Part shown: one piece after another, positions 1-64,000 of the stretch | Layout: each line of letters begins with the position of its first letter | Numbering within the stretch: the stretch's first letter is position 1 | NCBI RefSeq assembly: GCF_015234355.1 | Contig: NZ_JADGMV010000007.1 | Coordinates: 1 to 64,000 of the forward strand | Origin: Psychrobacter sp. NG25 | GTDB taxonomy: Bacteria; Pseudomonadota; Gammaproteobacteria; Pseudomonadales; Moraxellaceae | Length of the DNA stretch: 64,000 nt | Direction of reading: 5' to 3' | Notes under the pieces: model-generated | What the model was told of the DNA's origin: nothing | Databases searched by the model: none | What the model saw: only the letters and a program-made list of their open reading frames with translations | Program-made: the position numbers and the translations under genes

Positions 1-110
1 CGACAATAGCGCGATGGCCCCACCTGATCCCTTCCCGAACTCAGAAGTGAAACATCGTAGCGCCAATGGTAGTGTGGGTTCGCCCATGTGAGAGTAGGTC
101 ATCGTCAGCT
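1..110 (+). rRNA. rrf: 5S ribosomal RNA, 5' end cut by the window
   Basis: The segment matches the conserved 5S core: the CCACCTGA block near 20-27, CCGAACTCAGAAGTGAAAC near 36-54 and GGTAGTGTGGG near 68-78. The 3' end (GTCATCGTCAGC) can pair with the 5' side that begins GACGAC; only the first few nucleotides lie outside the window. It is the last gene of an rrn operon, since a terminator follows directly. Confidence 0.95.
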
Positions 111-124
111 TCTTATACTTAAAA

Positions 125-157
125 AGAGTCATCCTTAATTGGGTGGCTCTTTTTTTT
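125..157 (+). terminator. rho-independent terminator after 5S rRNA
   Basis: A 10-bp stem (AGAGTCATCC / GGGTGGCTCT, with two G-U pairs) encloses a 6-nt loop and is followed by eight T residues. It lies 15 bp after the 5S gene and should end the rrn transcript. Confidence 0.9.
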
Positions 158-249
158 ATCTTTTATTCCTAGTGACCTACGTAGCAAATCCTATTTAAAG
201 GAGTTGCTCTTGCGCTGCCTAAAATTGGCATGCAATTTTTACGGCGCTC

Positions 250-264
250 AGGTCATCGTCAGCT
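250..264 (+). repeat. Second copy of the 5S rRNA 3' end (relic)
   Basis: AGGTCATCGTCAGCT here is identical to 96-110 at the 3' end of the 5S gene. No other part of a 5S gene is present between them. Like the true 5S end it is followed by a strong terminator, which suggests a deleted second 5S copy or slippage during rrn recombination. Confidence 0.75.
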
Positions 265-278
265 CTCTATTCAAAGTT

Positions 279-311
279 AAACCCCCAACGCTCACGCGTT
301 GGGGGTTTTCT
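279..311 (+). terminator. second rrn-end terminator
   Basis: A perfect GC-rich stem (AACCCCCAACG / CGTTGGGGGTT) with a 6-nt loop is followed by TTTTC. It lies about 130 bp after the first terminator and gives the operon a double stop. Confidence 0.9.
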
Positions 312-489
312 TTTGCTTGATTTTGGAAAAAATGGCTAACGTACGAGGCATTGAGCAAAAATGCTTAGCAAGTTCATCCCAACGCACATACTATTTCCTT
401 CATCATTGAATAATAGGTTAGCTTGACAGTATCCATAAATAAGGCTACATTTTTGTTAGTTCTAAAAAGAAATCTATAAGGAAATAGAC

Positions 490-1218
490 ATGCATAGAGC
501 ACCCGTAGCGGTTGTCATTGGGGCAGGCGATGCCACTGGCAGTGCTGTTGCAAAACGTTTTGCAAGAGAAGGTTTTACCTTATGCGTGACTAGAAGGAGT
601 GTTGATAAACTTGACACGTTAGTTGGTGACATTGAAGCAGCTGGTGGAGTAGCCAACCCATTTGGTTGTGATGCGCGTGTAGAAAAAGAGATGGTCGAGT
701 TATTCGCTCATATTGAAAAGGATATTGGACCGATTGAAGTAGTGGTATTTAATATCGGTGCAAATGTACACTTCTCAATTATTGATACCACAGAAAGAGT
801 CTTTCGAAAAGTATGGGAAATGGCAGCACTATCTGGATTTTTGACAGGTAGAGAAGCTGCAAAAGTTATGATTCCACGTGGAAAAGGCACGATTATTTTC
901 ACTGGAGCAACAGCTTCTTTGCGAGGCAGTAAAGATTTTTCGGCTTTTGCTAGCGCTAAATTTGCGTTACGTGCTTTGGCGCAAAGCATGGCACGTGAGT
1001 TAGGACCAAAAGGTATACATGTGGCGCACCCTATTATTGATGGTGCTATTGATACGGTATTTATCCGTGACAATTTTCCGGAGCGCTATGCAATTAAAGA
1101 CCAAGATGGCATCTTGAATCCTGAGCATATCGCTGAGCAGTATTGGCAATTACACTGTCAACCGAGAGACAGTTGGACGCATGAGCTGGATTTACGCCCG
1201 TGGATGGAAACTTTCTAA
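490..1218 (+). CDS. SDR family oxidoreductase, catalytic Tyr replaced by Phe
   Basis: A 242-residue short-chain dehydrogenase/reductase. The N-terminus has a Rossmann beta-alpha unit with a glycine-rich motif (IGAGDATG, residues 10-17), so it should bind NAD(P). The usual active-site YxxxK reads FASAK: Phe153 stands at the Tyr position and Lys157 is kept. The stretch after it (ALRALAQSMARELGPKGIHVAH) is typical of one SDR subgroup that often has Phe here. Without the Tyr the classical proton relay is missing, so the reaction and substrate are unknown. AAGGAAATAGAC precedes the ATG. The HCCA-isomerase-like gene follows 56 bp later and may be co-transcribed. Confidence 0.88.
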   Translation: MHRAPVAVVIGAGDATGSAVAKRFAREGFTLCVTRRSVDKLDTLVGDIEAAGGVANPFGCDARVEKEMVELFAHIEKDIGPIEVVVFNIGANVHFSIIDTTERVFRKVWEMAALSGFLTGREAAKVMIPRGKGTIIFTGATASLRGSKDFSAFASAKFALRALAQSMARELGPKGIHVAHPIIDGAIDTVFIRDNFPERYAIKDQDGILNPEHIAEQYWQLHCQPRDSWTHELDLRPWMETF

Positions 1219-1274
1219 CATTTATCTAACGATAAATCCCCAAGGTTTTAATATACATTGCAAGGAATGCAAAG

Positions 1275-1868
1275 ATGAGTAAACAAATAGAATTTTTCTT
1301 TGATGTGGGCAGTCCAGCCAGTTATTTGGCATGGACACAATTAGAGAGCATAGCACAGCGTCACAATGCTGAAATTATTTGGCGACCTATGTTGCTTGGA
1401 GCCGTTTTTCAAGCGGTTGGCAATACCTCACCAGCTGCAGTACCTGCGAAAGGTGCTTATATGCTCACAGACCTTAAGCGCTTCTCGAATATTTACGAGG
1501 TACCATTTAACTTCAATCCATTTTTTCCGTTAAATACCATGCATCTCATGCGAGGTATTACTGCCTACCTAGGGGAACCTGAGTTTCCAAGTTGTCTGAC
1601 GGCCATCTTTAATGCTTTATGGGCTGAAAAGCTCAATATGGAATCATCAGAGGTAGTCGCTGAAGCTTTGGTTAGAGCTGGTATTGATGCCACTGATTTT
1701 ATGACACGTATAAGCGATATTGAGATCAAGGAGCGTTTGAAAGCGACTACTGAGGAAGCTGTATCGCGAGGTGTATTTGGTGCACCGAGTTTCTTTGTAA
1801 ATGATGAAATGTTCTTTGGACAAGATCGTTTGAATTTCGTTGAGGATGCTTTAAAAGACTCACTCTAA
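1275..1868 (+). CDS. 2-hydroxychromene-2-carboxylate isomerase family protein
   Basis: A 197-residue thioredoxin-fold protein of the DsbA/kappa-GST group. The N-terminus (IEFFFDVGSPASYLAW) carries the Ser that replaces Cys in HCCA isomerases, and GVFGAPSFFVNDEMFFGQDRL near the C-terminus is the glutathione-binding cis-Pro region of this family. Named members isomerise 2-hydroxychromene-2-carboxylate in naphthalene degradation using glutathione, but no other aromatic-degradation gene is present, so the substrate is probably different. It lies 56 bp after the SDR gene; AAGGAATGCAAAG precedes the ATG. Confidence 0.88.
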   Translation: MSKQIEFFFDVGSPASYLAWTQLESIAQRHNAEIIWRPMLLGAVFQAVGNTSPAAVPAKGAYMLTDLKRFSNIYEVPFNFNPFFPLNTMHLMRGITAYLGEPEFPSCLTAIFNALWAEKLNMESSEVVAEALVRAGIDATDFMTRISDIEIKERLKATTEEAVSRGVFGAPSFFVNDEMFFGQDRLNFVEDALKDSL

Positions 1869-1927
1869 TGGATAGTATTAATGTATGAACTGAAAGTACC
1901 TTAATGATGGTTCTTTAAATGCATAGA

Positions 1928-1966
1928 AAACCCCTGCTAATATTGAAAATAGCAGGGGTTTATTTT
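1928..1966. terminator. bidirectional terminator between convergent genes
   Basis: A perfect 12-bp stem (AAACCCCTGCTA / TAGCAGGGGTTT) with a 10-nt loop and T/A-rich flanks. It serves the isomerase gene on the plus strand and can serve the phytase-like gene on the minus strand. Confidence 0.85.
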
Positions 1967-2035
1967 GGTGTCTTATAGCTGAAGCCTTTCTAACTTCTAG
2001 TTTAGTTATGATCTACTACAAGCACTAATGGCAAT

Positions 2036-3412
2036 TTATTTCGCCTGTAAAAAATCCTTGACCTCTAACAATAATAGTTCGTTATCATCTGCTCGATTTG
2101 GGTCTCGGCTAGAGGAAAAAGGCAGGTTGTTATCATTACCTACCACGATGTGGCTTTCATCGATGATGTCTACATTTTCAATAGTAAAAAATGGAAATAC
2201 AAATTTATCACCTACTAAAGGTTTTTTAGCCACGCCCTTGGTATCTTTAATAGCCATCAAATTAATGTACGCCACTTTTTCAGCGATCTGACTTTTAGGG
2301 TCTAATTTGACCTTGTATATACGTTTGAATACGGCTGGTTTGTCAAAGCACTGACTTTTATCTACAGCTGCTGTTTGGCACGCTCTATCGCTTACACCTT
2401 CTAAATTGTCTCGTTCAATAATCAAACCATAAGTATCATCGATCATATTAAAGTCTCCGATCGCATACTCGTTATTATCAAGTATGTATTTCCAGCTCTT
2501 ATCAGTATAGGTATTACGCTTGGTATCAAACTGTAAGATGCGCAAGAAGTTCTGACCATCGACTGAATCATATTCTTGACGCTTTTGGTTATAAACAGCG
2601 CCTTCTAACATAGGATATAAATAACGTCCATTTGGGGCTGATGCCATACCTTCAAAGCCCTTAGAGCGTTTAATACTGTATAACGGTAGATTGTCATCGG
2701 GTTTGCTTGGTAATTGTAAGGTGGGATGGTCTGGAGAATGTACGGTCTCCCCATCTACTTTTGTGTCATATATGGCTTTAAGTGTGCCTTTGCTGTCAAA
2801 TCTTAGTAACCATGGGCCAAACTCTTCACCGACCCAAATATCACCATCAATGATTTGGAAACTTTCTGGATCAAAATCAGATCCTGTTAAATAGCGGCGA
2901 TTACTGTCTTGATGCGTAATTCGGTGAGGTATCACTTTATTCTGATCATTAAAGAAAATAGTTTGTATAGGTTCAAAAACCCCTTTATCCCAATCCATTC
3001 GATACTGACGCATGAATAACATGGCATCTGGTGAATTGGCTTTACTACCAAAACCATTATCGGTCAATATCCAATAACTGCCATCAGGCATATATTTAAT
3101 ACCAGAATGTCCTTGCACAGGTTGTCCTGGAAATGGCAGCTTGATACCAGTGGGACGATCTGCCGATTTACCTTCAACACTGCCAAGTTGTTCAACCAAT
3201 TGCCCCGTAGTGTATTTACCACTGACTTGCAAATCTTTGGGCGCATCAGTTGGAGCAGAGATAAATGTTTGAGAGGGTAGTAGGGCATGTGAGACCAATT
3301 CAGCAGGGTAGGCATCCGCTGCTGTTGCTAACTGACCAATACCAGTTGTGGCGATGATAGCCATACTTATTCTCAAAAAATTAGCCCTTCTTGTGTACAT
3401 TTTTTTCTCCAA
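2036..3412 (-). CDS. secreted esterase-like activity of phytase family protein
   Basis: A 458-residue protein with an N-terminal signal peptide (hydrophobic ISMAIIATTGIGQLATAADA, cleavage likely after ATA). The body matches the family described as esterase-like activity of phytase: HSGIKYMPDGSYWILTDNGFG near 101-121, DPESFQIIDGDIWVGEEFGPWLLRFD near 181-206, and a C-terminal VDIIDESHIVVGNDNNLPFS. The fold is a beta-propeller and the likely site is the periplasm or outside. The substrate is not known; phosphoesters are likely. It is transcribed alone, convergent with the isomerase gene; AGAAAAAA precedes the ATG, a weak ribosome site. Confidence 0.85.
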   Translation of the reverse strand: MEKKMYTRRANFLRISMAIIATTGIGQLATAADAYPAELVSHALLPSQTFISAPTDAPKDLQVSGKYTTGQLVEQLGSVEGKSADRPTGIKLPFPGQPVQGHSGIKYMPDGSYWILTDNGFGSKANSPDAMLFMRQYRMDWDKGVFEPIQTIFFNDQNKVIPHRITHQDSNRRYLTGSDFDPESFQIIDGDIWVGEEFGPWLLRFDSKGTLKAIYDTKVDGETVHSPDHPTLQLPSKPDDNLPLYSIKRSKGFEGMASAPNGRYLYPMLEGAVYNQKRQEYDSVDGQNFLRILQFDTKRNTYTDKSWKYILDNNEYAIGDFNMIDDTYGLIIERDNLEGVSDRACQTAAVDKSQCFDKPAVFKRIYKVKLDPKSQIAEKVAYINLMAIKDTKGVAKKPLVGDKFVFPFFTIENVDIIDESHIVVGNDNNLPFSSSRDPNRADDNELLLLEVKDFLQAK

Positions 3413-3594
3413 TTCTTCAATTTATTATTGCTGATCGTTAATCAAGAAGATTAAATTATGGCTATGAAGTATGTCTGTTTAATGACATCAAGACTCACGC
3501 TGAATAGGATGGTCAATGTGGCTTACGATAATATGAAAGCAATATGGTTATGCCTATTTATGTCTATACGCTCAGTTAAATTAGGCATCTAGAG

Positions 3595-3614
3595 ATTCAA
3601 CTATTTAGTTGAAT
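3595..3614. promoter_or_regulatory. Palindrome upstream of mesX, possible operator
   Basis: ATTCAACTA and TAGTTGAAT are 9-bp arms of a perfect inverted repeat separated by TT. It lies about 180 bp before mesX and 55 bp before the MetR-like box. Symmetry and position fit a LysR-type or other dimeric regulator site; no factor is identified. Confidence 0.4.
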
Positions 3615-3668
3615 AGATAATCAATACTGACACTATCCAATACTCTTTATACTATTAAACTATATAAA

Positions 3669-3681
3669 TGAATTAAATTCA
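3669..3681. promoter_or_regulatory. MetR-like box upstream of mesX-mesD
   Basis: TGAATTAAATTCA matches exactly the gammaproteobacterial MetR consensus TGAA-N5-TTCA. It lies 115 bp before a methionine synthase operon, where such a site makes biological sense. In this AT-rich region the motif could also arise by chance. Confidence 0.5.
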
Positions 3682-3796
3682 TCTTTTATTTAAATTAAGT
3701 CGTTTTTATTCATGTTGCGATTCGGGCATAATCTATTCCATACACAAATTTGGTTTTGTCTCAGATAATGAGAATAGATTAAGGTAGCAGATCCCC

Positions 3797-4819
3797 ATGA
3801 GTAAAGAATTTACCTGTTCAATTAAGCGCATTCGTTTTGACGAAAACTATCAGCCTGCAGACAGCACGCGTTTGACGACTAACTTTGCGAATTTGGCACG
3901 TGGTGAGCACCGCGAAGAAAATTTACGTAAAACGCTACGCATGATAAATAACCGCTTTAACGCGTTGGCGCATTGGGATAACCTGACAGCAGACCGTTAT
4001 TCTGTCGAGGTCGATATCATTTCTGTCGATATGGATGTCGAAGGTAATGGTCATACATTCCCAATTATTGAGACGTTACAAACAACGATAGTTGATCATA
4101 AAGATAACAAACGTATTGACGGTATGATTGGTAATAGCTTCTCTTCTTATGTACGTGACTACGATTTTAGCGTGGTATTGCCAGAGCATCGTGATAAAAA
4201 TTTAGCATCAATAACGCCAGATAATTTTGGTGAGTTGCATGGCAAACTGTTCCAATACTTATTGAACTCAGAAGCATACAACGCTAGTTTTCATAAAAAA
4301 CCTGTGATTTGTCTGAGTGTCTCAACCAGTAAAACCTACTATCGTACAGCCAACCAGCATCCTGTTTTAGGCGTTGAGTACAGACAAGATGACTATTCGT
4401 TGACTGATGATTATTTTCATAAGATGGGCTTAACCGTTCGTTACTTTATGCCTGAAAATAGTGCGGCACCTTTAGCCTTTTATTTTGCCGGCGACTTGCT
4501 AAGTGATTACACTGATCTTGAGCTGATAAGCGCTATCAGTACGATGGAGACGTTCCAAAAAATCTACCGTCCTGAGATTTATAATGCCAACTCGAGCGCA
4601 GGTGAAGTGTATCAACCGAGCTTAAAGTACCAAGATTACTCACTGACTCAAATTGTGTATGACCGCGCCGAGCGTAGCCAGATGGCAGTGACACAAGGCA
4701 AATTCACTGAAGAACAGTTCATTAAGCCTCACCAAGCTATTCTGGAAGAGTGGGCTGCAAGCTACGATGTGACAAGTGAAGGGGCCAAAAAAAATGTGGC
4801 TAAACAACAAGCTGCCTAA
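3797..4819 (+). CDS. mesX: DUF1852 protein, MesX partner of methionine synthase MesD
   Basis: A 340-residue DUF1852 protein, recognised by its N-terminus (FTCSIKRIRFDENYQPADSTRLTTNFANLARGEHR) and NMxxINNRFNALAHWDN-like region. It has no signal peptide or membrane segment. In Acinetobacter this family (MesX, a putative oxygenase) is reported to be required for methionine synthesis by the folate-independent synthase MesD, in an oxygen-dependent way. Here mesD follows 41 bp later, then a flavin reductase that could supply reduced flavin. An AAGG ribosome site is 12 bp before the ATG. A MetR-like box lies upstream. Confidence 0.88.
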   Translation: MSKEFTCSIKRIRFDENYQPADSTRLTTNFANLARGEHREENLRKTLRMINNRFNALAHWDNLTADRYSVEVDIISVDMDVEGNGHTFPIIETLQTTIVDHKDNKRIDGMIGNSFSSYVRDYDFSVVLPEHRDKNLASITPDNFGELHGKLFQYLLNSEAYNASFHKKPVICLSVSTSKTYYRTANQHPVLGVEYRQDDYSLTDDYFHKMGLTVRYFMPENSAAPLAFYFAGDLLSDYTDLELISAISTMETFQKIYRPEIYNANSSAGEVYQPSLKYQDYSLTQIVYDRAERSQMAVTQGKFTEEQFIKPHQAILEEWAASYDVTSEGAKKNVAKQQAA

Positions 4820-4869
4820 CTGATCCTCACTAATTAACATAATAAAAAATAAATAAGAAGATGAATCAC

Positions 4870-5898
4870 ATGAAATTATTATTACCGACCTCAACCGCTG
4901 GCAGCTTACCGAAACCTTCTTGGCTAGCAGAACCGGAGAAAATCTGGTCACCTTGGGCATTAGAAGGTGAGCAGTTGATTGAAGCCAAACAAGATGCTCT
5001 ACGGTTATCACTACAAGAACAAGTACACGCAGGGATTGATATCGTCAGTGATGGCGAACAGACCCGTCAGCACTTTGTGACCACTTTCATTGAGCATCTG
5101 GATGGCGTCGATTTTGAAAAGCGTGAGACGGTCAAAATCCGTAATCGCTATGATGCGAGCGTGCCGTCTGTTGTTGGCGCAGTGAGTCGCCAAAAGCCAG
5201 TATTTGTAGAAGATGCTAAATTTTTACGTCAGCAGACCAATCAGCCAATCAAGTGGGCGCTACCAGGGCCAATGACGATGATTGATACACTGTATGATGG
5301 TCATTATAAAAGTCGTGAAAAACTGGCTTGGGAATTTGCCAAAATCCTTAATCAAGAAGCGAAAGAGCTAGAGGCTGCTGGTGTTGATATCATTCAATTC
5401 GATGAGCCTGCCTTTAACGTGTTTTTTGATGAGGTGAATGACTGGGGTATAGCCACTTTAGAGCGTGCCCTGGAAGGTTTGAAATGTGAAACGGCTGTCC
5501 ATATTTGCTACGGCTATGGCATCAAAGCCAACACCGATTGGAAAAAGACACTGGGTTCAGAGTGGCGCCAATATGAGAAAGCTTTTCCCAAATTACAGCA
5601 GTCGAAAGTCGATATTATCTCACTAGAGTGTCAAAACTCACGTGTGCCTATGGATTTGATTGAATTGATTCGCGGTAAAAAGGTAATGGTTGGTGCCATT
5701 GATGTGGCAACCAATACTATTGAGACACCAGAAGAGGTAGCAAATACGCTACGCAAAGCGCTACAATTTGTCGATGCTGACAAGCTGTATCCTGCAACCA
5801 ATTGCGGTATGGCACCGTTGTCTCGCCAAGTTGCAAGAGGCAAGCTAAATGCATTAAGTGCAGGCGCACAGATTGTTCGTCAAGAGCTGACTGCCTAG
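4870..5898 (+). CDS. mesD: folate-independent core methionine synthase, MetE C-terminal domain type
   Basis: A 342-residue protein equal to only the catalytic half of cobalamin-independent methionine synthase. It transfers a methyl group to homocysteine; short forms lacking the MetE N-terminal domain do not use methyl-folate. Zinc ligands expected from MetE are present: His211 and Cys213 (HIC), Glu253 (SLECQN) and Cys312 (TNCGM). TAGSLPKP and VSDGEQ near the N-terminus are also typical. An ATG 9 bp upstream (4861) directly abuts AAGAAG; the ATG at 4870 has better spacing and was chosen. The context with DUF1852 assigns it to the MesD type. Confidence 0.88.
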   Translation: MKLLLPTSTAGSLPKPSWLAEPEKIWSPWALEGEQLIEAKQDALRLSLQEQVHAGIDIVSDGEQTRQHFVTTFIEHLDGVDFEKRETVKIRNRYDASVPSVVGAVSRQKPVFVEDAKFLRQQTNQPIKWALPGPMTMIDTLYDGHYKSREKLAWEFAKILNQEAKELEAAGVDIIQFDEPAFNVFFDEVNDWGIATLERALEGLKCETAVHICYGYGIKANTDWKKTLGSEWRQYEKAFPKLQQSKVDIISLECQNSRVPMDLIELIRGKKVMVGAIDVATNTIETPEEVANTLRKALQFVDADKLYPATNCGMAPLSRQVARGKLNALSAGAQIVRQELTA

Positions 5899-5950
5899 CG
5901 TTTATTGGTACACATGAGTGTTTACTGATCTGAAATTTAGGACTTAAGAT

Positions 5951-6463
5951 ATGATTGAAGCAACTGACTTTAGAGATGCCATGTCTTTATTGACAACCGC
6001 AGTAAGTGTTGTCACCACAGAAGGCCCATCTGGTCTTCATGGATTTACGGCATCTGCAGTATGTAGCGTCACAGATACGCCGCCGACCTTGCTTGTCTGT
6101 ATGAATCAGACGTCTCGATCACATGGCTACTTTATTGAAAATAAAATCTTAAGTGTTAATGTGTTGGGTGCACGGCATGAACAGATATCTAATGCATTCG
6201 CTTCTAAATTGCATTCAGCAGCGCGCTTTGAATATGGCGCTTGGACGCAATTGCAAACAGGCGCCCCTGTATTAGAAGATGCGTTGGTCAGTTTTGACTG
6301 TGAGATAGAGCATATTCAAGAGGTTGGTACACACAGTGTGTTTATGTGTCGCGTTGTCGCTATCAAACAATCTGTCCAACAAGGTATACGAGAGGAAAGC
6401 TTGGTTTATTTTAATCGTGCTTATCACCAAGTGGGGCAGATGGCTCAAGTAGACATTGCTTAA
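5951..6463 (+). CDS. flavin reductase family protein
   Basis: A 170-residue flavin reductase-like FMN-binding split-barrel protein: FRDAMSLLTTAVSVVTTEGPSGLHGFTASAVCSVTDTPPTLLVCMN is the typical N-terminal half, followed by LSVNVLGARHEQIS and an FDCEIEH strand. Such proteins reduce free FMN or FAD with NAD(P)H and feed a separate oxygenase. It lies 52 bp after mesD in the same direction, so the natural inference is that it supplies reduced flavin to MesX. AGGACTTAAGAT precedes the ATG. Confidence 0.85.
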   Translation: MIEATDFRDAMSLLTTAVSVVTTEGPSGLHGFTASAVCSVTDTPPTLLVCMNQTSRSHGYFIENKILSVNVLGARHEQISNAFASKLHSAARFEYGAWTQLQTGAPVLEDALVSFDCEIEHIQEVGTHSVFMCRVVAIKQSVQQGIREESLVYFNRAYHQVGQMAQVDIA

Positions 6464-6532
6464 GTCAGCTATCTCATTATCAAAAAAATATAGTAAGCAT
6501 TTCACCAAATCTAACTAAGAAGTAAATAATCC

Positions 6533-7348
6533 GTGGAATTAATCATTTTTTTAATCATAGGTGCTCTAGCAGGATTTGCTGCAGGGCTTTTCGGTGTGGG
6601 CGGTGGAACCATCATCGTGCCACTATTATTCATTGTCTTTACCCAAATGGGCTATCCTGCTGACACTATTATGCATTTGGCCTTGGGGACTTCGCTTGCG
6701 ACCATTATTATCACGTCTATCAGCTCGTTAATGGCGCACAATAAAAAAGGCGCAGTTATGTGGCCTGTCTTTAAAAATCTGGCACCAGGCCTAGCGATAG
6801 GGTGTTTTTTAGGGGCAGGGATAGCAGGACAGATATCTGGATTATATCTTCAGCTCATCGTTGGTGTGTTTCTGCTTTGGGTTGCCTTTAAAATGTTTAA
6901 GGGTGGTAAAAAGAAAACCACTAGCGATACTGGTAATATTCATACAGTATTGCCTTCAAAACCTAAGCAACTGGCGGCAGGCGGGGTTATTGGTATTGCT
7001 TCTGCCATCTTTGGCATCGGCGGTGGCAGTTTAACCGTACCTTATCTCACGCGCTACGGTGTGGTTATGCAAAAAGCAGTGGGTACGTCAGCAGCGTGCG
7101 GTCTACCTATTGCCATTGCAGGTGCGTTAGGGTTTATGTTTTTTGGAATGAAGCAGCAAGTAGATGTACCCAATACGATTGGTTTTGTCCACATTTATGC
7201 CTTTTTAGGTATCAGTATCATGAGCTTTTTTACCGCAAAGATAGGTGCGAAAGTGGCTCATATACTATCACCACAATTATTAAAAAAGTGTTTTGCGGTA
7301 TTGTTGACCATAGTGGGATGCTATTTTCTTTATAAAGGACTGGTTTGA
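6533..7348 (+). CDS. TauE/SafE family sulfite/organosulfur exporter-like permease
   Basis: A 271-residue integral membrane protein with about eight helices. It shows the internal duplication of the family: GAL(x)GFAAGLFGVGGGTIIVP-type motif at residues 12-30 and GIASAIFGIGGGSLTVPYL near 154-172. Members move sulfite, sulfoacetate or related anions out of the cell. It starts with GTG, with AAGAAG about 10 bp before. It lies 69 bp after the flavin reductase and may belong to the methionine/sulfur operon, which would suggest a sulfur compound as substrate. A strong terminator follows at 7401. Confidence 0.85.
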   Translation: MELIIFLIIGALAGFAAGLFGVGGGTIIVPLLFIVFTQMGYPADTIMHLALGTSLATIIITSISSLMAHNKKGAVMWPVFKNLAPGLAIGCFLGAGIAGQISGLYLQLIVGVFLLWVAFKMFKGGKKKTTSDTGNIHTVLPSKPKQLAAGGVIGIASAIFGIGGGSLTVPYLTRYGVVMQKAVGTSAACGLPIAIAGALGFMFFGMKQQVDVPNTIGFVHIYAFLGISIMSFFTAKIGAKVAHILSPQLLKKCFAVLLTIVGCYFLYKGLV

Positions 7349-7728
7349 GTATAAAGAATCAGATTATCAACTCATAAATACGAATGCTAATAATGAATCG
7401 AGGGTCAAAGTGATAGTCAACTATTGCTTTGACCCTTAGTTTTTTATATCGATTTTTATCATGACCTTTCTATTGATACTCACACCATAAAGCCTCACAA
7501 CCTTTATTTTGTATGATGAGTTCTGTTTATACTCGTGTTGGTGATTCGTCTCGTTTTGCCGATATGTCTCGGTATTATGGTAATCTTAGCTTGTTCAAGT
7601 TGAGCGGTCTACTTGTGAGTATTACTGTTGAAACCGTTGTTTAAACAAGTGCTGAGACAGTCTCGATAATGAGTGCCTTTTTTACTTGATAAAAACGCGC
7701 TGACCGATTCTAATAATAAGGAATAACC
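7349..7728. other. Intergenic region before the alcohol dehydrogenase
   Basis: It contains the terminator of the sulfur operon (7401-7447). The remaining 280 bp upstream of the dehydrogenase show no repeat, RNA gene or clear promoter. Confidence 0.6.
7401..7447 (+). terminator. terminator of the mesX-TauE operon
   Basis: A 16-bp stem (AGGGTCAAAGTGATAG / CTATTGCTTTGACCCT, two G-U pairs) with a TCAA tetraloop is followed by TAGTTTTTT. Confidence 0.88.
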
Positions 7729-8736
7729 ATGATTAATGCATATGCAGCAAAAGAAAAAGGCGGAGAATTCAGCCCTTACCAATACGACCCTGGCACGCTA
7801 GGCAATCACGAAGTAGAAATTGAAGTACACAGCTGTGGCGTTTGTCACAGTGATTTATCTATGTGGGAAAATGAGTGGGGCATGACCCAATATCCGTTCG
7901 TGGGTGGCCATGAGGTGGCAGGTAAAGTACTGGCAAAGGGTCAGCATGTTACACACTTAGAGCTTGGTGATAAAGTCGGTTTGGGCTGGCACAAAGGCTA
8001 TTGCAACGTTTGTGATTTGTGTATGAGTGGTGACCACAATTTATGTGCTGAGCAAGAAGGCACTATTATTGGTAACCACGGTGGATTTGCAGATAAAGTA
8101 CGTGCAAAAGACACCAGTGTTATTAAAATTCCAGAAGGCTTGGACTTCAATGCAGTGGGGCCATTACTTTGTGGCGGTATCACAGTGTTTAACCCATTGG
8201 TGCAATACGATATCAAACCAACTTCTAGAGTGGCGGTTATTGGTATTGGTGGCTTAGGTCATTTGGCACTACAATTTGCCAATGCATGGGGCTGTGAAGT
8301 AACAGCATTCACCAGCGAATCAAAAATGGAAGAAGCAAAAGAATTGGGTGCGCACCATAGCCTAAATTCAAGAAATGAGAGCGACATTGAAGCAGCGGCA
8401 GGCTCTTTTGATTTGGTTATCTCGACTGTGAACGTTGACATGAATTGGAACGCCATTATCAAAACCTTGAAACCTAAAGGTCGGTTGCATTTTGTTGGAC
8501 TGCTGGCTGCCCCGCTAGAGATTTCAGCTGCACCACTGATTATGGCTCAAAATAGCGTGTCAGGTTCGCCAGCTGGGTCACCGTCTACCCTTCGTCAAAT
8601 GTTAGATTTTGCCGCACGTCACAATATTCAGCCAGTGACTGAAACGTACAAAATGTCTGAGATAAACGAAGCGTTTGCAAGATTAGAAAGTGGCAATGCT
8701 CGCTATAGAGTAGTATTAGAAAGAGACCAAGAATAA
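7729..8736 (+). CDS. zinc-dependent alcohol dehydrogenase / aldehyde reductase (Ahr-like)
   Basis: A 335-residue medium-chain dehydrogenase. Catalytic zinc ligands are Cys39, His61 (GGHE) and Cys148; the structural zinc Cys92, Cys95, Cys98 and Cys106 are all present. The Rossmann motif [13 protein letters not shown] lies near residues 168-180. The pattern is closest to the cinnamyl-alcohol/Ahr-YahK group, which prefers NADPH and reduces aldehydes. No operon partner; AATAAGGAATAACC precedes the ATG and a terminator follows. Confidence 0.87.
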
Positions 8737-8763
8737 TTAAAACCAATCATATTCAATCATGGT

Positions 8764-8804
8764 AGCGATACTCTATTTTATAGATAGAATATCGCTATTT
8801 TTTT
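8764..8804 (+). terminator. terminator of the alcohol dehydrogenase gene
   Basis: The stem AGCGATA..TCTAT / ATAGA..TATCGCT, with one mismatch and a short loop, is followed by eight T residues. Confidence 0.85.
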
Positions 8805-8830
8805 ATTCAAATTTATGATGTTGTTGAACG

Positions 8831-8866
8831 AAAAATCCCTGCTATTGAATTAGCAACAGCAGGGGT
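8831..8866 (-). terminator. possible terminator for glmS
   Basis: CCCTGCT / AGCAGGG arms lie downstream of glmS; read on the minus strand the hairpin is followed by ATTTTTCG. It could end the glmU-glmS transcript. Confidence 0.55.
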
Positions 8867-8885
8867 AAACGTCATAATCAATACG

Positions 8886-8922
8886 ATGATACTTTATTAC
8901 TCAGTATGATACTTTATTACTC
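8886..8922. repeat. 20-bp tandem repeat, two copies
   Basis: ATGATACTTTATTACTC occurs at 8886-8902 and again at 8906-8922, separated by AGT, giving a 20-bp period just after the glmS stop codon. Confidence 0.85.
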
Positions 8923-8954
8923 GCAGACAAATCATAATTATATCTTGGCAACAA

Positions 8955-10799
8955 TTATTCCACAGTCACCGATTTAGCAAGGTTACGTGGCTGATCGACG
9001 TCAGTACCACGCATAACGGCTACATGATACGACAATAGCTGCACAGGTACGCTATAGACAATAGGCGCTAGTGTCTCACAAACATCCGGTACATAAACCA
9101 CATGCAATCTATCTTGTGCAATCATCTGACTAGATTCACTGGCAAACACAAACAACTCACCATGACGCGCGTGTACCTCTTGCATGTTGGCTTTGAGTTT
9201 ATCAAACATGCTGTCTTTAGGCGCTAGTACGACGATTGGCATGTCTTTATCAACCAATGCCAATGGGCCATGTTTTAGCTCCCCTGCGGCATAGCCTTCT
9301 GCATGAATATACGAAATTTCTTTAAGCTTTAATGCGCCTTCTAATGCAATAGGGAACTGTAAGCCACGGCCTAAGAATAAGCAGCTTCTTTTATCTTCAA
9401 AGCTTTCACTCATCGTCTTGATAGGTGCATCAAGGTTTAAGCTAGCATGTAGTTGGCCCGGCAGCAGTTGTAGCTCGCCAATCAGTGTACTTAAATAATC
9501 ACTGGTCATACGCTGTTGAATGACACCGACCTTCATGACTAATAGAATGAGTGCTGCAAGCTGAGCAGTAAATGCTTTAGTCGATGCGACACCAATCTCA
9601 GGACCTGCTAGTGTCGGCAAGAAAATATCGGTTTCGCGGACCAATGATGAAGTAGGAACATTACATAATGCCAGGCTTACCAGACCCGCTGGTGTATGCT
9701 TTTGAATGTCACGGAGCGCAGATAATGTATCGGCAGTTTCACCAGACTGAGAGATGCAAATGACTAGTGAGTTATCAACCACTACGGGATGACGATAACG
9801 AAACTCACTGGCTACCTCAACCGAACAGGGAATACGGGTAAGGCTTTCAAACCAATATTTTGCGACCAGACCTGAGTGATAGCTGGTACCACAAGCAAGA
9901 ATTTGAACTTGACGAATACCTGCTAGCTGCGTTTCATGACGTTGCAAAAAATCATCACGCAGTTTAGAGGTTTCACTTTTATCTATGCCCATTTCAAGGG
10001 TACGTGCGACGGCATCTGGCTGCTCATAGATTTCTTTGAGCATATAATGTTTGAATTCGCCTTTGTCAGCATTGTGTTGGGTTGCATCAATTTCATGTAT
10101 TTGACGCGTAACTTCCACTCCATCTGCATAGACTCGAATACTGTTACGAGTCAATTTAGCGATATCACCTTCTTCCAAATACATAAAGCGGTTAGTGACT
10201 GGTAATAGTGCCAACTGATCTGAGGCGATAAAGTTTTCACCGATACCCACTCCAATCACCAATGGCGAGCCTAAACGCACGGTAATAAGCTCATCTGGAT
10301 AATCGGTATGTACGATGCCAAGAGCAAAGGCACCATGTAATAGCGGAATAACAGTACGAACGGCTTCTAGCAAGTCAGGCGTTGCTTTGTAAATGTCATT
10401 AATCAGGTGCGCGACGACTTCAGTATCTGTCTGTGAGGTAAATTCATAGCCTTTTGCTATCAGCGCTTCTTTGAGCTCAGCATAATTTTCTACGATACCA
10501 TTGTGTACCACAGCGATTTTGCCTGAGACATGCGGGTGTGCATTGCGCTGTGCTGGCTCGCCATGCGTCGCCCAACGTGTATGAGCGATACCGATATGGC
10601 CATCAAAAAACTCTGGACTGACTGCGACCGCATCGACCAACGCCTGTACTTTACCCACTTGGCGCTCACGGTGTAATTCACCATCACGAATGACAGTTAA
10701 GCCAGCAGAATCATAGCCGCGGTACTCTAAACGCTTAAGACCTTCAAGCAAGATATTGGCGATATTACGTTCAGCAACTGCCCCTACAATTCCACACAT
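8955..10799 (-). CDS. glmS: glutamine--fructose-6-phosphate aminotransferase
   Basis: A 614-residue GlmS, the usual length. It makes glucosamine-6-phosphate from fructose-6-phosphate and glutamine, the first step to UDP-GlcNAc for peptidoglycan and LPS. The N-terminal nucleophile Cys2 (MCGIVGAV) starts the glutaminase domain, with THGEP near 75 and HNGIVENY near 98. Two SIS domains follow, with CGTSYHSG, SQSGETADT and EGALKLKEISY motifs, and the C-terminus DVDQPRNLAKSVTVE is conserved. AAGGAATAGCC precedes the ATG. glmU lies upstream on the same strand. Confidence 0.98.
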   Translation of the reverse strand: MCGIVGAVAERNIANILLEGLKRLEYRGYDSAGLTVIRDGELHRERQVGKVQALVDAVAVSPEFFDGHIGIAHTRWATHGEPAQRNAHPHVSGKIAVVHNGIVENYAELKEALIAKGYEFTSQTDTEVVAHLINDIYKATPDLLEAVRTVIPLLHGAFALGIVHTDYPDELITVRLGSPLVIGVGIGENFIASDQLALLPVTNRFMYLEEGDIAKLTRNSIRVYADGVEVTRQIHEIDATQHNADKGEFKHYMLKEIYEQPDAVARTLEMGIDKSETSKLRDDFLQRHETQLAGIRQVQILACGTSYHSGLVAKYWFESLTRIPCSVEVASEFRYRHPVVVDNSLVICISQSGETADTLSALRDIQKHTPAGLVSLALCNVPTSSLVRETDIFLPTLAGPEIGVASTKAFTAQLAALILLVMKVGVIQQRMTSDYLSTLIGELQLLPGQLHASLNLDAPIKTMSESFEDKRSCLFLGRGLQFPIALEGALKLKEISYIHAEGYAAGELKHGPLALVDKDMPIVVLAPKDSMFDKLKANMQEVHARHGELFVFASESSQMIAQDRLHVVYVPDVCETLAPIVYSVPVQLLSYHVAVMRGTDVDQPRNLAKSVTVE

Positions 10800-10919
10800 G
10801 GCTATTCCTTAAGTTTAATTTTTGATGTTTCTAGATGTTAACTTTTCTATATAGAGGTGCTTTACCAATCAACAAGCTGGTTGGCGGATAAGCCGTTAAC
10901 TTTATAGCGTGTTAGATAT

Positions 10920-10958
10920 AATTAAGCAGCACCACAAAGATTGCCGCGCTGCTTAATT
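10920..10958 (-). terminator. hairpin between glmU and glmS
   Basis: An 11-bp perfect stem (AATTAAGCAGC / GCTGCTTAATT) with a 17-nt loop lies in the 200-bp glmU-glmS gap. No long T-run follows on the minus strand, so it may be an attenuator, processing site or weak terminator. Confidence 0.45.
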
Positions 10959-11001
10959 TGTTTAAGTCTGACTGCTACTGACTTAACGATTGGCGCATCG
11001 A

Positions 11002-12378
11002 TTACTTTTTAGTTGGTCGTTGAAAGTCGTCTTTTTGTGTTTGTCGCGCGCGACCAAATGCCAATGCACTAGCGTCCACGTTTTTGGTAATTACAGAGCC
11101 TGCCGCGACTGTTGCAGTTTCACCAATCGTTACTGGCGCGACTAAGCTAGCATTCGAACCGATAAAGGCATTGTCTTCAATGATGGTTTTTGATTTATTA
11201 ACCCCATCATAATTACAAGTGATGACACCAGCACCGATATTGACGCCCGTACCGACGGTGGCATCACCGACGTAACTTAAGTGGTTTATTTTGCTGCCTT
11301 GACCGATGGTCGATTTTTTAATTTCTACAAAATTACCGACTTTACTGTTATCAGACAACACTGTCTCAGGGCGCAAATGGGCAAATGGACCAACGTCGAC
11401 ACCCGCACCAATCTCAGCACGATCGATGACGCAGTAAGGCTTTATATGACAAGCATTACCGAGTTGTGAGTTTTTAATAACACAGCCTGCTTCAATATAG
11501 ACGTTGTCACCTAGCGTACAGTTGCCTTCAAATACAACACCGACGTCGATAAACACATCTTGACCTGCTGTCAACGTACCACGAATATCGACACGGGTAG
11601 GGTCAGCAAACTGCACGCCCGCTTCTTGCAAGTCAGATACTAGTTTAGTTTGCCATGTACGTTCTAAGCTGGCAAGCTGTTGACGGTTATTGACACCTTC
11701 AATCTCAAAGGTATGCTCAGGTTCAATCGCCGCAATCGTGATGCCATCAGCGACTGCCATTTTGACAATATCGGTAAGATAGTATTCTTGTTGCGCGTTG
11801 TCGTTAGACAGTTCGGGTAAGTATTTATGCAGTAGAGCATTATCGACACAATAAATGCCGCTATTAATCTCTTGAATCTGTTGTTCGTCAGCACTGGCAT
11901 CTTTTTGTTCAACGATGGCAGTGATATTGCCTACATGATCACGTTTGATACGGCCTAATCCAAATGGATTGTCTACCGTCAAAGTCAGCATAGACATGCC
12001 ATTAGTATTGGCTGTCTTCAGTGCTGATAGGGTTTGATGGCTCACCAAAGGCACATCACCATAGAGAATAAGGCTTTGTCCTTCTTTCGGTAAATCAGAC
12101 AGCGTCACTTTGACCGCATGGCCTGTACCTAGCTGTTCAGTCTGCGCAACCCAAGTAATTGGCGATTGCGTATACTGGTCGATAATTTCCGATTTAACTT
12201 GGTCGCCGCCAAAGCCATGAACAATAATGGTCTCGTTGACAGTTAGCTTATGACACGTGTCTAAGACGTGACTCAGCAAAGATTTACCTGCCAAGGTCTG
12301 AAGGACTTTTGGCTTAGCTGATTGCATACGCGTGCCTTTACCAGCAGCGAGGATAATTACCGAGAGAGGAGATGTCAT
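11002..12378 (-). CDS. glmU: bifunctional UDP-GlcNAc pyrophosphorylase / glucosamine-1-P acetyltransferase
   Basis: A 458-residue GlmU. The N-terminal uridyltransferase has the signature LAAGKGTRMQSAKPKVLQ (11-28) and GDVPL near 107. The C-terminal half is a left-handed beta-helix of hexapeptide repeats (from about residue 265) with the acetyltransferase region HLSYVGDATVG and NIGAGVITCNYDG. It acetylates glucosamine-1-phosphate and couples it to UTP. It is upstream of glmS on the same strand, 202 bp apart with a hairpin between. Confidence 0.97.
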   Translation of the reverse strand: MTSPLSVIILAAGKGTRMQSAKPKVLQTLAGKSLLSHVLDTCHKLTVNETIIVHGFGGDQVKSEIIDQYTQSPITWVAQTEQLGTGHAVKVTLSDLPKEGQSLILYGDVPLVSHQTLSALKTANTNGMSMLTLTVDNPFGLGRIKRDHVGNITAIVEQKDASADEQQIQEINSGIYCVDNALLHKYLPELSNDNAQQEYYLTDIVKMAVADGITIAAIEPEHTFEIEGVNNRQQLASLERTWQTKLVSDLQEAGVQFADPTRVDIRGTLTAGQDVFIDVGVVFEGNCTLGDNVYIEAGCVIKNSQLGNACHIKPYCVIDRAEIGAGVDVGPFAHLRPETVLSDNSKVGNFVEIKKSTIGQGSKINHLSYVGDATVGTGVNIGAGVITCNYDGVNKSKTIIEDNAFIGSNASLVAPVTIGETATVAAGSVITKNVDASALAFGRARQTQKDDFQRPTKK

Positions 12379-12574
12379 AGTAGCCCTACAAATGTAACAA
12401 AGTATAATATTGGATTATAACGCAAATGTTCAGTTAAAAAAATGCTGGAATGTGCAGGCATTTGTAATAGAATCTAATAACGATAAATAAATTCTCTATG
12501 CAAGAGGATAGCATTCAAATTGCTAGCATAAGAGGTTACGTTGTGGTCACTCACTATCATACGGCTAGGGTTAT

Positions 12575-13156
12575 TTATAACAGCACACCAAACATAACCA
12601 CTACCCATAACACTGCTGCCATGATACCTGCGATGATGTCATCAAGCATAATACCTAACCCACCAGCGACCTTTTTATCGGCCCAGCCAATCGGCGGTGG
12701 CTTAATAATGTCAAAAAACCGAAAGAGTATAAAAGCGATAACAATGGCGAAAATAGAAAGCTCTTGAGAGACATCTTGCCAAAAGTTTGTGGCTGCGACA
12801 CCCATGTAAGAGAAAGGCAGCAGGGTAATCCAGATACCAGACCATTCATCCCAGACGATATGCGGGTCATCATGACCCTGCATCAGCTCAGAAGTACGTC
12901 CGCAGATCCAAACGCCAAAAATACAAGATAGAATTGTCAGAATTAGAAAAGGTATGAAGCCCAAGCTCATCAGCGGTATGGCGATGATTAACCCACCAAC
13001 AGTACCCCAAGTGCCAGGTGCACGGCGCGGCAGACCACTGCCCAAACCAATACCTAACCAATAGACCATACGGTCAAGAGCACTGGCATTTTTAGGCAAT
13101 GGTGGGCAGTCATTGGCTTTGCTGATATCAGGCTTGGATAAATCGTGATCAGTCAT
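12575..13156 (-). CDS. pgpA: phosphatidylglycerophosphatase A
   Basis: A 193-residue PgpA, which dephosphorylates phosphatidylglycerol phosphate in the inner membrane. The signature GLGSGLPRRAPGTWGTVGG is at residues 36-54, with several hydrophobic helices after it and the acidic VWDEWSGIW motif. The first 30 residues are an additional soluble segment. thiL ends 3 bp upstream of its ATG and nusB precedes that: the classic nusB-thiL-pgpA operon. Confidence 0.93.
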   Translation of the reverse strand: MTDHDLSKPDISKANDCPPLPKNASALDRMVYWLGIGLGSGLPRRAPGTWGTVGGLIIAIPLMSLGFIPFLILTILSCIFGVWICGRTSELMQGHDDPHIVWDEWSGIWITLLPFSYMGVAATNFWQDVSQELSIFAIVIAFILFRFFDIIKPPPIGWADKKVAGGLGIMLDDIIAGIMAAVLWVVVMFGVLL

Positions 13157-13159
13157 GGG

Positions 13160-14191
13160 CTAACCTGTAAAATGTTGGTAACCAGTAAGATTGGGCCATG
13201 TGGCAAATGGCGCATGCTGAGTGGGTGTGATTGGCTGATTTTGATAATACAGTGTAGGGTGTAATGCTATAGACCTGTTTGCATCTATCTCTATACCGTC
13301 TGCCAGTGCAATTACCTCACCGATACAGGTAACAGGTGTATTGCCAATAGGTGGTTCAATATGGGCAGGTAAAGTAAAAGCTAACTCGTAATCGTCGCCA
13401 CCTGCTAGTTGGCACAACAAGCGCTCAGATAAATCAATAGTTGCCAATGGTTCGCTAGTAGGTAGCTTCTCCACATCAATGTGCATACCTATTTTGCTTT
13501 GTTGACAGATATGGCCGATATCTTGATAGAGACCATCAGAGATATCTATCATCGCCGTTGCGCCAAGTTTGGCCAATGCTGCGCCTAGCGCAATACGTGG
13601 AGTCGGCATATGTAACCTGTGAGCCAACTCTTTACCTTGGGTACTGTCAGGATGTTGCAGGGCATAACTGGCATCGCCAAGCGTCCCTGATACATAAATC
13701 TTATCACCAACTTGTGCACCTGAACGATATACAGCCGGCGTGTCTGCGGCAAGCAATCCTTGCGCGCTGATACTCAGTACTAAATTATCACTGCGTGTGG
13801 TATCACCGCCAATAAGGGCAACACCGAATAACTGGCAGGCATGAAATAAGCCTTTGGCAAATTCGGTGAGCCATTTTTCATTGGCAAGTTGCTTAGGTAA
13901 TGCTAATGCCAATAGAATACTATGCGGGGTTGCACCCATCGCGGCAATGTCTGAGACGTTGACGGCGACCGATTTATAACCGATCGCAAATGCCAGCTCG
14001 TTGACTTGCTGCCAATCAGCATTAAAATGTCGACCTTGAACCAATGTATCAATACAGCTGACTAATCGTGACCCTGCTGGCAAGGCCATGACAGCTGCAT
14101 CATCACCGATACCTTTTTCGATACCCGTTAATGGTGCATTTGCCGCTTGTATTTGCGAAAATATACGCTTAATCAGCTCAAATTCATTCAT
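13160..14191 (-). CDS. thiL: thiamine-monophosphate kinase
   Basis: A 343-residue ThiL that phosphorylates thiamine monophosphate to the active diphosphate. The N-terminus NEFELIKRIFSQIQ and IGDDAAVM (27-34) are diagnostic; AVNVSDIAAMGATPHSILLALALP, GGDTTRS and IDISDGLYQDIGHI are the metal/ATP motifs of the PurM-like fold. Packed between nusB (2-bp gap) and pgpA (3-bp gap), so certainly co-transcribed. Confidence 0.96.
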   Translation of the reverse strand: MNEFELIKRIFSQIQAANAPLTGIEKGIGDDAAVMALPAGSRLVSCIDTLVQGRHFNADWQQVNELAFAIGYKSVAVNVSDIAAMGATPHSILLALALPKQLANEKWLTEFAKGLFHACQLFGVALIGGDTTRSDNLVLSISAQGLLAADTPAVYRSGAQVGDKIYVSGTLGDASYALQHPDSTQGKELAHRLHMPTPRIALGAALAKLGATAMIDISDGLYQDIGHICQQSKIGMHIDVEKLPTSEPLATIDLSERLLCQLAGGDDYELAFTLPAHIEPPIGNTPVTCIGEVIALADGIEIDANRSIALHPTLYYQNQPITPTQHAPFATWPNLTGYQHFTG

Positions 14192-14193
14192 GG

Positions 14194-15036
14194 CTAGTCT
14201 TGGTTTTTAGCATCGTCAGCGTCTTTTTTGCTCGCCTTAAAATCACTAATATTTGCACTGGCTTTACTGGCGCTATTGCGTTTGACACTAGTATTATTTG
14301 CGCTAATACGAGGTTTGTTTGATGCAGTTGGGCTGTCATCAATAGTGCTTTCATTTGTAGCTTCTGTGCTATCAGCTGGTTTTGCTTGAGCCTGTTTAGC
14401 CGCTGATTTTTGTGACGTGCGCAGGTTGGCTTTGGTGTCTGATTCTACTTCAGTAGCGCGTAGTTCAACGGCCATTCTATCTAATACCGCATTGATCAAT
14501 TTATGCGCGTCAGTGGCACCAAAATGGTTGTTGAGCTTCATCGCTTCATCAAGTACTACCTTATAAGGAATCTCTAAGCGATTCTGCAGCTCATAAGTAC
14601 CAATAAGCAAAATAGCGTGCTCAACGGTGTCCAACTTATCAATGTCGCGATCAAGATGCTGAAGAATTAGAGCATCCAACGCTTCAATTTGCTCTGGGAT
14701 ATCACGCATCATTTCGTGATAGTAGCCGATATGCACAGTGTGCATGGCATTAGTCGCGCGCGTACGGGCAGCGATATCATGCGGTGCATTGGCTTTCCAA
14801 CCAAGCTTGCCGTCTACATCAAAACGGCGATCAGTGACGAGCCACTCGTATAGCCCTTGCATCGCAAAGCGGCGCGCCTTACGAATGGCAGTGTGACTGG
14901 TCTTATAAGAAGACTCACTCATATCGAAGGTTTGATCACCCGCACTGCTGCTCGCTATACGAGTAGCTTCCGCTTGTTTATCGTTGATTTGTGCGGTTTT
15001 CGCAGCATTAATAGCGTGCTTGAGTTGGTCAGTCAT
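14194..15036 (-). CDS. nusB: transcription antitermination factor NusB, with long extensions
   Basis: The NusB fold spans about residues 50-195: [17 protein letters not shown] at its start and [14 protein letters not shown] plus [30 protein letters not shown] at its end. NusB with NusE binds boxA RNA in rRNA antitermination. The protein is 280 residues, about twice the usual 140: it has a 50-residue N-terminal tail, an insertion near 68-98 and an 85-residue Ser/Ala/Lys/Asn-rich C-terminal tail that looks disordered. The frame is intact and ends 2 bp before thiL. Confidence 0.95.
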
Positions 15037-15228
15037 AAGGGGTCAATACCTGAGTTTTGAAATAGAATGTTAAATAGTGGTCGGCTGGCGCGTTTTGCCA
15101 GTCAGTCTTGGATACTGGAGTTACAGGGTGAGGGCTATCGTAATAACCATAACCCCATCAACTTCATAAATAATATTACTTATAAATGCTGCTTAAATAG
15201 CACTGCTTACCTGTGCTAATAAAACCGA

Positions 15229-15253
15229 TAGACAGTCGAATCGATACTGTCTA
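15229..15253 (-). terminator. hairpin downstream of ribH
   Basis: TAGACAGT / ACTGTCTA arms of 8 bp lie between ribH and nusB. On the minus strand they are followed by TCGGTTTTATT, a weak U-tract. Confidence 0.4.
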
Positions 15254-15279
15254 GTGGTCAATACTAACAGTCAATAAAA

Positions 15280-15801
15280 CTAAGCGTCATCACTTTCGTC
15301 GTCAATATCTAACTGTGATAAGACAGCAAGCATTTCTATGACAACCATTGCTGCTTCTGAGCCTTTGTTACCAGCTTTCGTGCCAGCACGCTCAATGGCT
15401 TGTTCAATGCTATCAGTGGTCAATACGCCGTTTGCGACTGGAATGTTGTAATCCATCGCTACAGCACTTAAGCCTTTTGCAGATTCGCTAGCGACGAAGT
15501 CAAAATGCGGCGTGCTACCACGAATAATCGCACCTAACGCAACGATGGCGTCAAAGCGATCAGACTCAGCGGCACGCTGGGCAACCAATGGCAATTCAAA
15601 AGCACCAGGCACACGAATAACAGTAATATTGCTACCCAATACACCATGACGTAGTAGTGCATCAATTGCACCATCTACCAATGATTCAACCACAAAACCA
15701 TTAAAACGACCGACTACGATACCAATACGAACGTCTTTGTTTTGATGTAAGTTACCGTCTATATGAGTCACGTCATTGCGTTGCTGTTGTAGATTTGACA
15801 T
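15280..15801 (-). CDS. ribH: 6,7-dimethyl-8-ribityllumazine synthase
   Basis: A 173-residue lumazine synthase, the penultimate step of riboflavin synthesis. The family motifs are clear: [17 protein letters not shown] (residues 29-45), [10 protein letters not shown] (64-73), [22 protein letters not shown] with the catalytic His, and [27 protein letters not shown]. It is the gene upstream of nusB, as in many gammaproteobacteria, but 243 bp with a hairpin separate them. No FMN riboswitch was found upstream. Confidence 0.96.
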
Positions 15802-16176
15802 AAAAAATCCTTTGCTTATTTGGCTTTTAATAAAGATGTGGGCGTAAATGAGTCGCTAAATATAGTGATGCGTTCAAATAACAGGTTCGATTGTTTAGCT
15901 TGTTATTCAATAGATACTGATAATCAAAGAAATCGGCAGTTAAATGAACGAAAATAAGTGGTTAGCTCTATGATAACATTTTTTTCTAATTTATTTGTAT
16001 TTTACCAGTGTGTTATATGGGGCGTATTAGACATTTATAAATGGGTACTGCCATGGTCGAATCTTCAATACACCCTAGTCGGCTCAATCACATTTAAATA
16101 CAGGGTAGGCGAGTGAAAACATTAAAAATACTAGGTTCACCACGCCTAATGCTATATCTAATTTATATATGATTGA
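15802..16176. other. Intergenic region between hisF and ribH
   Basis: AT-rich, no open frame, repeat, terminator or riboswitch recognised. It should contain the ribH promoter; the ribosome site AAAGGATTTTTT lies just before ribH. Confidence 0.55.
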
Positions 16177-16971
16177 CTATAAACGCATCTGTATCCCTTG
16201 CGCGGCCATATAGGCTTTGGCTTCTTGTACTGTGTATTCACCAAAATGGAAGATACTGGCTGCGAGTACCGCATCGACGCCGCCTTCTAATACGCCTTCG
16301 GCTAAATGTTGTAAGTTGCCGACGCCGCCTGAGGCGATGACTGGTACATTTACTTGGCTAGTAATTTGTTGCATTAGAGCTAAGTCATAGCCTTTTTTAG
16401 TACCGTCGCCGTCCATCGAGGTGACTAATAATTCACCTGCACCCAGATCCGCCATCTTTTTCGCCCAAGCAACCGCATCAATGCCAGTTGGCTTACGACC
16501 ACCGTGAGTGAATATCTCCCAACGTGGGACGACAATACCATTAACATTGATATCTGCGACACGCTTGGCATCGATGGCAACGACGATACATTGATTGCCA
16601 AATTTCTGTGAGGCTTCACCAACGAACTCTGGGGTAAACACTGCTGCTGAGTTAATCGCTACTTTATCCGCGCCCGCGTTGAGCAAATTGCGGATATCTG
16701 CGATTTTACGCACGCCGCCGCCAACTGTTAACGGTACAAATACCGTTTCAGCCATGCGCTCAACGGTATGATAAGTGGTATCGCGCTCATCATTGGTCGC
16801 CGTAATGTCTAAAAAAGTAATCTCATCAGCACCTTGTTCGTTGTAGCGTTTGGCCACTTCGACAGGATCGCCTGCGTCTTTAATATCGACAAATTGTACA
16901 CCTTTGACCACACGGCCATTATCAACGTCCAAACAAGGGATGATACGCTTTGCTAACATAGGGTCTTTCAC
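16177..16971 (-). CDS. hisF: imidazole glycerol phosphate synthase cyclase subunit
   Basis: A 264-residue (beta/alpha)8 barrel, HisF. It closes the imidazole ring using ammonia from HisH. The catalytic aspartates are in [15 protein letters not shown] near the N-terminus and VVAIDAKRV near 129-137; [12 protein letters not shown] and [11 protein letters not shown] are the phosphate-binding loops. It stands alone here: no hisH or hisA lies within the window. The true start may be the ATG at codon 4 ([11 protein letters not shown]). Confidence 0.97.
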
Positions 16972-17149
16972 CTTATAATCAATTCATTCTATAGGCGCTA
17001 GTCTAGCAAAAACACCGCCGTCTCAGGCAGGTTTTCGTAAGATTATTATGCATTTCGCCATAGTTTGCTCATGCGCGGTACAATTGCTGTGATTACCGCC
17101 CAAATTTATTCTATTTAACTTCTTATTCAATTGCCAAAAGTGAGATGTC

Positions 17150-18313
17150 ATGTCCGTCTATACCCAGTTAACCGATGACCAGTTTGCCGCCTTTTGCCAG
17201 AGCTTTGGCGTGTCTTTCGTGCGTGCTATTCCGATTACCCAAGGGATAAAAAACTCAAACTGGTTTATTCAAACGACTGACGATGTAGATGGCGCATACT
17301 CTTATGTATTAACTTTATTCGAAGAGCGTCCACCTGCTGATATCGAAAAAATGGCGGTCATTCTCAATCAGCTAGATGGCAAGTTACCAGTTGCCGCGCC
17401 ACTGGCTGTGACTGATTCGGATGCTGGCACGAATAGTAATAAACGCTATGTGATTCATTATGAAAATAAAGCGATTACGCTAGTGCCATGCCTAGCAGGG
17501 TCGCATCCAGAACAAACCACGCAAGCGATGTGCCATGATATCGGTGCTGCGCTAGCGATGTTGCATGAGACGTTGCAAGCATTACAACCTGCTGAGCAGT
17601 ATGGCGTGCCTTTATACCCGTGGGCAGACGTACGCGACCGTGAAATGCAGTTTATGCCAGGTGACGAAGCCAAGTTAATGAGTGATATTTGGCGCTCTTA
17701 CACAGAGTTGCCACTGACAACGTTGCCAAATGGTTTGTGTCATTTGGATATGTTTGCGGACAACACCCTATGGAATCTGCAAAAAGGGGAAGAGCGTCTT
17801 ACAGGTCTATTGGACTTTACCGAGGTCAGTGTTGAGCATTATGTGATGGATATTGCCATTACCATCAATGACTTTTGTACTACGTGGGGCATGGCTGAGC
17901 AAGGCGAGTCAGTGAATTTTGACCGTAGTAAAATGGCGGCATTCTTACAAGGGTATGAGTCTAAACGCTCACTTGGCATTGATGAAAAACGTGCGTTGCC
18001 TGTTATGCTAGCCAAAGCGGCAGTGATATTTTGGCTTTTACGCTTAAATGTTATCCATTACAACCGTACCGAAGGTCGTACAGGTGATAACATCATGGTC
18101 AAAAACCCTGACTTGATGAAACGTCTGGCCGCTTATCACTGGGCGCATGTTGAAAAATCGCAAAACACCGTATTTGTGCTTTCTAGAACTACATCAGACA
18201 ATCAAATAGTCGGTGTGTTTAGCAGCATCAGGCAAGCTGAGCAAGCCCGTGAAAAATTGAGCAATAGTAGTGAGTTCGCAATCAAAGAATATACGCTGGA
18301 TCAATTGTCGTAA
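17150..18313 (+). CDS. thrB: homoserine kinase (APH-fold type) with extra C-terminal module
   Basis: A 387-residue kinase of the aminoglycoside-phosphotransferase fold, matching the ThrB type used by pseudomonads rather than the GHMP kinase. GIKNSNWFIQT, the HLDMFADNTLW catalytic loop (HxDxxxxN) and the LLDFTEVSVEHYVMDIAITINDFC metal motif are present. It phosphorylates homoserine for threonine synthesis. The catalytic part ends near residue 340; the last ~45 residues (VFVLSRTTSDNQIVGVFSS then QAEQAREKL) form a small extra module resembling DUF7336-type add-ons. Divergent from hisF. Confidence 0.9.
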   Translation: MSVYTQLTDDQFAAFCQSFGVSFVRAIPITQGIKNSNWFIQTTDDVDGAYSYVLTLFEERPPADIEKMAVILNQLDGKLPVAAPLAVTDSDAGTNSNKRYVIHYENKAITLVPCLAGSHPEQTTQAMCHDIGAALAMLHETLQALQPAEQYGVPLYPWADVRDREMQFMPGDEAKLMSDIWRSYTELPLTTLPNGLCHLDMFADNTLWNLQKGEERLTGLLDFTEVSVEHYVMDIAITINDFCTTWGMAEQGESVNFDRSKMAAFLQGYESKRSLGIDEKRALPVMLAKAAVIFWLLRLNVIHYNRTEGRTGDNIMVKNPDLMKRLAAYHWAHVEKSQNTVFVLSRTTSDNQIVGVFSSIRQAEQAREKLSNSSEFAIKEYTLDQLS

Positions 18314-18360
18314 GCATTGCTTATTCATTTATTCTGGTACCAAAACCATAAGGCGATCCC

Positions 18361-18705
18361 ATGACCGATCAAGTTGATAACTGGCACAAACTGGCACGCT
18401 ACGACACGAATATGCAAGGCGAGCTGCATGCCAATTTGCTGAGAAATAATAACATTACGGTATCTATGCAAGCGCTGAGTAGCATTCCTGGTATGAACTC
18501 AGGGGCGGTGCTGTGGGTACAAGATACGGATTTGGCAGAAGCTCAGCGTATCCTAGCGACCATTCCAGCTGATGGCGCGGCCTTGCTGGATGAGATGAGT
18601 GATGCGGACTTTGATGCGCTATCTGACGCTCAAAGTAACTCTACTCAAAGCAACCCGATAATAAATGATGATTTGCTTAATAATAAAAATGGCGGTAACG
18701 ATTAA
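18361..18705 (+). CDS. DUF2007 domain-containing protein
   Basis: A 114-residue small soluble protein. Residues 7-70 fit the DUF2007 (putative signal transducing) domain: WHKLARYDTNMQGELHANLLRNNNI, then ALWVQ-like strand and DLAEAQRILA. This ACT-like domain has no defined function. The acidic C-terminal tail (SDADFDALSDAQSN) looks disordered. Its stop codon directly abuts the next ATG (TAA-ATG), so the two are translationally coupled; thrB lies 47 bp upstream. Confidence 0.82.
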   Translation: MTDQVDNWHKLARYDTNMQGELHANLLRNNNITVSMQALSSIPGMNSGAVLWVQDTDLAEAQRILATIPADGAALLDEMSDADFDALSDAQSNSTQSNPIINDDLLNNKNGGND

Positions 18706-19614
18706 ATGTGTCAACTCTTAGGAATGAACTGCAACACCCCAACGGATATTGGCTTTAGCTTTGCAGGGTTTCGCAAGCGCGGCGGAATGACTGACAGCCA
18801 CGAAGATGGCTTTGGCATTGCGTTTTTTGAACGCAGTGACTGTGTGAATAGTGATAAAGCGGCAAATGACTCAACAGGTCTGCGTCTGTTTCATGACAAT
18901 CGCCCAAGCCATTTATCACCAGTGGCCGACTTGGTCAATAACTATCCAATCAAAGCCATGAACGTCATTGCGCATATTCGCAAGGCTACTCAAGGGCAAA
19001 ACTGCTTGGCGAACACGCATCCATTCGTCCGTGAAGTCTGGGGTGAGCAGTGGGTGTTTGCGCACAATGGACAGATGAATAGCGAATTTATTAAACGCTG
19101 TCAGCGCTTACAAGACAATGGTAATGGCTCACATTGCCAACCAGTTGGTTCAACTGACTCCGAAATGGCATTTTGTTATTTGGTCAATCGTCTAAAAAGC
19201 AGCTTTAAAACTCGTCCTGATGATCAGACACTGTTTAACTTTTTGACCACGCAATGCCGCTATTTATCTGCTAATGGCTTATTTAATTGTTTGATATCAA
19301 ATGGCAGGTGGCAACTGGCCTATGCGGGTAGCTTATTATTTTATCTCACGCGTAAAGCACCATTTGGTGAAGCGAAATTGGCTGACGATGACTTGGCGAT
19401 TAACTTTGGCGATGTGACGACAGATGCAGATAAAGTCACTATTTTGGTCACTGTACCATTGACAGAAAATGAGAAATGGCAACAGTTAGCGGTCAATGAA
19501 TGCTTAATATTTCAAGATGGCGATGTCATTTATAAAGACAGCCCAAGCCAGCGCAAGTTTTTGACCGTTGATGAAGGTATTGCGATTGCACGAGCGGTTG
19601 GGGCGAGTGTTTAG
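18706..19614 (+). CDS. class II glutamine amidotransferase (YafJ type)
   Basis: A 302-residue stand-alone class II glutaminase-like protein. The nucleophile is Cys2 after Met removal (MCQLLGMNCNTP). HEDGFGIAFF (32-41), HIRKATQG (87-94), NTHPF and VFAHNGQMN are the conserved glutaminase pocket. No synthetase domain follows, as in YafJ; the acceptor is unknown. It starts at the base after the DUF2007 stop codon. Confidence 0.88.
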   Translation: MCQLLGMNCNTPTDIGFSFAGFRKRGGMTDSHEDGFGIAFFERSDCVNSDKAANDSTGLRLFHDNRPSHLSPVADLVNNYPIKAMNVIAHIRKATQGQNCLANTHPFVREVWGEQWVFAHNGQMNSEFIKRCQRLQDNGNGSHCQPVGSTDSEMAFCYLVNRLKSSFKTRPDDQTLFNFLTTQCRYLSANGLFNCLISNGRWQLAYAGSLLFYLTRKAPFGEAKLADDDLAINFGDVTTDADKVTILVTVPLTENEKWQQLAVNECLIFQDGDVIYKDSPSQRKFLTVDEGIAIARAVGASV

Positions 19615-19638
19615 GGAGTGGCAAATATTTAATATTGT

Positions 19639-20214
19639 TTAAATATACATTCCACAACACCGTTTAAACTTATCTCCAGAACCACAAATGCACGGTTGCT
19701 TTTGGCTGACAGTCATCGCAACCGTTGGATCTAAGAAGTACCAGCGCGTATCATTATTGGCTTTATTTGTAACCTTTACAAAGGCAGACAGTTCATGGTG
19801 TGCCTGTATGTTCTTTTCTAAACTACTAGTTGTTTCCTCATGGCTTTTAAAATAAGCCTTAAACTCAACCTGTGCATGTCTTTTACCAAGTTTTGGCATG
19901 TGCTCTACAATTTCCAATCCTGCCCAGTCCGTCTCTTTTGCCCAACTCTCAATCGCATTAATATCAAGCAAGTTTTGCTGCGCGGGTAGCGTAGTCTTGA
20001 CGATATACTCTGGCTTAACCAACACAAACGCACTATAGCGCGTGCGCATCAATCGCTCGGCAGAGTCTGCATATATGCCATCTGATTGATCAACTTCTTC
20101 ATGACAAAGACTATCATGATAAGGTTGGCAACAATCTTTATAAAGTAGCGCTGAGCTGACAGATTGTGATGCTGGACTGATTTGGCAAGGGCAAGTATCT
20201 GGGTAAGATTGCAT
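19639..20214 (-). CDS. YchJ family protein with SEC-C zinc motif
   Basis: A 191-residue YchJ-like protein. It has an N-terminal CPC..YKDCCQPYHD motif, the central domain with RYSAFVLVKPEYIVKTTLP, and a C-terminal SEC-C zinc-binding motif (CICGSGDKFKRCCG). Function is not known; the zinc motif suggests protein or ribosome contact. It is convergent with the amidotransferase gene. The unusual element is an inserted linker near 140-155 (HEETTSSLEKNIQAHHE). Confidence 0.87.
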   Translation of the reverse strand: MQSYPDTCPCQISPASQSVSSALLYKDCCQPYHDSLCHEEVDQSDGIYADSAERLMRTRYSAFVLVKPEYIVKTTLPAQQNLLDINAIESWAKETDWAGLEIVEHMPKLGKRHAQVEFKAYFKSHEETTSSLEKNIQAHHELSAFVKVTNKANNDTRWYFLDPTVAMTVSQKQPCICGSGDKFKRCCGMYI

Positions 20215-20259
20215 GGGTTACTCTAATTATCGTTTGGATTTTACGGCTTTAAGGTGCTT

Positions 20260-20976
20260 TTATTGCAGCATGCTCTTTATTAACTCTGGCAATATGCCAA
20301 CTTTGAGCTGTGCCCATGGTGCTGGGTCACGTAGCTGCGCCCAAAACGCCTCAAAAGGCGGTGCCATATAGACCAGTATAGCGAGCAAGGTATATAGCAA
20401 TAAATACCACCATTTGTCGTCATGTTTATAAAACTTCATCGCCGTACCCGATGAGCGTTTCATTTTCATATTGGATAAATTGACACTATACAGCTCGTCC
20501 AGTGATAAATGTACCATCGCACCGCCGAATAAGAATAAACCGTAAAACCAGCTGGTCGTCAGTGGCAGCTGCGCCCCATAATAGCTCAAGCACGTCAAAC
20601 CCAGTCCCAGTATCGCCATATACGGCACAGAATGTATGACGCCGCGATGCACAGTCATAGTAGTAAAAATATGAAAGACCACATAACGCATAAAACCGTA
20701 GCCAGCTAGCCACAATACTATCAATGCCAGTAAGCTCAAATCACTACGCCAATGCATGACCAGGCCAAAGGCAAATATAAACGAGGTAATATTAAAACCG
20801 AGCTTAATCGGTGTGGAATTATCAGAATCTAAGTCCGGTAATAACCCACCAATAGTACCAAGCGCCACGCACACTAAAAAGCCTGAATCATCAATCAATC
20901 CAGCTTTATAAACCGTCAAACTCAGTGTGCCGCTGACCATAAATGCGACGTTTAAATGGGTATTAAAATTTGCCAT
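20260..20976 (-). CDS. membrane-bound metal-dependent hydrolase, YdjM/DUF457 family
   Basis: A 238-residue polytopic membrane protein with about six hydrophobic segments. The family hallmarks are GGLLPDLDSDNS (residues 43-54), VHRGVIHSVPYMAILG (near 112-127) and the HLSLDELYSVN stretch, which supply conserved His/Asp residues. E. coli YdjM is SOS-induced; no LexA box was identified here. The role is unknown. It lies 45 bp after the 20.2-kb YchJ gene start on the same strand and may share its transcript. Confidence 0.85.
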   Translation of the reverse strand: MANFNTHLNVAFMVSGTLSLTVYKAGLIDDSGFLVCVALGTIGGLLPDLDSDNSTPIKLGFNITSFIFAFGLVMHWRSDLSLLALIVLWLAGYGFMRYVVFHIFTTMTVHRGVIHSVPYMAILGLGLTCLSYYGAQLPLTTSWFYGLFLFGGAMVHLSLDELYSVNLSNMKMKRSSGTAMKFYKHDDKWWYLLLYTLLAILVYMAPPFEAFWAQLRDPAPWAQLKVGILPELIKSMLQ

Positions 20977-21087
20977 AAAATCATTTATCCATAGCGCTCA
21001 AAAAGACCTTTCGAGCGGCGTATCTAGCAGTAAAAAAGCGCACCATGATACCATAGCGTAGCCAAATGCTTAACAGAGAACGCTCCT

Positions 21088-22095
21088 ATGCTTACCACTG
21101 ATTCCCCCGTTACCCTTGATGCTGATGTTTCTTCTGAGATCTCATCTATGCTGGATAAAAACTTCGCTGACATTAATTGGCAAGCACCATGGATGTGCCA
21201 TATAAATCAGCTGAACATCATCAGCGCAACCATTCAAAGCCTAAGTTCATCAAGTGAACAAAACAATGCTATGGCATATGAGGGTCAGCCGATAGATGTC
21301 ATTGCGGGTGTATTAAACAATGCATTTAATCAGCAAAGCAGTTATGGGCAGAGCAGTCATGAGCAAGCAGAACTACCAACGACTAAGCCTACTCATAATA
21401 ATCAAGCCCATACCTTAAAGTTCGTCTCACAGGATGCGCTACCTGAAGGCGAAGCATATGAAAGCTTTATTGCGACGACTGGCAATATCCCGACGCGTGA
21501 TAATTTGCATGATTTATTTAACGGCAGTATTTGGCTGACGTTTCCGAAGACTAAGGCGTTGCTCAATTATTATCATATGCTAGAAATAGCTGCGCAAGGT
21601 ATCAATGCGAGTAGAGGGCGTGTGCGCGATACCATTACCGTATTTGATGAAAATGGTGCAGTGCTCGTCACGGCAGATCCAAATATTGGTGAAGCGTTAA
21701 TTGGGTTTGATTGGCAGGCAAGTTTGGTGACACCGCGCCCTAAGTGGGACGAACCACAACAGCCCACTAGCCATGCACAAGCAGCGGTATATATTTTTGG
21801 TCACGCCTTACTTGAGCAGTTGATAAAGCCGCGTAAACCCTTATGTGCGCACAGTATAGTTATCAATGTCGCTCAGGACTTTTTTGCATTATCACTGTCT
21901 GAGCGGATGAATTGCTTGGATGAAAAAGTTGCTGAATACATGGACACATTATTATCAAAAGATGATGTTACCCCGCGCCAGCTTGCACCGTTGCCTATTT
22001 TGGGTGTGCCACACTTTTGGCCAGACAATACTGACCCGAGTTTTTACGATGATGACTATGTTTTTCGCAGTGGTCGTCGCCACGAAAGTAATTAA
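21088..22095 (+). CDS. DUF3025 domain-containing protein
   Basis: A 335-residue soluble protein of the DUF3025 family. Diagnostic pieces are LFNGSIWLTFPKTKALLNYYH (near 145-165), FGHALLEQLIKPRKPLCAHSIVI and the C-terminal LGVPHFWPDNTDPSFYDDDYVFR. Function is unknown. Residues 50-115 contain a low-complexity Gln/Ser stretch not usual in the family. It is divergent from the YdjM-like gene and precedes acnA. Confidence 0.85.
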   Translation: MLTTDSPVTLDADVSSEISSMLDKNFADINWQAPWMCHINQLNIISATIQSLSSSSEQNNAMAYEGQPIDVIAGVLNNAFNQQSSYGQSSHEQAELPTTKPTHNNQAHTLKFVSQDALPEGEAYESFIATTGNIPTRDNLHDLFNGSIWLTFPKTKALLNYYHMLEIAAQGINASRGRVRDTITVFDENGAVLVTADPNIGEALIGFDWQASLVTPRPKWDEPQQPTSHAQAAVYIFGHALLEQLIKPRKPLCAHSIVINVAQDFFALSLSERMNCLDEKVAEYMDTLLSKDDVTPRQLAPLPILGVPHFWPDNTDPSFYDDDYVFRSGRRHESN

Positions 22096-22410
22096 TGTGA
22101 AATGACTGAAGGTAGTGGTGGATCAGTGGCTAAGCCTTTGTTACGTTTACGATTGTGCCACGATTTGACTACGTCTAGACGTTAACAAAGGTTGATATAT
22201 TTGTTATGGTAAAAGAACGTTATTATTAAATGATAGAGAAAGTATTTAAAAAGTATTTAGCCATTTTATTTATTGAGATTTATATCTCCTCATTTCAAAT
22301 AACGATGAACTTTAATAAATAATGATGAAGGATTTATCTAGCCACCAATTATCAGCACAAGCGTAAGACTGCTTATGTTCAGGATATATAACAACGATAA
22401 GGAAGCTACT
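22096..22410. other. Leader region of acnA
   Basis: It contains CCTTTGTTACGT (22135-22146) facing ACGTTAACAAAGG (22179-22191), a long imperfect inverted repeat that includes a perfect 12-bp palindrome (ACGTCTAGACGT, 22171-22182). TTGTTA-N17-TATTAA near 22211-22239 is a possible promoter. No gene is present. Confidence 0.5.
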
Positions 22411-25239
22411 ATGAGCGATATTTTTGATGTAAAAGACACAATTGCGGTCGATGGCAAGGAACACGCCTACTACAGCTTGCCAGCGCTAACCAAAACCTAC
22501 GAAAACATCAGTAAACTGCCATTTTGCATGAAAATCGTACTAGAGAACCTATTACGTAATGAAGACGGCGGTCAATCAGTCGGGAAAAACCACATCGAAG
22601 CCGTTGCCAACTGGGATGCAGGCGCAGAAGCGTCAAAAGAAATCGCCTTTATGCCAGCACGTGTGGTGTTGCAGGATTTCACTGGTGTGCCTTCAGTGGT
22701 CGATTTGGCTGCGATGCGTGATGCGGTGGTTGAGCTGGGCGGAAAGGCCGAGCAAATCAATCCGTTCATCCCTAGTGAGCTGGTCGTCGATCATTCTGTG
22801 CAAGTGGATGCTTATGGTCGCGAAGACGCGCTAGATCTCAACGAAAAAATAGAATTTAAGCGTAATAATGAGCGTTATGAGTTCCTACATTGGGGTCGTA
22901 ATGCTTTTGAAAATTTCGTCGTCGTACCACCAGCCACAGGTATCGTGCATCAGGTCAATCTTGAGTATCTAGCCCGTGTCGTGATGGCTGCTGATGTAGA
23001 TGGTGAGCTGACGGCTTATCCAGATACGGTGTTTGGTACAGATAGCCATACCACGATGATTAATGGTATCGGCGTGCTGGGTTGGGGTGTGGGCGGTATC
23101 GAAGCAGAAGCGGCCATGCTCGGTCAGCCATCTTCAATGCTAATTCCACAAGTGGTTGGCTTTGAGTTGAAAGGCAAGCTAACTGAAGGTGTCACTGCGA
23201 CAGATTTGGTATTGCGTGTGGTCGAGATGCTACGTGCGCATGGTGTGGTTGGTAAGTTTGTCGAATTCTATGGCGAAGGTTTGCACAGTATGCCACTGGC
23301 TGATCGTGCCACTATTGCCAATATGTCACCAGAGTATGGTGCGACTTGTGGTATCTTCCCAATTGACCAAATGGCGATTGATTATCTGCGCCTATCTGGT
23401 CGTGATGAAGCACAAATTGAGTTGGTCGAAAAGTATGCCAAGGCGCAAGGCCTATGGCATGATGCTGATACTCCAGCTGCAACTTATTCAAGCAAGCTAG
23501 AGTTAGATTTGTCTTCTGTACAGCCAGCACTTGCTGGTCCAAACTTACCACAGCAACGTATCAATCTGTCTGATATGCATGAGAAGTTCGGTGAAACGTT
23601 AGAAAAAATGACCAAAGATCGCAAGTCAGAAGTAGAAGGCAAAGTACGCTTTGACCAAGAGGGCGGTGAGCAAGAACAAGCTGAACATTTAGCAGCTCAG
23701 CCAAAAATGAACGATGACCAAGATGATGGTTATCAGCCTGCAAATGGGGTCTTCTCGACCGTTAGTATCGATGAGAAAGACCACAAGCTACGTGATGGTT
23801 CAGTCGTGATTGCCGCCATTACTTCTTGTACCAACACCTCAAACCCTGCGGTTATGATTGGTGCAGGTTTAGTCGCCAAAAAAGCAGCAGCTAAAGGCCT
23901 GAAAGCCAAGCCATGGGTCAAAACGTCATTAGCACCTGGTTCAAAAGTCGTGACCGATTACCTAGAAAAAACCAAGCTGATGGATGAGCTAGAAAAAACA
24001 GGCTTCTATCTAGTAGGTTATGGTTGCACCACGTGTATCGGTAACTCAGGACCATTGCTTGAAAGTATCGAAAAAGGTATCGAAGAAAACGACCTAGTCG
24101 CTGCTGCCGTATTATCAGGCAACCGTAACTTTGAAGGTCGTATTCACTCACACGTCAAAGCCAGTTATTTAGCCTCACCACCGTTGGTTGTCGCTTATGC
24201 GTTGGCAGGTACGGTCGATATTGATATGACCACGCATCCGCTGGGTCAGGATCAAGATGGCAATGATGTGTTCTTAAAAGACATCTGGCCAACGTCAGAA
24301 GAGATCAATGAGCTGATTGCTAATAATATCGACGCAGATATGTTCCGCAAAAACTACGGTGAAGTGTTTGCAGGTAGCAAAGCATGGAATGCAATTAGTT
24401 CTGCAGATAGTCAGTTGTATCCATGGGATGAAGGGTCGACATATATCAAAAACCCACCGTTCTTTGATGGCATGACCATGGAGCCAGAAGGTATCCCTGA
24501 TATCGAAGGCGCACGTATCTTAGGTCTATTCGGTGATTCAATCACTACTGATCACATCTCACCAGCGGGTAATATCGACCCAGACTCACCTGCAGGCAAG
24601 TATCTGCAAGAGCGTGGCGTGCTACAAGCCGATTTCAACAGCTATGGCTCACGCCGTGGTAATGATGCGGTTATGACTCGTGGTACCTTTGCCAATATCC
24701 GTATCAAAAACACGATGATGGCTGGCAAAGAGGGCGGTTATACTTATTACTTTAATGGTGATAAAGCCACTCTCCAAGATGGCGAAGAAATGGCCATCTA
24801 TGATGCGGCAATGAAGTATAAAGAAGACAAGCGTCCGCTCGTGGTATTGGGTGGTGCGGAATATGGCTCTGGCTCTAGCCGTGATTGGGCTGCGAAGGGT
24901 ACGATTTTACTCGGTGTGAAAGCAGTATTGACCAGCTCATTTGAGCGTATTCACCGTTCAAACCTAGTCGGTATGGGTGTGTTGCCATTAACCTTTAAAG
25001 AAGGTGAAAATGCAGCGACCTATAACCTAGACGGTTCTGAAGTGTTTAGCATCACTGGTTTAGATAATGGTGAAAGCAAAACAGCGACAGTCACGGCTAC
25101 ACGTGCTGATGACTCAACTGAAAGCTTTGATGTTAATGTCATGCTACAAACGCCAAAAGAGCGTGAATATGTGCGTCACGGCGGCGTATTGCACTATGTG
25201 CTACGTCAGCTGGCTGCTGAGAGTAAAGAAGCAGGCTAG
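22411..25239 (+). CDS. acnA: aconitate hydratase A
   Basis: A 942-residue AcnA of the IRP-like class; it isomerises citrate to isocitrate in the TCA cycle. The 4Fe-4S ligands are Cys473 (SCTNTSNP), Cys539 and Cys542 (GCTTCIGNSGP). VPATGIVHQVNLEYLA, GTDSHTTMINGIGVLGWGVGG and the C-terminal GGAEYGSGSSRDWAAKG swivel motif are present. It is about 50 residues longer than the E. coli enzyme, mostly a charged insert near 405-440 (EQEQAEHLAAQPKMNDDQDDG). An upstream ATG (22375) exists, but AAGGAAGC before the ATG at 22411 supports the shorter start. Confidence 0.97.
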   Translation: MSDIFDVKDTIAVDGKEHAYYSLPALTKTYENISKLPFCMKIVLENLLRNEDGGQSVGKNHIEAVANWDAGAEASKEIAFMPARVVLQDFTGVPSVVDLAAMRDAVVELGGKAEQINPFIPSELVVDHSVQVDAYGREDALDLNEKIEFKRNNERYEFLHWGRNAFENFVVVPPATGIVHQVNLEYLARVVMAADVDGELTAYPDTVFGTDSHTTMINGIGVLGWGVGGIEAEAAMLGQPSSMLIPQVVGFELKGKLTEGVTATDLVLRVVEMLRAHGVVGKFVEFYGEGLHSMPLADRATIANMSPEYGATCGIFPIDQMAIDYLRLSGRDEAQIELVEKYAKAQGLWHDADTPAATYSSKLELDLSSVQPALAGPNLPQQRINLSDMHEKFGETLEKMTKDRKSEVEGKVRFDQEGGEQEQAEHLAAQPKMNDDQDDGYQPANGVFSTVSIDEKDHKLRDGSVVIAAITSCTNTSNPAVMIGAGLVAKKAAAKGLKAKPWVKTSLAPGSKVVTDYLEKTKLMDELEKTGFYLVGYGCTTCIGNSGPLLESIEKGIEENDLVAAAVLSGNRNFEGRIHSHVKASYLASPPLVVAYALAGTVDIDMTTHPLGQDQDGNDVFLKDIWPTSEEINELIANNIDADMFRKNYGEVFAGSKAWNAISSADSQLYPWDEGSTYIKNPPFFDGMTMEPEGIPDIEGARILGLFGDSITTDHISPAGNIDPDSPAGKYLQERGVLQADFNSYGSRRGNDAVMTRGTFANIRIKNTMMAGKEGGYTYYFNGDKATLQDGEEMAIYDAAMKYKEDKRPLVVLGGAEYGSGSSRDWAAKGTILLGVKAVLTSSFERIHRSNLVGMGVLPLTFKEGENAATYNLDGSEVFSITGLDNGESKTATVTATRADDSTESFDVNVMLQTPKEREYVRHGGVLHYVLRQLAAESKEAG

Positions 25240-25262
25240 TAATTAGTTAAGCTTCATATGAC

Positions 25263-25306
25263 AAAAAGCCCAATCTTCGACAAAGTAGAGGATTGGGCTT
25301 TTTTAT
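25263..25306 (+). terminator. acnA terminator
   Basis: AAAAAGCCCAATC / GATTGGGCTTTTT stem with a loop around TTCGACAAAGTAGAG, followed by TTTTTATT. Confidence 0.9.
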
Positions 25307-25353
25307 TGTTTGAGAAAAGGGAAAGCAAATAACTGAAAATCTATTTACTTAAC

Positions 25354-25812
25354 TTATCTGAAATTCTCATTCCAGCTCTCTTTAAACACTTTATTTAGGA
25401 ACATTTCTTTATCGATGCTACCATCATCGTTCAAACAAGTCTTATCGACAAAAAGATAGTTCGTCCAACTGATATCAGGAGACAATTCATTGATCTCATT
25501 TACTATGTCAGCTTCACTAATCTCAGAAAAATCTCTAGTAATAAGCTTTTGAGCCAGTTCTAAAATACGACTCTTTGTTTTATACTCGTAAGAATTTGGG
25601 TACTCAGAAATTTTATCAAAAAACTCCTCGTAGTTTACATTCCCATCTTCGTGTACATACTCTTCACTCCAGAATATATAGTCACTCCAAAACGGATCGG
25701 GAGATAATTTGTTTAGTTCAAGGTTTATTTCTATTTGTCTTGGCTCTGAGCATTTGGTATTCAGTAACTCTTCAAGTAGCAAAGTAAATTTTTTCTTAGT
25801 ATCATCGTTCAT
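25354..25812 (-). CDS. hypothetical acidic protein with duplicated segment
   Basis: Not recognised. The 152-residue protein is acidic with no signal peptide or membrane helix. It contains two related halves: ELNKLSPDPFWSDYIFWSEEYVHEDGNVNYEEFFDKI and EINELSPDISWTNYLFVDKTCLNDDGSIDKEMFLNKV, an internal duplication with a shared LSPD(x)xW core and a DGS/N-xxxEEF-like end reminiscent of an EF-hand loop. The frame is open further to a TTG (25848) that overlaps the LysE stop codon; the ATG with GTAGAAG upstream was preferred. Its position after the LysE gene suggests co-transcription. Confidence 0.65.
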   Translation of the reverse strand: MNDDTKKKFTLLLEELLNTKCSEPRQIEINLELNKLSPDPFWSDYIFWSEEYVHEDGNVNYEEFFDKISEYPNSYEYKTKSRILELAQKLITRDFSEISEADIVNEINELSPDISWTNYLFVDKTCLNDDGSIDKEMFLNKVFKESWNENFR

Positions 25813-25844
25813 TATTATGTCTTCTACCGTGTATTCCAATTCTA

Positions 25845-26498
25845 TCAACTCTTCTCAGTCAACAGCTTAATTCCTAGCCCCATAAATACGACACCGCTTA
25901 TTTTATTCATCATTGATTCAATTTTTGGATTCTCTCTTAGTTTTTTGCTGAACTTTGACGCCAGCAGTGCCAAACACAAGCACCATATAAAGCCAGTAAC
26001 AGCAAAGGTCAGTCCTAACATTAAAAATGACAGCATGCCATAAGCGTAGCTTGAGTCAATGAATTGCGGGAAAAATGCGAGGAAGAATAATGCGACTTTT
26101 GGATTAAAGGTATTGGTGAGTACACCTTGCTTGTATATTTGCCAATAGTCTAAAGGTTTGATGAATTTCGGCTTCTCGCTACCCTGCAAACTACTGGCTA
26201 TCAAGGGCTGCTGTTTACTCATTAGCATTTTGACACCCAAATAGCACAAGTAACCGGCACCAATATATTTGACGAGCATAAATGCCGTAGGAGAGTTGGC
26301 AAGCAATACGGACAACCCTAGTGAAGCCAGTAGCGTATGCACCAGAATGCCCGAAGTAATGCCCAACACAGAATAAAACCCTGCCGTTTGCCCCTGCGAA
26401 ATACTACGGGTAATGATGTACATGCTATCCGTGCCTGGAGTTAGGTTTAATAAAATAGCAGCCAAAATAAACCCTAGATAGTTCTCAATACCGAACAT
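25845..26498 (-). CDS. LysE family translocator (amino acid exporter)
   Basis: A 217-residue LysE/RhtB-type exporter with about six membrane helices. ILLNLTPGTDSMYIITRSISQGQTAGFYSVLGITSGILVHTLLA near residues 16-59 and GAGYLCYLGVKML are the family signature, and NPKVALFFLAFFPQFID lies in the second half. It exports amino acids such as threonine or homoserine; the substrate cannot be told. The start is ATG, with TTTGCTATG and an AAAGGGATT ribosome site just before. Confidence 0.9.
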   Translation of the reverse strand: MFGIENYLGFILAAILLNLTPGTDSMYIITRSISQGQTAGFYSVLGITSGILVHTLLASLGLSVLLANSPTAFMLVKYIGAGYLCYLGVKMLMSKQQPLIASSLQGSEKPKFIKPLDYWQIYKQGVLTNTFNPKVALFFLAFFPQFIDSSYAYGMLSFLMLGLTFAVTGFIWCLCLALLASKFSKKLRENPKIESMMNKISGVVFMGLGIKLLTEKS

Positions 26499-26799
26499 AG
26501 CAAATCCCTTTGTTTTGATAACCCTAATTATCCGTGTGTCATACAGTCTGTATAGAAGTTATAAAACTCTTATAAGGTGGATAGTATCTAGCATTGAGTG
26601 AGTTAGCAATAGTGCCAATAGCCATTTGATAGTTAGAGTAAGGTTAAGAGATGTTTGAAAACCATAAGACACACTTTACGCTCAGTCCCTGTGAAATGGA
26701 TAAAACGTCAATATCTTATAAAAATCGCAGATATGGCAGTTTAAACTCTGATAATATGTCAGAATTAGATAAAACATTTGTTGATAATAAGGATTTGAG
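26499..26799. other. Intergenic region between LysE and SH3 genes
   Basis: Divergent promoter region for the LysE exporter and the SH3-domain protein. AT-rich; no repeat, RNA or confident promoter was seen. Confidence 0.5.
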
Positions 26800-27099
26800 A
26801 TGAAACGTTTGGCTTATACCGTTGCTGTATCTTTGTTTGCGACGACTGTGGGGATAAGTGCCGCGCATGCCGAGAGAGTTTGCAAAGTAACAGATCCGAC
26901 TGAAACACCATTAAACATCCGCGATGAACCTAATGGCAAGATTATTAATAAGCTGCGTAATGATCGCGAAGTGTATGTCACAGAGGTCACTTATGATAGT
27001 AGAAACCGTCCGTGGGTGTATCTAGAAGGTTACTATAAGGGCGAGTATAGGCAATGGGGCTGGGCAATTAGAGAGTTTGTCTCTTGTTATGATCGTTAG
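26800..27099 (+). CDS. secreted bacterial SH3-domain protein
   Basis: A 99-residue protein with a signal peptide (MKRLAYTVAVSLFATTVGISAAHA, cleavage after AHA). The mature part is one SH3b domain: TPLNIRDEPNGKIINKLRNDREVYV, then WVYLEGYYKGEYRQWGWAIREFV. Such domains bind cell wall or protein ligands. Two Cys (CKVTDP and VSCYDR) may form a disulfide. AATAAGGATTTGAG precedes the ATG. A lipoprotein gene follows 33 bp later. Confidence 0.82.
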   Translation: MKRLAYTVAVSLFATTVGISAAHAERVCKVTDPTETPLNIRDEPNGKIINKLRNDREVYVTEVTYDSRNRPWVYLEGYYKGEYRQWGWAIREFVSCYDR

Positions 27100-27132
27100 T
27101 ATGAAGATTTTTCAGTTTCAGAGGGTGGTCAT

Positions 27133-27738
27133 GTGATTGATAAGTATGTGTTCATATTTGCTATATCTTTTTTAATTTGCTCGTGTAGCAGTGGCATTAC
27201 CACACCAGATGCAGAAGCTTCCGATAGTAATATAAAAATCGAGAAATATTCTGACGCAAATATAAGAGAAATCGAGATTGGTAAAGCGTTTAGCTTAGAT
27301 AAAATTAAAAGCATGACAATATTCGACGGTGAATTTAAGAAACTTAGTGACATTGAGTGTGGCGGTTTTTTTACTGAAGAAGAAATAGGAGAGAGCGAAG
27401 AAGAAGCGATTTATCAGTATGGCAATATGGAAGTTGATATCACAGATAATCAGGGCGCTATCATGAAAATAGTGGGCATTCCTGACGGGCTTCATATTAA
27501 ATACAATGAAATATTAATCGATAACAACTTCAGCCCTAAAAGTTTAAGCCTTGAAAAATTTGAAGTACATGAAAATAAGGCAACTGTCTCAGACAATACC
27601 GTTGGCATAGAGTCTACCGATATAAAAGAAGCCTATGACATTATGTATTCTGTCCGTGAAAAGACGAGTGATGATTTGCTATACCTAAGTTTTCTAGACA
27701 ACAAGCTGGTTGCTATTAGAGTTCTAGTACAGTGTTGA
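27133..27738 (+). CDS. hypothetical lipoprotein
   Basis: Not recognised. The 201-residue protein begins with a hydrophobic signal ending in FLICSCSSG; Cys18 fits a lipobox (I-C-S-C), so it is probably lipid-anchored. The rest is acidic and beta-rich by eye, with Cys around 76 and at the C-terminus (VLVQC). It starts with GTG after GAGGGTGGTC; an ATG two bases earlier is followed at once by a stop in its own frame. It probably shares a transcript with the SH3 protein. Confidence 0.65.
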   Translation: MIDKYVFIFAISFLICSCSSGITTPDAEASDSNIKIEKYSDANIREIEIGKAFSLDKIKSMTIFDGEFKKLSDIECGGFFTEEEIGESEEEAIYQYGNMEVDITDNQGAIMKIVGIPDGLHIKYNEILIDNNFSPKSLSLEKFEVHENKATVSDNTVGIESTDIKEAYDIMYSVREKTSDDLLYLSFLDNKLVAIRVLVQC

Positions 27739-27772
27739 TTTATGATTAATGCTAGATAAAAACCAACAGACA

Positions 27773-27813
27773 TAAAAAAGCCCAGTCACCGTATGATGAC
27801 TGGGCTTTTTTAT
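27773..27813 (+). terminator. terminator of the SH3/lipoprotein operon
   Basis: AAAAAAGCCCAGTCA / TGACTGGGCTTTTTT stem with a short loop and T-run. Confidence 0.9.
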
Positions 27814-27873
27814 TGTTCGCTTACTAGTCTAATCTGATGCTAAGCAACAGTGCTAATAAGTGACGCCGAATAG

Positions 27874-27949
27874 TGGCGTCCCCAGGGGGATTCGAACCCC
27901 CGTTACCGCCGTGAAAGGGCGGTGTCCTAGGCCTCTAGACGATGGGGAC
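27874..27949 (-). tRNA. tRNA-Glu (TTC)
   Basis: On the minus strand: acceptor GTCCCC / GGGGAC, D-arm, anticodon loop CTTTCAC with anticodon TTC, T-arm GGGGGTTCGAATCCCCC, discriminator G and encoded CCA. 76 nt. Confidence 0.97.
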
Positions 27950-28094
27950 GCATAGAGTGTTATAACCAATGGTTACAACGGTACTTCACAATATCAGATA
28001 GCTTACAAGTAAGCATTGCCTAGGTGCTGATATCGTCCTACTAGCGAGTATCTATTATAAATTTCAGTAGTACTGAGCATTGCAATAAATAGTA

Positions 28095-28170
28095 TGGTGG
28101 AGCTAAACGGAGTCGAACCGTTGACCCCTTGCATGCCATGCAAGTGCTCTACCAACTGAGCTATAGCCCC
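28095..28170 (-). tRNA. tRNA-Ala (GGC)
   Basis: On the minus strand: acceptor GGGGCTA / TAGCTCC, D-arm AGCTCAGTTGGTAGAGC, anticodon stem CTTGC/GCAAG with loop ATGGCAT (anticodon GGC), T-arm with GGTTCGACTCC, encoded CCA. 76 nt. Transcribed before tRNA-Glu and possibly with it. Confidence 0.97.
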
Positions 28171-28292
28171 TCGCTAAGAGTGTGCGTATTTTATGCAAGA
28201 CCGACAGTCCTGTCAACTACTATTTTAAAAATAATCCATAAATATGCAAAAAAAAGTGTTTTAGCCTATTTCAATAGCTTAACAATGCCAAA

Positions 28293-28670
28293 TTAGCGTG
28301 GATTTTGCTTAAGAGAGATCTCTTTGATGGCTTTATCCGTATAAAACTCTTCTTCGGTACAATTAGAGTTACCATCAGAGAATATAATTACACAGCACTC
28401 AGTAGGGACATATTGACCCCCTTTTTCTCTGACGGTTCTGATACCTTTGAAGCCAATGATGTCAAACTTACTTAATTTATCTAGATTATTATTGGTATAA
28501 CCACAGTAAGTAGTATATATCCATTTCAAATCTTCAAAGTCTTGCCCCTTTGTCAGGGTAAGCTTTGCATCATAAAGCTCTTTTACGATGGCATCATAAT
28601 ATTTCTGCGCTTCTTTTAGGGTGTTAAAGACATAGTCTTTACTTTCTATCGTGACGGTTTTGGTGGCCAT
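28293..28670 (-). CDS. hypothetical protein, possibly DUF3223-like
   Basis: A 125-residue soluble protein. The pattern FNTLKEAQKYYDAIVKELYDAKLTLTKGQDFEDLKWIYTTYCG followed by a second half with CCVIIFSDGNSNCTEEEFYTDKAI resembles the DUF3223 layout (short helix, hydrophobic core, DG-x-x-FS-type end); this is by eye only. The ATG at 28670 has GGAA 7 bp before it; a TTG four codons upstream is less likely. It lies between gltX and the two tRNA genes. Confidence 0.6.
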   Translation of the reverse strand: MATKTVTIESKDYVFNTLKEAQKYYDAIVKELYDAKLTLTKGQDFEDLKWIYTTYCGYTNNNLDKLSKFDIIGFKGIRTVREKGGQYVPTECCVIIFSDGNSNCTEEEFYTDKAIKEISLKQNPR

Positions 28671-28728
28671 GTTTATTTCCAATTAAGAGGTTTAATCGTA
28701 TGAGGGTAGTAATACTGATTAAGAATGA

Positions 28729-28755
28729 AAAAGGGTCAGAACTGGCCTGACCCTT
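28729..28755 (-). terminator. gltX terminator
   Basis: AAGGGTCAG / CTGACCCTT stem with a 7-nt loop; on the minus strand it is followed by TTTTTCATTC. Confidence 0.8.
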
Positions 28756-28798
28756 CTACATTCAAAAATTTCAGTTAATTTAGTACTCAGTGGCTAAA

Positions 28799-30325
28799 CT
28801 ATTCAGCAGCCAAAAAATCTGGTAACTCAGCCGCTTGTTTCTCAAGTTTTTTAAGTTTCTTTTTACCGAGGCCACCCAATACATCAACCGCATGACGCAA
28901 GCGTGTTAGCGTCATGTCAGCACCGATAATCGCCATAGAGTTCATGACTGGCGTCGATGACGTGCTGCCAGCGATAGCGATAAAGAACGGCGCCATAAAG
29001 TCACGCATCTTGATATCGAGGTGAGCGGCCAGACCTTTTAAGGTGGCGTAGATGTTTTCTTCAGACCAAGTTGGCAAGACTTCTAACTGCCATAATGACA
29101 GCTGTAGCATGTCCATGATTTGCTCAGGGGTGAGTGACTTATGCGTAAAGCTCTCGGCATTGATAGCAGGTAGGTTTTGGAAGTAGAAGCCACTCCAATT
29201 CACCGCATCAGACAGCAACTCAATACGTGGCTGAATCGCCGCTGCGATAGCGGTTAATTTATCGCTATTGCTTGCCCATTCGAGGATTTTGTTCTTTAGC
29301 TCTTCAGGGGTTAGGGCGCGTAGCCACTCTGCGTTTAGCCAGTTTAGTTTTTCGATATCGAAGATAGGGCCGCCCAGTGATACACGCTGAATGTCAAAAC
29401 TGGCAATCATTTCTTCTAAGGTAAACTGCTCAGCATCATTTGGCATCGAGTAGCCCATACGACCGAGATAGTTTAGCAATGCTTCAGGTAGTACGCCCGC
29501 ATCACGATAGTAGGTGATAGAGGTTGGGTTTTTACGCTTAGACAGTTTTGATTTATCTGGGTTACGCAGTAATGGCATGTGGCAAAGTACTGGCATCTCC
29601 CAACCAAAATATTCATAAAGCAACTGATGCTTAGGCGCAGAGTTTAACCACTCTTCACCGCGCATCACATGACTGATATCCATCAAGTGATCATCGACGA
29701 CATTGGCTAAATGGTATGTTGGCATGCCGTCTGTTTTTAGCAGCACTTGCATGTCGACTTGGGCCCAAGGAATCTCAACCGTGCCGCGCAGCATGTCATG
29801 TACTTGGCAGATACCTTCGGTAGGCACACGCATACGAATCACGTGAGGCTTGCCTTCCGCGACCAGTTTTTCAGTGGTTTCTGGTGCAAGGTGAGCACAG
29901 CGACCATCGTAACGTGGCGTCTCGCCATTGGCCATTTGCTCAGCACGCATGGTGTCTAGCTCTTCACTGGTACAAAAACAGCGAAACGCATGGTCTTTTT
30001 CTATGAGCATCTCGGCGTGTTTGGTATAAATGTCGCTACGCTCGCTCTGACGATAAGGGGCGTGTGGACCACCGATATCTGGACCCTCGCTCCAATCTAG
30101 ACCGACCCAACGTAAGGCGTCCAAAATCATTTGTTCAGATTGCTCGGTTGAGCGGGTTTGGTCAGTGTCTTCGATACGCAAAATAAACTCACCGCCGTGC
30201 GCTTTAGCAAAGGCCAAGTTAAATAGGGCGATATAAGCTGTCCCTACGTGAGGAAAGCCAGTCGGTGAGGGTGCGATACGAGTACGAACAGGGCGTGTTG
30301 GTGCTTGGGTCGATGTTTGGGTCAT
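28799..30325 (-). CDS. gltX: glutamyl-tRNA synthetase
   Basis: A 508-residue class I synthetase that charges tRNA-Glu. The HIGH-type signature is [13 protein letters not shown] (residues 20-32, HVGT) and the KMSKS-type motif is [20 protein letters not shown] and [24 protein letters not shown] are typical of the catalytic domain; the C-terminal half is the alpha-helical anticodon domain. It is near the usual length with a ~10-residue Thr/Pro-rich N-terminal tail. Its cognate tRNA-Glu lies 850 bp downstream on the same strand. Confidence 0.97.
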
Positions 30326-30664
30326 AGGAATCTCAGAATACGTTTGTTAATGAATGTGTTGGTTAATGAATTTAGCAGTGAAAGAGGGTAATAAAAAATC
30401 GCAATGACAAATATGAATGAAATATTTGAATGAAATATTTGAATGAAAAATACGGATGAAACAATAGTCGTCAAAGTAGAAAAATAGCGTAAAATATAGC
30501 GCTAGTATAACAGAGAGATAGGATATTTTTAATGAAAAGCCCTTCTAGCGCTTGACTACAGATATATCCTTGCGATAATAATGATAAGCAAGGCATAACT
30601 TGTTTATTTTCATCTGATTTTTTACTATTACTGGCCAATATGGTCGCCATCTACTGAGTCGTTT
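30326..30664. other. Divergent region between gltX and rsmH
   Basis: It contains the 13-bp tandem array (30409-30459) and two copies of GTTAATGAAT near 30345 and 30362. No mraZ gene or its GGGAG-type boxes were seen in front of rsmH. Confidence 0.6.
30409..30459. repeat. 13-bp tandem repeat, about four copies
   Basis: Units aligned at 30409, 30421, 30434 and 30447: the middle two are identical (AATATTTGAATGA), the outer two are degenerate. The array lies about 85-135 bp upstream of the gltX start. Confidence 0.85.
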
Positions 30665-31771
30665 GTGTCACTATTAAATAATAAGCCAGAAAATAAGCCA
30701 CTATCTAACGTAAATCATCCTGAAACTGCTGACGATACCCACTCTGACGAATTAAGTTTCGTTCATGATGCCGTGCTTCTACCAGAAACCGTCGCGGCGG
30801 TGCTGGGCGTCAAGTCCTTGCCAAAGCAAACAGGCAATGATGCTCAAAACAGTATCAACCAAAGCAATGACGACCAGAACGGCTTGCAGATAAGCGGTAT
30901 TTACGTTGATGCGACTTTTGGGCGCGGTGGACATAGTCGACTACTATTAAGTCAACTTGCCGATGATGCACAGTTGATTGTCTTTGACAAAGACCCGACA
31001 GCCATTAGTGTGGCTCAAGAGCTGGCAAGTACAGATAGCCGCGTGAAAGTGGTTCATGACAGCTTTGCGACATTGACGGACAGTCTAGCAGCCATGGGTA
31101 TCATGCAAGTTGACGGTTTGATGGCGGATTTGGGTATTTCCTCACCGCAGATTGATGATGGCAGTCGTGGCTTTAGCTTTATGCGTGATGGTGCGGTTGA
31201 TATGCGTATGGATACCAGTCGTGGCCAGTCGGTCGCTGAATGGCTGATGAAAGTCGATGATGAAACGTTGGCTAATGTGCTTTATGACTTTGGCGAAGAG
31301 CGTCACAGCCGCCGTATTGCGCGTGCGATCAAGCAGATGGACAGTTATGAATCGACGCTTGAGTTGGCAGAAGTAATCAAAGTTGCGCATCCTAACTGGC
31401 AGCGTGGCAAGCACCCAGCGACTCAGAGCTTTCAGGCAATGCGTATTTTTATTAATAATGAGCTTGGCGACGTCGATGCCTTTTTAGAGCAAAGTATCCC
31501 GATTTTGAAATCAGGCGGACAATTGGCTGTCATTAGCTTTCATTCGCTAGAAGACCGCCGTATTAAGCAGTTTTTGCAGCGTCATAGTAAAGGGCAGTAT
31601 CCAGAAGACGAAAAGCTACCGATGCCGCCTAATCGTCCACGCTACTTTAGCAAGCCTAAACGCGTGGGTCCGAGCAAAGCTGAAACCAGTCAAAACCCAC
31701 GCTCGCGTAGTGCATGGTTGCGTATGGCAACACGTACGGATATCGACTATCTGCCAGTCAGCGACCAGTAG
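30665..31771 (+). CDS. rsmH: 16S rRNA (cytosine-1402-N4)-methyltransferase
   Basis: A 368-residue RsmH (MraW). It N4-methylates C1402 of 16S rRNA with SAM. The N-terminal HDAVLLPETVAAVL corresponds to the family start, but lies about 35 residues into the protein; the preceding Asn/Asp-rich tail and a second insert near 62-75 (NDAQNSINQSNDDQN) make it longer than usual. The SAM motif is DATFGRGGHSRLLL, followed by DGLMADLGISSPQIDDGSRGFSF. The start is GTG with no good ribosome site. First gene of the dcw cluster here. Confidence 0.96.
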   Translation: MSLLNNKPENKPLSNVNHPETADDTHSDELSFVHDAVLLPETVAAVLGVKSLPKQTGNDAQNSINQSNDDQNGLQISGIYVDATFGRGGHSRLLLSQLADDAQLIVFDKDPTAISVAQELASTDSRVKVVHDSFATLTDSLAAMGIMQVDGLMADLGISSPQIDDGSRGFSFMRDGAVDMRMDTSRGQSVAEWLMKVDDETLANVLYDFGEERHSRRIARAIKQMDSYESTLELAEVIKVAHPNWQRGKHPATQSFQAMRIFINNELGDVDAFLEQSIPILKSGGQLAVISFHSLEDRRIKQFLQRHSKGQYPEDEKLPMPPNRPRYFSKPKRVGPSKAETSQNPRSRSAWLRMATRTDIDYLPVSDQ

Positions 31772-32107
31772 AGTCTAGATAGTTGGTACATAAATATCTA
31801 CTTATTCTGAGTACTTGGATATATATGTGCTTAGAAATATAAGTGCTTAGATGTTTCAACGCTCGGGCATGGTATTTGGTCAGCTATCTGTTTATGAGAT
31901 AGGACTGATGTTTTAATGGTTACGTGGCTGTTAAAAACCTGTAAACATTCTCTGCTAGGCTCGACAGTTGCTTTCTTTTTTGTCTGTTTGGTTTTACCTT
32001 TATCTTTACCTTTATTTTTTCTGATGGTGCTGATGGCTCATGAGTGTTGCATCACTCATAGACGGTTATCGCTTTTTATATTTTGAAGTTCAATTTTTGA
32101 GATCGTC
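31772..32107. other. Gap between rsmH and ftsL
   Basis: A 336-bp gap is long for the rsmH-ftsL junction. It holds the small open frame at 31916-32086 and no clear terminator or promoter. Confidence 0.5.
31916..32086 (+). CDS. possible small membrane protein between rsmH and ftsL
   Basis: A 56-codon open frame (ATG to TGA) encodes a peptide with a basic start (MVTWLLKTCKHS), one long hydrophobic stretch of about 27 residues (STVAFFFVCLVLPLS and on) and a Cys/His/Arg tail (HECCITHRR). AGGA lies 11 bp before the ATG. The layout fits a single-pass membrane peptide in the dcw operon, but the length is short enough for chance. Confidence 0.3.
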   Translation: MVTWLLKTCKHSLLGSTVAFFFVCLVLPLSLPLFFLMVLMAHECCITHRRLSLFIF

Positions 32108-32590
32108 ATGGCAATATCTGACAAACCGACAAAACGTCGCGCCGCACCGCCCTATAATAACGATATCGGCGAACTATTCGTGCGCCGATTTAATGTGGTC
32201 AGTATCTATGTGGCAGTGCTATTAATAATAGCTGCCGCGATCGTGTGGAGCGGTATCAAAACAGCCGAAGGCGTTCAGCAATATCATCAGGACTATAAAA
32301 CCTTGCAAGACATGAAAAAACAAGAGCGTAAGCTACAAGTTGAGCACCAGCGCTTGCTCATTGAACAACAGACATTTAGTGCGACACCGCAAATTGCCAG
32401 TCGTGCTGTGTCTGAGTTGGGTATGTTCTCACCAACCCTTAAAGACAAGCTCATTATCCAGCCAGGGGCCGCTACGGTATTGGTACCAGTGGACACTACT
32501 GATTCAGATGACGAAGAGTCATATGCTGTTGGACCACGGGCTTCTACGGATTTGTCTCCTGATGTTGCAGAAGCGGAGGCAGGACAATGA
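32108..32590 (+). CDS. ftsL: cell division protein FtsL
   Basis: A 160-residue bitopic protein: a 34-residue cytoplasmic N-terminus, one membrane helix (VVSIYVAVLLIIAAAIVWSG, about 34-53) and a periplasmic coiled coil (YHQDYKTLQDMKKQERKLQVEHQRLLIEQQTF). It forms FtsQLB with FtsB and recruits FtsI/FtsW. Acidic Thr/Asp-rich residues 130-160 are an extra tail beyond the common FtsL length. Its stop overlaps the ftsI start (ATGA). Confidence 0.93.
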   Translation: MAISDKPTKRRAAPPYNNDIGELFVRRFNVVSIYVAVLLIIAAAIVWSGIKTAEGVQQYHQDYKTLQDMKKQERKLQVEHQRLLIEQQTFSATPQIASRAVSELGMFSPTLKDKLIIQPGAATVLVPVDTTDSDDEESYAVGPRASTDLSPDVAEAEAGQ

Positions 32591-34692
32591 GTGATAAAAA
32601 ACCTAATACTGGTGGCAAAAAAACTGTCAAAACTACCAGAAAAAAACCGGCCAGTGGCAAGGTCACCAAGCCATTACGCCCTGCTAGCGCGGCTAAATCT
32701 GGACAAACAAGCAGCAAGCCTGAAAAACAATCTTCTGGCAATCGAAAAGCCAAACTGTTTGATCGCCTAAAAAAGAACGAAGATAAGGGTGCCTATACCA
32801 GCGTCAAAAATCAAAAAGCCAAAAGAGCATTTTTGGGTAAGGCGTCTGGCGCTTCCTCTCGTGGCGGCTTTGAGCATGATAAGAATCGCTTCCGTACTAT
32901 TTGGGGTATCGCACTGGTCGTATTGGGATTACTCATAGCTCGTGCGTATTATTTACAAGTCGCTAATGCCCAGTTCTACCAAGACAAAGGTAATGAGCTT
33001 ATTACCAGTGTGCGTACGCAAAAATCCTATCGTGGCATGATTACCGATCGCAATGACCTGCCATTAGCCGTCAGCGCACCACTTGCCACCGTGTCTTTTA
33101 GTCCACATGATTATTCGCGCGAATATTATGAACTAAAGCGGATTATTCTTACCAACCCTAGCAGTCCACAATTACAGGCGCGTATGCAAAAGCGTCTAGA
33201 TAATATGGATCTGACCACGCTTGCTGCTGCTGCCAACATCTCAGTCGACGAGTTAAAAAAAGTCACCGCCATTGATGACAGTATTGATGTCACTGACGAA
33301 GTAGCAGTAAAAGCCGCACTGCCGTCGGGCGCAGGCTCGCATTATCTGCCATTGTTGAATAAAGTAACGCCTGAGATTGCTCAGAGTGTCAGCTCGCTTG
33401 ATTTCCCTGGTATTTATGAAAAGAATTTCTTTCAGCGCTATTATCCGCAGCCGCAACCAAATTCGCAGTTATTGGGCTTTATGGGACAAAGTGCTAGCGA
33501 CCCTGAAGGTGGTTACGAAGGTCGTGCCGGTATCGAGCGTCAGTATGAAACTGAGCTGGCAGGTGATGATGGTAAGGTATTGGTATTGAAAGATGCCAAA
33601 CAAAATAGTCTAAAAGAAATTAAGCAAATTGAACCAGAAATACCGGGCAAAGATGTGGCGTTGACCATTGATTCGCGCTTGCAGTATTTGCTTTATAAAG
33701 AGCTAGAAAAAGCAGGTCGTTTGCAAAAAGCACGTTGGTCGACAGGTATGATCGTCGATGTGCAAACGGGTGAAGTGCTTGCACTGTCGACATGGCCATC
33801 ATTTAACTCAAATAACCTAAATGAGATGACGGGGGAGAACCAGCGTAACCGTGCACTCCTTGATGTGTTTGAGCCAGGTTCGGTAATGAAGCCATTTACG
33901 GTTGCTGCTGCCTTAGATTCTGGTAAATATACGCCGACTTCTTTAATCGATACCAATCCTGGATCTATCCGTGTTCGTGGCTATACTATTCGCGATCACA
34001 ATAATCTGGGTATGATCAATCTGGCAACGCTATTACAGAAATCTAGTAACGTGGCCTCTACCAAGATTGCGCTATCACTGCCAGCCGATGCTATTAGTAA
34101 TATGCAAAGGCAATTTGGCTTCGGTGCGAAGACACCATTAAAGTTCCCTGGTGAGGGCAGTGGTCTGGTCGTGACACCAAAAGAGAAAGAAACGGCACGA
34201 CGTGCAACTGTCAGTTATGGTTATGGTCTACAAGTGACTCTGGCACAGGTGGCGCAAGCTTACTCAGCGCTAGCGGCAGGTGGCGTCATGCATCCATTGA
34301 CTCTTATCAAAAATGATAAGCCGCTGCCGAGCAAGCGTATCATGGCGCATGAAAAGGCGATGTCGATTGTCCAAATGCTAGAAAGTGTCACTGAGCAAGG
34401 TGGTACGGCAAAAGCCGCCGCTATCGATGGTTATCGTGTTGCTGGTAAAACAGGTACATCGCGCCGTATCAATCCAGATGGTGGCTATTATACTGACCAG
34501 TACCGCAACGTCTTTGCTGGCATGGCGCCAGCGTCTAATCCAAGGTTAGTGGGTGTGATGCTCATTGAAGATCCACGCGGTCAAATTTATGCTGGCTTGA
34601 CGGTAGCCCCTGTGTTCCATAACGTCATGAAAGAGGCGCTACGTTTATATAATGTACCTTTGGACAAGCCGTTAAAAACGGAAGAGCCATAG
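32587..34692 (+). CDS. ftsI: peptidoglycan D,D-transpeptidase FtsI (PBP3), long cytoplasmic tail
   Basis: A 701-residue septal transpeptidase. The penicillin-binding motifs are in order: SxxK at Ser432 (GSVMK), SxN at 486-488 (SSN), KTG at 621-623. A single membrane helix lies about 105-121. The cytoplasmic tail before it is ~103 residues and very Lys/Ser-rich, against about 23 in E. coli. It contacts FtsW and FtsL in the divisome. Translation is coupled to ftsL by a 4-bp overlap, and murE follows 78 bp later. Confidence 0.96.
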   Translation: MSDKKPNTGGKKTVKTTRKKPASGKVTKPLRPASAAKSGQTSSKPEKQSSGNRKAKLFDRLKKNEDKGAYTSVKNQKAKRAFLGKASGASSRGGFEHDKNRFRTIWGIALVVLGLLIARAYYLQVANAQFYQDKGNELITSVRTQKSYRGMITDRNDLPLAVSAPLATVSFSPHDYSREYYELKRIILTNPSSPQLQARMQKRLDNMDLTTLAAAANISVDELKKVTAIDDSIDVTDEVAVKAALPSGAGSHYLPLLNKVTPEIAQSVSSLDFPGIYEKNFFQRYYPQPQPNSQLLGFMGQSASDPEGGYEGRAGIERQYETELAGDDGKVLVLKDAKQNSLKEIKQIEPEIPGKDVALTIDSRLQYLLYKELEKAGRLQKARWSTGMIVDVQTGEVLALSTWPSFNSNNLNEMTGENQRNRALLDVFEPGSVMKPFTVAAALDSGKYTPTSLIDTNPGSIRVRGYTIRDHNNLGMINLATLLQKSSNVASTKIALSLPADAISNMQRQFGFGAKTPLKFPGEGSGLVVTPKEKETARRATVSYGYGLQVTLAQVAQAYSALAAGGVMHPLTLIKNDKPLPSKRIMAHEKAMSIVQMLESVTEQGGTAKAAAIDGYRVAGKTGTSRRINPDGGYYTDQYRNVFAGMAPASNPRLVGVMLIEDPRGQIYAGLTVAPVFHNVMKEALRLYNVPLDKPLKTEEP

Positions 34693-34770
34693 CAGTAAAA
34701 GGGTAACTGACCGTTTTTGAATGTTTAGCGCTTAATTATTCGATTTGTTTTAACTATTTAGGATTTGCCA

Positions 34771-36522
34771 ATGACTATCTCATCGCCGAGCAATGCTCCT
34801 GTTACCTTGCAACAATTGCTTGAAGCCAATAGCAGTCATAAACAGGGTTTGCAGCAGGCATGGACGACGATGGTAGCGGCAGCGGATAATCAGGCGGCGA
34901 CTCAAGAGAAGTCGAATCATATAAATGTAATCGCTAATATCCCATTTCATCAGTTCCGTTTAGACAGTCGTCAGCTTGAAATGAATGATGCATTTGTTCT
35001 TTTAAAAAGCCAAACACCAAACTGTCAAAAAAGCCGAGACTATCTATCCCAAGCTGCTAAGAATGCGGCTTTTATTGTATCGGAAGTCGATCCTATCGCG
35101 CTGTTTGCTACGGCGAATGTATCAAATTTTACTGATATCGCCTTATCAGGGAATAGTGTCTCGAACGCACAGCAACAATTAGCTGCGCTGCCTTGTCCAG
35201 TATTATACGTACCCAATATTCGTGACTTTTTAGGCAGCTTAATCCAATCTCGTTTGCAATATCAGCAGTCAGTGACCTTACCAAGGGTCGTTGCTGTAAC
35301 GGGTACCAATGGCAAAACCACTATCAGCCAATTGGTGGCGCAATTAACCCAATTAACTGGCATGAGTAGTGCAGTGATGGGTACAGCGGGTAATGGTCGA
35401 CTTGGTGCATTGGTACAGGCCAGCCATACCACGGGTGATGCCTTAGCGGCCCAGCAGTTCTTGTATCAAATGGGCACAGAGCGTGCTGAACTATTAGCAT
35501 TAGAAGCCAGCTCTCATGGATTAGATCAGCAGCGCTTGCAAGGCATGCCAGTGTCTGTGGCGATTTATACCAACTTGAGCCGTGACCACCTCGATTATCA
35601 TGCCGATATGGCCGAATACGCTGCGGCAAAAGCCAAGTTGTTTGATAAAGCGCATTTTTCTGATTTGACGCATGCCATTATCAATATCGATGACGAGTAT
35701 GCGCAGGTTATGATCGATACTGCGCAGGCCAGTGATGTAATCGTTTGGACTTATAGTTTGGATGCATCAAAGACGGCTACTTTTGTGGCGGCTGACATTA
35801 AGCCAAGCCTACAAGGTGTCGAAATTACTCTGCGTAGTAGCATTAAAAGTGATAGCTCTGGTAATCATAATATAAGTAATATAAACATCGTGAGTCCATT
35901 ACTAGGACGCTTTAACGTCGCTAATTTGCTCGCGGCTATTGCTGCTTCAGTGGCGCTTAATGTGAGCTCGGACGATGTTGATAATGGTATATATAGTGAG
36001 ATTGAGCGTATAGCCGCCGTTGTACCGCAATTACAAGGTGCTGTTGGACGCATGCAGCGTGTACCGTCCAATGATGGCTGTTTCATCGTGGATTATGCCC
36101 ATACGCCTGATGCATTGAGCCAAGTGCTGGCCAGTCTCAAGACTCATTGTAAGGGACAGCTGTGGGCGGTGTTTGGCTGTGGTGGCGATCGTGATGCTGG
36201 TAAGCGTCCGTTGATGGCACAAGCGGGACTAGCGGGTGCCGACCAAGTTGTTTTAACCGCTGACAATCCGCGTACTGAAGACCCCAATGTCATTTTGCAA
36301 GACATGCAAGCTGGTATGAATACAGAGCAATACCAGCGTACGCATATCGAACCTGCACGCCAAGCCGCTATTGAGTATGCTGTCAGTCATGCTGCTGCCG
36401 ATGATATTGTCGTTATCGCTGGTAAAGGCCATGAAACGTATCAAGAGATTAATCATGTCCGTTATGATTTCGATGACAGTGTGATATTGCAGCAAACGCT
36501 AGCACAAGCGGGCCGAGTATAG
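34771..36522 (+). CDS. murE: UDP-N-acetylmuramoyl-tripeptide synthetase, meso-DAP adding
   Basis: A 583-residue Mur ligase that adds meso-diaminopimelate to UDP-MurNAc-L-Ala-D-Glu. The P-loop is VTGTNGKTT and the DAP-recognition motif is DNPRTEDP, seen in DAP-type MurE. ASSHGLDQQRLQG and YTNLSRDHLDYHADMAEYAAAK are also diagnostic. It is longer than the typical ~495 residues because of an N-terminal tail and inserts. The ATG at 34771 has AGGA 8 bp upstream; a TTG two codons earlier is less likely. Confidence 0.96.
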   Translation: MTISSPSNAPVTLQQLLEANSSHKQGLQQAWTTMVAAADNQAATQEKSNHINVIANIPFHQFRLDSRQLEMNDAFVLLKSQTPNCQKSRDYLSQAAKNAAFIVSEVDPIALFATANVSNFTDIALSGNSVSNAQQQLAALPCPVLYVPNIRDFLGSLIQSRLQYQQSVTLPRVVAVTGTNGKTTISQLVAQLTQLTGMSSAVMGTAGNGRLGALVQASHTTGDALAAQQFLYQMGTERAELLALEASSHGLDQQRLQGMPVSVAIYTNLSRDHLDYHADMAEYAAAKAKLFDKAHFSDLTHAIINIDDEYAQVMIDTAQASDVIVWTYSLDASKTATFVAADIKPSLQGVEITLRSSIKSDSSGNHNISNINIVSPLLGRFNVANLLAAIAASVALNVSSDDVDNGIYSEIERIAAVVPQLQGAVGRMQRVPSNDGCFIVDYAHTPDALSQVLASLKTHCKGQLWAVFGCGGDRDAGKRPLMAQAGLAGADQVVLTADNPRTEDPNVILQDMQAGMNTEQYQRTHIEPARQAAIEYAVSHAAADDIVVIAGKGHETYQEINHVRYDFDDSVILQQTLAQAGRV

Positions 36523-36604
36523 GCAATCAGATGGGATAGCTTTTACGTCACAAATATTTCTAATATTTATAAAAATTAAGTAGTCATCATATAAGGTAAT
36601 CACT

Positions 36605-38065
36605 ATGACAGCCGACAACGATACTGCCACTCAGTCGCAAGGGCTGTATGTCTGGCAAGTAGATAATCTGCTTGCTGCGACAGCATCTCTTGATGGTCAT
36701 TGGCAATTATCACCAGAACAAATAAATGCAGGACAAACCGCGTTGCCCAACGATGCTGTTACTGGCAATCGTATCGCTACTGATACCCGCACGATAAAGC
36801 CGGGTGATATATTTTTAGCGCTGAGCGGCCACAATTTTGATGGTCATGATTATATCGATATGGCGGCATCACAAGGTGCTATCGCTGCTATCGTATCGCG
36901 GCCTATCACCAGTCCAAATAGCATTCCGCAGTTAGTAGTGAGTGATACGCGCTTAGCGCTAGGTCAGTTGGCCGCTTATCGTCGTCAGCAGCACAAAGAT
37001 CTGACTGTGATTGCAATCACTGGTTCTAGCGGTAAGACCACTTGCAAAGAAATGCTTGGTAGTATCTTTGGTAGATTGGCGCCGACACTGATTACCCGTG
37101 GCAACCTAAATAATGACTTGGGTGTACCGATGATGCTGCTTGAGCTGTCGGATCATCATCGTTATGCTATCTTAGAGTTGGGCGCCAATCATATTGGTGA
37201 GATTGCCTATACGACTGAGATTGTTCAGCCTGATGTAGCTTGTATCTTAAATATTGGCACCGCGCATCTGGGCGAGTTCGGTAGTCGTGAAGGTATTTGC
37301 CAAACTAAGGCAGAGATTTATAGCACATTAACCAATGACCAGTTTGCGATTGTTCCTGACAAGGATGATTTTACCAATCAATTGCGCCGTATCGCTGAAA
37401 AGCAGACGTCTCATGTAATTGGCTTTGGTAATACGGACGTTAGTGCTAGCCATCTCGATGTAGAGCCTGAGCGCAGTGAGTTTAAATTGCATATTGGCAG
37501 CCAAGTTCATGATATCAACTTGCCACTTGCTGGTGAGCATAATGTCAATAATGCCTTGGCCGCTGCTGCCTGTGCACACGCGCTCAATATTGCTGTCAGT
37601 GACATCGTGATTGGTCTTGAAAATGCCCGTCCAGCCAAAGGTCGTTTGAACAGCCAGTTGCTGGGTATGCATCGCCTAATTGATGACACTTATAATGCAA
37701 ACCCTCATTCGGTACGTGCAGCTGCTAAAGTATTGGCAGCGCAAACGGGTACGCAAGTGATGGTGCTCGGTGATATCGGTGAGCTCGGTGAAGCAGCCGT
37801 GAGTGAGCACCAAAGTTTGGGCCGTACTATTGCGACCACAGGCATCAATGTGCTGCTTTGTGTTGGCGAGTATGCCCCTTATACTGTAGCTGGCGCGAAA
37901 GAGATTGCTGATATCAGCGCCCATGCATTTGCGGATAAAAATAGTTTATTACAGTATTTACAGCCGTATTTGCAAGCGCAACAAGCGAAGCCTTGTACTG
38001 TGTTGTTCAAAGGCTCTCGTTCCATGGAAATGGAAACCCTTATAAATGCGCTAGTCGAGGAGTAG
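36605..38065 (+). CDS. murF: UDP-N-acetylmuramoyl-tripeptide--D-alanyl-D-alanine ligase
   Basis: A 486-residue MurF that adds D-Ala-D-Ala to finish the UDP-MurNAc-pentapeptide. P-loop ITGSSGKTTCKEM near residue 138, TRGNLNNDLGVP, LELGANHIGEI and DDTYNANPHSVRAA are conserved. It lies 82 bp after murE, with AAGGTAATCACT before the ATG, and 3 bp before mraY. Confidence 0.96.
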   Translation: MTADNDTATQSQGLYVWQVDNLLAATASLDGHWQLSPEQINAGQTALPNDAVTGNRIATDTRTIKPGDIFLALSGHNFDGHDYIDMAASQGAIAAIVSRPITSPNSIPQLVVSDTRLALGQLAAYRRQQHKDLTVIAITGSSGKTTCKEMLGSIFGRLAPTLITRGNLNNDLGVPMMLLELSDHHRYAILELGANHIGEIAYTTEIVQPDVACILNIGTAHLGEFGSREGICQTKAEIYSTLTNDQFAIVPDKDDFTNQLRRIAEKQTSHVIGFGNTDVSASHLDVEPERSEFKLHIGSQVHDINLPLAGEHNVNNALAAAACAHALNIAVSDIVIGLENARPAKGRLNSQLLGMHRLIDDTYNANPHSVRAAAKVLAAQTGTQVMVLGDIGELGEAAVSEHQSLGRTIATTGINVLLCVGEYAPYTVAGAKEIADISAHAFADKNSLLQYLQPYLQAQQAKPCTVLFKGSRSMEMETLINALVEE

Positions 38066-38068
38066 GCG

Positions 38069-39187
38069 GTGTTAGTTTGGTTGTTTGGCTGGCTTGGCCA
38101 GTATTATACGCCGTTTTCTGCGGTTTCTTCATTGACGTTGAGAGCATTACTTGCGGTCGTGACCGCGCTTGCTTTTAGTATGGCATTGGGTGGACCTGTC
38201 ATTCGACATCTGCGTTCGCTCAAGTACGGTCAAGCGATTCGTAACGATGGGCCTCAGTCGCATTTGGCTAAGACTGGTACTCCAACTATGGGTGGTGTCC
38301 TGATTCTCAGTGCCATTGGGGTATCGACGCTATTGTGGGCACGTCTAAACAATCCTTATGTCTGGATTTTGCTCGTTGTCATGGTTATTTTTGGGGCAGT
38401 GGGTTGGGCAGATGATTGGCTCAAGATTAAATATAAAAACCCCAAAGGCCTAATCGCTCGCAAAAAATATTTTTGGCTATCGATGGGTGCATTATTTGTC
38501 GGTATATCTTTGTATTATATCGCGACGTTACAGCCAGATATTGCAACTACTCGCGAGATGCAGGATTTGTTATTGCCTATCTTTAAAGACTGGATGATTC
38601 CATTTTCGGCAGTGCCATTTGGTATTGGTTTTATTATCTTTACCTATTTTGTGATTAATGGTGCTTCTAATGCTGTCAATTTGACCGACGGTTTAGATGG
38701 CTTGGCCATCTTGCCAGTGGTTTTAGTCGCGGCAGGTTTGGGTGCGATGGCTTATGTATCAGGTGATGTACGCTTTGCTGATTACTTACATGTGCCTTAT
38801 ATCGCTTACAACTCTGAAGTCATTATTGTCTGTGGCTCGATGATTGGTGCAGGGCTTGGCTTCCTATGGTTTAATGCGCATCCGGCACAGGTCTTTATGG
38901 GTGATGTCGGCGCACTTGCCCTCGGTGCGATGCTCGGTACAATTGCGGTTATGACCCGTCAAGAGATTGCTTTCGCCATTATGGGTGGTTTGTTCGTCGC
39001 TGAAGCACTGTCTGTTATGCTGCAAGTTGGTTCATATAAACTGCGCAAAAAACGCGTTTTCCGTATGGCACCATTACATCATCACTTTGAAGAAATTGGC
39101 TGGAAAGAAACGCAAGTGGTGGCAAGGTTTTGGATTATCGCTATCATCCTCGTTATTTTAGGTCTAATGACTCTAAAGCTACGTTAA
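38069..39187 (+). CDS. mraY: phospho-N-acetylmuramoyl-pentapeptide transferase
   Basis: A 372-residue polytopic MraY that makes lipid I from UDP-MurNAc-pentapeptide and undecaprenyl phosphate at the inner membrane. About ten helices are present; [57 protein letters not shown] and the [14 protein letters not shown] loop are the conserved catalytic segments. The start is GTG with GAGGAG 7 bp upstream. A terminator follows, so this ends the front half of the dcw cluster. Confidence 0.97.
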
Positions 39188-39267
39188 CTTTAAAGGTTCG
39201 TTAACTTTAAAGCTATGTCGATACCGTCATTCTGATTGACGTTGAATCAATATCAATATTATTGACT

Positions 39268-39306
39268 AAAAAGCCACTTCAAATCTGTTTGAGGTGGCTT
39301 TTCGTT
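39268..39306 (+). terminator. terminator after mraY
   Basis: AAAAGCCACTTCAAA / TTTGAGGTGGCTTTT stem with a TCTG loop, T-rich after. It closes the rsmH-mraY operon. Confidence 0.88.
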
Positions 39307-39401
39307 TTCTAGTCATCATGTTTTTAACCGCTTCTTTTCTGCATGAACGAGTGCAAATTTTGCTAAAATGTCAGTCATATTTGTATGACTTTGAGAAACC
39401 T

Positions 39402-40322
39402 GTGTCCTTATTTATCTGCCCCCTTTGTCAATCCCCTTTACAGCCTGCTGAGGATACATGGCGCTGTGATGGTAGCCTACACCCTAAGCAAACGGTACAT
39501 CCATTTGATGTGGCGCGTCAGGGTTATGTCAATCTACTACCAGTCCAGCAAAAAAAATCTAAAGCCCCAGGCGACAGTCAGCAATCTATTGAGGCTCGCA
39601 AGCGGTTTTTGCATGCTGGGCATTATCAGCCATTGAATGATTTAATTTGCCAAAAAATGGTGGCGTTATTGTCGCCAAATGAACAGGTAAATTGGTTGGA
39701 TATTGGTTGCGGAGAAGGCTACTACACACAGTCAATAGCGCAACTGGGCACGGAAGTTATCGATACTCTCATTGCTGCTGATATCAGTAAGCCTGCTGTG
39801 GTTGAGCTGGCTAAAATGAGCAAAATGGCAGCTCAATTGTGGTCTCAACAAAATAAAGAGACATCTACTCAGACGACAGCGATTTATCCGTTAGTCACTA
39901 GCGCCGCACACCTACCATTAAGCGCTCATAGTATGACGGGCATCAGTAGTATTTTTAGTCCCATTTTGCCAGAGGCTTTTGCTGAAGTGCTGGCTGATAA
40001 AGGCTATCTAATCATTGCCAAGCCGGATGCAGGTCATTTAGCAACGATGCGTGATGCCTTATTTGATGATGTTCGTGAGCATGATTCTGATAAATTTTTA
40101 ACAGAGTTGTCACCTTACTTTACGCTATTAGATACTCATCGTGTCAGTACAGAGCTAACGTTATCAGCAGGTGATTTGGCTGATTTGATGACCATGACTC
40201 CCTATGCGTATCGTGCACGTAACGAGAAAAAACAGGCATTACTAGCAGCGGTTGAAACAAAGCTATTTAATACTGAGGCAAAGTTTGTGGTTTATGTTTT
40301 GCAAAAAACGACTGATCAGTAG
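39402..40322 (+). CDS. rlmA: RlmA-type 23S rRNA (guanine-N1)-methyltransferase
   Basis: A 306-residue methyltransferase. An N-terminal zinc knuckle (FICPLCQSPLQ, then CDGSLH and FDVARQGYVNLL) and the SAM motif WLDIGCGEGYYTQ place it with RlmA, which methylates G745 in 23S rRNA. The tail IFSPILPEAFAEVL...LIIAKPDAGHL is also typical. The frame is open back to 39294, but that start lies inside the mraY terminator; the GTG at 39402 puts the zinc motif near the N-terminus as expected. The start is not certain. Symbol by resemblance only. Confidence 0.82.
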   Translation: MSLFICPLCQSPLQPAEDTWRCDGSLHPKQTVHPFDVARQGYVNLLPVQQKKSKAPGDSQQSIEARKRFLHAGHYQPLNDLICQKMVALLSPNEQVNWLDIGCGEGYYTQSIAQLGTEVIDTLIAADISKPAVVELAKMSKMAAQLWSQQNKETSTQTTAIYPLVTSAAHLPLSAHSMTGISSIFSPILPEAFAEVLADKGYLIIAKPDAGHLATMRDALFDDVREHDSDKFLTELSPYFTLLDTHRVSTELTLSAGDLADLMTMTPYAYRARNEKKQALLAAVETKLFNTEAKFVVYVLQKTTDQ

Positions 40323-40382
40323 CTGCTTATATCAGTATGCCTATATAGCTGTATAGTGCTGATAACGAGAATATAGCTAGCA

Positions 40383-41177
40383 TTAATACTCTCCCAATAG
40401 CCAACCACTCACAAAAGCAAAATACTCTCGGAACCAAGCATTATAGCGGATGGATAAAGGGGTCGGACTGGCGACAGTAATAGGCTGCTGATAGCCTTGA
40501 TGCTTGGCAATACTGGCTGCGCGAATGGTATGAAAGTCACTGGTCACAATAGCAATGGGCTCAGCGATAGACAGCCCGTTTGCTTCTAAGATGTCTCGGC
40601 TATTGGCTAAGTTTTCTTCAGTACTGGTACTTCTACCTTCTTGTAAAATATGCTCGACAGCAATGCCGTGGGTCTCATGTAAGTACGTTGCCATAATATC
40701 GGCCTCGCTACGTGTACGTTGAAAGCCCACACCACCACTGGTTATGATCAATGCATTAGGTTGTGATTCGATCAGTGGTACAGCGGTGTCCAAGCGTTTG
40801 GCGAGGGTCGGTGTTGGTTTGCCTGCTACCGTCCCTGAACCCAGTACAATAATCGCTGCCACGGTCGATGCAGGCTGTGTGCTAAGCGTAATCTGCTGCT
40901 GTAAGGAGTAGATAAAGATCATAAAGCTGATGAGCCAAATCGTAAATACAGCCCACAGTCCATACCAGAGTCGGTTCAACCAAAGGTTCTGGCAGCAATA
41001 TCTGCGAATAGTTTGCCAAAATAGCCCATGAGCGACAAAGACTATCCCTAATAGCAAGGGTACTACCGAGCCAAAATTAATTTTACCAACCGCTATCAAA
41101 GCAACACAGTCAACGATGATCACGATACCGATAGTGAATAAGATGACGCGAGTGATGGTAAATAATACTTTTGACAT
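40383..41177 (-). CDS. ElyC/SanA/YdcF family (DUF218) membrane protein
   Basis: A 264-residue protein with three N-terminal membrane helices (within residues 5-95) and a DUF218 domain: AAIIVLGSGTVAGKPTPTLAKRLDTAV, LIITSGGVGFQRTRSEADIMATYL, STEENLANSRDIL and IVTSDFHTIRAASIAKHQGY. ElyC in E. coli affects envelope and lipid-carrier metabolism; the enzymatic role is not settled. Its location next to cell-wall genes is suggestive but not proof. Confidence 0.86.
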   Translation of the reverse strand: MSKVLFTITRVILFTIGIVIIVDCVALIAVGKINFGSVVPLLLGIVFVAHGLFWQTIRRYCCQNLWLNRLWYGLWAVFTIWLISFMIFIYSLQQQITLSTQPASTVAAIIVLGSGTVAGKPTPTLAKRLDTAVPLIESQPNALIITSGGVGFQRTRSEADIMATYLHETHGIAVEHILQEGRSTSTEENLANSRDILEANGLSIAEPIAIVTSDFHTIRAASIAKHQGYQQPITVASPTPLSIRYNAWFREYFAFVSGWLLGEY

Positions 41178-41316
41178 AGAAATAATACGCTTGTATGTAG
41201 ATAACCGATATATGAGAGAGTGGTTTTAAAGGTGCCGAGTCTAAGATTATCACAGTCGTACATTATGATAGATGGATAGGGTATGAATTTTTAAGGCGGG
41301 TCATCAATCATCAAAT

Positions 41317-41350
41317 AAAAAAGAGCTCCCTAATTGGGAGCTCTTTTTTT
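41317..41350 (-). terminator. terminator of peroxiredoxin-like gene
   Basis: A symmetric AAAAAAGAGCTCCC / GGGAGCTCTTTTTT stem with a 5-nt TAATT loop; it works on both strands. Confidence 0.9.
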
Positions 41351-41383
41351 GAAAGATATATAAAGCTGCTACTTAAGCAATTT

Positions 41384-41926
41384 CTAGCGATGCATACCAC
41401 GGATAGGGTAGTTATTTTCTGGATTTCTAATGAAAGCCAAGCCGCCAGCAAGCACTTCTAGATCTGGACGAGCAAATGGTGCATTTGAGATGTCAAGTAT
41501 TTGAATATCACCTTCTGCATTGATGACAAACAAGCCAGGCTCAGCGAATGGATGGTCGGTTTCTTTCTCTGAACGTGGGTCAGAGATATATAGACCTAGC
41601 GTGTGCATCTGCTCAACAGTTAGACCGTAAGCGATAGGGAAGTTAATGTCTAACTCTTCTAGGTGCGCGTCTAGTTGCTCTTTGCTATCACCTGAGATGG
41701 CGATGATATCAACGCCTACCTTAGCAAACGACTCTTTTATAGACTCAAGCTGAGTGAGGTATTGAGTACATTTTGGGCAATGTTTACCGCGATAAATCAC
41801 GACCATTTTCCAGTCATGGCCATTTTCGGGCGTACCTAGTGATTTTACTTCGCCATTTAGCATGGTTACGTCTATCTCTGGGAATTTTACGCCGGCATGA
41901 AGTTTTTGAGTGTAGTCTGTTGACAT
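41384..41926 (-). CDS. peroxiredoxin-like (AhpC/TSA) family protein
   Basis: A 180-residue thioredoxin-fold protein. The active-site region is YRGKHCPKCTQYLTQLESIKESF with Cys50 and Cys53; IDIIAISGDSKEQLDAH and PIAYGLTVEQMHTLGLYIS resemble AhpC/TSA-like proteins. The CxxC spacing suggests a two-cysteine redox centre. It probably reduces peroxides or disulfides; the electron donor is unknown. A terminator follows; AAGGATAAAAATA precedes the ATG. Confidence 0.85.
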   Translation of the reverse strand: MSTDYTQKLHAGVKFPEIDVTMLNGEVKSLGTPENGHDWKMVVIYRGKHCPKCTQYLTQLESIKESFAKVGVDIIAISGDSKEQLDAHLEELDINFPIAYGLTVEQMHTLGLYISDPRSEKETDHPFAEPGLFVINAEGDIQILDISNAPFARPDLEVLAGGLAFIRNPENNYPIRGMHR

Positions 41927-42577
41927 TATTTTTATCCTTATCGTTTTATTAAAAAATTATTTATGTTGAATTTGATTGATCGTTCAATATGATCAGTACC
42001 GATACTACAAATAAACGCTCAACAATGAAGTTGGCTTTTTGTTAGCGAGTGCAAGGTTTTATGACTGTCGGTATCCTTTTTATTTTATGAATCTAAAACG
42101 TATCTTCAGTTCCTTTAACTATTGATTAGAGATATTTCTAATAGGCGCTTTCACCAAACGTATCTTCGCAGCTGTCATACATTTAACCTCGTATCTCATT
42201 GGCTTTTTCGAATCTCTTATATAGGTTTTCGTCTGCAATCGATACAACCAAATAAACACTATGTATCAATTTGACAGATATAACCAGTTCCTATCCTAAG
42301 CTTACTCACCACGCTGTGCTATCAGTTCATTCCACACTGGTTATTCATTGATAAAAAGCGAGCAGTAGTTAATTGGATAGTTGAGCTCGTATTCTGGCAT
42401 ACCCTTTTAAATAAGATGTTCATATTTATCACAGAATATATTCATGGAAAATGATGAATATTTCTGCTATACCTAGTTATACTAATTAATTTGGTTAGTT
42501 ATACTAATCAAATTAATTGGCTGTATGGATTTTCAATCTTACATATTGGAGTTAAGCAACCGTAAAGGACGATAACT
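41927..42577. other. Long AT-rich region before the small secreted protein genes
   Basis: No open frame of note in 651 bp. TTGACA near 42271 has no good -10 partner. The last 100 bp hold overlapping direct and inverted repeats (42474-42517) just upstream of the secreted-protein genes; the other end holds the divergent peroxiredoxin promoter. Confidence 0.55.
42474..42517. promoter_or_regulatory. Overlapping direct and inverted repeats, possible operator
   Basis: TAGTTATACTAAT occurs at 42474-42486 and 42496-42508 (22-bp period, about two helical turns). Interleaved with it, ATTAATTTG (42485-42493) faces CAAATTAAT (42509-42517). It lies 60-100 bp upstream of the first small secreted gene, a good place for a regulator. 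Confidence 0.5.
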
Positions 42578-42874
42578 ATGAAATTTGCAAAAGCTGTATT
42601 CGCCAGCATCTGTATTTTACCGTTAACTACCATCTCTTATGCTGAAGACGTTAATACCCAAAATTTACGTATCTCTGAAACCTCAATGATGAGTGTCAAT
42701 GAAGTAGCACCATCAGTCATGAAAATGCACAACGAAAATGACCACATGAGCGAAAAACCGCAAGCCATTCAAGACGGCAGCGATGTAGAAGTGGACAAAG
42801 AAAGAACGTGGCGCTGGCCTTGGCAGAAAAAGGACAAAGAAGTAGCAACGCCTGAGAGAGCAAAGTGCTGTTAG
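42578..42874 (+). CDS. small secreted protein, tandem paralogue 1
   Basis: Not recognised. A 98-residue protein with a signal peptide (cleavage likely after SYA, residue 22). The mature part starts EDVNTQNLRISETSMMSVNE, nearly identical to the next gene, and contains DVEVDKERTWRWPWQKK; it ends in KCC. The middle is Met/His/Asn-rich (MKMHNENDHMSEK), which could bind metal. AAGGACGATAACT precedes the ATG. First of a run of exported proteins. Confidence 0.75.
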   Translation: MKFAKAVFASICILPLTTISYAEDVNTQNLRISETSMMSVNEVAPSVMKMHNENDHMSEKPQAIQDGSDVEVDKERTWRWPWQKKDKEVATPERAKCC

Positions 42875-42900
42875 TTCATTAACTGTAGAGGGTTACAATC

Positions 42901-43206
42901 ATGAAACTGTCGAAAGCCATCTTAGCTAGCATCTGTATTCTACCGTTAGCCACCATCGCCTATGCTGAGGACATCAATACCCAAAACTTGCGTATCTCTG
43001 AAACCTCAATGATGAGTGTCAATGAAGCCACACCCTCAAGTATGCAGCAAAAAGAAGCAATGCAGATCAGTAATCATTCAAGTGCCATTAATAATTCAAA
43101 TGATGTTGAAGTAGATAAGGAAGAGGGATTTAGATGGCCTTGGCAAAGAAGAAAAGACAAGGCTCTTGAAGCTATCGAAGACTTTAAGAATCAATCAAGA
43201 CCCTGA
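42901..43206 (+). CDS. small secreted protein, tandem paralogue 2
   Basis: Not recognised. A 101-residue paralogue of the gene 26 bp upstream: same signal peptide plan (ASICILPLATIAYA), same EDINTQNLRISETSMMSVNEA start and the shared DVEVDKEEGFRWPWQRRK core. The variable middle and C-terminus differ. The two arose by tandem duplication and probably share a promoter. AGGGTTACAATC precedes the ATG. Confidence 0.75.
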   Translation: MKLSKAILASICILPLATIAYAEDINTQNLRISETSMMSVNEATPSSMQQKEAMQISNHSSAINNSNDVEVDKEEGFRWPWQRRKDKALEAIEDFKNQSRP

Positions 43207-43333
43207 AGAGGCTCAGAGAGAAAATCCATCATGTGGATCATTTGATGGTAAACCTAACGTAGCTTCTTACAGTAGTTTCAGCTATTCAGAGTGGTTTGTT
43301 GATATTAAATACTTTTACACAAGGATGTATATT

Positions 43334-43876
43334 ATGAATATTTATAAGCAAATAACGATACTGACACTGAGCATGTCTCTAATAGGGCTTAGCCATGCCG
43401 CCGATGATATGGCAGGTGCCAAAAGTGGTAGTACTTTAACTGAGAATAGTGACGTGAGTATCAGAAACCACAACTGGAGTACAACGAATAGAGAACCTAA
43501 GCATAAGCGTAAACGTAGTACCGTTGAAGTGAGTGCACCGATGGAAGAAACCGCCTCGCAAGTAGCTCTTACTAAGTTTGCTGAAGACAATAACATGATT
43601 GAAAAAAGCTATGGTGACGTTTGTGGCGCTTTTATGGAAAGCCAAATGACAGAAACTAAATCCCAAGGGCATCGTTGGGGCAAGTCTGATTCGCATTGGT
43701 CCAAAAAATCATTTAAGATTTTTAAAGCACGTGAATTTACGGGTGGTGAAGAAGAACTGGCGCAAAGCGCAGGTCATCTATTTGGTAAAACCCGCAAAAC
43801 TCATAACTGTATTACCACTAAAATAGGGATCAACGATGAAAACGTTGAACTTGAGTCTATGAAACTAACAAAATAA
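43334..43876 (+). CDS. secreted protein of unknown function
   Basis: Not recognised. A 180-residue protein with a signal peptide (MNIYKQITILTLSMSLIGLSHA). The mature part is Lys/Asn/Thr-rich with two cysteines (YGDVCGAF and THNCITTK) that could pair, and a basic KHKRKRS segment. The frame is open back to 43166, overlapping the previous gene, but ACAAGGATGTATATT before the ATG at 43334 and the signal peptide fix the start. Same strand as the paralogue pair, 127 bp downstream. Confidence 0.7.
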   Translation: MNIYKQITILTLSMSLIGLSHAADDMAGAKSGSTLTENSDVSIRNHNWSTTNREPKHKRKRSTVEVSAPMEETASQVALTKFAEDNNMIEKSYGDVCGAFMESQMTETKSQGHRWGKSDSHWSKKSFKIFKAREFTGGEEELAQSAGHLFGKTRKTHNCITTKIGINDENVELESMKLTK

Positions 43877-43976
43877 TTGAGCAATGCTACATATGCTACC
43901 TATGAGTAAAGCAGAGTGACAGTTAAGCATTTAGCTGTCATTTTTTATGTACTAAGCCACATTTTGGAGAGTATTC

Positions 43977-44954
43977 ATGAAAACCTTTTGTTACCTACTG
44001 GTGAGTCTGCTTTTTTTGTATTCTGCTCAAGCCACTGCCCTAAATACCAACGAGAAAATGATCAATGAACTGTATCAAGATACTGAGCTTGATATTGATA
44101 ATGTAGATGACGTTTTTGAATATGTGCTATCACAGACTGACGATACCCTCACTATTTACCCTTCAGAGGGCTATTATTACTTTAACTTTTACCATCAGGG
44201 CAACTTAATAAAAGGCAATATGTTGGTAGGTCATAAGTTAAGACAGCAGGGCAGCTTATCCTTTATATATTTTTATGACATAGCCGGCAAAGAACGGGGT
44301 GAATTTAAAACGCATCATAAACTATATAAGTCATCAGAAATATTTAGCCTGAAAGAGTATCAACCTAACTTATATCAATTGACCTTCAAAAATATCAAAA
44401 AAAATATTGAGATTAATCAGATAGAGCCGGATGCTGATTTTGTAAAGACGCTTGAGAGTCAAGGTTTTGAAGTCAACCTACCCATGATGGATGATTCGGG
44501 AGTCACACTCTATTTGGCATTTCATCCTACTACCAATAACTTCTATTATATTAATCCTTTATCCAGAGATGATGAGTTTTATTATCCTGTTGGCGAGGTG
44601 CTTAAAGTGGGTGCTAGGACTCAATTTGTCTACCTGCCTATAGAGAAATTTGCCATATTAGTAGGCGTTGATGCCAATAATGTTTATAAAAATAACTATT
44701 ACGATGGCCCTTTTGATCAGCTCCCTGACGAGGCATTAGCTAATATAGACTATAAGTCTTATTTGTATCGAGTGAATCCAAGTTGGGAAAATAAAATATA
44801 TGATGATGGTTATTTTATAAACGACCCCGATGCTCGTGTTGCACTGACCAACTATTTTGAATATCTATCGCTTGATGAACTCAAAAAAATCCAACCTTGT
44901 GCGTCTGATAAAAATCCGCTGCAGTGTTTAGAAGACAGCGGGATGCGTTTTTGA
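43977..44954 (+). CDS. secreted hypothetical protein
   Basis: Not recognised. A 325-residue protein with a signal peptide (CYLLVSLLFLYSAQA, cleavage near 19-21). It is acidic and unusually rich in Tyr and Phe (YYYFNFYHQGN, FYYINPLSRDDEFYYP), with two C-terminal cysteines (IQPCASDKNPLQCLEDSG) that may form a disulfide. GGAGAG lies 6 bp before the ATG. It follows the small secreted genes by 100 bp in the same direction. Confidence 0.7.
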   Translation: MKTFCYLLVSLLFLYSAQATALNTNEKMINELYQDTELDIDNVDDVFEYVLSQTDDTLTIYPSEGYYYFNFYHQGNLIKGNMLVGHKLRQQGSLSFIYFYDIAGKERGEFKTHHKLYKSSEIFSLKEYQPNLYQLTFKNIKKNIEINQIEPDADFVKTLESQGFEVNLPMMDDSGVTLYLAFHPTTNNFYYINPLSRDDEFYYPVGEVLKVGARTQFVYLPIEKFAILVGVDANNVYKNNYYDGPFDQLPDEALANIDYKSYLYRVNPSWENKIYDDGYFINDPDARVALTNYFEYLSLDELKKIQPCASDKNPLQCLEDSGMRF

Positions 44955-45270
44955 TTTTGCACGATTCTGTCCTATATAAGAACACTGCTAGTTATCGTCA
45001 TACGTTGCATGGCGATTAATGATAGTAGATCAGGCGAAGATATAGTCTATGGGATTTCCATAGTAAAAAACGCAATAGGACTTAACACTTCTTAAACTTT
45101 GTCTAAAGTAATAATTGATATTATCGCTGTAATACAATGAATTTATTATTTGGTCACTACAATTTTTGAGTGAGTAATGATAAGTAGCTACGACGTTTAG
45201 ACAGGTGCGCATAAGTACCTCTGTCTGACTATGACTAACTTTCAAATATCAATCCAAACGAGAGCATGTT
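44955..45270. other. Intergenic region before the YHYH gene
   Basis: No repeat, terminator or RNA seen. A 71-codon minus-strand frame (45030-45245) lacks a ribosome site and codon character and was not called. Confidence 0.45.
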
Positions 45271-46809
45271 ATGACCCTTACAAAAACAGCTAAAGCTTTC
45301 AGCTTGCTTGCTATTGTCACTGCCATACAAGTTTCATCACTGACCTCTGCCTACGCCCATGACCTTAGTGAACATACCATGCCTGCCAAAGAGTGGCAGA
45401 TCACCGGTCAGCCTAGTGTCGCTGCTGATTTCATCAAACTAGAAGACGGTACTGTTTATTTAACGGATAGCCACCATCAGTTGCTTTCTTTTGATTTGTC
45501 GAACTTTTCAGCCGATGATCAAACCTATATTCTGGAAAAAAACGCCCATATTCAAGCGATCAATCAGCTAGCAGTGATTGAAAATCTGGTAAGTAGTAAT
45601 CAATTAACGGCTATCCAAAATCCAAGCGATACTGCTGTTATCGCCAATGACAATGAAACTGTATTAAATAAAGCTGATGCGGCAACCTCTGTTATGACGA
45701 GTAACAGTGACACACGCTCTCTCTTGTTCTTCTACCTGTTGGGTGGCTTGGTCTTAGCGAGTGGTTTGGTTTTGTTCTATGTTTTGAATATACGCCACAA
45801 GAAAAACGGACCGTCAAAAGTAGCTTATTCAGTTTTTGGTGTATTGGGTTCAGCTGTTTTGCTTGTGGCTTGTAGCAGTACTGAGACGGCCCAAAATATC
45901 GGTGAAAAGACTAAAGAGGCGGTTGCTCATTTGCCAGTACCAGCCAATGATATTGATTTTATGACGTCAGTATTTGGCTCATTCGATAACGTCAGTACTC
46001 ACCATGATGATAAATATCTGTATGTCGAATCAAATGGTATTCTAAGCCATGAAATGATGACAGGTATCACCAGTTGGCAACAGCAAGTACCTATTGACCA
46101 GGATTATACCAATGAGAACAGTTGGGTCATTCCCTTACAGCCTGAGCTTGCCGATGAGCCTTTGATGGCTAAAGACAATTTTATGAAAGGGGCCATCGCT
46201 ATTGCAGCTAATGGTATTCCTATATTTAACCCATTAAACAATCGTGGTGAGGATGCCAAAGCATTCGGAGAATTAGACAATTGGGGCGGGCATTCTGGAC
46301 GCGCTGATGATTACCATTATCATCTTGCACCAACCCATCTACAGTCACAAGTTGGTGAAGGTAAGCCCATTGCTTATGCACTAGACGGCTTTCCTGTCTA
46401 TGGTGAAACGGATGATGAGCTTGATGAATATTTAGGCAAATTCAATGAAGACGGCAGCTATGAATACCATGCTACCTCAGAGTTTCCGTATTTAATTGCA
46501 GGTTTGCGCGGTAAAGTCACTATAAACCCAGATACGAAAGCGCCAGAAAATGAAATTTCACCGCAAGCACATACTCATGGCGTTCGCCCAGCGCTGACGC
46601 CTTTGCGCGGAGCCGAGATCACAGATTACAAGATTATAAGTCCGACTCAATACAGTCTAACGTATACCCATGACGGTCAAGAGCATAAGCTTAACTATGG
46701 TTGGGGCGCTACTGAAGCGACCAAAGATACTTATACTTTTGAGTTTATTGATCCAGAGGGTACGACCGTACAGACTTATAAACGCACTGATGACATACAG
46801 AAAAAATAA
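45271..46809 (+). CDS. YHYH domain protein with signal peptide and central membrane region
   Basis: A 512-residue protein with a composite plan: signal peptide (to about residue 29), a 120-residue exported N-terminal domain rich in Asn/Asp, a membrane helix (151-173), a second hydrophobic segment ending in a lipobox-like LLVAC (Cys201), then a YHYH domain. The latter has GIPIFNPLNNRGEDAK, the motif DDYHYHLAP (348-351) and YALDGFPVYGETDD, as in proteins of unknown function whose His cluster may bind metal. The internal lipobox suggests fusion of a membrane protein with a former lipoprotein. The partner lipoprotein gene starts 55 bp downstream. Confidence 0.82.
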   Translation: MTLTKTAKAFSLLAIVTAIQVSSLTSAYAHDLSEHTMPAKEWQITGQPSVAADFIKLEDGTVYLTDSHHQLLSFDLSNFSADDQTYILEKNAHIQAINQLAVIENLVSSNQLTAIQNPSDTAVIANDNETVLNKADAATSVMTSNSDTRSLLFFYLLGGLVLASGLVLFYVLNIRHKKNGPSKVAYSVFGVLGSAVLLVACSSTETAQNIGEKTKEAVAHLPVPANDIDFMTSVFGSFDNVSTHHDDKYLYVESNGILSHEMMTGITSWQQQVPIDQDYTNENSWVIPLQPELADEPLMAKDNFMKGAIAIAANGIPIFNPLNNRGEDAKAFGELDNWGGHSGRADDYHYHLAPTHLQSQVGEGKPIAYALDGFPVYGETDDELDEYLGKFNEDGSYEYHATSEFPYLIAGLRGKVTINPDTKAPENEISPQAHTHGVRPALTPLRGAEITDYKIISPTQYSLTYTHDGQEHKLNYGWGATEATKDTYTFEFIDPEGTTVQTYKRTDDIQKK

Positions 46810-46863
46810 TGTGCATCTAATAATCATCATCAGCCATACAGACATCCAAGCTAAGGAATCCTA

Positions 46864-47928
46864 ATGAAACCTATTTTAATACCTGCTTTGCTAACCACGA
46901 CAGTATCTGCTGTATTGCTGGCGGCGTGTAGCCAAACTCAGATAGACTCAGCGGCTACCGATGCCAATGAGCAAACGACAGCATCAGTAAATAGTAGTGC
47001 AGATGCCAGCAGCTATACTGGCACCGCTAGCTTAACTCAAGGTGTTGCTCAGACTGACGTGACAAATGCCTATGAATGTGACCGCGGTCGTCAAACCAAC
47101 ATCGGCAGTATCCAGTCAACTGATGGTAAATCGTGGACAGTACCAGCAGCAACCAATTTGCTCAATACAGATTTCCCAGTGGCATCTGACTTAAACAATC
47201 CTTGTACAGGCAACGACTATCGCACCGCAAGTGAAGCTTTAGCTCAACTTGACGGTTCGGACATCATTGAAATAGACGCAGATGGTGAAGTGTATACCGC
47301 TTATGTCTTTGCAGATAATTACTTTGAGATGTACGTCAATGGCGTAGCCGTCGGGCGTGACAATGTACCGTTTACTCAGTTCAATTCAAACATTGTACGT
47401 TTCAAAGCAAAAGCACCGTTTACCGTTGCTATGCATTTGGTGGATTGGGAAGAAAACTTAGGTGTTGGTTCAGAGAGTAATCAAGGCTCAGAGTTTCATG
47501 CAGGAGACGGTGGTCTAGTCGCTGTGATCAAAGATAAAGATAACAACATCATCGCCAAGACCGATGAAAACTGGAAAGCACAAACCTTTTATACCGCGCC
47601 AATTAGAGACTTGTCCTGTGTTAGTGAGTCAGGTAACGAGCGACTATCTAGTAATTGTGTTACCACAGCTAATGTGCAAGATAGTTCGGCAGATTACGGC
47701 CTGCACTGGGAATTGCCTACCAACTGGCAACAAGCAGACTTTGATGACTCTAGTTGGCCGAATGCCACCACCTATAGTAACCAAACCATTGGGGTAGACA
47801 ACAAATCAGCTTATACCAATTTCATAGATATTTTTGATAATGAAAAAGCAGATGCTGAATTCATTTGGTCAACCAATGTAGTACTCGATAATGAAGTTAT
47901 CGTACGCTACACAGTAAATGGATCATAA
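46864..47928 (+). CDS. lipoprotein, probable partner of the YHYH protein
   Basis: Not named. The 354-residue protein has a lipoprotein signal (VLLAAC, Cys22) and a Ser/Thr/Asn-rich spacer to about residue 60. The C-terminal part (TAYVFADNYFEMYVNGVAVGRDNVPF, then FRAKAPFTVAMHLVDWEENLG) resembles galactose-binding/jelly-roll modules. Four cysteines (CDRGR, PCTGN, SCVSES, NCVTT) may form disulfides. It is co-directional and adjacent to the YHYH gene, so the two may act together on the cell surface. AAGGAATCCT precedes the ATG. Confidence 0.75.
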   Translation: MKPILIPALLTTTVSAVLLAACSQTQIDSAATDANEQTTASVNSSADASSYTGTASLTQGVAQTDVTNAYECDRGRQTNIGSIQSTDGKSWTVPAATNLLNTDFPVASDLNNPCTGNDYRTASEALAQLDGSDIIEIDADGEVYTAYVFADNYFEMYVNGVAVGRDNVPFTQFNSNIVRFKAKAPFTVAMHLVDWEENLGVGSESNQGSEFHAGDGGLVAVIKDKDNNIIAKTDENWKAQTFYTAPIRDLSCVSESGNERLSSNCVTTANVQDSSADYGLHWELPTNWQQADFDDSSWPNATTYSNQTIGVDNKSAYTNFIDIFDNEKADAEFIWSTNVVLDNEVIVRYTVNGS

Positions 47929-48388
47929 AATCTGGAAAAATATTGGTGTTGTTCCAAACGAGCTGACAACACACATATTTAGGTTGGCGGGAATTATTTT
48001 AGAAAAGCTGAGCATCTGTCTCTATAAGTATTTAGGGAGTAATCTACTTGAATGAGATACCAGTAAGCTACCGACTCTTAAACGTTACCGTCTTGGTACT
48101 ATCGTGTCATTACAACTTGACTGATTCAGTATTACCTTGCTTGCCAAAATATCGTCCTTAGCATTGATCTCATAAAATTCTGATGAAGTGCTTGCCATTA
48201 CTTACCTATTGACACGAGTAATGCTCAGCTAGAAAAACATATATCAAGCCTGCCTCTAAGGGTATGGTGGAACTGTATTCGAAAGAATAAACATAGCTAA
48301 GAGCATATGGCAAATTTCCATAGTTATCTATAATAACTCCAATAAGTGGCAGTGCTCCTTTCTATGATATAGACATTAGCTTTTCTCT
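47929..48388. other. Decayed region between the YHYH pair and the GntP permease
   Basis: It holds the C-terminal relic of the 50.9-kb lipoprotein (48075-48199). The rest is non-coding with no clear terminator. Confidence 0.55.
48075..48199 (-). pseudogene. C-terminal relic of a paralogue of the 50.9-kb lipoprotein
   Basis: Read on the minus strand, the segment encodes MASTSSEFYEINAKDDILAS then KVILNQSS, against PMGTSSECYKINAKGDILAS then KVILSQPS at the end of the lipoprotein at 50899-51612. A frameshift disrupts the last dozen codons. No 5' part is found upstream, so only the 3' end of the duplicated gene remains. Confidence 0.8.
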
Positions 48389-49777
48389 TTAAAAAGACCC
48401 AAATACGGTACCGAGTATTATTACTAGGACTAAAGCAATTAAAGGAATGACCACAGCAGTAGCAAATATATCTTTATAGGACTCTCTATGAGTCAAACCA
48501 CAAATAGTTAGCATTGTTATTATTGCCCCATTATGTGGTAATGAATCCAAACCGCCGGAAGCCAAAGAAGCAATACGATGCATTAATTCGGGGTCAATAT
48601 TATATTGTTCTGCCAATTGCATATAGCTTGCACCCATAATTTCTAACGCTATACCCAAACCACCTGAAGCTGACCCAGTAATACCTGCTAAAACGTTAAT
48701 CATAATTGCTTCTGATATAAGAGGGTTTCCAGGTGAGATGCCCATAAGAGATTGTTTGATAATAGCGAAACCTGCAAGAGTTGCAATTACGGAACCATAA
48801 CCTACTTCTGAAGCTGTATTAAAAATAGGCAGTAAAGATCCGGTAGCGCCTTTGTTTAAACTTTCTGCCACACTATCTATTCTTTTGAAACTCGAAGCAA
48901 TAACAAACACACAAGCTAAAAACAACGATAAAATAATGGCCCAAATGCCAATAACTGAACTTAACGCTACATCACCAAACTTTTCGTCAGCTAAGTAACT
49001 GTTGTTCCATAACGGTATTATAATTTTTGAGAAAGCATAGTTGCCTATTATCACAATGAGAATAGGGGATAATGCGAGCCAAAAACTGGGTATGTCGATA
49101 CCTGAGTGAGGCTCTTTTTCATTTAACGTATGATTTCCATAACCTTCATTATTTGCACTTGCAATACGCGTTTGGCGATTCATCCACAACATACCTCCGC
49201 CTAGCATGACTATCGAGGCAATAATACCTAAACCAGGAGCTGCAAATGCATCGGTCTCAAAATAAGGCATCGGTATAACATTATGAATGGCAGGTGAACC
49301 TGGCAATGCCGTCATGGTCAAGGTTAGAGCGCCAATACAGATGGATCCAGGTATTAGTCTTTTAGGTATGTTCGTCTGCTTAAATAAGGCGGCAGCAATG
49401 GGATATATTGCGAAAGTAACGACAAAGGCTGACACACCTCCATAAGTTAAGATTGAGCATGCTAAGACGACGGCTAACAAAGCATGTTTGTCTCCCAGTT
49501 TATCCACTATGTTACGTGCGATGCTATAGGCGTAACCAGAATCTTCCATCAACTTGCCAAAGATAGCACCTAAGATAAATAGTGGGAAATATTTCACAGC
49601 AAAGCCGCCAAGTCCCTGCATAAATACTTCAGTATAAATCCCCATTGTTTGACTGCTATCGCCACTTAACACAACGGCTAAAATAGCGAGTAAGGGCGCT
49701 AAGACTAATACGCTGACACCTCTATAGGCAAAATATATCAAAAGTGATAAAGACAAAAAAATAGCAAAAATGCTCAT
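48389..49777 (-). CDS. GntP family permease
   Basis: A 462-residue membrane protein with 12 or more helices of the gluconate/organic acid permease family. GAIFGKLMEDSGYAYSIARNIVDKLG, LTYGGVSAFVVTFAIYPIAAALF, and MINVLAGITGSASGGLGIALEIMG with ASGGLDSLPHNGAIITML near the end are conserved. It may import gluconate, hydroxybutyrate or another small acid; no catabolic gene is adjacent. It sits in a decayed accessory stretch, so transfer is likely. TGGAAGGAAATTG precedes the ATG. Confidence 0.9.
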   Translation of the reverse strand: MSIFAIFLSLSLLIYFAYRGVSVLVLAPLLAILAVVLSGDSSQTMGIYTEVFMQGLGGFAVKYFPLFILGAIFGKLMEDSGYAYSIARNIVDKLGDKHALLAVVLACSILTYGGVSAFVVTFAIYPIAAALFKQTNIPKRLIPGSICIGALTLTMTALPGSPAIHNVIPMPYFETDAFAAPGLGIIASIVMLGGGMLWMNRQTRIASANNEGYGNHTLNEKEPHSGIDIPSFWLALSPILIVIIGNYAFSKIIIPLWNNSYLADEKFGDVALSSVIGIWAIILSLFLACVFVIASSFKRIDSVAESLNKGATGSLLPIFNTASEVGYGSVIATLAGFAIIKQSLMGISPGNPLISEAIMINVLAGITGSASGGLGIALEIMGASYMQLAEQYNIDPELMHRIASLASGGLDSLPHNGAIITMLTICGLTHRESYKDIFATAVVIPLIALVLVIILGTVFGSF

Positions 49778-50898
49778 AGTTTCAATTTCCTTCCATGGAA
49801 AAATATGCTTTAAATTATAATTTGTGAGTCAGGTGATTCTTCTTGTAAACAGAATTTAGTCTACTTATTATTCAATAAGATTTTCTCGAGTTTTCTAGTA
49901 TTTGCTATTTAGACGATAAGATATCGTGATGAATGACAAATGAATAAAATTACCTTATGTCATAGCGTCAAGGGAGAGGTACTGATATCTAAGCATTTTG
50001 CAGATAGAATATTACGATTAGTGCTTAATATATTTACGATATTGAATACAGTTCGACCTGTTCTATCTATCCAAGAGTGTTCAAAGCAATGAATAGCTAT
50101 AGCTAAGACCTTATAGCGAGAGCTAAGGCTATTTGATTGATCGGTATTAGAAAAGTTTTGGCTTGTAAGAGCGAACTTAGGGAATGATTGTTCATAATAG
50201 CTATCCTTAGCATGAACCAAATGTGACTTACACAACTTTTGTAGACGAGGTTAGGTAAGATCATCAAGTCATTATCTGCTACCCACCTACAAATATAAAT
50301 AAAACGATACATTATGTATCAAGTTAAAATCTAACAGACATGTAAATAAATATCAACTATTAAATCTTAATAGTCATTAGAGGGTCTTAGCGGTTTACTT
50401 TGAAAAGTAAGATGACGTTATGCTGAAGAAATGGTAGTGATAAGCTTGGTTAAATAATGATGTGATGATGAGGGTGTTATGACTAATGAGAAGTACAGTT
50501 ATAGTTCGGAGTTCAAAGTAGAAGCCGTCAAAATAGAGTAGTCAACAATGCCAATTTGAGCGCAACGACTCACCAGATAGGAATAGCGATGTAAATGTTA
50601 TCTAACTGGTAGACAAATAAAATGATGGAAAGCTTGTCGATAATTGGCATAGAACGGTATCTTCCTAAGACTGTTACCGCTCTTAAAGAAGTAAAGTGTC
50701 TCAAACGATAGCTGAAAATGATCTAAGATGACCATGCGATTTTAAAATTGATGAAGCTAATTGCTATCTATCAATAGCAGCAAATAGCTTTAATATTAGC
50801 TTGCTCTACAACCTAAAGACAGGTCATATTTTAGAAGTAAGCATACTACGTGTATGAGTATACAATACGTACTCTACATACAACGATATGCGCATAAA
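49778..50898. other. Decayed accessory region with an IS3 remnant
   Basis: It contains the IS3 orfA relic (50479-50770) and a palindrome GATACATTATGTATC (50306-50320). A 91-codon minus-strand frame (49960-50235) resembles nothing known. No RNA gene was seen. Confidence 0.55.
50479..50770 (+). pseudogene. IS3-family transposase OrfA remnant
   Basis: ATG opens MTNEKYSYSSEFKVEAVKIE and then a stop; the typical continuation is recovered in a shifted frame (NNANLSATTHQIGIAM, then MLSNW and further on ALKEVKCLKR). This is the N-terminal helix-turn-helix and leucine-rich part of an IS3-type OrfA, broken by several stops and frameshifts. No OrfB or intact terminal repeats are present. Confidence 0.75.
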
Positions 50899-51612
50899 CT
50901 ACTGACTAACAAACGTCACCGTATTAGTACCATTAGCAGATGGCTGACTTAGTATGACTTTGCTCGCTAAGATATCGCCTTTAGCATTGATTTTGTAGCA
51001 TTCGGATGAAGTGCCCATAGGATCAGAGCTCAATAATAAGTTTTTTGAGTTTTCTATACAGAGCCATGCCGTATTATTAGTGTCTCGCGTAAGAGCCCAG
51101 TCTTGCTCATACGACCCTATTTTTTTACGCATACTGCTGTCAGCATAGACGGTTTCAGTAATCAGCTTATTTGAGTCGCCGACTGTAGCCATTTTAGGAA
51201 TGATAGTTGTCTGATTTGATAGTGAGTATTTTCCCGTGCTATCTGTGAAGCCATGAAACACTAATGGATTCAGGGTAAAGTAATTGATAGCGACTGACTG
51301 ATCAGTAATTCGATTATTCACTTTATTGATAGTATTTACTTCGGTACCTTGCACCGCTTTATTGTTGAATTGAATACTGCCCTTAGGCGTGATTTGAATG
51401 TCCGCTGAGGCACTTTGATTGCCTACAATAGCAACCAACTTTTCACTACGTTGTTTGGTATAGATGTTGAGCATCGCAGTCTCAATAGGGTATTGCATGA
51501 CAATTTTATCAGTATCATTATTTTGATTATTGCCCATCGTTCCATTGTTCATACTACTAGCACAAGCGCTTAACCCGAGCCCTGCTATGATACACAATCC
51601 TAGTGTTTTCAT
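50899..51612 (-). CDS. hypothetical lipoprotein
   Basis: Not recognised. The 237-residue protein has a lipobox (LSAC, Cys17) after a short hydrophobic signal. The remainder is Asn/Thr/Ser-rich and beta-rich by eye, with conserved-looking DWALTRDTNNTAWLCIENSKN and a C-terminus that ends VSQ. A truncated paralogue lies 2.7 kb away at 48075-48199 on the same strand. GAAGGACTAAATC precedes the ATG. Confidence 0.72.
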   Translation of the reverse strand: MKTLGLCIIAGLGLSACASSMNNGTMGNNQNNDTDKIVMQYPIETAMLNIYTKQRSEKLVAIVGNQSASADIQITPKGSIQFNNKAVQGTEVNTINKVNNRITDQSVAINYFTLNPLVFHGFTDSTGKYSLSNQTTIIPKMATVGDSNKLITETVYADSSMRKKIGSYEQDWALTRDTNNTAWLCIENSKNLLLSSDPMGTSSECYKINAKGDILASKVILSQPSANGTNTVTFVSQ

Positions 51613-51755
51613 GATTTAGTCCTTCAGTTGGTTCAATTCAATACTATAAGTAGCTACTATAATTCAATTTTTGGGTAATGACATCTGCTACGTATGGTAG
51701 TCTTCAAATAGGACTTCGGTTTATATTTTTAATCATCTTCGGAAAAAATATCTAT

Positions 51756-52919
51756 TTAGTAGTGCGCCTTACCTAATAGGTCGTTATCGTCATAAATATA
51801 CAATTTGCTATTGTGCTTAATACTTTCAGGCAGTTTCTGAATGTTATTGCCTTCAATATATAACGTTTTTAAGTGGCATAGATGCCCGATACTCTCAGGT
51901 AATTCAGTCAAACTATTATTGGAAAGATCAAGTATCTCCAAATGCTTAAGTTGTCCAATGCTGGTAGGTAATTCGCTGAGCTTATTGTCGCTAAGCACCA
52001 GTTTAGTCAAGTTGCCAAGCTGTCCGATACTTTCAGGTAGCTCACTGAGGTTGTTGTTATCAAGATTCAGTATCTCTAAACGATCAAGCTGTCCCATACT
52101 AGTAGGTAATTCATTAAGATTGTTATCACTGAGAGTCAGTTGAGTTAGGTTATTAAGCTCACCAAAGCTTTCGGGTAGTGCACTAATTTTATTGCCACTA
52201 AACGTCAGTGTCGCCAAGTTGCTAAGCCGACAAATACTCTTAGGCAATGCGCTCAAATGGTTATTAGCAAGAAATAAATAAATTAGGTTATTAAGCTGTC
52301 CAATGCTGTTGGGTAAAGAACTGAGATTATTGTCAAAAAGAGAAAGATAAGTTAAATTACGCAGCTGCCCGATGCTCTCAGGTAATTCATTAAGGATATT
52401 ACTACCAAGCGTCAGTTGAGCTAAGTGACTAAGCTGTCCAATACTTTCAGGTAGTTCTTTGAGATTGTTGCCAGTGAGACCAAGTTGAGCTAAGTGACTA
52501 AGCTGTCCAATACTTTCAGGCAGTTCTTTAAGATTATTGCCATTAAGACCAAGTTGAGCTAAGTGGTGAAGTTTTCCAATGCTTTCAGGTAACTCTCTAA
52601 GACTATTATAATTAAGTTCAAGCCGATCTAAATTCTTAAGCTGTCCGATACTCTCAGGTAATTCGGTAAAATTTTGAGCTTCCAAAACGATACTTTTTAA
52701 TGCTAGCAAAGGTTTTTTATCACGAGGTATAGCATCATCATTAATCTCAAAACTATCTGCCCAACGCCAAATTTTCTGTATCCAAATATCATTAAGTGCT
52801 AATTGACTAGCTTTATGCTCAGCTATGATTGGGTTGAGATCATCATGGTTTTTACCAAATGCTGTGAGTGCTTGAAGGTTGACTATTACTTGATCGGTAT
52901 CATTACCATTTTGAGACAT
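51756..52919 (-). CDS. leucine-rich repeat protein, 13 repeats
   Basis: A 387-residue cytoplasmic-looking protein (no signal peptide, no membrane helix). An N-terminal 60 residues with WIQKIWRWADSF lead into thirteen 23-residue LRRs of the LPxSIGQLxxLxxLxLxxNxLxxLP type, related to Shoc2/plant-intracellular LRRs. The third and fourth units are almost identical at DNA level. LRRs make a curved protein-binding surface; no effector domain is attached, so the partner is unknown. GGGAA lies 5 bp before the ATG at 52919; a TTG four codons upstream is less likely. Confidence 0.85.
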   Translation of the reverse strand: MSQNGNDTDQVIVNLQALTAFGKNHDDLNPIIAEHKASQLALNDIWIQKIWRWADSFEINDDAIPRDKKPLLALKSIVLEAQNFTELPESIGQLKNLDRLELNYNSLRELPESIGKLHHLAQLGLNGNNLKELPESIGQLSHLAQLGLTGNNLKELPESIGQLSHLAQLTLGSNILNELPESIGQLRNLTYLSLFDNNLSSLPNSIGQLNNLIYLFLANNHLSALPKSICRLSNLATLTFSGNKISALPESFGELNNLTQLTLSDNNLNELPTSMGQLDRLEILNLDNNNLSELPESIGQLGNLTKLVLSDNKLSELPTSIGQLKHLEILDLSNNSLTELPESIGHLCHLKTLYIEGNNIQKLPESIKHNSKLYIYDDNDLLGKAHY

Positions 52920-53313
52920 CGTATTTCCCAATATTGATAGAGCACGTTAAGGCTTTATTTTGATTAAATCATATCATTTATTGTTAGTGACAAGCTAATT
53001 GATATGAATCAACAAAATACGCATTTATTCATTGAATAAGTGTTCTACTGGGGTTTAGGAATAATGCTAAAAATGGTTTAGCTAAAGTATCAGCAGTTTT
53101 TATACGGGTTTGACAGTAAGCATCTATTTATGGCTTGTATTACTTCGAAATAAGCAAAAAGAGTGAAAAAATAAAGTAAGTCAAACAAGAATATTTCGGA
53201 CAGCAAAAGGTAATAAGTATAGACAGAAAGTCCTACTACTAAAGGAAGCAAGGGATATATAAGAAGGTAGAACAAGATAGGAAAGCTGATGCTTGGATTA
53301 AGCAGAATAAGAT
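52920..53313. other. Region between the LRR gene and tRNA-Ser
   Basis: AT-rich. A 61-codon minus-strand frame (53090-53275) would encode a very hydrophobic peptide just downstream of tRNA-Ser, but it lacks a ribosome site and is left uncalled. No repeats. Confidence 0.45.
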
Positions 53314-53404
53314 TGGCGGTGAAGGAGGGATTCGAACCCTCGATACGCTATTAACGCATACACACTTTCCAGGCGTGCGGTTTCAGCCACTCACCCACTT
53401 CACC
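53314..53404 (-). tRNA. tRNA-Ser (GGA)
   Basis: On the minus strand: acceptor GGTGAAG / CTTCACC, anticodon loop CTGGAAA with anticodon GGA, a long variable arm (TATGCGTTAATAGCGTA), T-arm GAGGGTTCGAATCCCTC and encoded CCA. 91 nt, as expected for a class II tRNA. Confidence 0.97.
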
Positions 53405-53533
53405 GTTTTTTGACTGGCTCAGTATAGCGGATACCATTTAAAATGTCACCACTTACACCTTATCTTTCTTTATTTGCAGACGCCTGCTAGGATAGCGTAT
53501 ACGTAACAATAAGCAAAGACGGTAGAAGACTGA

Positions 53534-54427
53534 ATGATAAGTGTTGGTAGGCTCAAATATAATTTCAAAAACAGCATCATCATGACCATGATGACAGTTG
53601 TAGTAAGCATAACCTCAGCGCACGCTGATGATTTTACTCAGTGTAGTGAGTCTTTTTATGGTGGTGTTTACCCCGAATTTACCAATGACAAACTCAGTAG
53701 TAAGACGCAAGCGCTATGTATGGATGGTTTTGCCGTCATGTATTCAGGTGTATCGCGTACACCGCTATGGTCAGCAGAACACCTAGATCGCAAGCGCTTA
53801 CAGCAAGCCAAAGAGATTGATCGTGAAGACAGTTTCCATGAGGAAAGCAAGCTTCCAGACTCAGCACGTGCTTCATTATCAGACTATTCAGGTTCTGGCT
53901 ATGATCGCGGACATTTAGCACCCAATGCAGATATGGCCAATCGCAGCCAGCAATATGACAGCTTCAGTTTGGCCAATATTGCCCCACAGTCACCCCGCAA
54001 TAATCGTTATATTTGGCGCAACATTGAATCGGCGACTCGTTATCTGACTCAGCAGTATGGCGAAATCTATACGATTACAGGGGTTTCATTTACGAATAAA
54101 AAAACCAAGCAGCTCGCTGACCGTGTGCTCGTACCCAGTCATTTCTTCAAAGCTGTCTATATTCCAGCGACCAATCAAGCAGGGGTATACTACGCACCAA
54201 ACGATGAGTCAGAGCGTATAGAAGTCATCAGTGTTAATGAGTTGGCTGCCGAAACTGGTATCGACGTCTTACCAATGCTGGACTCTCAAACCAAAAAACA
54301 AGCATTTGACTTGCCCTTAAAAGCGGGTGAGAGCTCGGACTTACCTGACGCACCAGCAGAAGAGCCTACTTGGATGCTATTTGTTTGGGCGATTGTTGAG
54401 TGGCTATTGGGTCAGCTGCAAGCATAG
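53534..54427 (+). CDS. secreted DNA/RNA non-specific endonuclease
   Basis: A 297-residue NucA/EndoG-type nuclease with a signal peptide (IIMTMMTVVVSITSAHA). The active site is DRGHLAPNADM (Asp124 to His127, with His127 catalytic) and the metal-binding Asn lies in NIAPQSPRNNRYIWRNIE. PLWSAEHLDRKRL and YTITGVSFTNK are also typical. It degrades DNA and RNA in the periplasm or outside. The C-terminus has a hydrophobic patch (WMLFVWAIVEWLLGQLQA) that may anchor it or be a dimer surface. Confidence 0.88.
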   Translation: MISVGRLKYNFKNSIIMTMMTVVVSITSAHADDFTQCSESFYGGVYPEFTNDKLSSKTQALCMDGFAVMYSGVSRTPLWSAEHLDRKRLQQAKEIDREDSFHEESKLPDSARASLSDYSGSGYDRGHLAPNADMANRSQQYDSFSLANIAPQSPRNNRYIWRNIESATRYLTQQYGEIYTITGVSFTNKKTKQLADRVLVPSHFFKAVYIPATNQAGVYYAPNDESERIEVISVNELAAETGIDVLPMLDSQTKKQAFDLPLKAGESSDLPDAPAEEPTWMLFVWAIVEWLLGQLQA

Positions 54428-54501
54428 AGATTTATATGTAAAAATAGGCATATAATTGAAAGTAATGATATTTGGAAATAATATAAGATGTTATTAATAG
54501 G

Positions 54502-54777
54502 ATGGATGACCAAATGATTGAACCTTTTGCCAATAACCACCAAAGTATGCAGATAGGTGAGCTTGTAATTGAAAACCAAGAAGACAAAATCATTATTTAT
54601 GGCGATCTTGATCTGACTTTAGATGCATCTGGATATGAGCAAGCCCAGCAGCTACATGCACTAACCACTAAAATTATCCAAGCTTTTGAAGTTGATGACA
54701 CCTATAGTAAGAATGAAGGTAAGTCAAAAGAAAAGGATGACCAATTGGGCAAAGATATAGATAATCCTTTTCTATAA
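54502..54777 (+). CDS. small conserved hypothetical protein
   Basis: A 91-residue acidic soluble protein. Residues 15-60 (QSMQIGELVIENQEDKIIIYGDLDLTLDASGYEQAQQLHALTTKI, key residues GEL, ENxxD, YGDLDLT) follow a pattern I recognise from short hypothetical proteins in pseudomonads and Acinetobacter with no assigned function. The Asp/Lys-rich tail is low complexity. ATG at 54514 is an alternative start with better ribosome-site spacing (AGGATGG). Confidence 0.65.
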   Translation: MDDQMIEPFANNHQSMQIGELVIENQEDKIIIYGDLDLTLDASGYEQAQQLHALTTKIIQAFEVDDTYSKNEGKSKEKDDQLGKDIDNPFL

Positions 54778-55035
54778 CTCTTTGATATAGTTTTGTTTTT
54801 ACAGAAATAATAAAGTGTAAAAAACTACTAGGCAAAGTCCGAAAATTGCTTATAATGAATTAAGACATTGCTTATATCACTCAAAGCTTTGAAGAGGCTG
54901 ATAAGCAATGGTAGTAATCGGCTTTCAATTAGTATGAGATCGTCAAGCTTGTAAGAAAGTATTCTAGCAACGGATAAGCATGGAATATCAGAAACATAAT
55001 GTTTCGAGTAATCATTGTATGAAGGGAGTCAATTT

Positions 55036-55419
55036 ATGAAATTATTTACAAAAACCGCTTTAGCAGTTGCAGGTATCAGTCTAGCCACTATGGCATTTGC
55101 CGCTGATCCGCTCGCCAATACAACTTGGCAGACATTTGATGAAGGTAAACCAAAAGGCACAGTAAAAATCACTGAGTCAAATGGTGTGCTAACTGGGACA
55201 CTTATCGCTACTAACTCAGCAACAGGTAAAAAGCACGTTGGTATGAAAGTCATCAAAGGTCTAAAAGCTGACGGTGGTGGTAAATATAGCGGTGGTACGA
55301 TTACGGATCCTGAGAAGGGTAAAGATTATCGTATGACTGCCAGCCTAAATGGTAGCACCCTAAACCTAAAAGGTTATATCGGTCCATTTTCTCGCAGTCA
55401 AACATGGAAAAAGAAGTAA
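55036..55419 (+). CDS. DUF2147 domain-containing secreted protein
   Basis: A 127-residue protein with a signal peptide (TALAVAGISLATMAFA, cleavage after AFA). The mature part is one DUF2147 domain: NTTWQTFDEGKPKGTVKI, VLTGTLI, KVIKGLK, GGTITDPEKGKDYRM and LNLKGYIGPFSRSQTWKK. The fold is a lipocalin-like small barrel; function is unknown. AAGGGAG lies 8 bp before the ATG at 55036, which beats the in-frame TTG at 55015. A strong terminator follows. Confidence 0.85.
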   Translation: MKLFTKTALAVAGISLATMAFAADPLANTTWQTFDEGKPKGTVKITESNGVLTGTLIATNSATGKKHVGMKVIKGLKADGGGKYSGGTITDPEKGKDYRMTASLNGSTLNLKGYIGPFSRSQTWKKK

Positions 55420-55458
55420 TCTAATATAGTTTTTCTTTTATCGATGTTCATTTTGATC

Positions 55459-55497
55459 AAAAAAATCCCGCTCTACCGAAAGGTACCGCGGGATTTT
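55459..55497. terminator. terminator, copy 2 (shared by DUF2147 and the amt relic)
   Basis: ATCCCGC / GCGGGAT stem with a TACC-GAAA-GGTA inner hairpin and T-runs on both sides. It is a diverged duplicate of the amt terminator at 55656-55697 and now serves the plus-strand DUF2147 gene. Confidence 0.88.
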
Positions 55498-55530
55498 TAA
55501 TGCCTATGTTTTAGTATGATTTCAAAGTAT

Positions 55531-55644
55531 TTATCTCATTAACTCGGGATAAGCTCCCATACCACATTCTGCTATATCTGCACCTTCGTACTCATCTTTA
55601 GAGAGACGTAGGTCAATAACGGCTTTAATAATTGCCCAAACGAT
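55531..55644 (-). pseudogene. duplicated 3' end of amt (37 codons)
   Basis: On the minus strand it encodes IVWAIIKAVIDLRLSKDEYE then GADIAECGMGAYPELMR and a stop, against IVWAIIKAVIGLRISEEDEY then EGADIAECGMEAYPEFVR in amt. One codon is deleted and several differ, but the frame is intact. With its terminator it forms a ~200-bp tandem duplicate of the amt end. No upstream part exists. Confidence 0.88.
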
Positions 55645-55655
55645 ATTGATTTTGA

Positions 55656-55697
55656 TCAAAAAAATCCCGCGTTACCAAAAGGTATCGCGGGATTTTT
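55656..55697 (-). terminator. amt terminator, copy 1
   Basis: A 13-bp stem ATCCCGCGTTACC / GGTATCGCGGGAT (one mismatch) with an AAAA loop; on the minus strand followed by TTTTTTTGATC. Confidence 0.9.
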
Positions 55698-55729
55698 AAT
55701 GCTTATAGTTTAGTATGGTTTCAAAGTAT

Positions 55730-56992
55730 TCATCTCACAAACTCTGGATAAGCTTCCATACCACATTCTGCTATATCTGCACCTTCATACTCATCTTCTT
55801 CAGAGATACGTAGGCCGATAACTGCTTTAATAATTGCCCAAACGATTAAGCTGGCACCGAATACCCAAACAAAGATAGTAGCTGCTCCAGCAATCTGGCC
55901 GACGAACGATGCCGCTGGATTGGTAATTGGTACAATAAGCAGACCAAACAGACCAACTACGCCATGAACTGAGATAGCACCGACTGGATCATCTATTTTT
56001 ATTTTATCTAATGCTAAGATAGATAGAACAACGATAACGCCAGCGATTACACCAAATAGTGTGGCTTGTAATGCAGATGGAGTAGAGGGTTCTGCTGTGA
56101 TAGCGACTAGCCCTGCAAGTGCACCATTTAAGAGCATTGTTAAGTCAGCTTTGCCAAAGATGATGCGTGCTATTATTAAAGCACCAATTGCACCGCCTGC
56201 TGCTGCTGCATTGGTATTCAAAAAGACCATAGCAACTGAGTTTGCACTGGCGATGTCGCCAAGCTTTAGTACTGAACCGCCGTTAAAGCCAAACCAACCC
56301 ATCCATAAGATTAGTGTACCAAGTGCTGCTAATGGTAGATTAGCACCTGGAATGGCACGTATCTCGCCATTAGGACCGTACTTACCTTTACGTGCACCTA
56401 GCAGTAGTACACCTGCCAATGCAGCTGCAGCACCTGCCATATGGACGATACCAGAACCTGCAAAATCAGAGAAGCCCATGTCACCTAAGTTGAACATGCC
56501 AAATACATCATTGCCGCCCCAAGTCCAACTACCTTCTAGTGGATAAATAACACCAGTCATGACGACAGCAAATAATAAGAAAGACCATAGTTTCATACGT
56601 TCAGCAACTGCACCTGAAACGATTGACATACAGGTCGCTACAAAGACTACTTGGAAGAAAAAGTCTGAGGCTGCAGAGTAGACGGAGTCGCCACCAAAGC
56701 CATTTTCGGCAGAGGCTGCTAATGCGTCTTCTACTAAGGTGTCACCGCCTGCAATTCCGCTTAAAAACAGATCGCCACCATACATAATAGCGTAGCCGCA
56801 TACCATGTACATGATACTGGCCGTTGCAAATAGCGCGACATTCTTAGTTAAGATTTCGACCGTATTTTTTGATCGGACCAGTCCGGCCTCGAGCATAGTG
56901 AAGCCGGCTGCCATCCACATGACCAACGCCCCGCAGATCAAAAAGTAAAACGTATCGAGCGCATACTGGAGCTCAAAGATTTGACTTTCCAT
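55730..56992 (-). CDS. amt: ammonium transporter
   Basis: A 420-residue AmtB-type channel with about eleven membrane helices and no obvious cleavable signal. FYFLICGALVMWMAAGFTMLEAGLVRSKNTVEIL near the N-terminus, GSGIVHMAGAAAALAGVLLLGARKG with the pore His, and DDPVGAISVHGVVGLFG with the second pore His are conserved. It imports ammonium under nitrogen limitation and is plugged by GlnK, whose gene lies 106 bp upstream. The C-terminal tail (EEDEYEGADIAECGMEAYPE) faces the cytoplasm; the last 37 codons are duplicated just downstream. Confidence 0.96.
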   Translation of the reverse strand: MESQIFELQYALDTFYFLICGALVMWMAAGFTMLEAGLVRSKNTVEILTKNVALFATASIMYMVCGYAIMYGGDLFLSGIAGGDTLVEDALAASAENGFGGDSVYSAASDFFFQVVFVATCMSIVSGAVAERMKLWSFLLFAVVMTGVIYPLEGSWTWGGNDVFGMFNLGDMGFSDFAGSGIVHMAGAAAALAGVLLLGARKGKYGPNGEIRAIPGANLPLAALGTLILWMGWFGFNGGSVLKLGDIASANSVAMVFLNTNAAAAGGAIGALIIARIIFGKADLTMLLNGALAGLVAITAEPSTPSALQATLFGVIAGVIVVLSILALDKIKIDDPVGAISVHGVVGLFGLLIVPITNPAASFVGQIAGAATIFVWVFGASLIVWAIIKAVIGLRISEEDEYEGADIAECGMEAYPEFVR

Positions 56993-57098
56993 TTAAATTC
57001 CCCTTGAATTTACAATATAGATATCGGTATGACCGATAGATAAGAATGTTGTAAGAGCCTGTATCTATAAATCTATGCTTATAGATATGGCCTCAAAT

Positions 57099-57536
<438 letters not shown>

Positions 57537-57765
57537 ATTTACTCAAGGGGAATAGGTAAAATTGGAACTTTGTGCTCAAAAAACTCACATTCAAGGCAAA
57601 GTGTACTGACTATGCTACCACGGTAAGCACTGTCACTATGGGCATAAATAACCTGTATAAACCTTTAGCGTTAAATCAACGAAAACTTTATTATAACCAA
57701 CTTTTTAGGTGCTTGGGGAGGCTATCCATGTATTTCATGTGATGATTTGCTAAATTGATTTAATG

Positions 57766-57815
57766 TGTGGAAATGCATTGAGAGCTAGATTGTGGAAAAG
57801 TATTAGAGAGCATGT
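57766..57815. repeat. 25-bp imperfect tandem repeat
   Basis: TGTGGAAA-x-G-x-ATT units begin at 57766 and 57791, sharing about 19 of 25 bases. They lie between glnK and the Usp gene. Confidence 0.6.
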
Positions 57816-57917
57816 TGATATATAGCAGAGATAGGCGCAGAGCTTGGTATTAGTACTCATACTCTGCATCAAACAAGATAATAATAGACATATAAAGGGC
57901 TGTAGGCTAGCTTGAGC

Positions 57918-58772
57918 CTACGCTTTAGGAAATAGAAGATAAGGCGTTTTAGTACTGCCTAGGAGTTTTTTGGTATCGCTACCTTGTAATAGCGTACGTA
58001 TACGAGATTGACCAAAGGCACCTGTCATTAGCAGTCCGATATCATTTTCATTCTGATAATAATGTAGAGCAGCTGTGACATCACGGCAGTCTAGTAATGC
58101 TTTTTTAGATTTAATACCTGCTTGTTTGAGACGCGCATAAGCTTCACGTAGGGCATCACAGTTTTCTGAGTTTTCTTTGCCGATCATGACAATATGCACA
58201 GTTAATGCACGTACAAGCGATGTTTTGCAGAGCCAATTGAGCAATTTATGCGACGTTGGACTGTTATCAAACGCAAATAGCGCAGTCGTAGGGGGCAAAA
58301 ATGGTGCATGAGTCACCAAAATGGGGCAGTGACTGACTCTAACCAGCTGGCTCAATGTTGCTTTGCAGGTAACATTATGGCCTATAATAATGAGTTGCGC
58401 CTTATCATCGACATAATCGATACTCTCATTGAGGTTTTCGTGCCGATGCAAGGTATAAGTTTTCAGCCTTTTACGCTGCTGCTCACAATAGGTTGTGGCT
58501 TGATGTAGCAATAGCTTGCCTTGTGATTTCAGCTCACAATTACTCAAGTGCTCTTTGGTTGTGAATTGCTCGAGCAGCATGTTCTCATCATCGATGTTCA
58601 AACAGCCAGAATAATTCACCGCCGCTTTTTGTTGTAAGCTCGGTACAGAGTGCAACAGTCCGATAGGCGCTTGTAGGCGAGTAGAGGCCCACATGCTGGC
58701 CTCTAACACTGCTTGCACATGATCAGGGCAGTCTAAGCAGGCGATTACGCTATCTGGTTTTAAATTACTCAT
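57918..58772 (-). CDS. universal stress protein, two Usp domains
   Basis: A 284-residue tandem-UspA protein. The first domain (residues 5-145) has VIACLDCPDHVQAVLEASMWAS and the IIGHN stretch; the second (150-284) has TALFAFDNSPTSHKLLNWL and ends in LLMTGAFGQSRIRTLLQGSDTKKLLGSTKTPYLLFPKA, whose G-x2-G-x9-G(S/T) pattern binds ATP. It follows the SulP gene on the same strand, an arrangement common for SulP transporters. A long hairpin lies between them. Confidence 0.9.
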   Translation of the reverse strand: MSNLKPDSVIACLDCPDHVQAVLEASMWASTRLQAPIGLLHSVPSLQQKAAVNYSGCLNIDDENMLLEQFTTKEHLSNCELKSQGKLLLHQATTYCEQQRKRLKTYTLHRHENLNESIDYVDDKAQLIIIGHNVTCKATLSQLVRVSHCPILVTHAPFLPPTTALFAFDNSPTSHKLLNWLCKTSLVRALTVHIVMIGKENSENCDALREAYARLKQAGIKSKKALLDCRDVTAALHYYQNENDIGLLMTGAFGQSRIRTLLQGSDTKKLLGSTKTPYLLFPKA

Positions 58773-58792
58773 AAGACCACCACATCATTCTA

Positions 58793-58868
58793 ATGAAAAT
58801 ACAGCTGCTTGGTTTAAGAGTTGGATGGTAATGCTGATACCCAATTCTCTCAACCACTGCAGCTGTGT
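58793..58868 (-). terminator. long hairpin between SulP and Usp genes
   Basis: ACAGCTGC..TGGTT faces AACCA..GCAGCTGT, with an inner AGAGTTGG / CCAATTCTCT arm and a small apical loop. On the minus strand TATTTTCATT follows. It may be a partial terminator or mRNA-stability element. Confidence 0.5.
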
Positions 58869-58944
58869 ATTAAACTATTTATTCAATTGTCTATTTAGAT
58901 GCTATCAAGCAACGCCAGCATTTATCATGCAGACGCAGCTTTAC

Positions 58945-60444
58945 TTAATCCAATAGGCCAATATCTCGGCGATCATGGACAGAGAAGCGATCAATCAGTG
59001 TTCGACTTGCATTGTTGAGTCCAACCACTTTGACATCAATACCTTCACGTTGCAAGCGCATGACCAGCTTGTCCAAGGTATCTACGGCACTGACATCCCA
59101 GAAGTGTGCTTGGCTAACATCGATTTCAATGCTGTCTAGTGCTTCTTTGGTATCAAAGCTGCCTAGGAATTGTGTGGTAGATGCAAAGAATACTTGTCCT
59201 TGCACATAATAATAGCGGGTGTTGCTGCTATCATCATACTCACTAAAGATGGTTAAGAATTGACCAATCTTATTGGCAAATGCTAGGGCAGATAGTAGAA
59301 CGCCCACGCCCACACCATACGCTAAGTTATGCGTAAATACCGTCGTCAAAACAGTCGCTAGCATGACAATGTTAAATGACATTGGATGCGTTTTAAACTC
59401 GCGAATTGACTGCCAATTAAACGTCCCAATAGACACCATAATCATCACAGCGACCAACGCTGCCATTGGAATTTGGCTGACCCATTCACTTAAGAATACA
59501 ACCATGATAAGTAGGACAACACCTGCCATCAAGGTAGATAGACGCGTGCGTCCGCCAGATTTGACGTTAATCATCGACTGACCAATCATTGCACAGCCTG
59601 CCATGCCACCAAAGAAACCTGACACGACGTTGGCAATACCTTGACCACGGCATTCTTTATTTTTATCACTTGGCGTATCAGTCAATTCATCAACGATAGT
59701 CGCGGTCATCATGGATTCTAATAAACCAACAATGGCCAACGCGATAGAGTAGGGCGCAATAATCAGTAGGGTTTGGAGATTCAATGGAATGTCAGGCAAT
59801 AAAAACATTGGCAATGAATCTGGTAAATCACCCATGCTACCGACGTTACGGATATCGAGATTCATATACATCGCGACAGCCGTCAAGCCAACGATACAAA
59901 TAAGTGGCGAGGGAATTACACGCCCAATCTTAGGGATAAGCGGAAATAGGTAAATAATCGCTAGGCCTGCTGCCGTCATGATATAAACCGTCATGCCAAC
60001 ACGTTCAGTCATGGGGTTAAGCTCAGGAATCTGAGCCGCAAATATCAATATAGCCAGTGCATTGACGAAGCCAATGACCACTGAGCGAGAGACAAAGCGC
60101 ATCAAATTGCCAAGCTTTAGTAAGCCCATCACAACCTGAATACCGCCACATAATAAGGTAGCGGCCAGTAAATATTGCAGACCATGATCGGCGACTAAAT
60201 CAACCATCACTAGGGCCATAGCTCCTGTTGCCGCCGAAATCATACCCGGACGGCCACCGACGAAACTAATCACGACAGCGATACAAAATGAGGCATATAA
60301 GCCGACTTTTGGGTCAACACCCGCGATAATAGAAAAAGCAATAGCTTCAGGAATCAGTGCCAATGCGACGACCAAACCTGATAAGACGTCGCCGCGAACG
60401 TTGGAAAACCACTCGTCACGTAAGTTATCAATAAAAGATGTCAT
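58945..60444 (-). CDS. SulP family inorganic anion transporter
   Basis: A 499-residue SLC26/SulP transporter: about 12 membrane helices, with [36 protein letters not shown] as the signature, [15 protein letters not shown], and [28 protein letters not shown] in the middle. Residues ~420-495 form a cytoplasmic STAS domain ([13 protein letters not shown], then [21 protein letters not shown]). It may carry bicarbonate (BicA-like) or sulfate. The frame opens at ATG 60483; the shorter start at 60444 fits the family better but neither has a good ribosome site. Confidence 0.9.
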
Positions 60445-61104
60445 AAGTAAACTGCATAGGGTTAGAGGCAAAAAAGTAATCATTACTCATTAATAAAATG
60501 ATCGCGTCGCTACAAAAGTAGCTATCCATCTTTCTTTTACCACGACACGCATTGCATCATGTGGTGGCATTGAATTATTAAAGGTCGATAATAAGTATGT
60601 CTACTGATTTATGATTGGTATCGCTAATACGCTCACCAATTACTAATACGATGATAAATTCAGTGAGATTACCTAAAAAACATTGTTTAAAATAGGTTGC
60701 GTAAAATAGCACCTACAATAATGAATAGAGTCAGTAATGACTTTGTGCGGTAGAGGGTGGTAAATAATCTGTCAAACAAACACAGTCGCTTGATAGAGCA
60801 TGACCGCAACACCAATCTCTGTTAAAGATAAGTGACAATCACACGCGAATAGCACGTTAACTGTGGCAACATGCTAAACTAAAATGCTTGAGGGAATACC
60901 CAACCATTCACAGCTCAGGGCGACTATTATAGCACTAGCCACTTAATATAAAAACAGGCGCATAATAGCATAAAGTCATAAAAAACCAGTACCGAAATCT
61001 GAACGATACCGTTATGATGCTTCTCATCTTGAAGGCATTATTTGGACTCTTTATAGATTAGGTCTGCTTGATGCCATTTTGCTCGTAAAATAGAAGGAAT
61101 ATAT
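60445..61104. other. Divergent region between SulP gene and murD
   Basis: A 620-bp region with no gene. It contains the likely murD promoter (61029-61057). The rest shows no repeat or RNA. Confidence 0.55.
61029..61057 (+). promoter_or_regulatory. likely sigma-70 promoter of murD
   Basis: TTGAAG (-35, 61029-61034), a 17-bp spacer, and TATAGA (-10, 61052-61057) lie 48 bp before the murD ATG. Spacing is optimal. Confidence 0.55.
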
Positions 61105-62520
61105 ATGACCACCAACACTGCAACAGATGCCTTACTTCATAAAGGCAGTGGTCTACAAGTCGTGGTTGGCTTGGGGCAATCTGGTCTATCCGTTGCGCAC
61201 TATCTGGCCAAGCAAGGCTATCAGGTAGCAGTCACTGATGCACAAGAAGCACCTAAATTAGCGGATCAATTACCAGCTGAAGTTGATATTCGTCAGTTCG
61301 GTGCAATCGATGCCGAGCTGTTGCAGCAAGCAGCACGTATCATTATAAGCCCTGGTATCTCTTTGGCTACAGAAGCCGTTGCTGCTGCACGCCAAGCTCA
61401 CATTCCAGTGGTCAGTGATATTCAGCTATTCTGTGAAGCTTGTACGGTGCCGATCGTGGCTATTACAGGCTCTAATGCTAAAAGCACCGTAACCACGTTG
61501 GTCGGTCAAATGGCCGCAGATGCTGGTATCAATGTGGGTGTCGGTGGCAACATTGGTGTGCCAGCGCTCATGCTACTTGATAATCCTGAAATGGCATTGG
61601 CTGTACTGGAGTTATCTAGTTTTCAGCTAGAGACCGTCACCAATTTGAGTGCGCAGGTAGCGACAGTTCTCAATATGTCACCTGACCATTTAGACCGTCA
61701 TGGCGATATGTTGGGTTATCATCAAGCCAAGCACCGTGTTTTTCAGGGTGCTAAGTCCATCGTTATTAATCGTGAAGACGCACTGACGCGCCCGTTAGTC
61801 GCTGATAATTTAACCAGAGTGAGCACAGGTATTCATGCTCCTGATAAAGGCCAGTATGGTCTTATCGTTGATCCTGAAGGTCAGATTTATCTTGCTCGTG
61901 GTACAGAACTGCTACTATCGGCAGACAAACTGTTGATTAAAGGTCGTCATAATCTGCTCAATGCACAGGCAGCGTTGGCATTAGGCGAGCTTGCCGGTTT
62001 ACCACTTGATAGTATGCTAGACACGTTACAGCACTTCACTGGACTTGAGCATCGCTGTGAATATGTCGCTCATGCTGCCGATATTGATTATTTTAATGAT
62101 TCCAAAGGTACCAATATTGGCTCAACCATGGCCGCAATTGAAGGGCTAGGTGCGGTCTATGCGCCAAAAGACGGTAAGCTGTTATTAATTCTGGGTGGAC
62201 AGGGTAAAGGTCAAGCATTTGGCGAACTGACGCCGTTCATCAATCAATATGTCAGTCAAGTGCTATTTGTCGGTGAAGATGCTCAGCTGATTGAGCAACA
62301 TTTGCGTGCAGCGAAGATTAGTGCTGATGTGGCATTACATCAGTGCCAAACGCTAGAAAAAGCTTTTGCTACGATTCAGCAGGTGACATCAAGTAGCCTA
62401 TCGCAAGTACAAGCGGTGCTACTGTCTCCTGCTTGTGCCAGTTTTGATCAATATAGTGGCTACGCTGCTCGCGGTGAGCATTTTAGTCAATTGGTCAGCC
62501 AGCTAGAATGTGTGCAATGA
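61105..62520 (+). CDS. murD: UDP-N-acetylmuramoylalanine--D-glutamate ligase
   Basis: A 471-residue MurD that adds D-Glu to UDP-MurNAc-L-Ala. The N-terminal VVVGLGQSGLSVAHYL binds UDP, the P-loop is ITGSNAKSTVTTL (Ala in place of the usual Gly, as also seen in pseudomonad MurD), and ELSSFQLETV, NMSPDHLDRHGDM and LSPACASFDQYSGYAARGEHF are conserved. In most gammaproteobacteria murD follows mraY; here it starts 22 kb later with its own promoter. AAGGAATATAT precedes the ATG. Confidence 0.97.
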   Translation: MTTNTATDALLHKGSGLQVVVGLGQSGLSVAHYLAKQGYQVAVTDAQEAPKLADQLPAEVDIRQFGAIDAELLQQAARIIISPGISLATEAVAAARQAHIPVVSDIQLFCEACTVPIVAITGSNAKSTVTTLVGQMAADAGINVGVGGNIGVPALMLLDNPEMALAVLELSSFQLETVTNLSAQVATVLNMSPDHLDRHGDMLGYHQAKHRVFQGAKSIVINREDALTRPLVADNLTRVSTGIHAPDKGQYGLIVDPEGQIYLARGTELLLSADKLLIKGRHNLLNAQAALALGELAGLPLDSMLDTLQHFTGLEHRCEYVAHAADIDYFNDSKGTNIGSTMAAIEGLGAVYAPKDGKLLLILGGQGKGQAFGELTPFINQYVSQVLFVGEDAQLIEQHLRAAKISADVALHQCQTLEKAFATIQQVTSSSLSQVQAVLLSPACASFDQYSGYAARGEHFSQLVSQLECVQ

Positions 62521-62728
62521 AACTAGCATAAAGGCTAATTGGCTTGATAACTAATTGTCTTGAGAATAAACAACAATATCGAATAGTAAGATGTTATTTA
62601 GTTGGTGTTTATTCGCAGAAAGCATTTTTTGTATAAACGATTGTTTTGCTTATAGATTGCTGCTACTGTCAATCATAACCAGACAAGTGATTTGTTTGGT
62701 ATTATCTTCTTCATATTTTTTAAACGGT

Positions 62729-62753
62729 GGCGTTTCATAGACGCCGTGTTTTT
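62729..62753 (+). terminator. weak hairpin between murD and ftsW
   Basis: A 5-bp GGCGT / ACGCC stem with TTTCATAG-type loop is followed by GTGTTTTTC. It may attenuate rather than stop transcription into ftsW. Confidence 0.35.
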
Positions 62754-62776
62754 CGTTCGTTAGTGTATATAAAATT

Positions 62777-63973
62777 ATGGCGCTCCCTTCTTTTTTTCGT
62801 TCCTCATCCCAATCAAAACAAGCCGCTGGCTCTGATGGTATTCTTTCTATGCCGTCAGCACGTGCTGTTTTGATATCGAGCGTCGGCTGTATGCTGGTGC
62901 TCAGTTTACTAATGGTCGCTTCTGCGTCTATTCCTTTTGCGCTCAGTCGCGGTATGACAGAGCTATACTTTTTTAATAACCAACTGCTGTATATGACGAT
63001 TGGTCTGGTTATTGCGGCTATTCCTTATTATAGCGTGTCTTTACGAAGGCTATATAAAACCGAAACCCAGTTTATGCTACTCGGTATTACGGGTGTGCTA
63101 TTAGTAGCAACATTGTTTAGTACGCCTATTAATGGCTCTAAGCGTTGGTTGAATCTGGGGGTATTTAACTTTCAGGTAGCAGAGCTTGCCAAGCTGGTCA
63201 TGATTGTCTTTGTGTCTGACTTTGTGGTACGCCGGTCTTTCGAAGTTCGTAATGGCTTGGATGGCTTTTTGCGAATTATGTTGGTAGTGGCATTGATAAC
63301 CATGCTGTTATTATCGCAGCCAGATTTTGGTTCTTTTGTCGTGATTTTGGGTACTATCTTTGCGATATTTTATATCGCTGGTGCGCCTTATAAGCACTTC
63401 TTAGCATTGGCTGCGGCTGCCGTTGGTGGTGCAGTATTGATGGTCACGACAGCGCAGTATCGATTGGTACGTGTGATGTCGTTCATGGATCCGTTTGATG
63501 ATGTGCAAGACACCGATTACCAGTTAGCACGTAGTTTGATTGCTTTTGGTCGTGGGCAGTTTACGGGTGTTGGCTATGGTGAGAGCGTACAAAAATTATC
63601 GCATTTGCCAGAGGCACACACGGATTTTTTACTAGCAATTACGGGTGAAGAGTTAGGTTTTGTTGGGGTCACTATGGTGTTGGTGCTCGAAGCACTGATT
63701 ATCGGTAGTGCGATGCGTATCAGTTATAACGCGTTAAAACGTCGGCAGATGCGTATGAGCTATACTGCCTTTGGTATTGGCGTGGTGTTTATCGCACAGA
63801 CGATTATTAATGCAGCCATGAACATGGGCGCGATTCCGACCAAAGGTTTGACCATGCCATTCTTCAGTTATGGTGGCTCATCTATGTTGATTAGCCTAGT
63901 GATGGTCGCGCTATTGCTGAAAATTTATAAAGAAAGCCCTGAGATCGAAAAAAGCCAGTGTCGTTATTATTAG
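62777..63973 (+). CDS. ftsW: peptidoglycan glycosyltransferase FtsW
   Basis: A 398-residue SEDS protein with about ten membrane helices that polymerises septal glycan together with FtsI. INGSKRWLNLGVFNFQVAELAKLVMIVFVSDFVVRR, LLSQPDFGSFVVILGTIFAIFYIAGAP, HLPEAHTDFLLAITGEELGFVG and PTKGLTMPFFSYGGSSMLI are the family motifs, the catalytic Asp lying in the QPDFGS-following loop area. It follows murD by 256 bp with no overlap. Only ~30 bp remain to the window end; murG is expected next. Confidence 0.96.
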   Translation: MALPSFFRSSSQSKQAAGSDGILSMPSARAVLISSVGCMLVLSLLMVASASIPFALSRGMTELYFFNNQLLYMTIGLVIAAIPYYSVSLRRLYKTETQFMLLGITGVLLVATLFSTPINGSKRWLNLGVFNFQVAELAKLVMIVFVSDFVVRRSFEVRNGLDGFLRIMLVVALITMLLLSQPDFGSFVVILGTIFAIFYIAGAPYKHFLALAAAAVGGAVLMVTTAQYRLVRVMSFMDPFDDVQDTDYQLARSLIAFGRGQFTGVGYGESVQKLSHLPEAHTDFLLAITGEELGFVGVTMVLVLEALIIGSAMRISYNALKRRQMRMSYTAFGIGVVFIAQTIINAAMNMGAIPTKGLTMPFFSYGGSSMLISLVMVALLLKIYKESPEIEKSQCRYY

Positions 63974-64000
63974 CAGTTTATTATTATGCATAATGTTTAA

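Follow-up and report, generated by a model that had tools for sequence, protein, structure and literature searches.

How does Psychrobacter sp. NG25 complete methionine synthesis with an enzyme that keeps the catalytic half of MetE and lacks its folate-binding half, and what do the neighbouring genes contribute? We analysed a stretch of 64,000 nucleotides (hereafter the window), in which the locus comprises the following features:

3668..3682, + strand: MetR-like box ATGAATTAAATTCAT (perfect ATGAA-N5-TTCAT), 114 bp 5' of the mesX start codon
3727..3732, + strand: probable -10 element CATAAT of the putative mesX promoter, inside a block conserved among Moraxellaceae mesX upstream regions
3797..4819, + strand: mesX (DUF1852, putative oxygenase), 340 aa; PF08908, E = 2.8e-176, 585.6 bits
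4861..5898, + strand: mesD, core methionine synthase lacking the folate-binding half, 345 aa; NF006589, 706 bits against a cut-off of 392; 3rpd, 669 bits; zinc ligands
5951..6463, + strand: RutF-like flavin reductase, 170 aa; PF01613 (Flavin_Reduct), E = 9.5e-38
6533..7348, + strand: TauE/SafE family permease, 271 aa, GTG start; PF01925, E = 5.9e-53
7400..7447, + strand: probable intrinsic terminator of the operon, 3' of the permease gene; 17-pair stem followed by a T run

The four open reading frames are, far beyond chance, real genes at these coordinates. The gaps between them are 41, 52 and 69 bp (ORF coordinates), and the genes apparently form one operon, presumably read as a single transcript; as a whole, the locus appears to be an operon of four genes serving the final step of methionine synthesis without vitamin B12 or folate. 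The hairpin with its T tail at 7400-7437 has a fold z of -7.2 and was the single match in a terminator pattern scan of the region, in which shuffled sequences averaged 3.0 matches. A simple promoter scan (14 sites vs. 11.2 in shuffles) missed the conserved -10-like block. A riboswitch 5' of mesX was considered and rejected: at gathering scores, Rfam models matched just one 5S rRNA and three tRNAs in the whole window, and at E up to 5 the region 3300-8000 contained sub-threshold matches only, none of them upstream of mesX.

The synthase and its known relatives

MesD matches Meth_synt_2 (PF01717, E = 2.5e-38), and the N-terminal Meth_synt_1 model (PF08267) reaches 20.2 bits, under its cut-off of 27. 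The zinc ligands H641, C643, E665 and C726 of E. coli MetE align to H214, C216, E256 and C315 of MesD, and the homocysteine-binding residues S433, E484 and D599 align to S15, E66 and D181. Alignment and Pfam thus agree with the initial annotation, which had described a core MetE-type protein with all four zinc ligands and no folate-binding half. MesD shares the catalytic half of MetE (29% identity over 321 aligned residues, with all seven zinc and substrate residues conserved) but differs in the missing folate-binding half and in its published requirement for MesX and O2. The published minimum for the class is 560 bits by phmmer against ACIAD3523 (PMC7857596); with the protein of A. baylyi DSM 14961 (stretch L197) taken as ACIAD3523, MesD reaches 710.6 bits. 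With PF01717 in the absence of the MetE N-terminal domain, the H/C/E/C ligands and a MesX neighbour, the protein falls, by sequence, within the MesD class.

The closest known system is the MesX/MesD pair of Acinetobacter baylyi (ACIAD3524/ACIAD3523, with reductase ACIAD3522) and Sphingomonas koreensis (PMC7857596). In the A. baylyi stretch, mesX, mesD and the reductase gene follow one another as they do here (71% identity for MesX, 90% for MesD and 67% for the reductase), but, unlike in the Psychrobacter locus, no permease gene lies 3' of the reductase. MesD, MesX, their oxygen need and the nearby flavin reductase were described in 2021 by Price et al. (PMC7857596), and the core of the locus, flavin reductase included, was therefore already known. 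According to that report, MesD of these relatives requires MesX and O2, with MetF and B12 being dispensable, and the two proteins suffice, without the reductase, to rescue E. coli on M9 minimal medium with glucose. Together with the missing folate-binding half, the published genetics support the earlier proposal of a folate-independent pair. A literature search, with most subscription journals outside its reach, found no MesX biochemistry after 2021. What the present analysis adds to print is evidence for how the operon is switched on, for the replacement of metE in Moraxellaceae and for repeated recruitment of the reductase.

The flavin reductase and the chemistry of MesX

The reductase had been read as a sign of a flavin-dependent oxygenase step. 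Of 109 mesX places found in Moraxellaceae, we examined 81 stretches, and a flavin reductase lies behind mesD in all 81. Among 31 named stretches from other families, 19 have the reductase and 12 do not; it is found in 0 of the 20 phylum-sample stretches outside Moraxellaceae and within 5 kb of mesX in 0 of 23 sampled MesX genomes outside Moraxellaceae, one of which has no PF01613 match anywhere. The Psychrobacter protein itself scores 198.7 bits against the RutF model, under the cut-off of 254.75. The slot behind mesD is filled by two to three distinct reductase subfamilies that differ by lineage, which is evidence that a flavin reductase joined mesXD more than once. The presence of distinct subfamilies in one slot favours a role of MesX that uses reduced flavin. 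The proposed oxygenase step thus gains from the Moraxellaceae counts and the distinct subfamilies, and loses from the phylum sample and the 5-kb survey.

A comparable arrangement, likewise with a RutF-, HpaC- or HsaB-type reductase adjoining an O2-dependent partner, is known from two-component flavin-dependent monooxygenases; unlike the partners in those systems, MesX matches no known oxygenase in the sequence and fold searches made. The best hit to a solved relative by sequence had E = 0.46 with one sequence and 1.2 with a profile of 27. With the predicted model, which is weak at residues 116-141, Foldseek gave 0 of 378 rows at E ≤ 0.001 (best 0.055, prob 0.06), and VIA gave a best Z of 4.0, with none ≥ 5 and acetyltransferase rows at Z 3.0-3.6. 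These fold matches were too weak for use. No second Pfam family is common to the 27 MesX proteins, six others matching one protein each at E ≥ 0.075. In these searches MesX showed no recognised flavin site or fold; its invariant H148 and H188 and several acids could bind a metal.

MesX might accordingly need O2 and yet be independent of free reduced flavin, for example as a metal oxygenase, with a general reductase (for flavin or iron reduction) riding along. This is compatible with the 20 of 20 phylum-sample and 12 of 31 named stretches that have no adjacent reductase, with the one MesX genome devoid of PF01613 matches and with the possible metal ligands, but riding along hardly explains why reductases from distinct subfamilies sit at that one position, and we consider it rather unlikely. 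We prefer the reading in which the route to the methyl source of MesD probably involves reduced flavin. A more specific version of it, put forward only tentatively, is that MesX may be the first representative of a structurally new class of enzymes using reduced flavin and O2; it would perform no hydroxylation and instead generate, from a common metabolite, a transferable methyl group to be passed to a zinc-homocysteine enzyme.

The upstream box and a MetR-like regulator

The ATGAA-N5-TTCAT box is the sole match in the window (0.15 expected) and one of seven places in the genome. The exact box occurs in 59 of the 81 Moraxellaceae mesX upstream regions, compared to 1.7% in shuffles; with one mismatch allowed, it is missing from 8 of the 30 named and 3 of the 20 phylum-sample upstream regions. 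The genome encodes a MetR-like protein with 46% identity to E. coli MetR (E = 1.3e-78, the next LysR match being at 1.5e-16), which, judged by sequence, is probably the MetR orthologue; at 277 bits it does not reach the 382 bits that NCBIfam sets for MetR, nor does any of the 135 such proteins in Moraxellaceae. Among 149 sampled Moraxellaceae genomes, the MetR-like gene is present in 107 of 107 with MesX, 25 of 26 with MetE only and 3 of 16 others. As with the divergent metR-metE pair of E. coli, this gene and metE point away from each other, no more than 2 kb apart, at 30 of 37 metE places (three being stubs), and 14 of 181 stretches carry a MetR-like gene close to mesX. A 2014 survey (Leyn et al., PMC4239095) placed a PF08908-metE2 gene pair with the same upstream box consensus in MetR regulons, but reported no MetR from Moraxellaceae, where we find a probable orthologue and the box.

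It could be argued that the MetR-like protein has a different job and that some other regulator of the LysR type binds the palindrome, given at least 24 LysR-type matches in the genome, the score under the NCBIfam cut-off and the absence of MetR according to the survey. This explanation appears improbable, since 132 of the 133 genomes encoding MesX or full MetE carry the MetR-like gene, vs. 3 of the 16 encoding neither, and since the gene is divergent to metE in Moraxellaceae and to mesX in stretch L116. With MetR as the probable regulator, the strong transcript fall reported for A. baumannii AB5075, where B12 lowered the DUF1852 gene by 8.3 log2 and the reductase gene by 2.5 log2 (PMC12892962), would be accounted for as regards DUF1852.

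The permease, the methyl source and the probable replacement of metE

The permease belongs to the TauE/SafE sulfite exporter family (PF01925, 180.4 bits vs. a cut-off of 32.6), a membership that assigns neither substrate nor direction. We found it in 29 of 33 stretches from Psychrobacter (in one as a fragment) and, among the 48 remaining Moraxellaceae stretches, in only 9 (two of the 48 being too short to reveal it), so that, of the co-conservation expected across Moraxellaceae, the part concerning the reductase holds and the part concerning the permease does not. The initial annotation had seen in the four genes a complete unit, and in the permease a pointer to an imported sulfur compound used as methyl source. 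Beyond the Psychrobacter counts, this could draw on other TauE subfamilies, which 5 of the 23 genomes outside Moraxellaceae encode no farther than 5 kb from mesX (0.28 expected). However, the complete unit is not supported, because the permease is patchy (outside Psychrobacter, 39 of the 48 Moraxellaceae stretches do not have it, A. baylyi being one of these and two being too short to tell); moreover, MesX and MesD suffice in E. coli (PMC7857596), and the named TauE/SafE members are sulfite exporters, making this reading highly improbable. A literature search for TauE with MetR and methionine biosynthesis found nothing related. Other neighbours of mesX, named by Pfam in part (LysR besides MetR, SDR, QueH, pseudouridine synthase and more), appeared lineage-local or scattered.

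Of the 149 Moraxellaceae genomes, which are kin so that Fisher values overstate, 100 have mesX without full metE, 26 have full metE without mesX, 7 have both and 16 neither. As a rule, then, a genome has either mesX or full metE, and in three MesX genomes metE is reduced to stubs adjoining metR. In 17 MesX genomes, mesXD is the sole synthase found, with no MetE and no MetH; none of the 17 has a PF02219 (MetF) match, compared to 87 of the 90 remaining MesX genomes that have one. Although Psychrobacter sp. NG25 itself encodes MetF, the possibility that the methyl donor of MesD is 5-methyl-THF made by MetF can be practically dismissed, given these 17 genomes, the missing folate-binding half and the published rescue of a metF deletion by MesD/MesX (PMC7857596).

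From these findings taken together we favour, with some confidence, the reading that the genes form an operon under MetR control which makes methionine independently of B12 and folate. When MetH is short of B12, homocysteine would accumulate, and MetR, acting at the box at 3668-3682, would switch on mesX-mesD-reductase-tauE. The flavin reductase would deliver reduced flavin, with which MesX, using O2, may form a methyl carrier from some central metabolite; homocysteine bound to the zinc of MesD would accept the methyl group, giving methionine. The permease may be an accessory anion transporter, dispensable for the core reaction. In Moraxellaceae, the operon would have largely replaced metE and kept the link to MetR.

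The genome profile narrows the methyl source of MesD to one that does not need MetF and that serves bacteria in whose genomes no MetH and no MetE was found. The probable Moraxellaceae MetR would link mesXD to B12 and homocysteine status. If the proposed chemistry is true, it would constitute a further route to methionine beside methyl-folate and methyl-cobalamin, one adopted repeatedly by aerobes in replacing metE, still under MetR and with whichever flavin reductase was available.

Gene content of the probable mesX operon

The four-gene set proposed in the initial annotation is present in the window, with family assignments that agree between Pfam and NCBIfam.

3797-4819, mesX (DUF1852, PF08908, putative oxygenase), first of four co-directional genes
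4861-5898, mesD (core methionine synthase), second gene, co-directional
5951-6463, flavin reductase (RutF-like, PF01613), third gene, co-directional
6533-7348, TauE/SafE permease (PF01925), fourth gene, co-directional

Neighbouring genes are separated by 41-69 bp, and tauE is followed by a strong hairpin and a T run; the four genes therefore likely form one transcription unit. The gene past this terminator (7729-8736) matches the NADPH-dependent aldehyde reductase Ahr (496 vs. a cut-off of 470 bits) and seems unconnected with the operon. Aligned to MetE, MesD has all four of its zinc ligands and the three residues that bind homocysteine, and lacks the folate half. The closest named relatives of the window MesX are from Psychrobacter (96% at best), the genus to which the genome is taken to belong.

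The core of the initial annotation is correct and mostly published already, given the papers on MesX/MesD, B12 and N2O. Price et al. 2021 (PMC7857596) named MesX and MesD, and reported that MesD requires MesX and oxygen, that MetF and cobalamin are dispensable, that MesX and MesD are enough in E. coli, and that a putative flavin reductase is often close by. PMC13059711 describes strains that apparently escape N2O through MesD homologues. The structure prediction of DUF1852, proposed as a check for a flavin or metal site, gave an AlphaFold2 model (49 sequences) with pLDDT 79.6 that is poor in the conserved part at about 116-141. Sequence and fold searches with MesX returned no useful match, so that a new fold is possible.

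Replacement of metE and a MetR-like regulator

Among 149 Moraxellaceae genomes, 100 encode MesX without full MetE, 26 show the reverse, 7 have both and 16 neither (PF08267 matches occur in 36 genomes, three stubs being excluded from full MetE); as these genomes are related, Fisher values for this profile are not probabilities. In genomes G011, G084 and G115, metE is reduced to remnants that cover the first 26 to 67 residues of MetE and adjoin metR. The window's own genome contains MetH and MetF, and profile searches of it yielded no PF08267 and no CobS match.

With E. coli MetR as query, the same genome yields one protein at 46% identity (E = 1.3e-78; runner-up LysR, 1.5e-16). In 135 of the 149 genomes a protein matches the NCBIfam MetR model at E <= 1e-40, in no case above the model cut-off; such a protein is present in 107/107 MesX-positive genomes, 25/26 with full MetE only, and 3/16 with neither (two of these three are only 63 and 89% complete). 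The gene is divergent to metE and at most 2 kb away at 30 of 37 metE places, three of which are stubs. Of the ORFs around mesX (about -4.5 to +6.5 kb) in 181 stretches, 14 reach at least 188 bits against one of two MetR queries, the next scoring 64. Judged by homology, this distribution speaks against the absence of MetR from Moraxellaceae reported in a 2014 survey (Leyn et al., PMC4239095), which places the PF08908-metE2 gene pair in MetR regulons.

A perfect MetR box (ATGAA-N5-TTCAT), ATGAATTAAATTCAT, lies upstream of mesX at 3668-3682 and is the sole one in the window (0.15 expected); the pattern occurs at seven places genome-wide vs. 3 for a reversed control pattern. Of 81 regions upstream of mesX in Moraxellaceae, 59 contain an exact TGAA-N5-TTCA, vs. 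1.7% in shuffles. With up to one mismatch, this pattern was found in 33/33 regions in Psychrobacter (13% expected), 16/16 in Moraxellaceae groups g7/g10 (18%; a 17th stretch has no usable upstream region), 31/31 in Acinetobacter and others (22%), 17/20 in the phylum sample outside Moraxellaceae (13%), and 22/30 in a named set outside the family (12%; L222 lies outside this set); the named and unnamed sets overlap, some genomes being counted twice. Conserved blocks, including a -10-like block, also lie 3' of the box. These findings fit the published repression by B12, addition of which lowered the DUF1852 gene by log2 8.3 and 8.1 in two A. baumannii strains and the flavin reductase gene by log2 2.5 in one (PMC12892962). 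With B12 present, MetH would use up homocysteine, which acts as coactivator of MetR (PMC4239095), and the mesX operon would be repressed, if the coactivator is used in the same way here.

Loss of MetF and the methyl source

A PF02219 (MetF family) match is absent from all 17 MesX-positive genomes without MetE and MetH matches, and from just 3 of the 90 remaining ones; on the same point, Price et al. give 69% of 85 (PMC7857596). This speaks strongly against MetF-derived methyl-THF as methyl donor, without thereby naming the donor. In two of those three genomes, metH activation domains sit in short open frames (549 aa in G050, G050:C11:366-1178; 272 aa in G086, G086:C21:237738-238502), and metH may be decaying alongside metF.

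Eight mesX stretches, plus a ninth with a broken copy, contain a nearby MetF-like protein, vs. 0.07-0.5 expected from rough densities.

L139, 6871-8280
L194, 5097-6500
L202, 2489-3883
L214, 3832-5232
L218, 2423-3814
L222, 3012-4469
L232, 9733-11214
L241, 9737-11218
L156, 1-601 and 737-1156 (broken)

The six scanned combine PF02219 with PF12225, a MetV-like cysteine-rich tail; apparently they belong to the ACIAD1783 family, which Price et al. set aside (PMC7857596). Hosts are Acinetobacter, Nitrosomonas and Achromobacter; in Achromobacter the gene immediately follows the reductase. The protein is not the methyl source in the 17 mesXD-only genomes, since these have no PF02219 match; our guess is that it handles methyl-folate trapped when MetH lacks B12.

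Flavin reductase and permease as possible partners

Co-conservation of the reductase with mesXD, as initially expected, held within Moraxellaceae, where it follows mesD in 33/33 Psychrobacter and 48/48 other stretches (81 of 109 mesX places examined), but failed in the phylum sample, where 0/20 stretches have one beside mesX and one of 23 genomes lacks any PF01613 match. L065 (G023:C5:126133-134095) is a second, intact mesX in a Psychrobacter genome with another full mesXD-reductase set (L064); there, both mesD and the reductase gene are broken up into short frames. Outside the family, a reductase is present in 19 of 31 named stretches: two, from Wohlfahrtiimonas, are of the window type (68% for L215), three are a second RutF-like type (39-44% to the window's, two compared), and 14 score low against the window-reductase profile. 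The six of these 14 that were compared are 25-27% identical to the window's and 73-90% among themselves, and three scanned fit HsaB best, below its cut-off. These distinct types suggest that a reductase was recruited twice, perhaps three times; it is probably a helpful yet replaceable partner. Separately, stretch L221, labelled Bacillus subtilis, is 94% identical over 2.9 kb of mesX-mesD-reductase to Pseudochrobactrum L229, probably through contamination or a wrong label.

The permease is the fourth gene in 29/33 Psychrobacter stretches (one a fragment) but in just 9 of 48 other Moraxellaceae stretches (two too short to tell), a patchy pattern that speaks against the proposed co-conservation. 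Outside the family, 5 of 23 genomes, four from one genus, have a TauE gene of another subfamily within 5 kb of mesX (0.28 expected; P about 0.017 if counted as two lineages), and so do Nitrosomonas and uncultured Colwellia stretches; these proteins are 35-48% identical to the window permease. In L145 (355-1173), L151 (6798-7616) and L242 (3734-4546), from one genus and uncultured Colwellia, TauE genes divergent to mesX are 83-84% alike, as if mesXD and tauE had moved together.

The initial observation was confirmed and its interpretation borne out in part; the permease link is real but optional. The system is of a known kind, to which the present analysis adds its regulation, the replacement of metE, the loss of MetF and the recruitment of the reductase.
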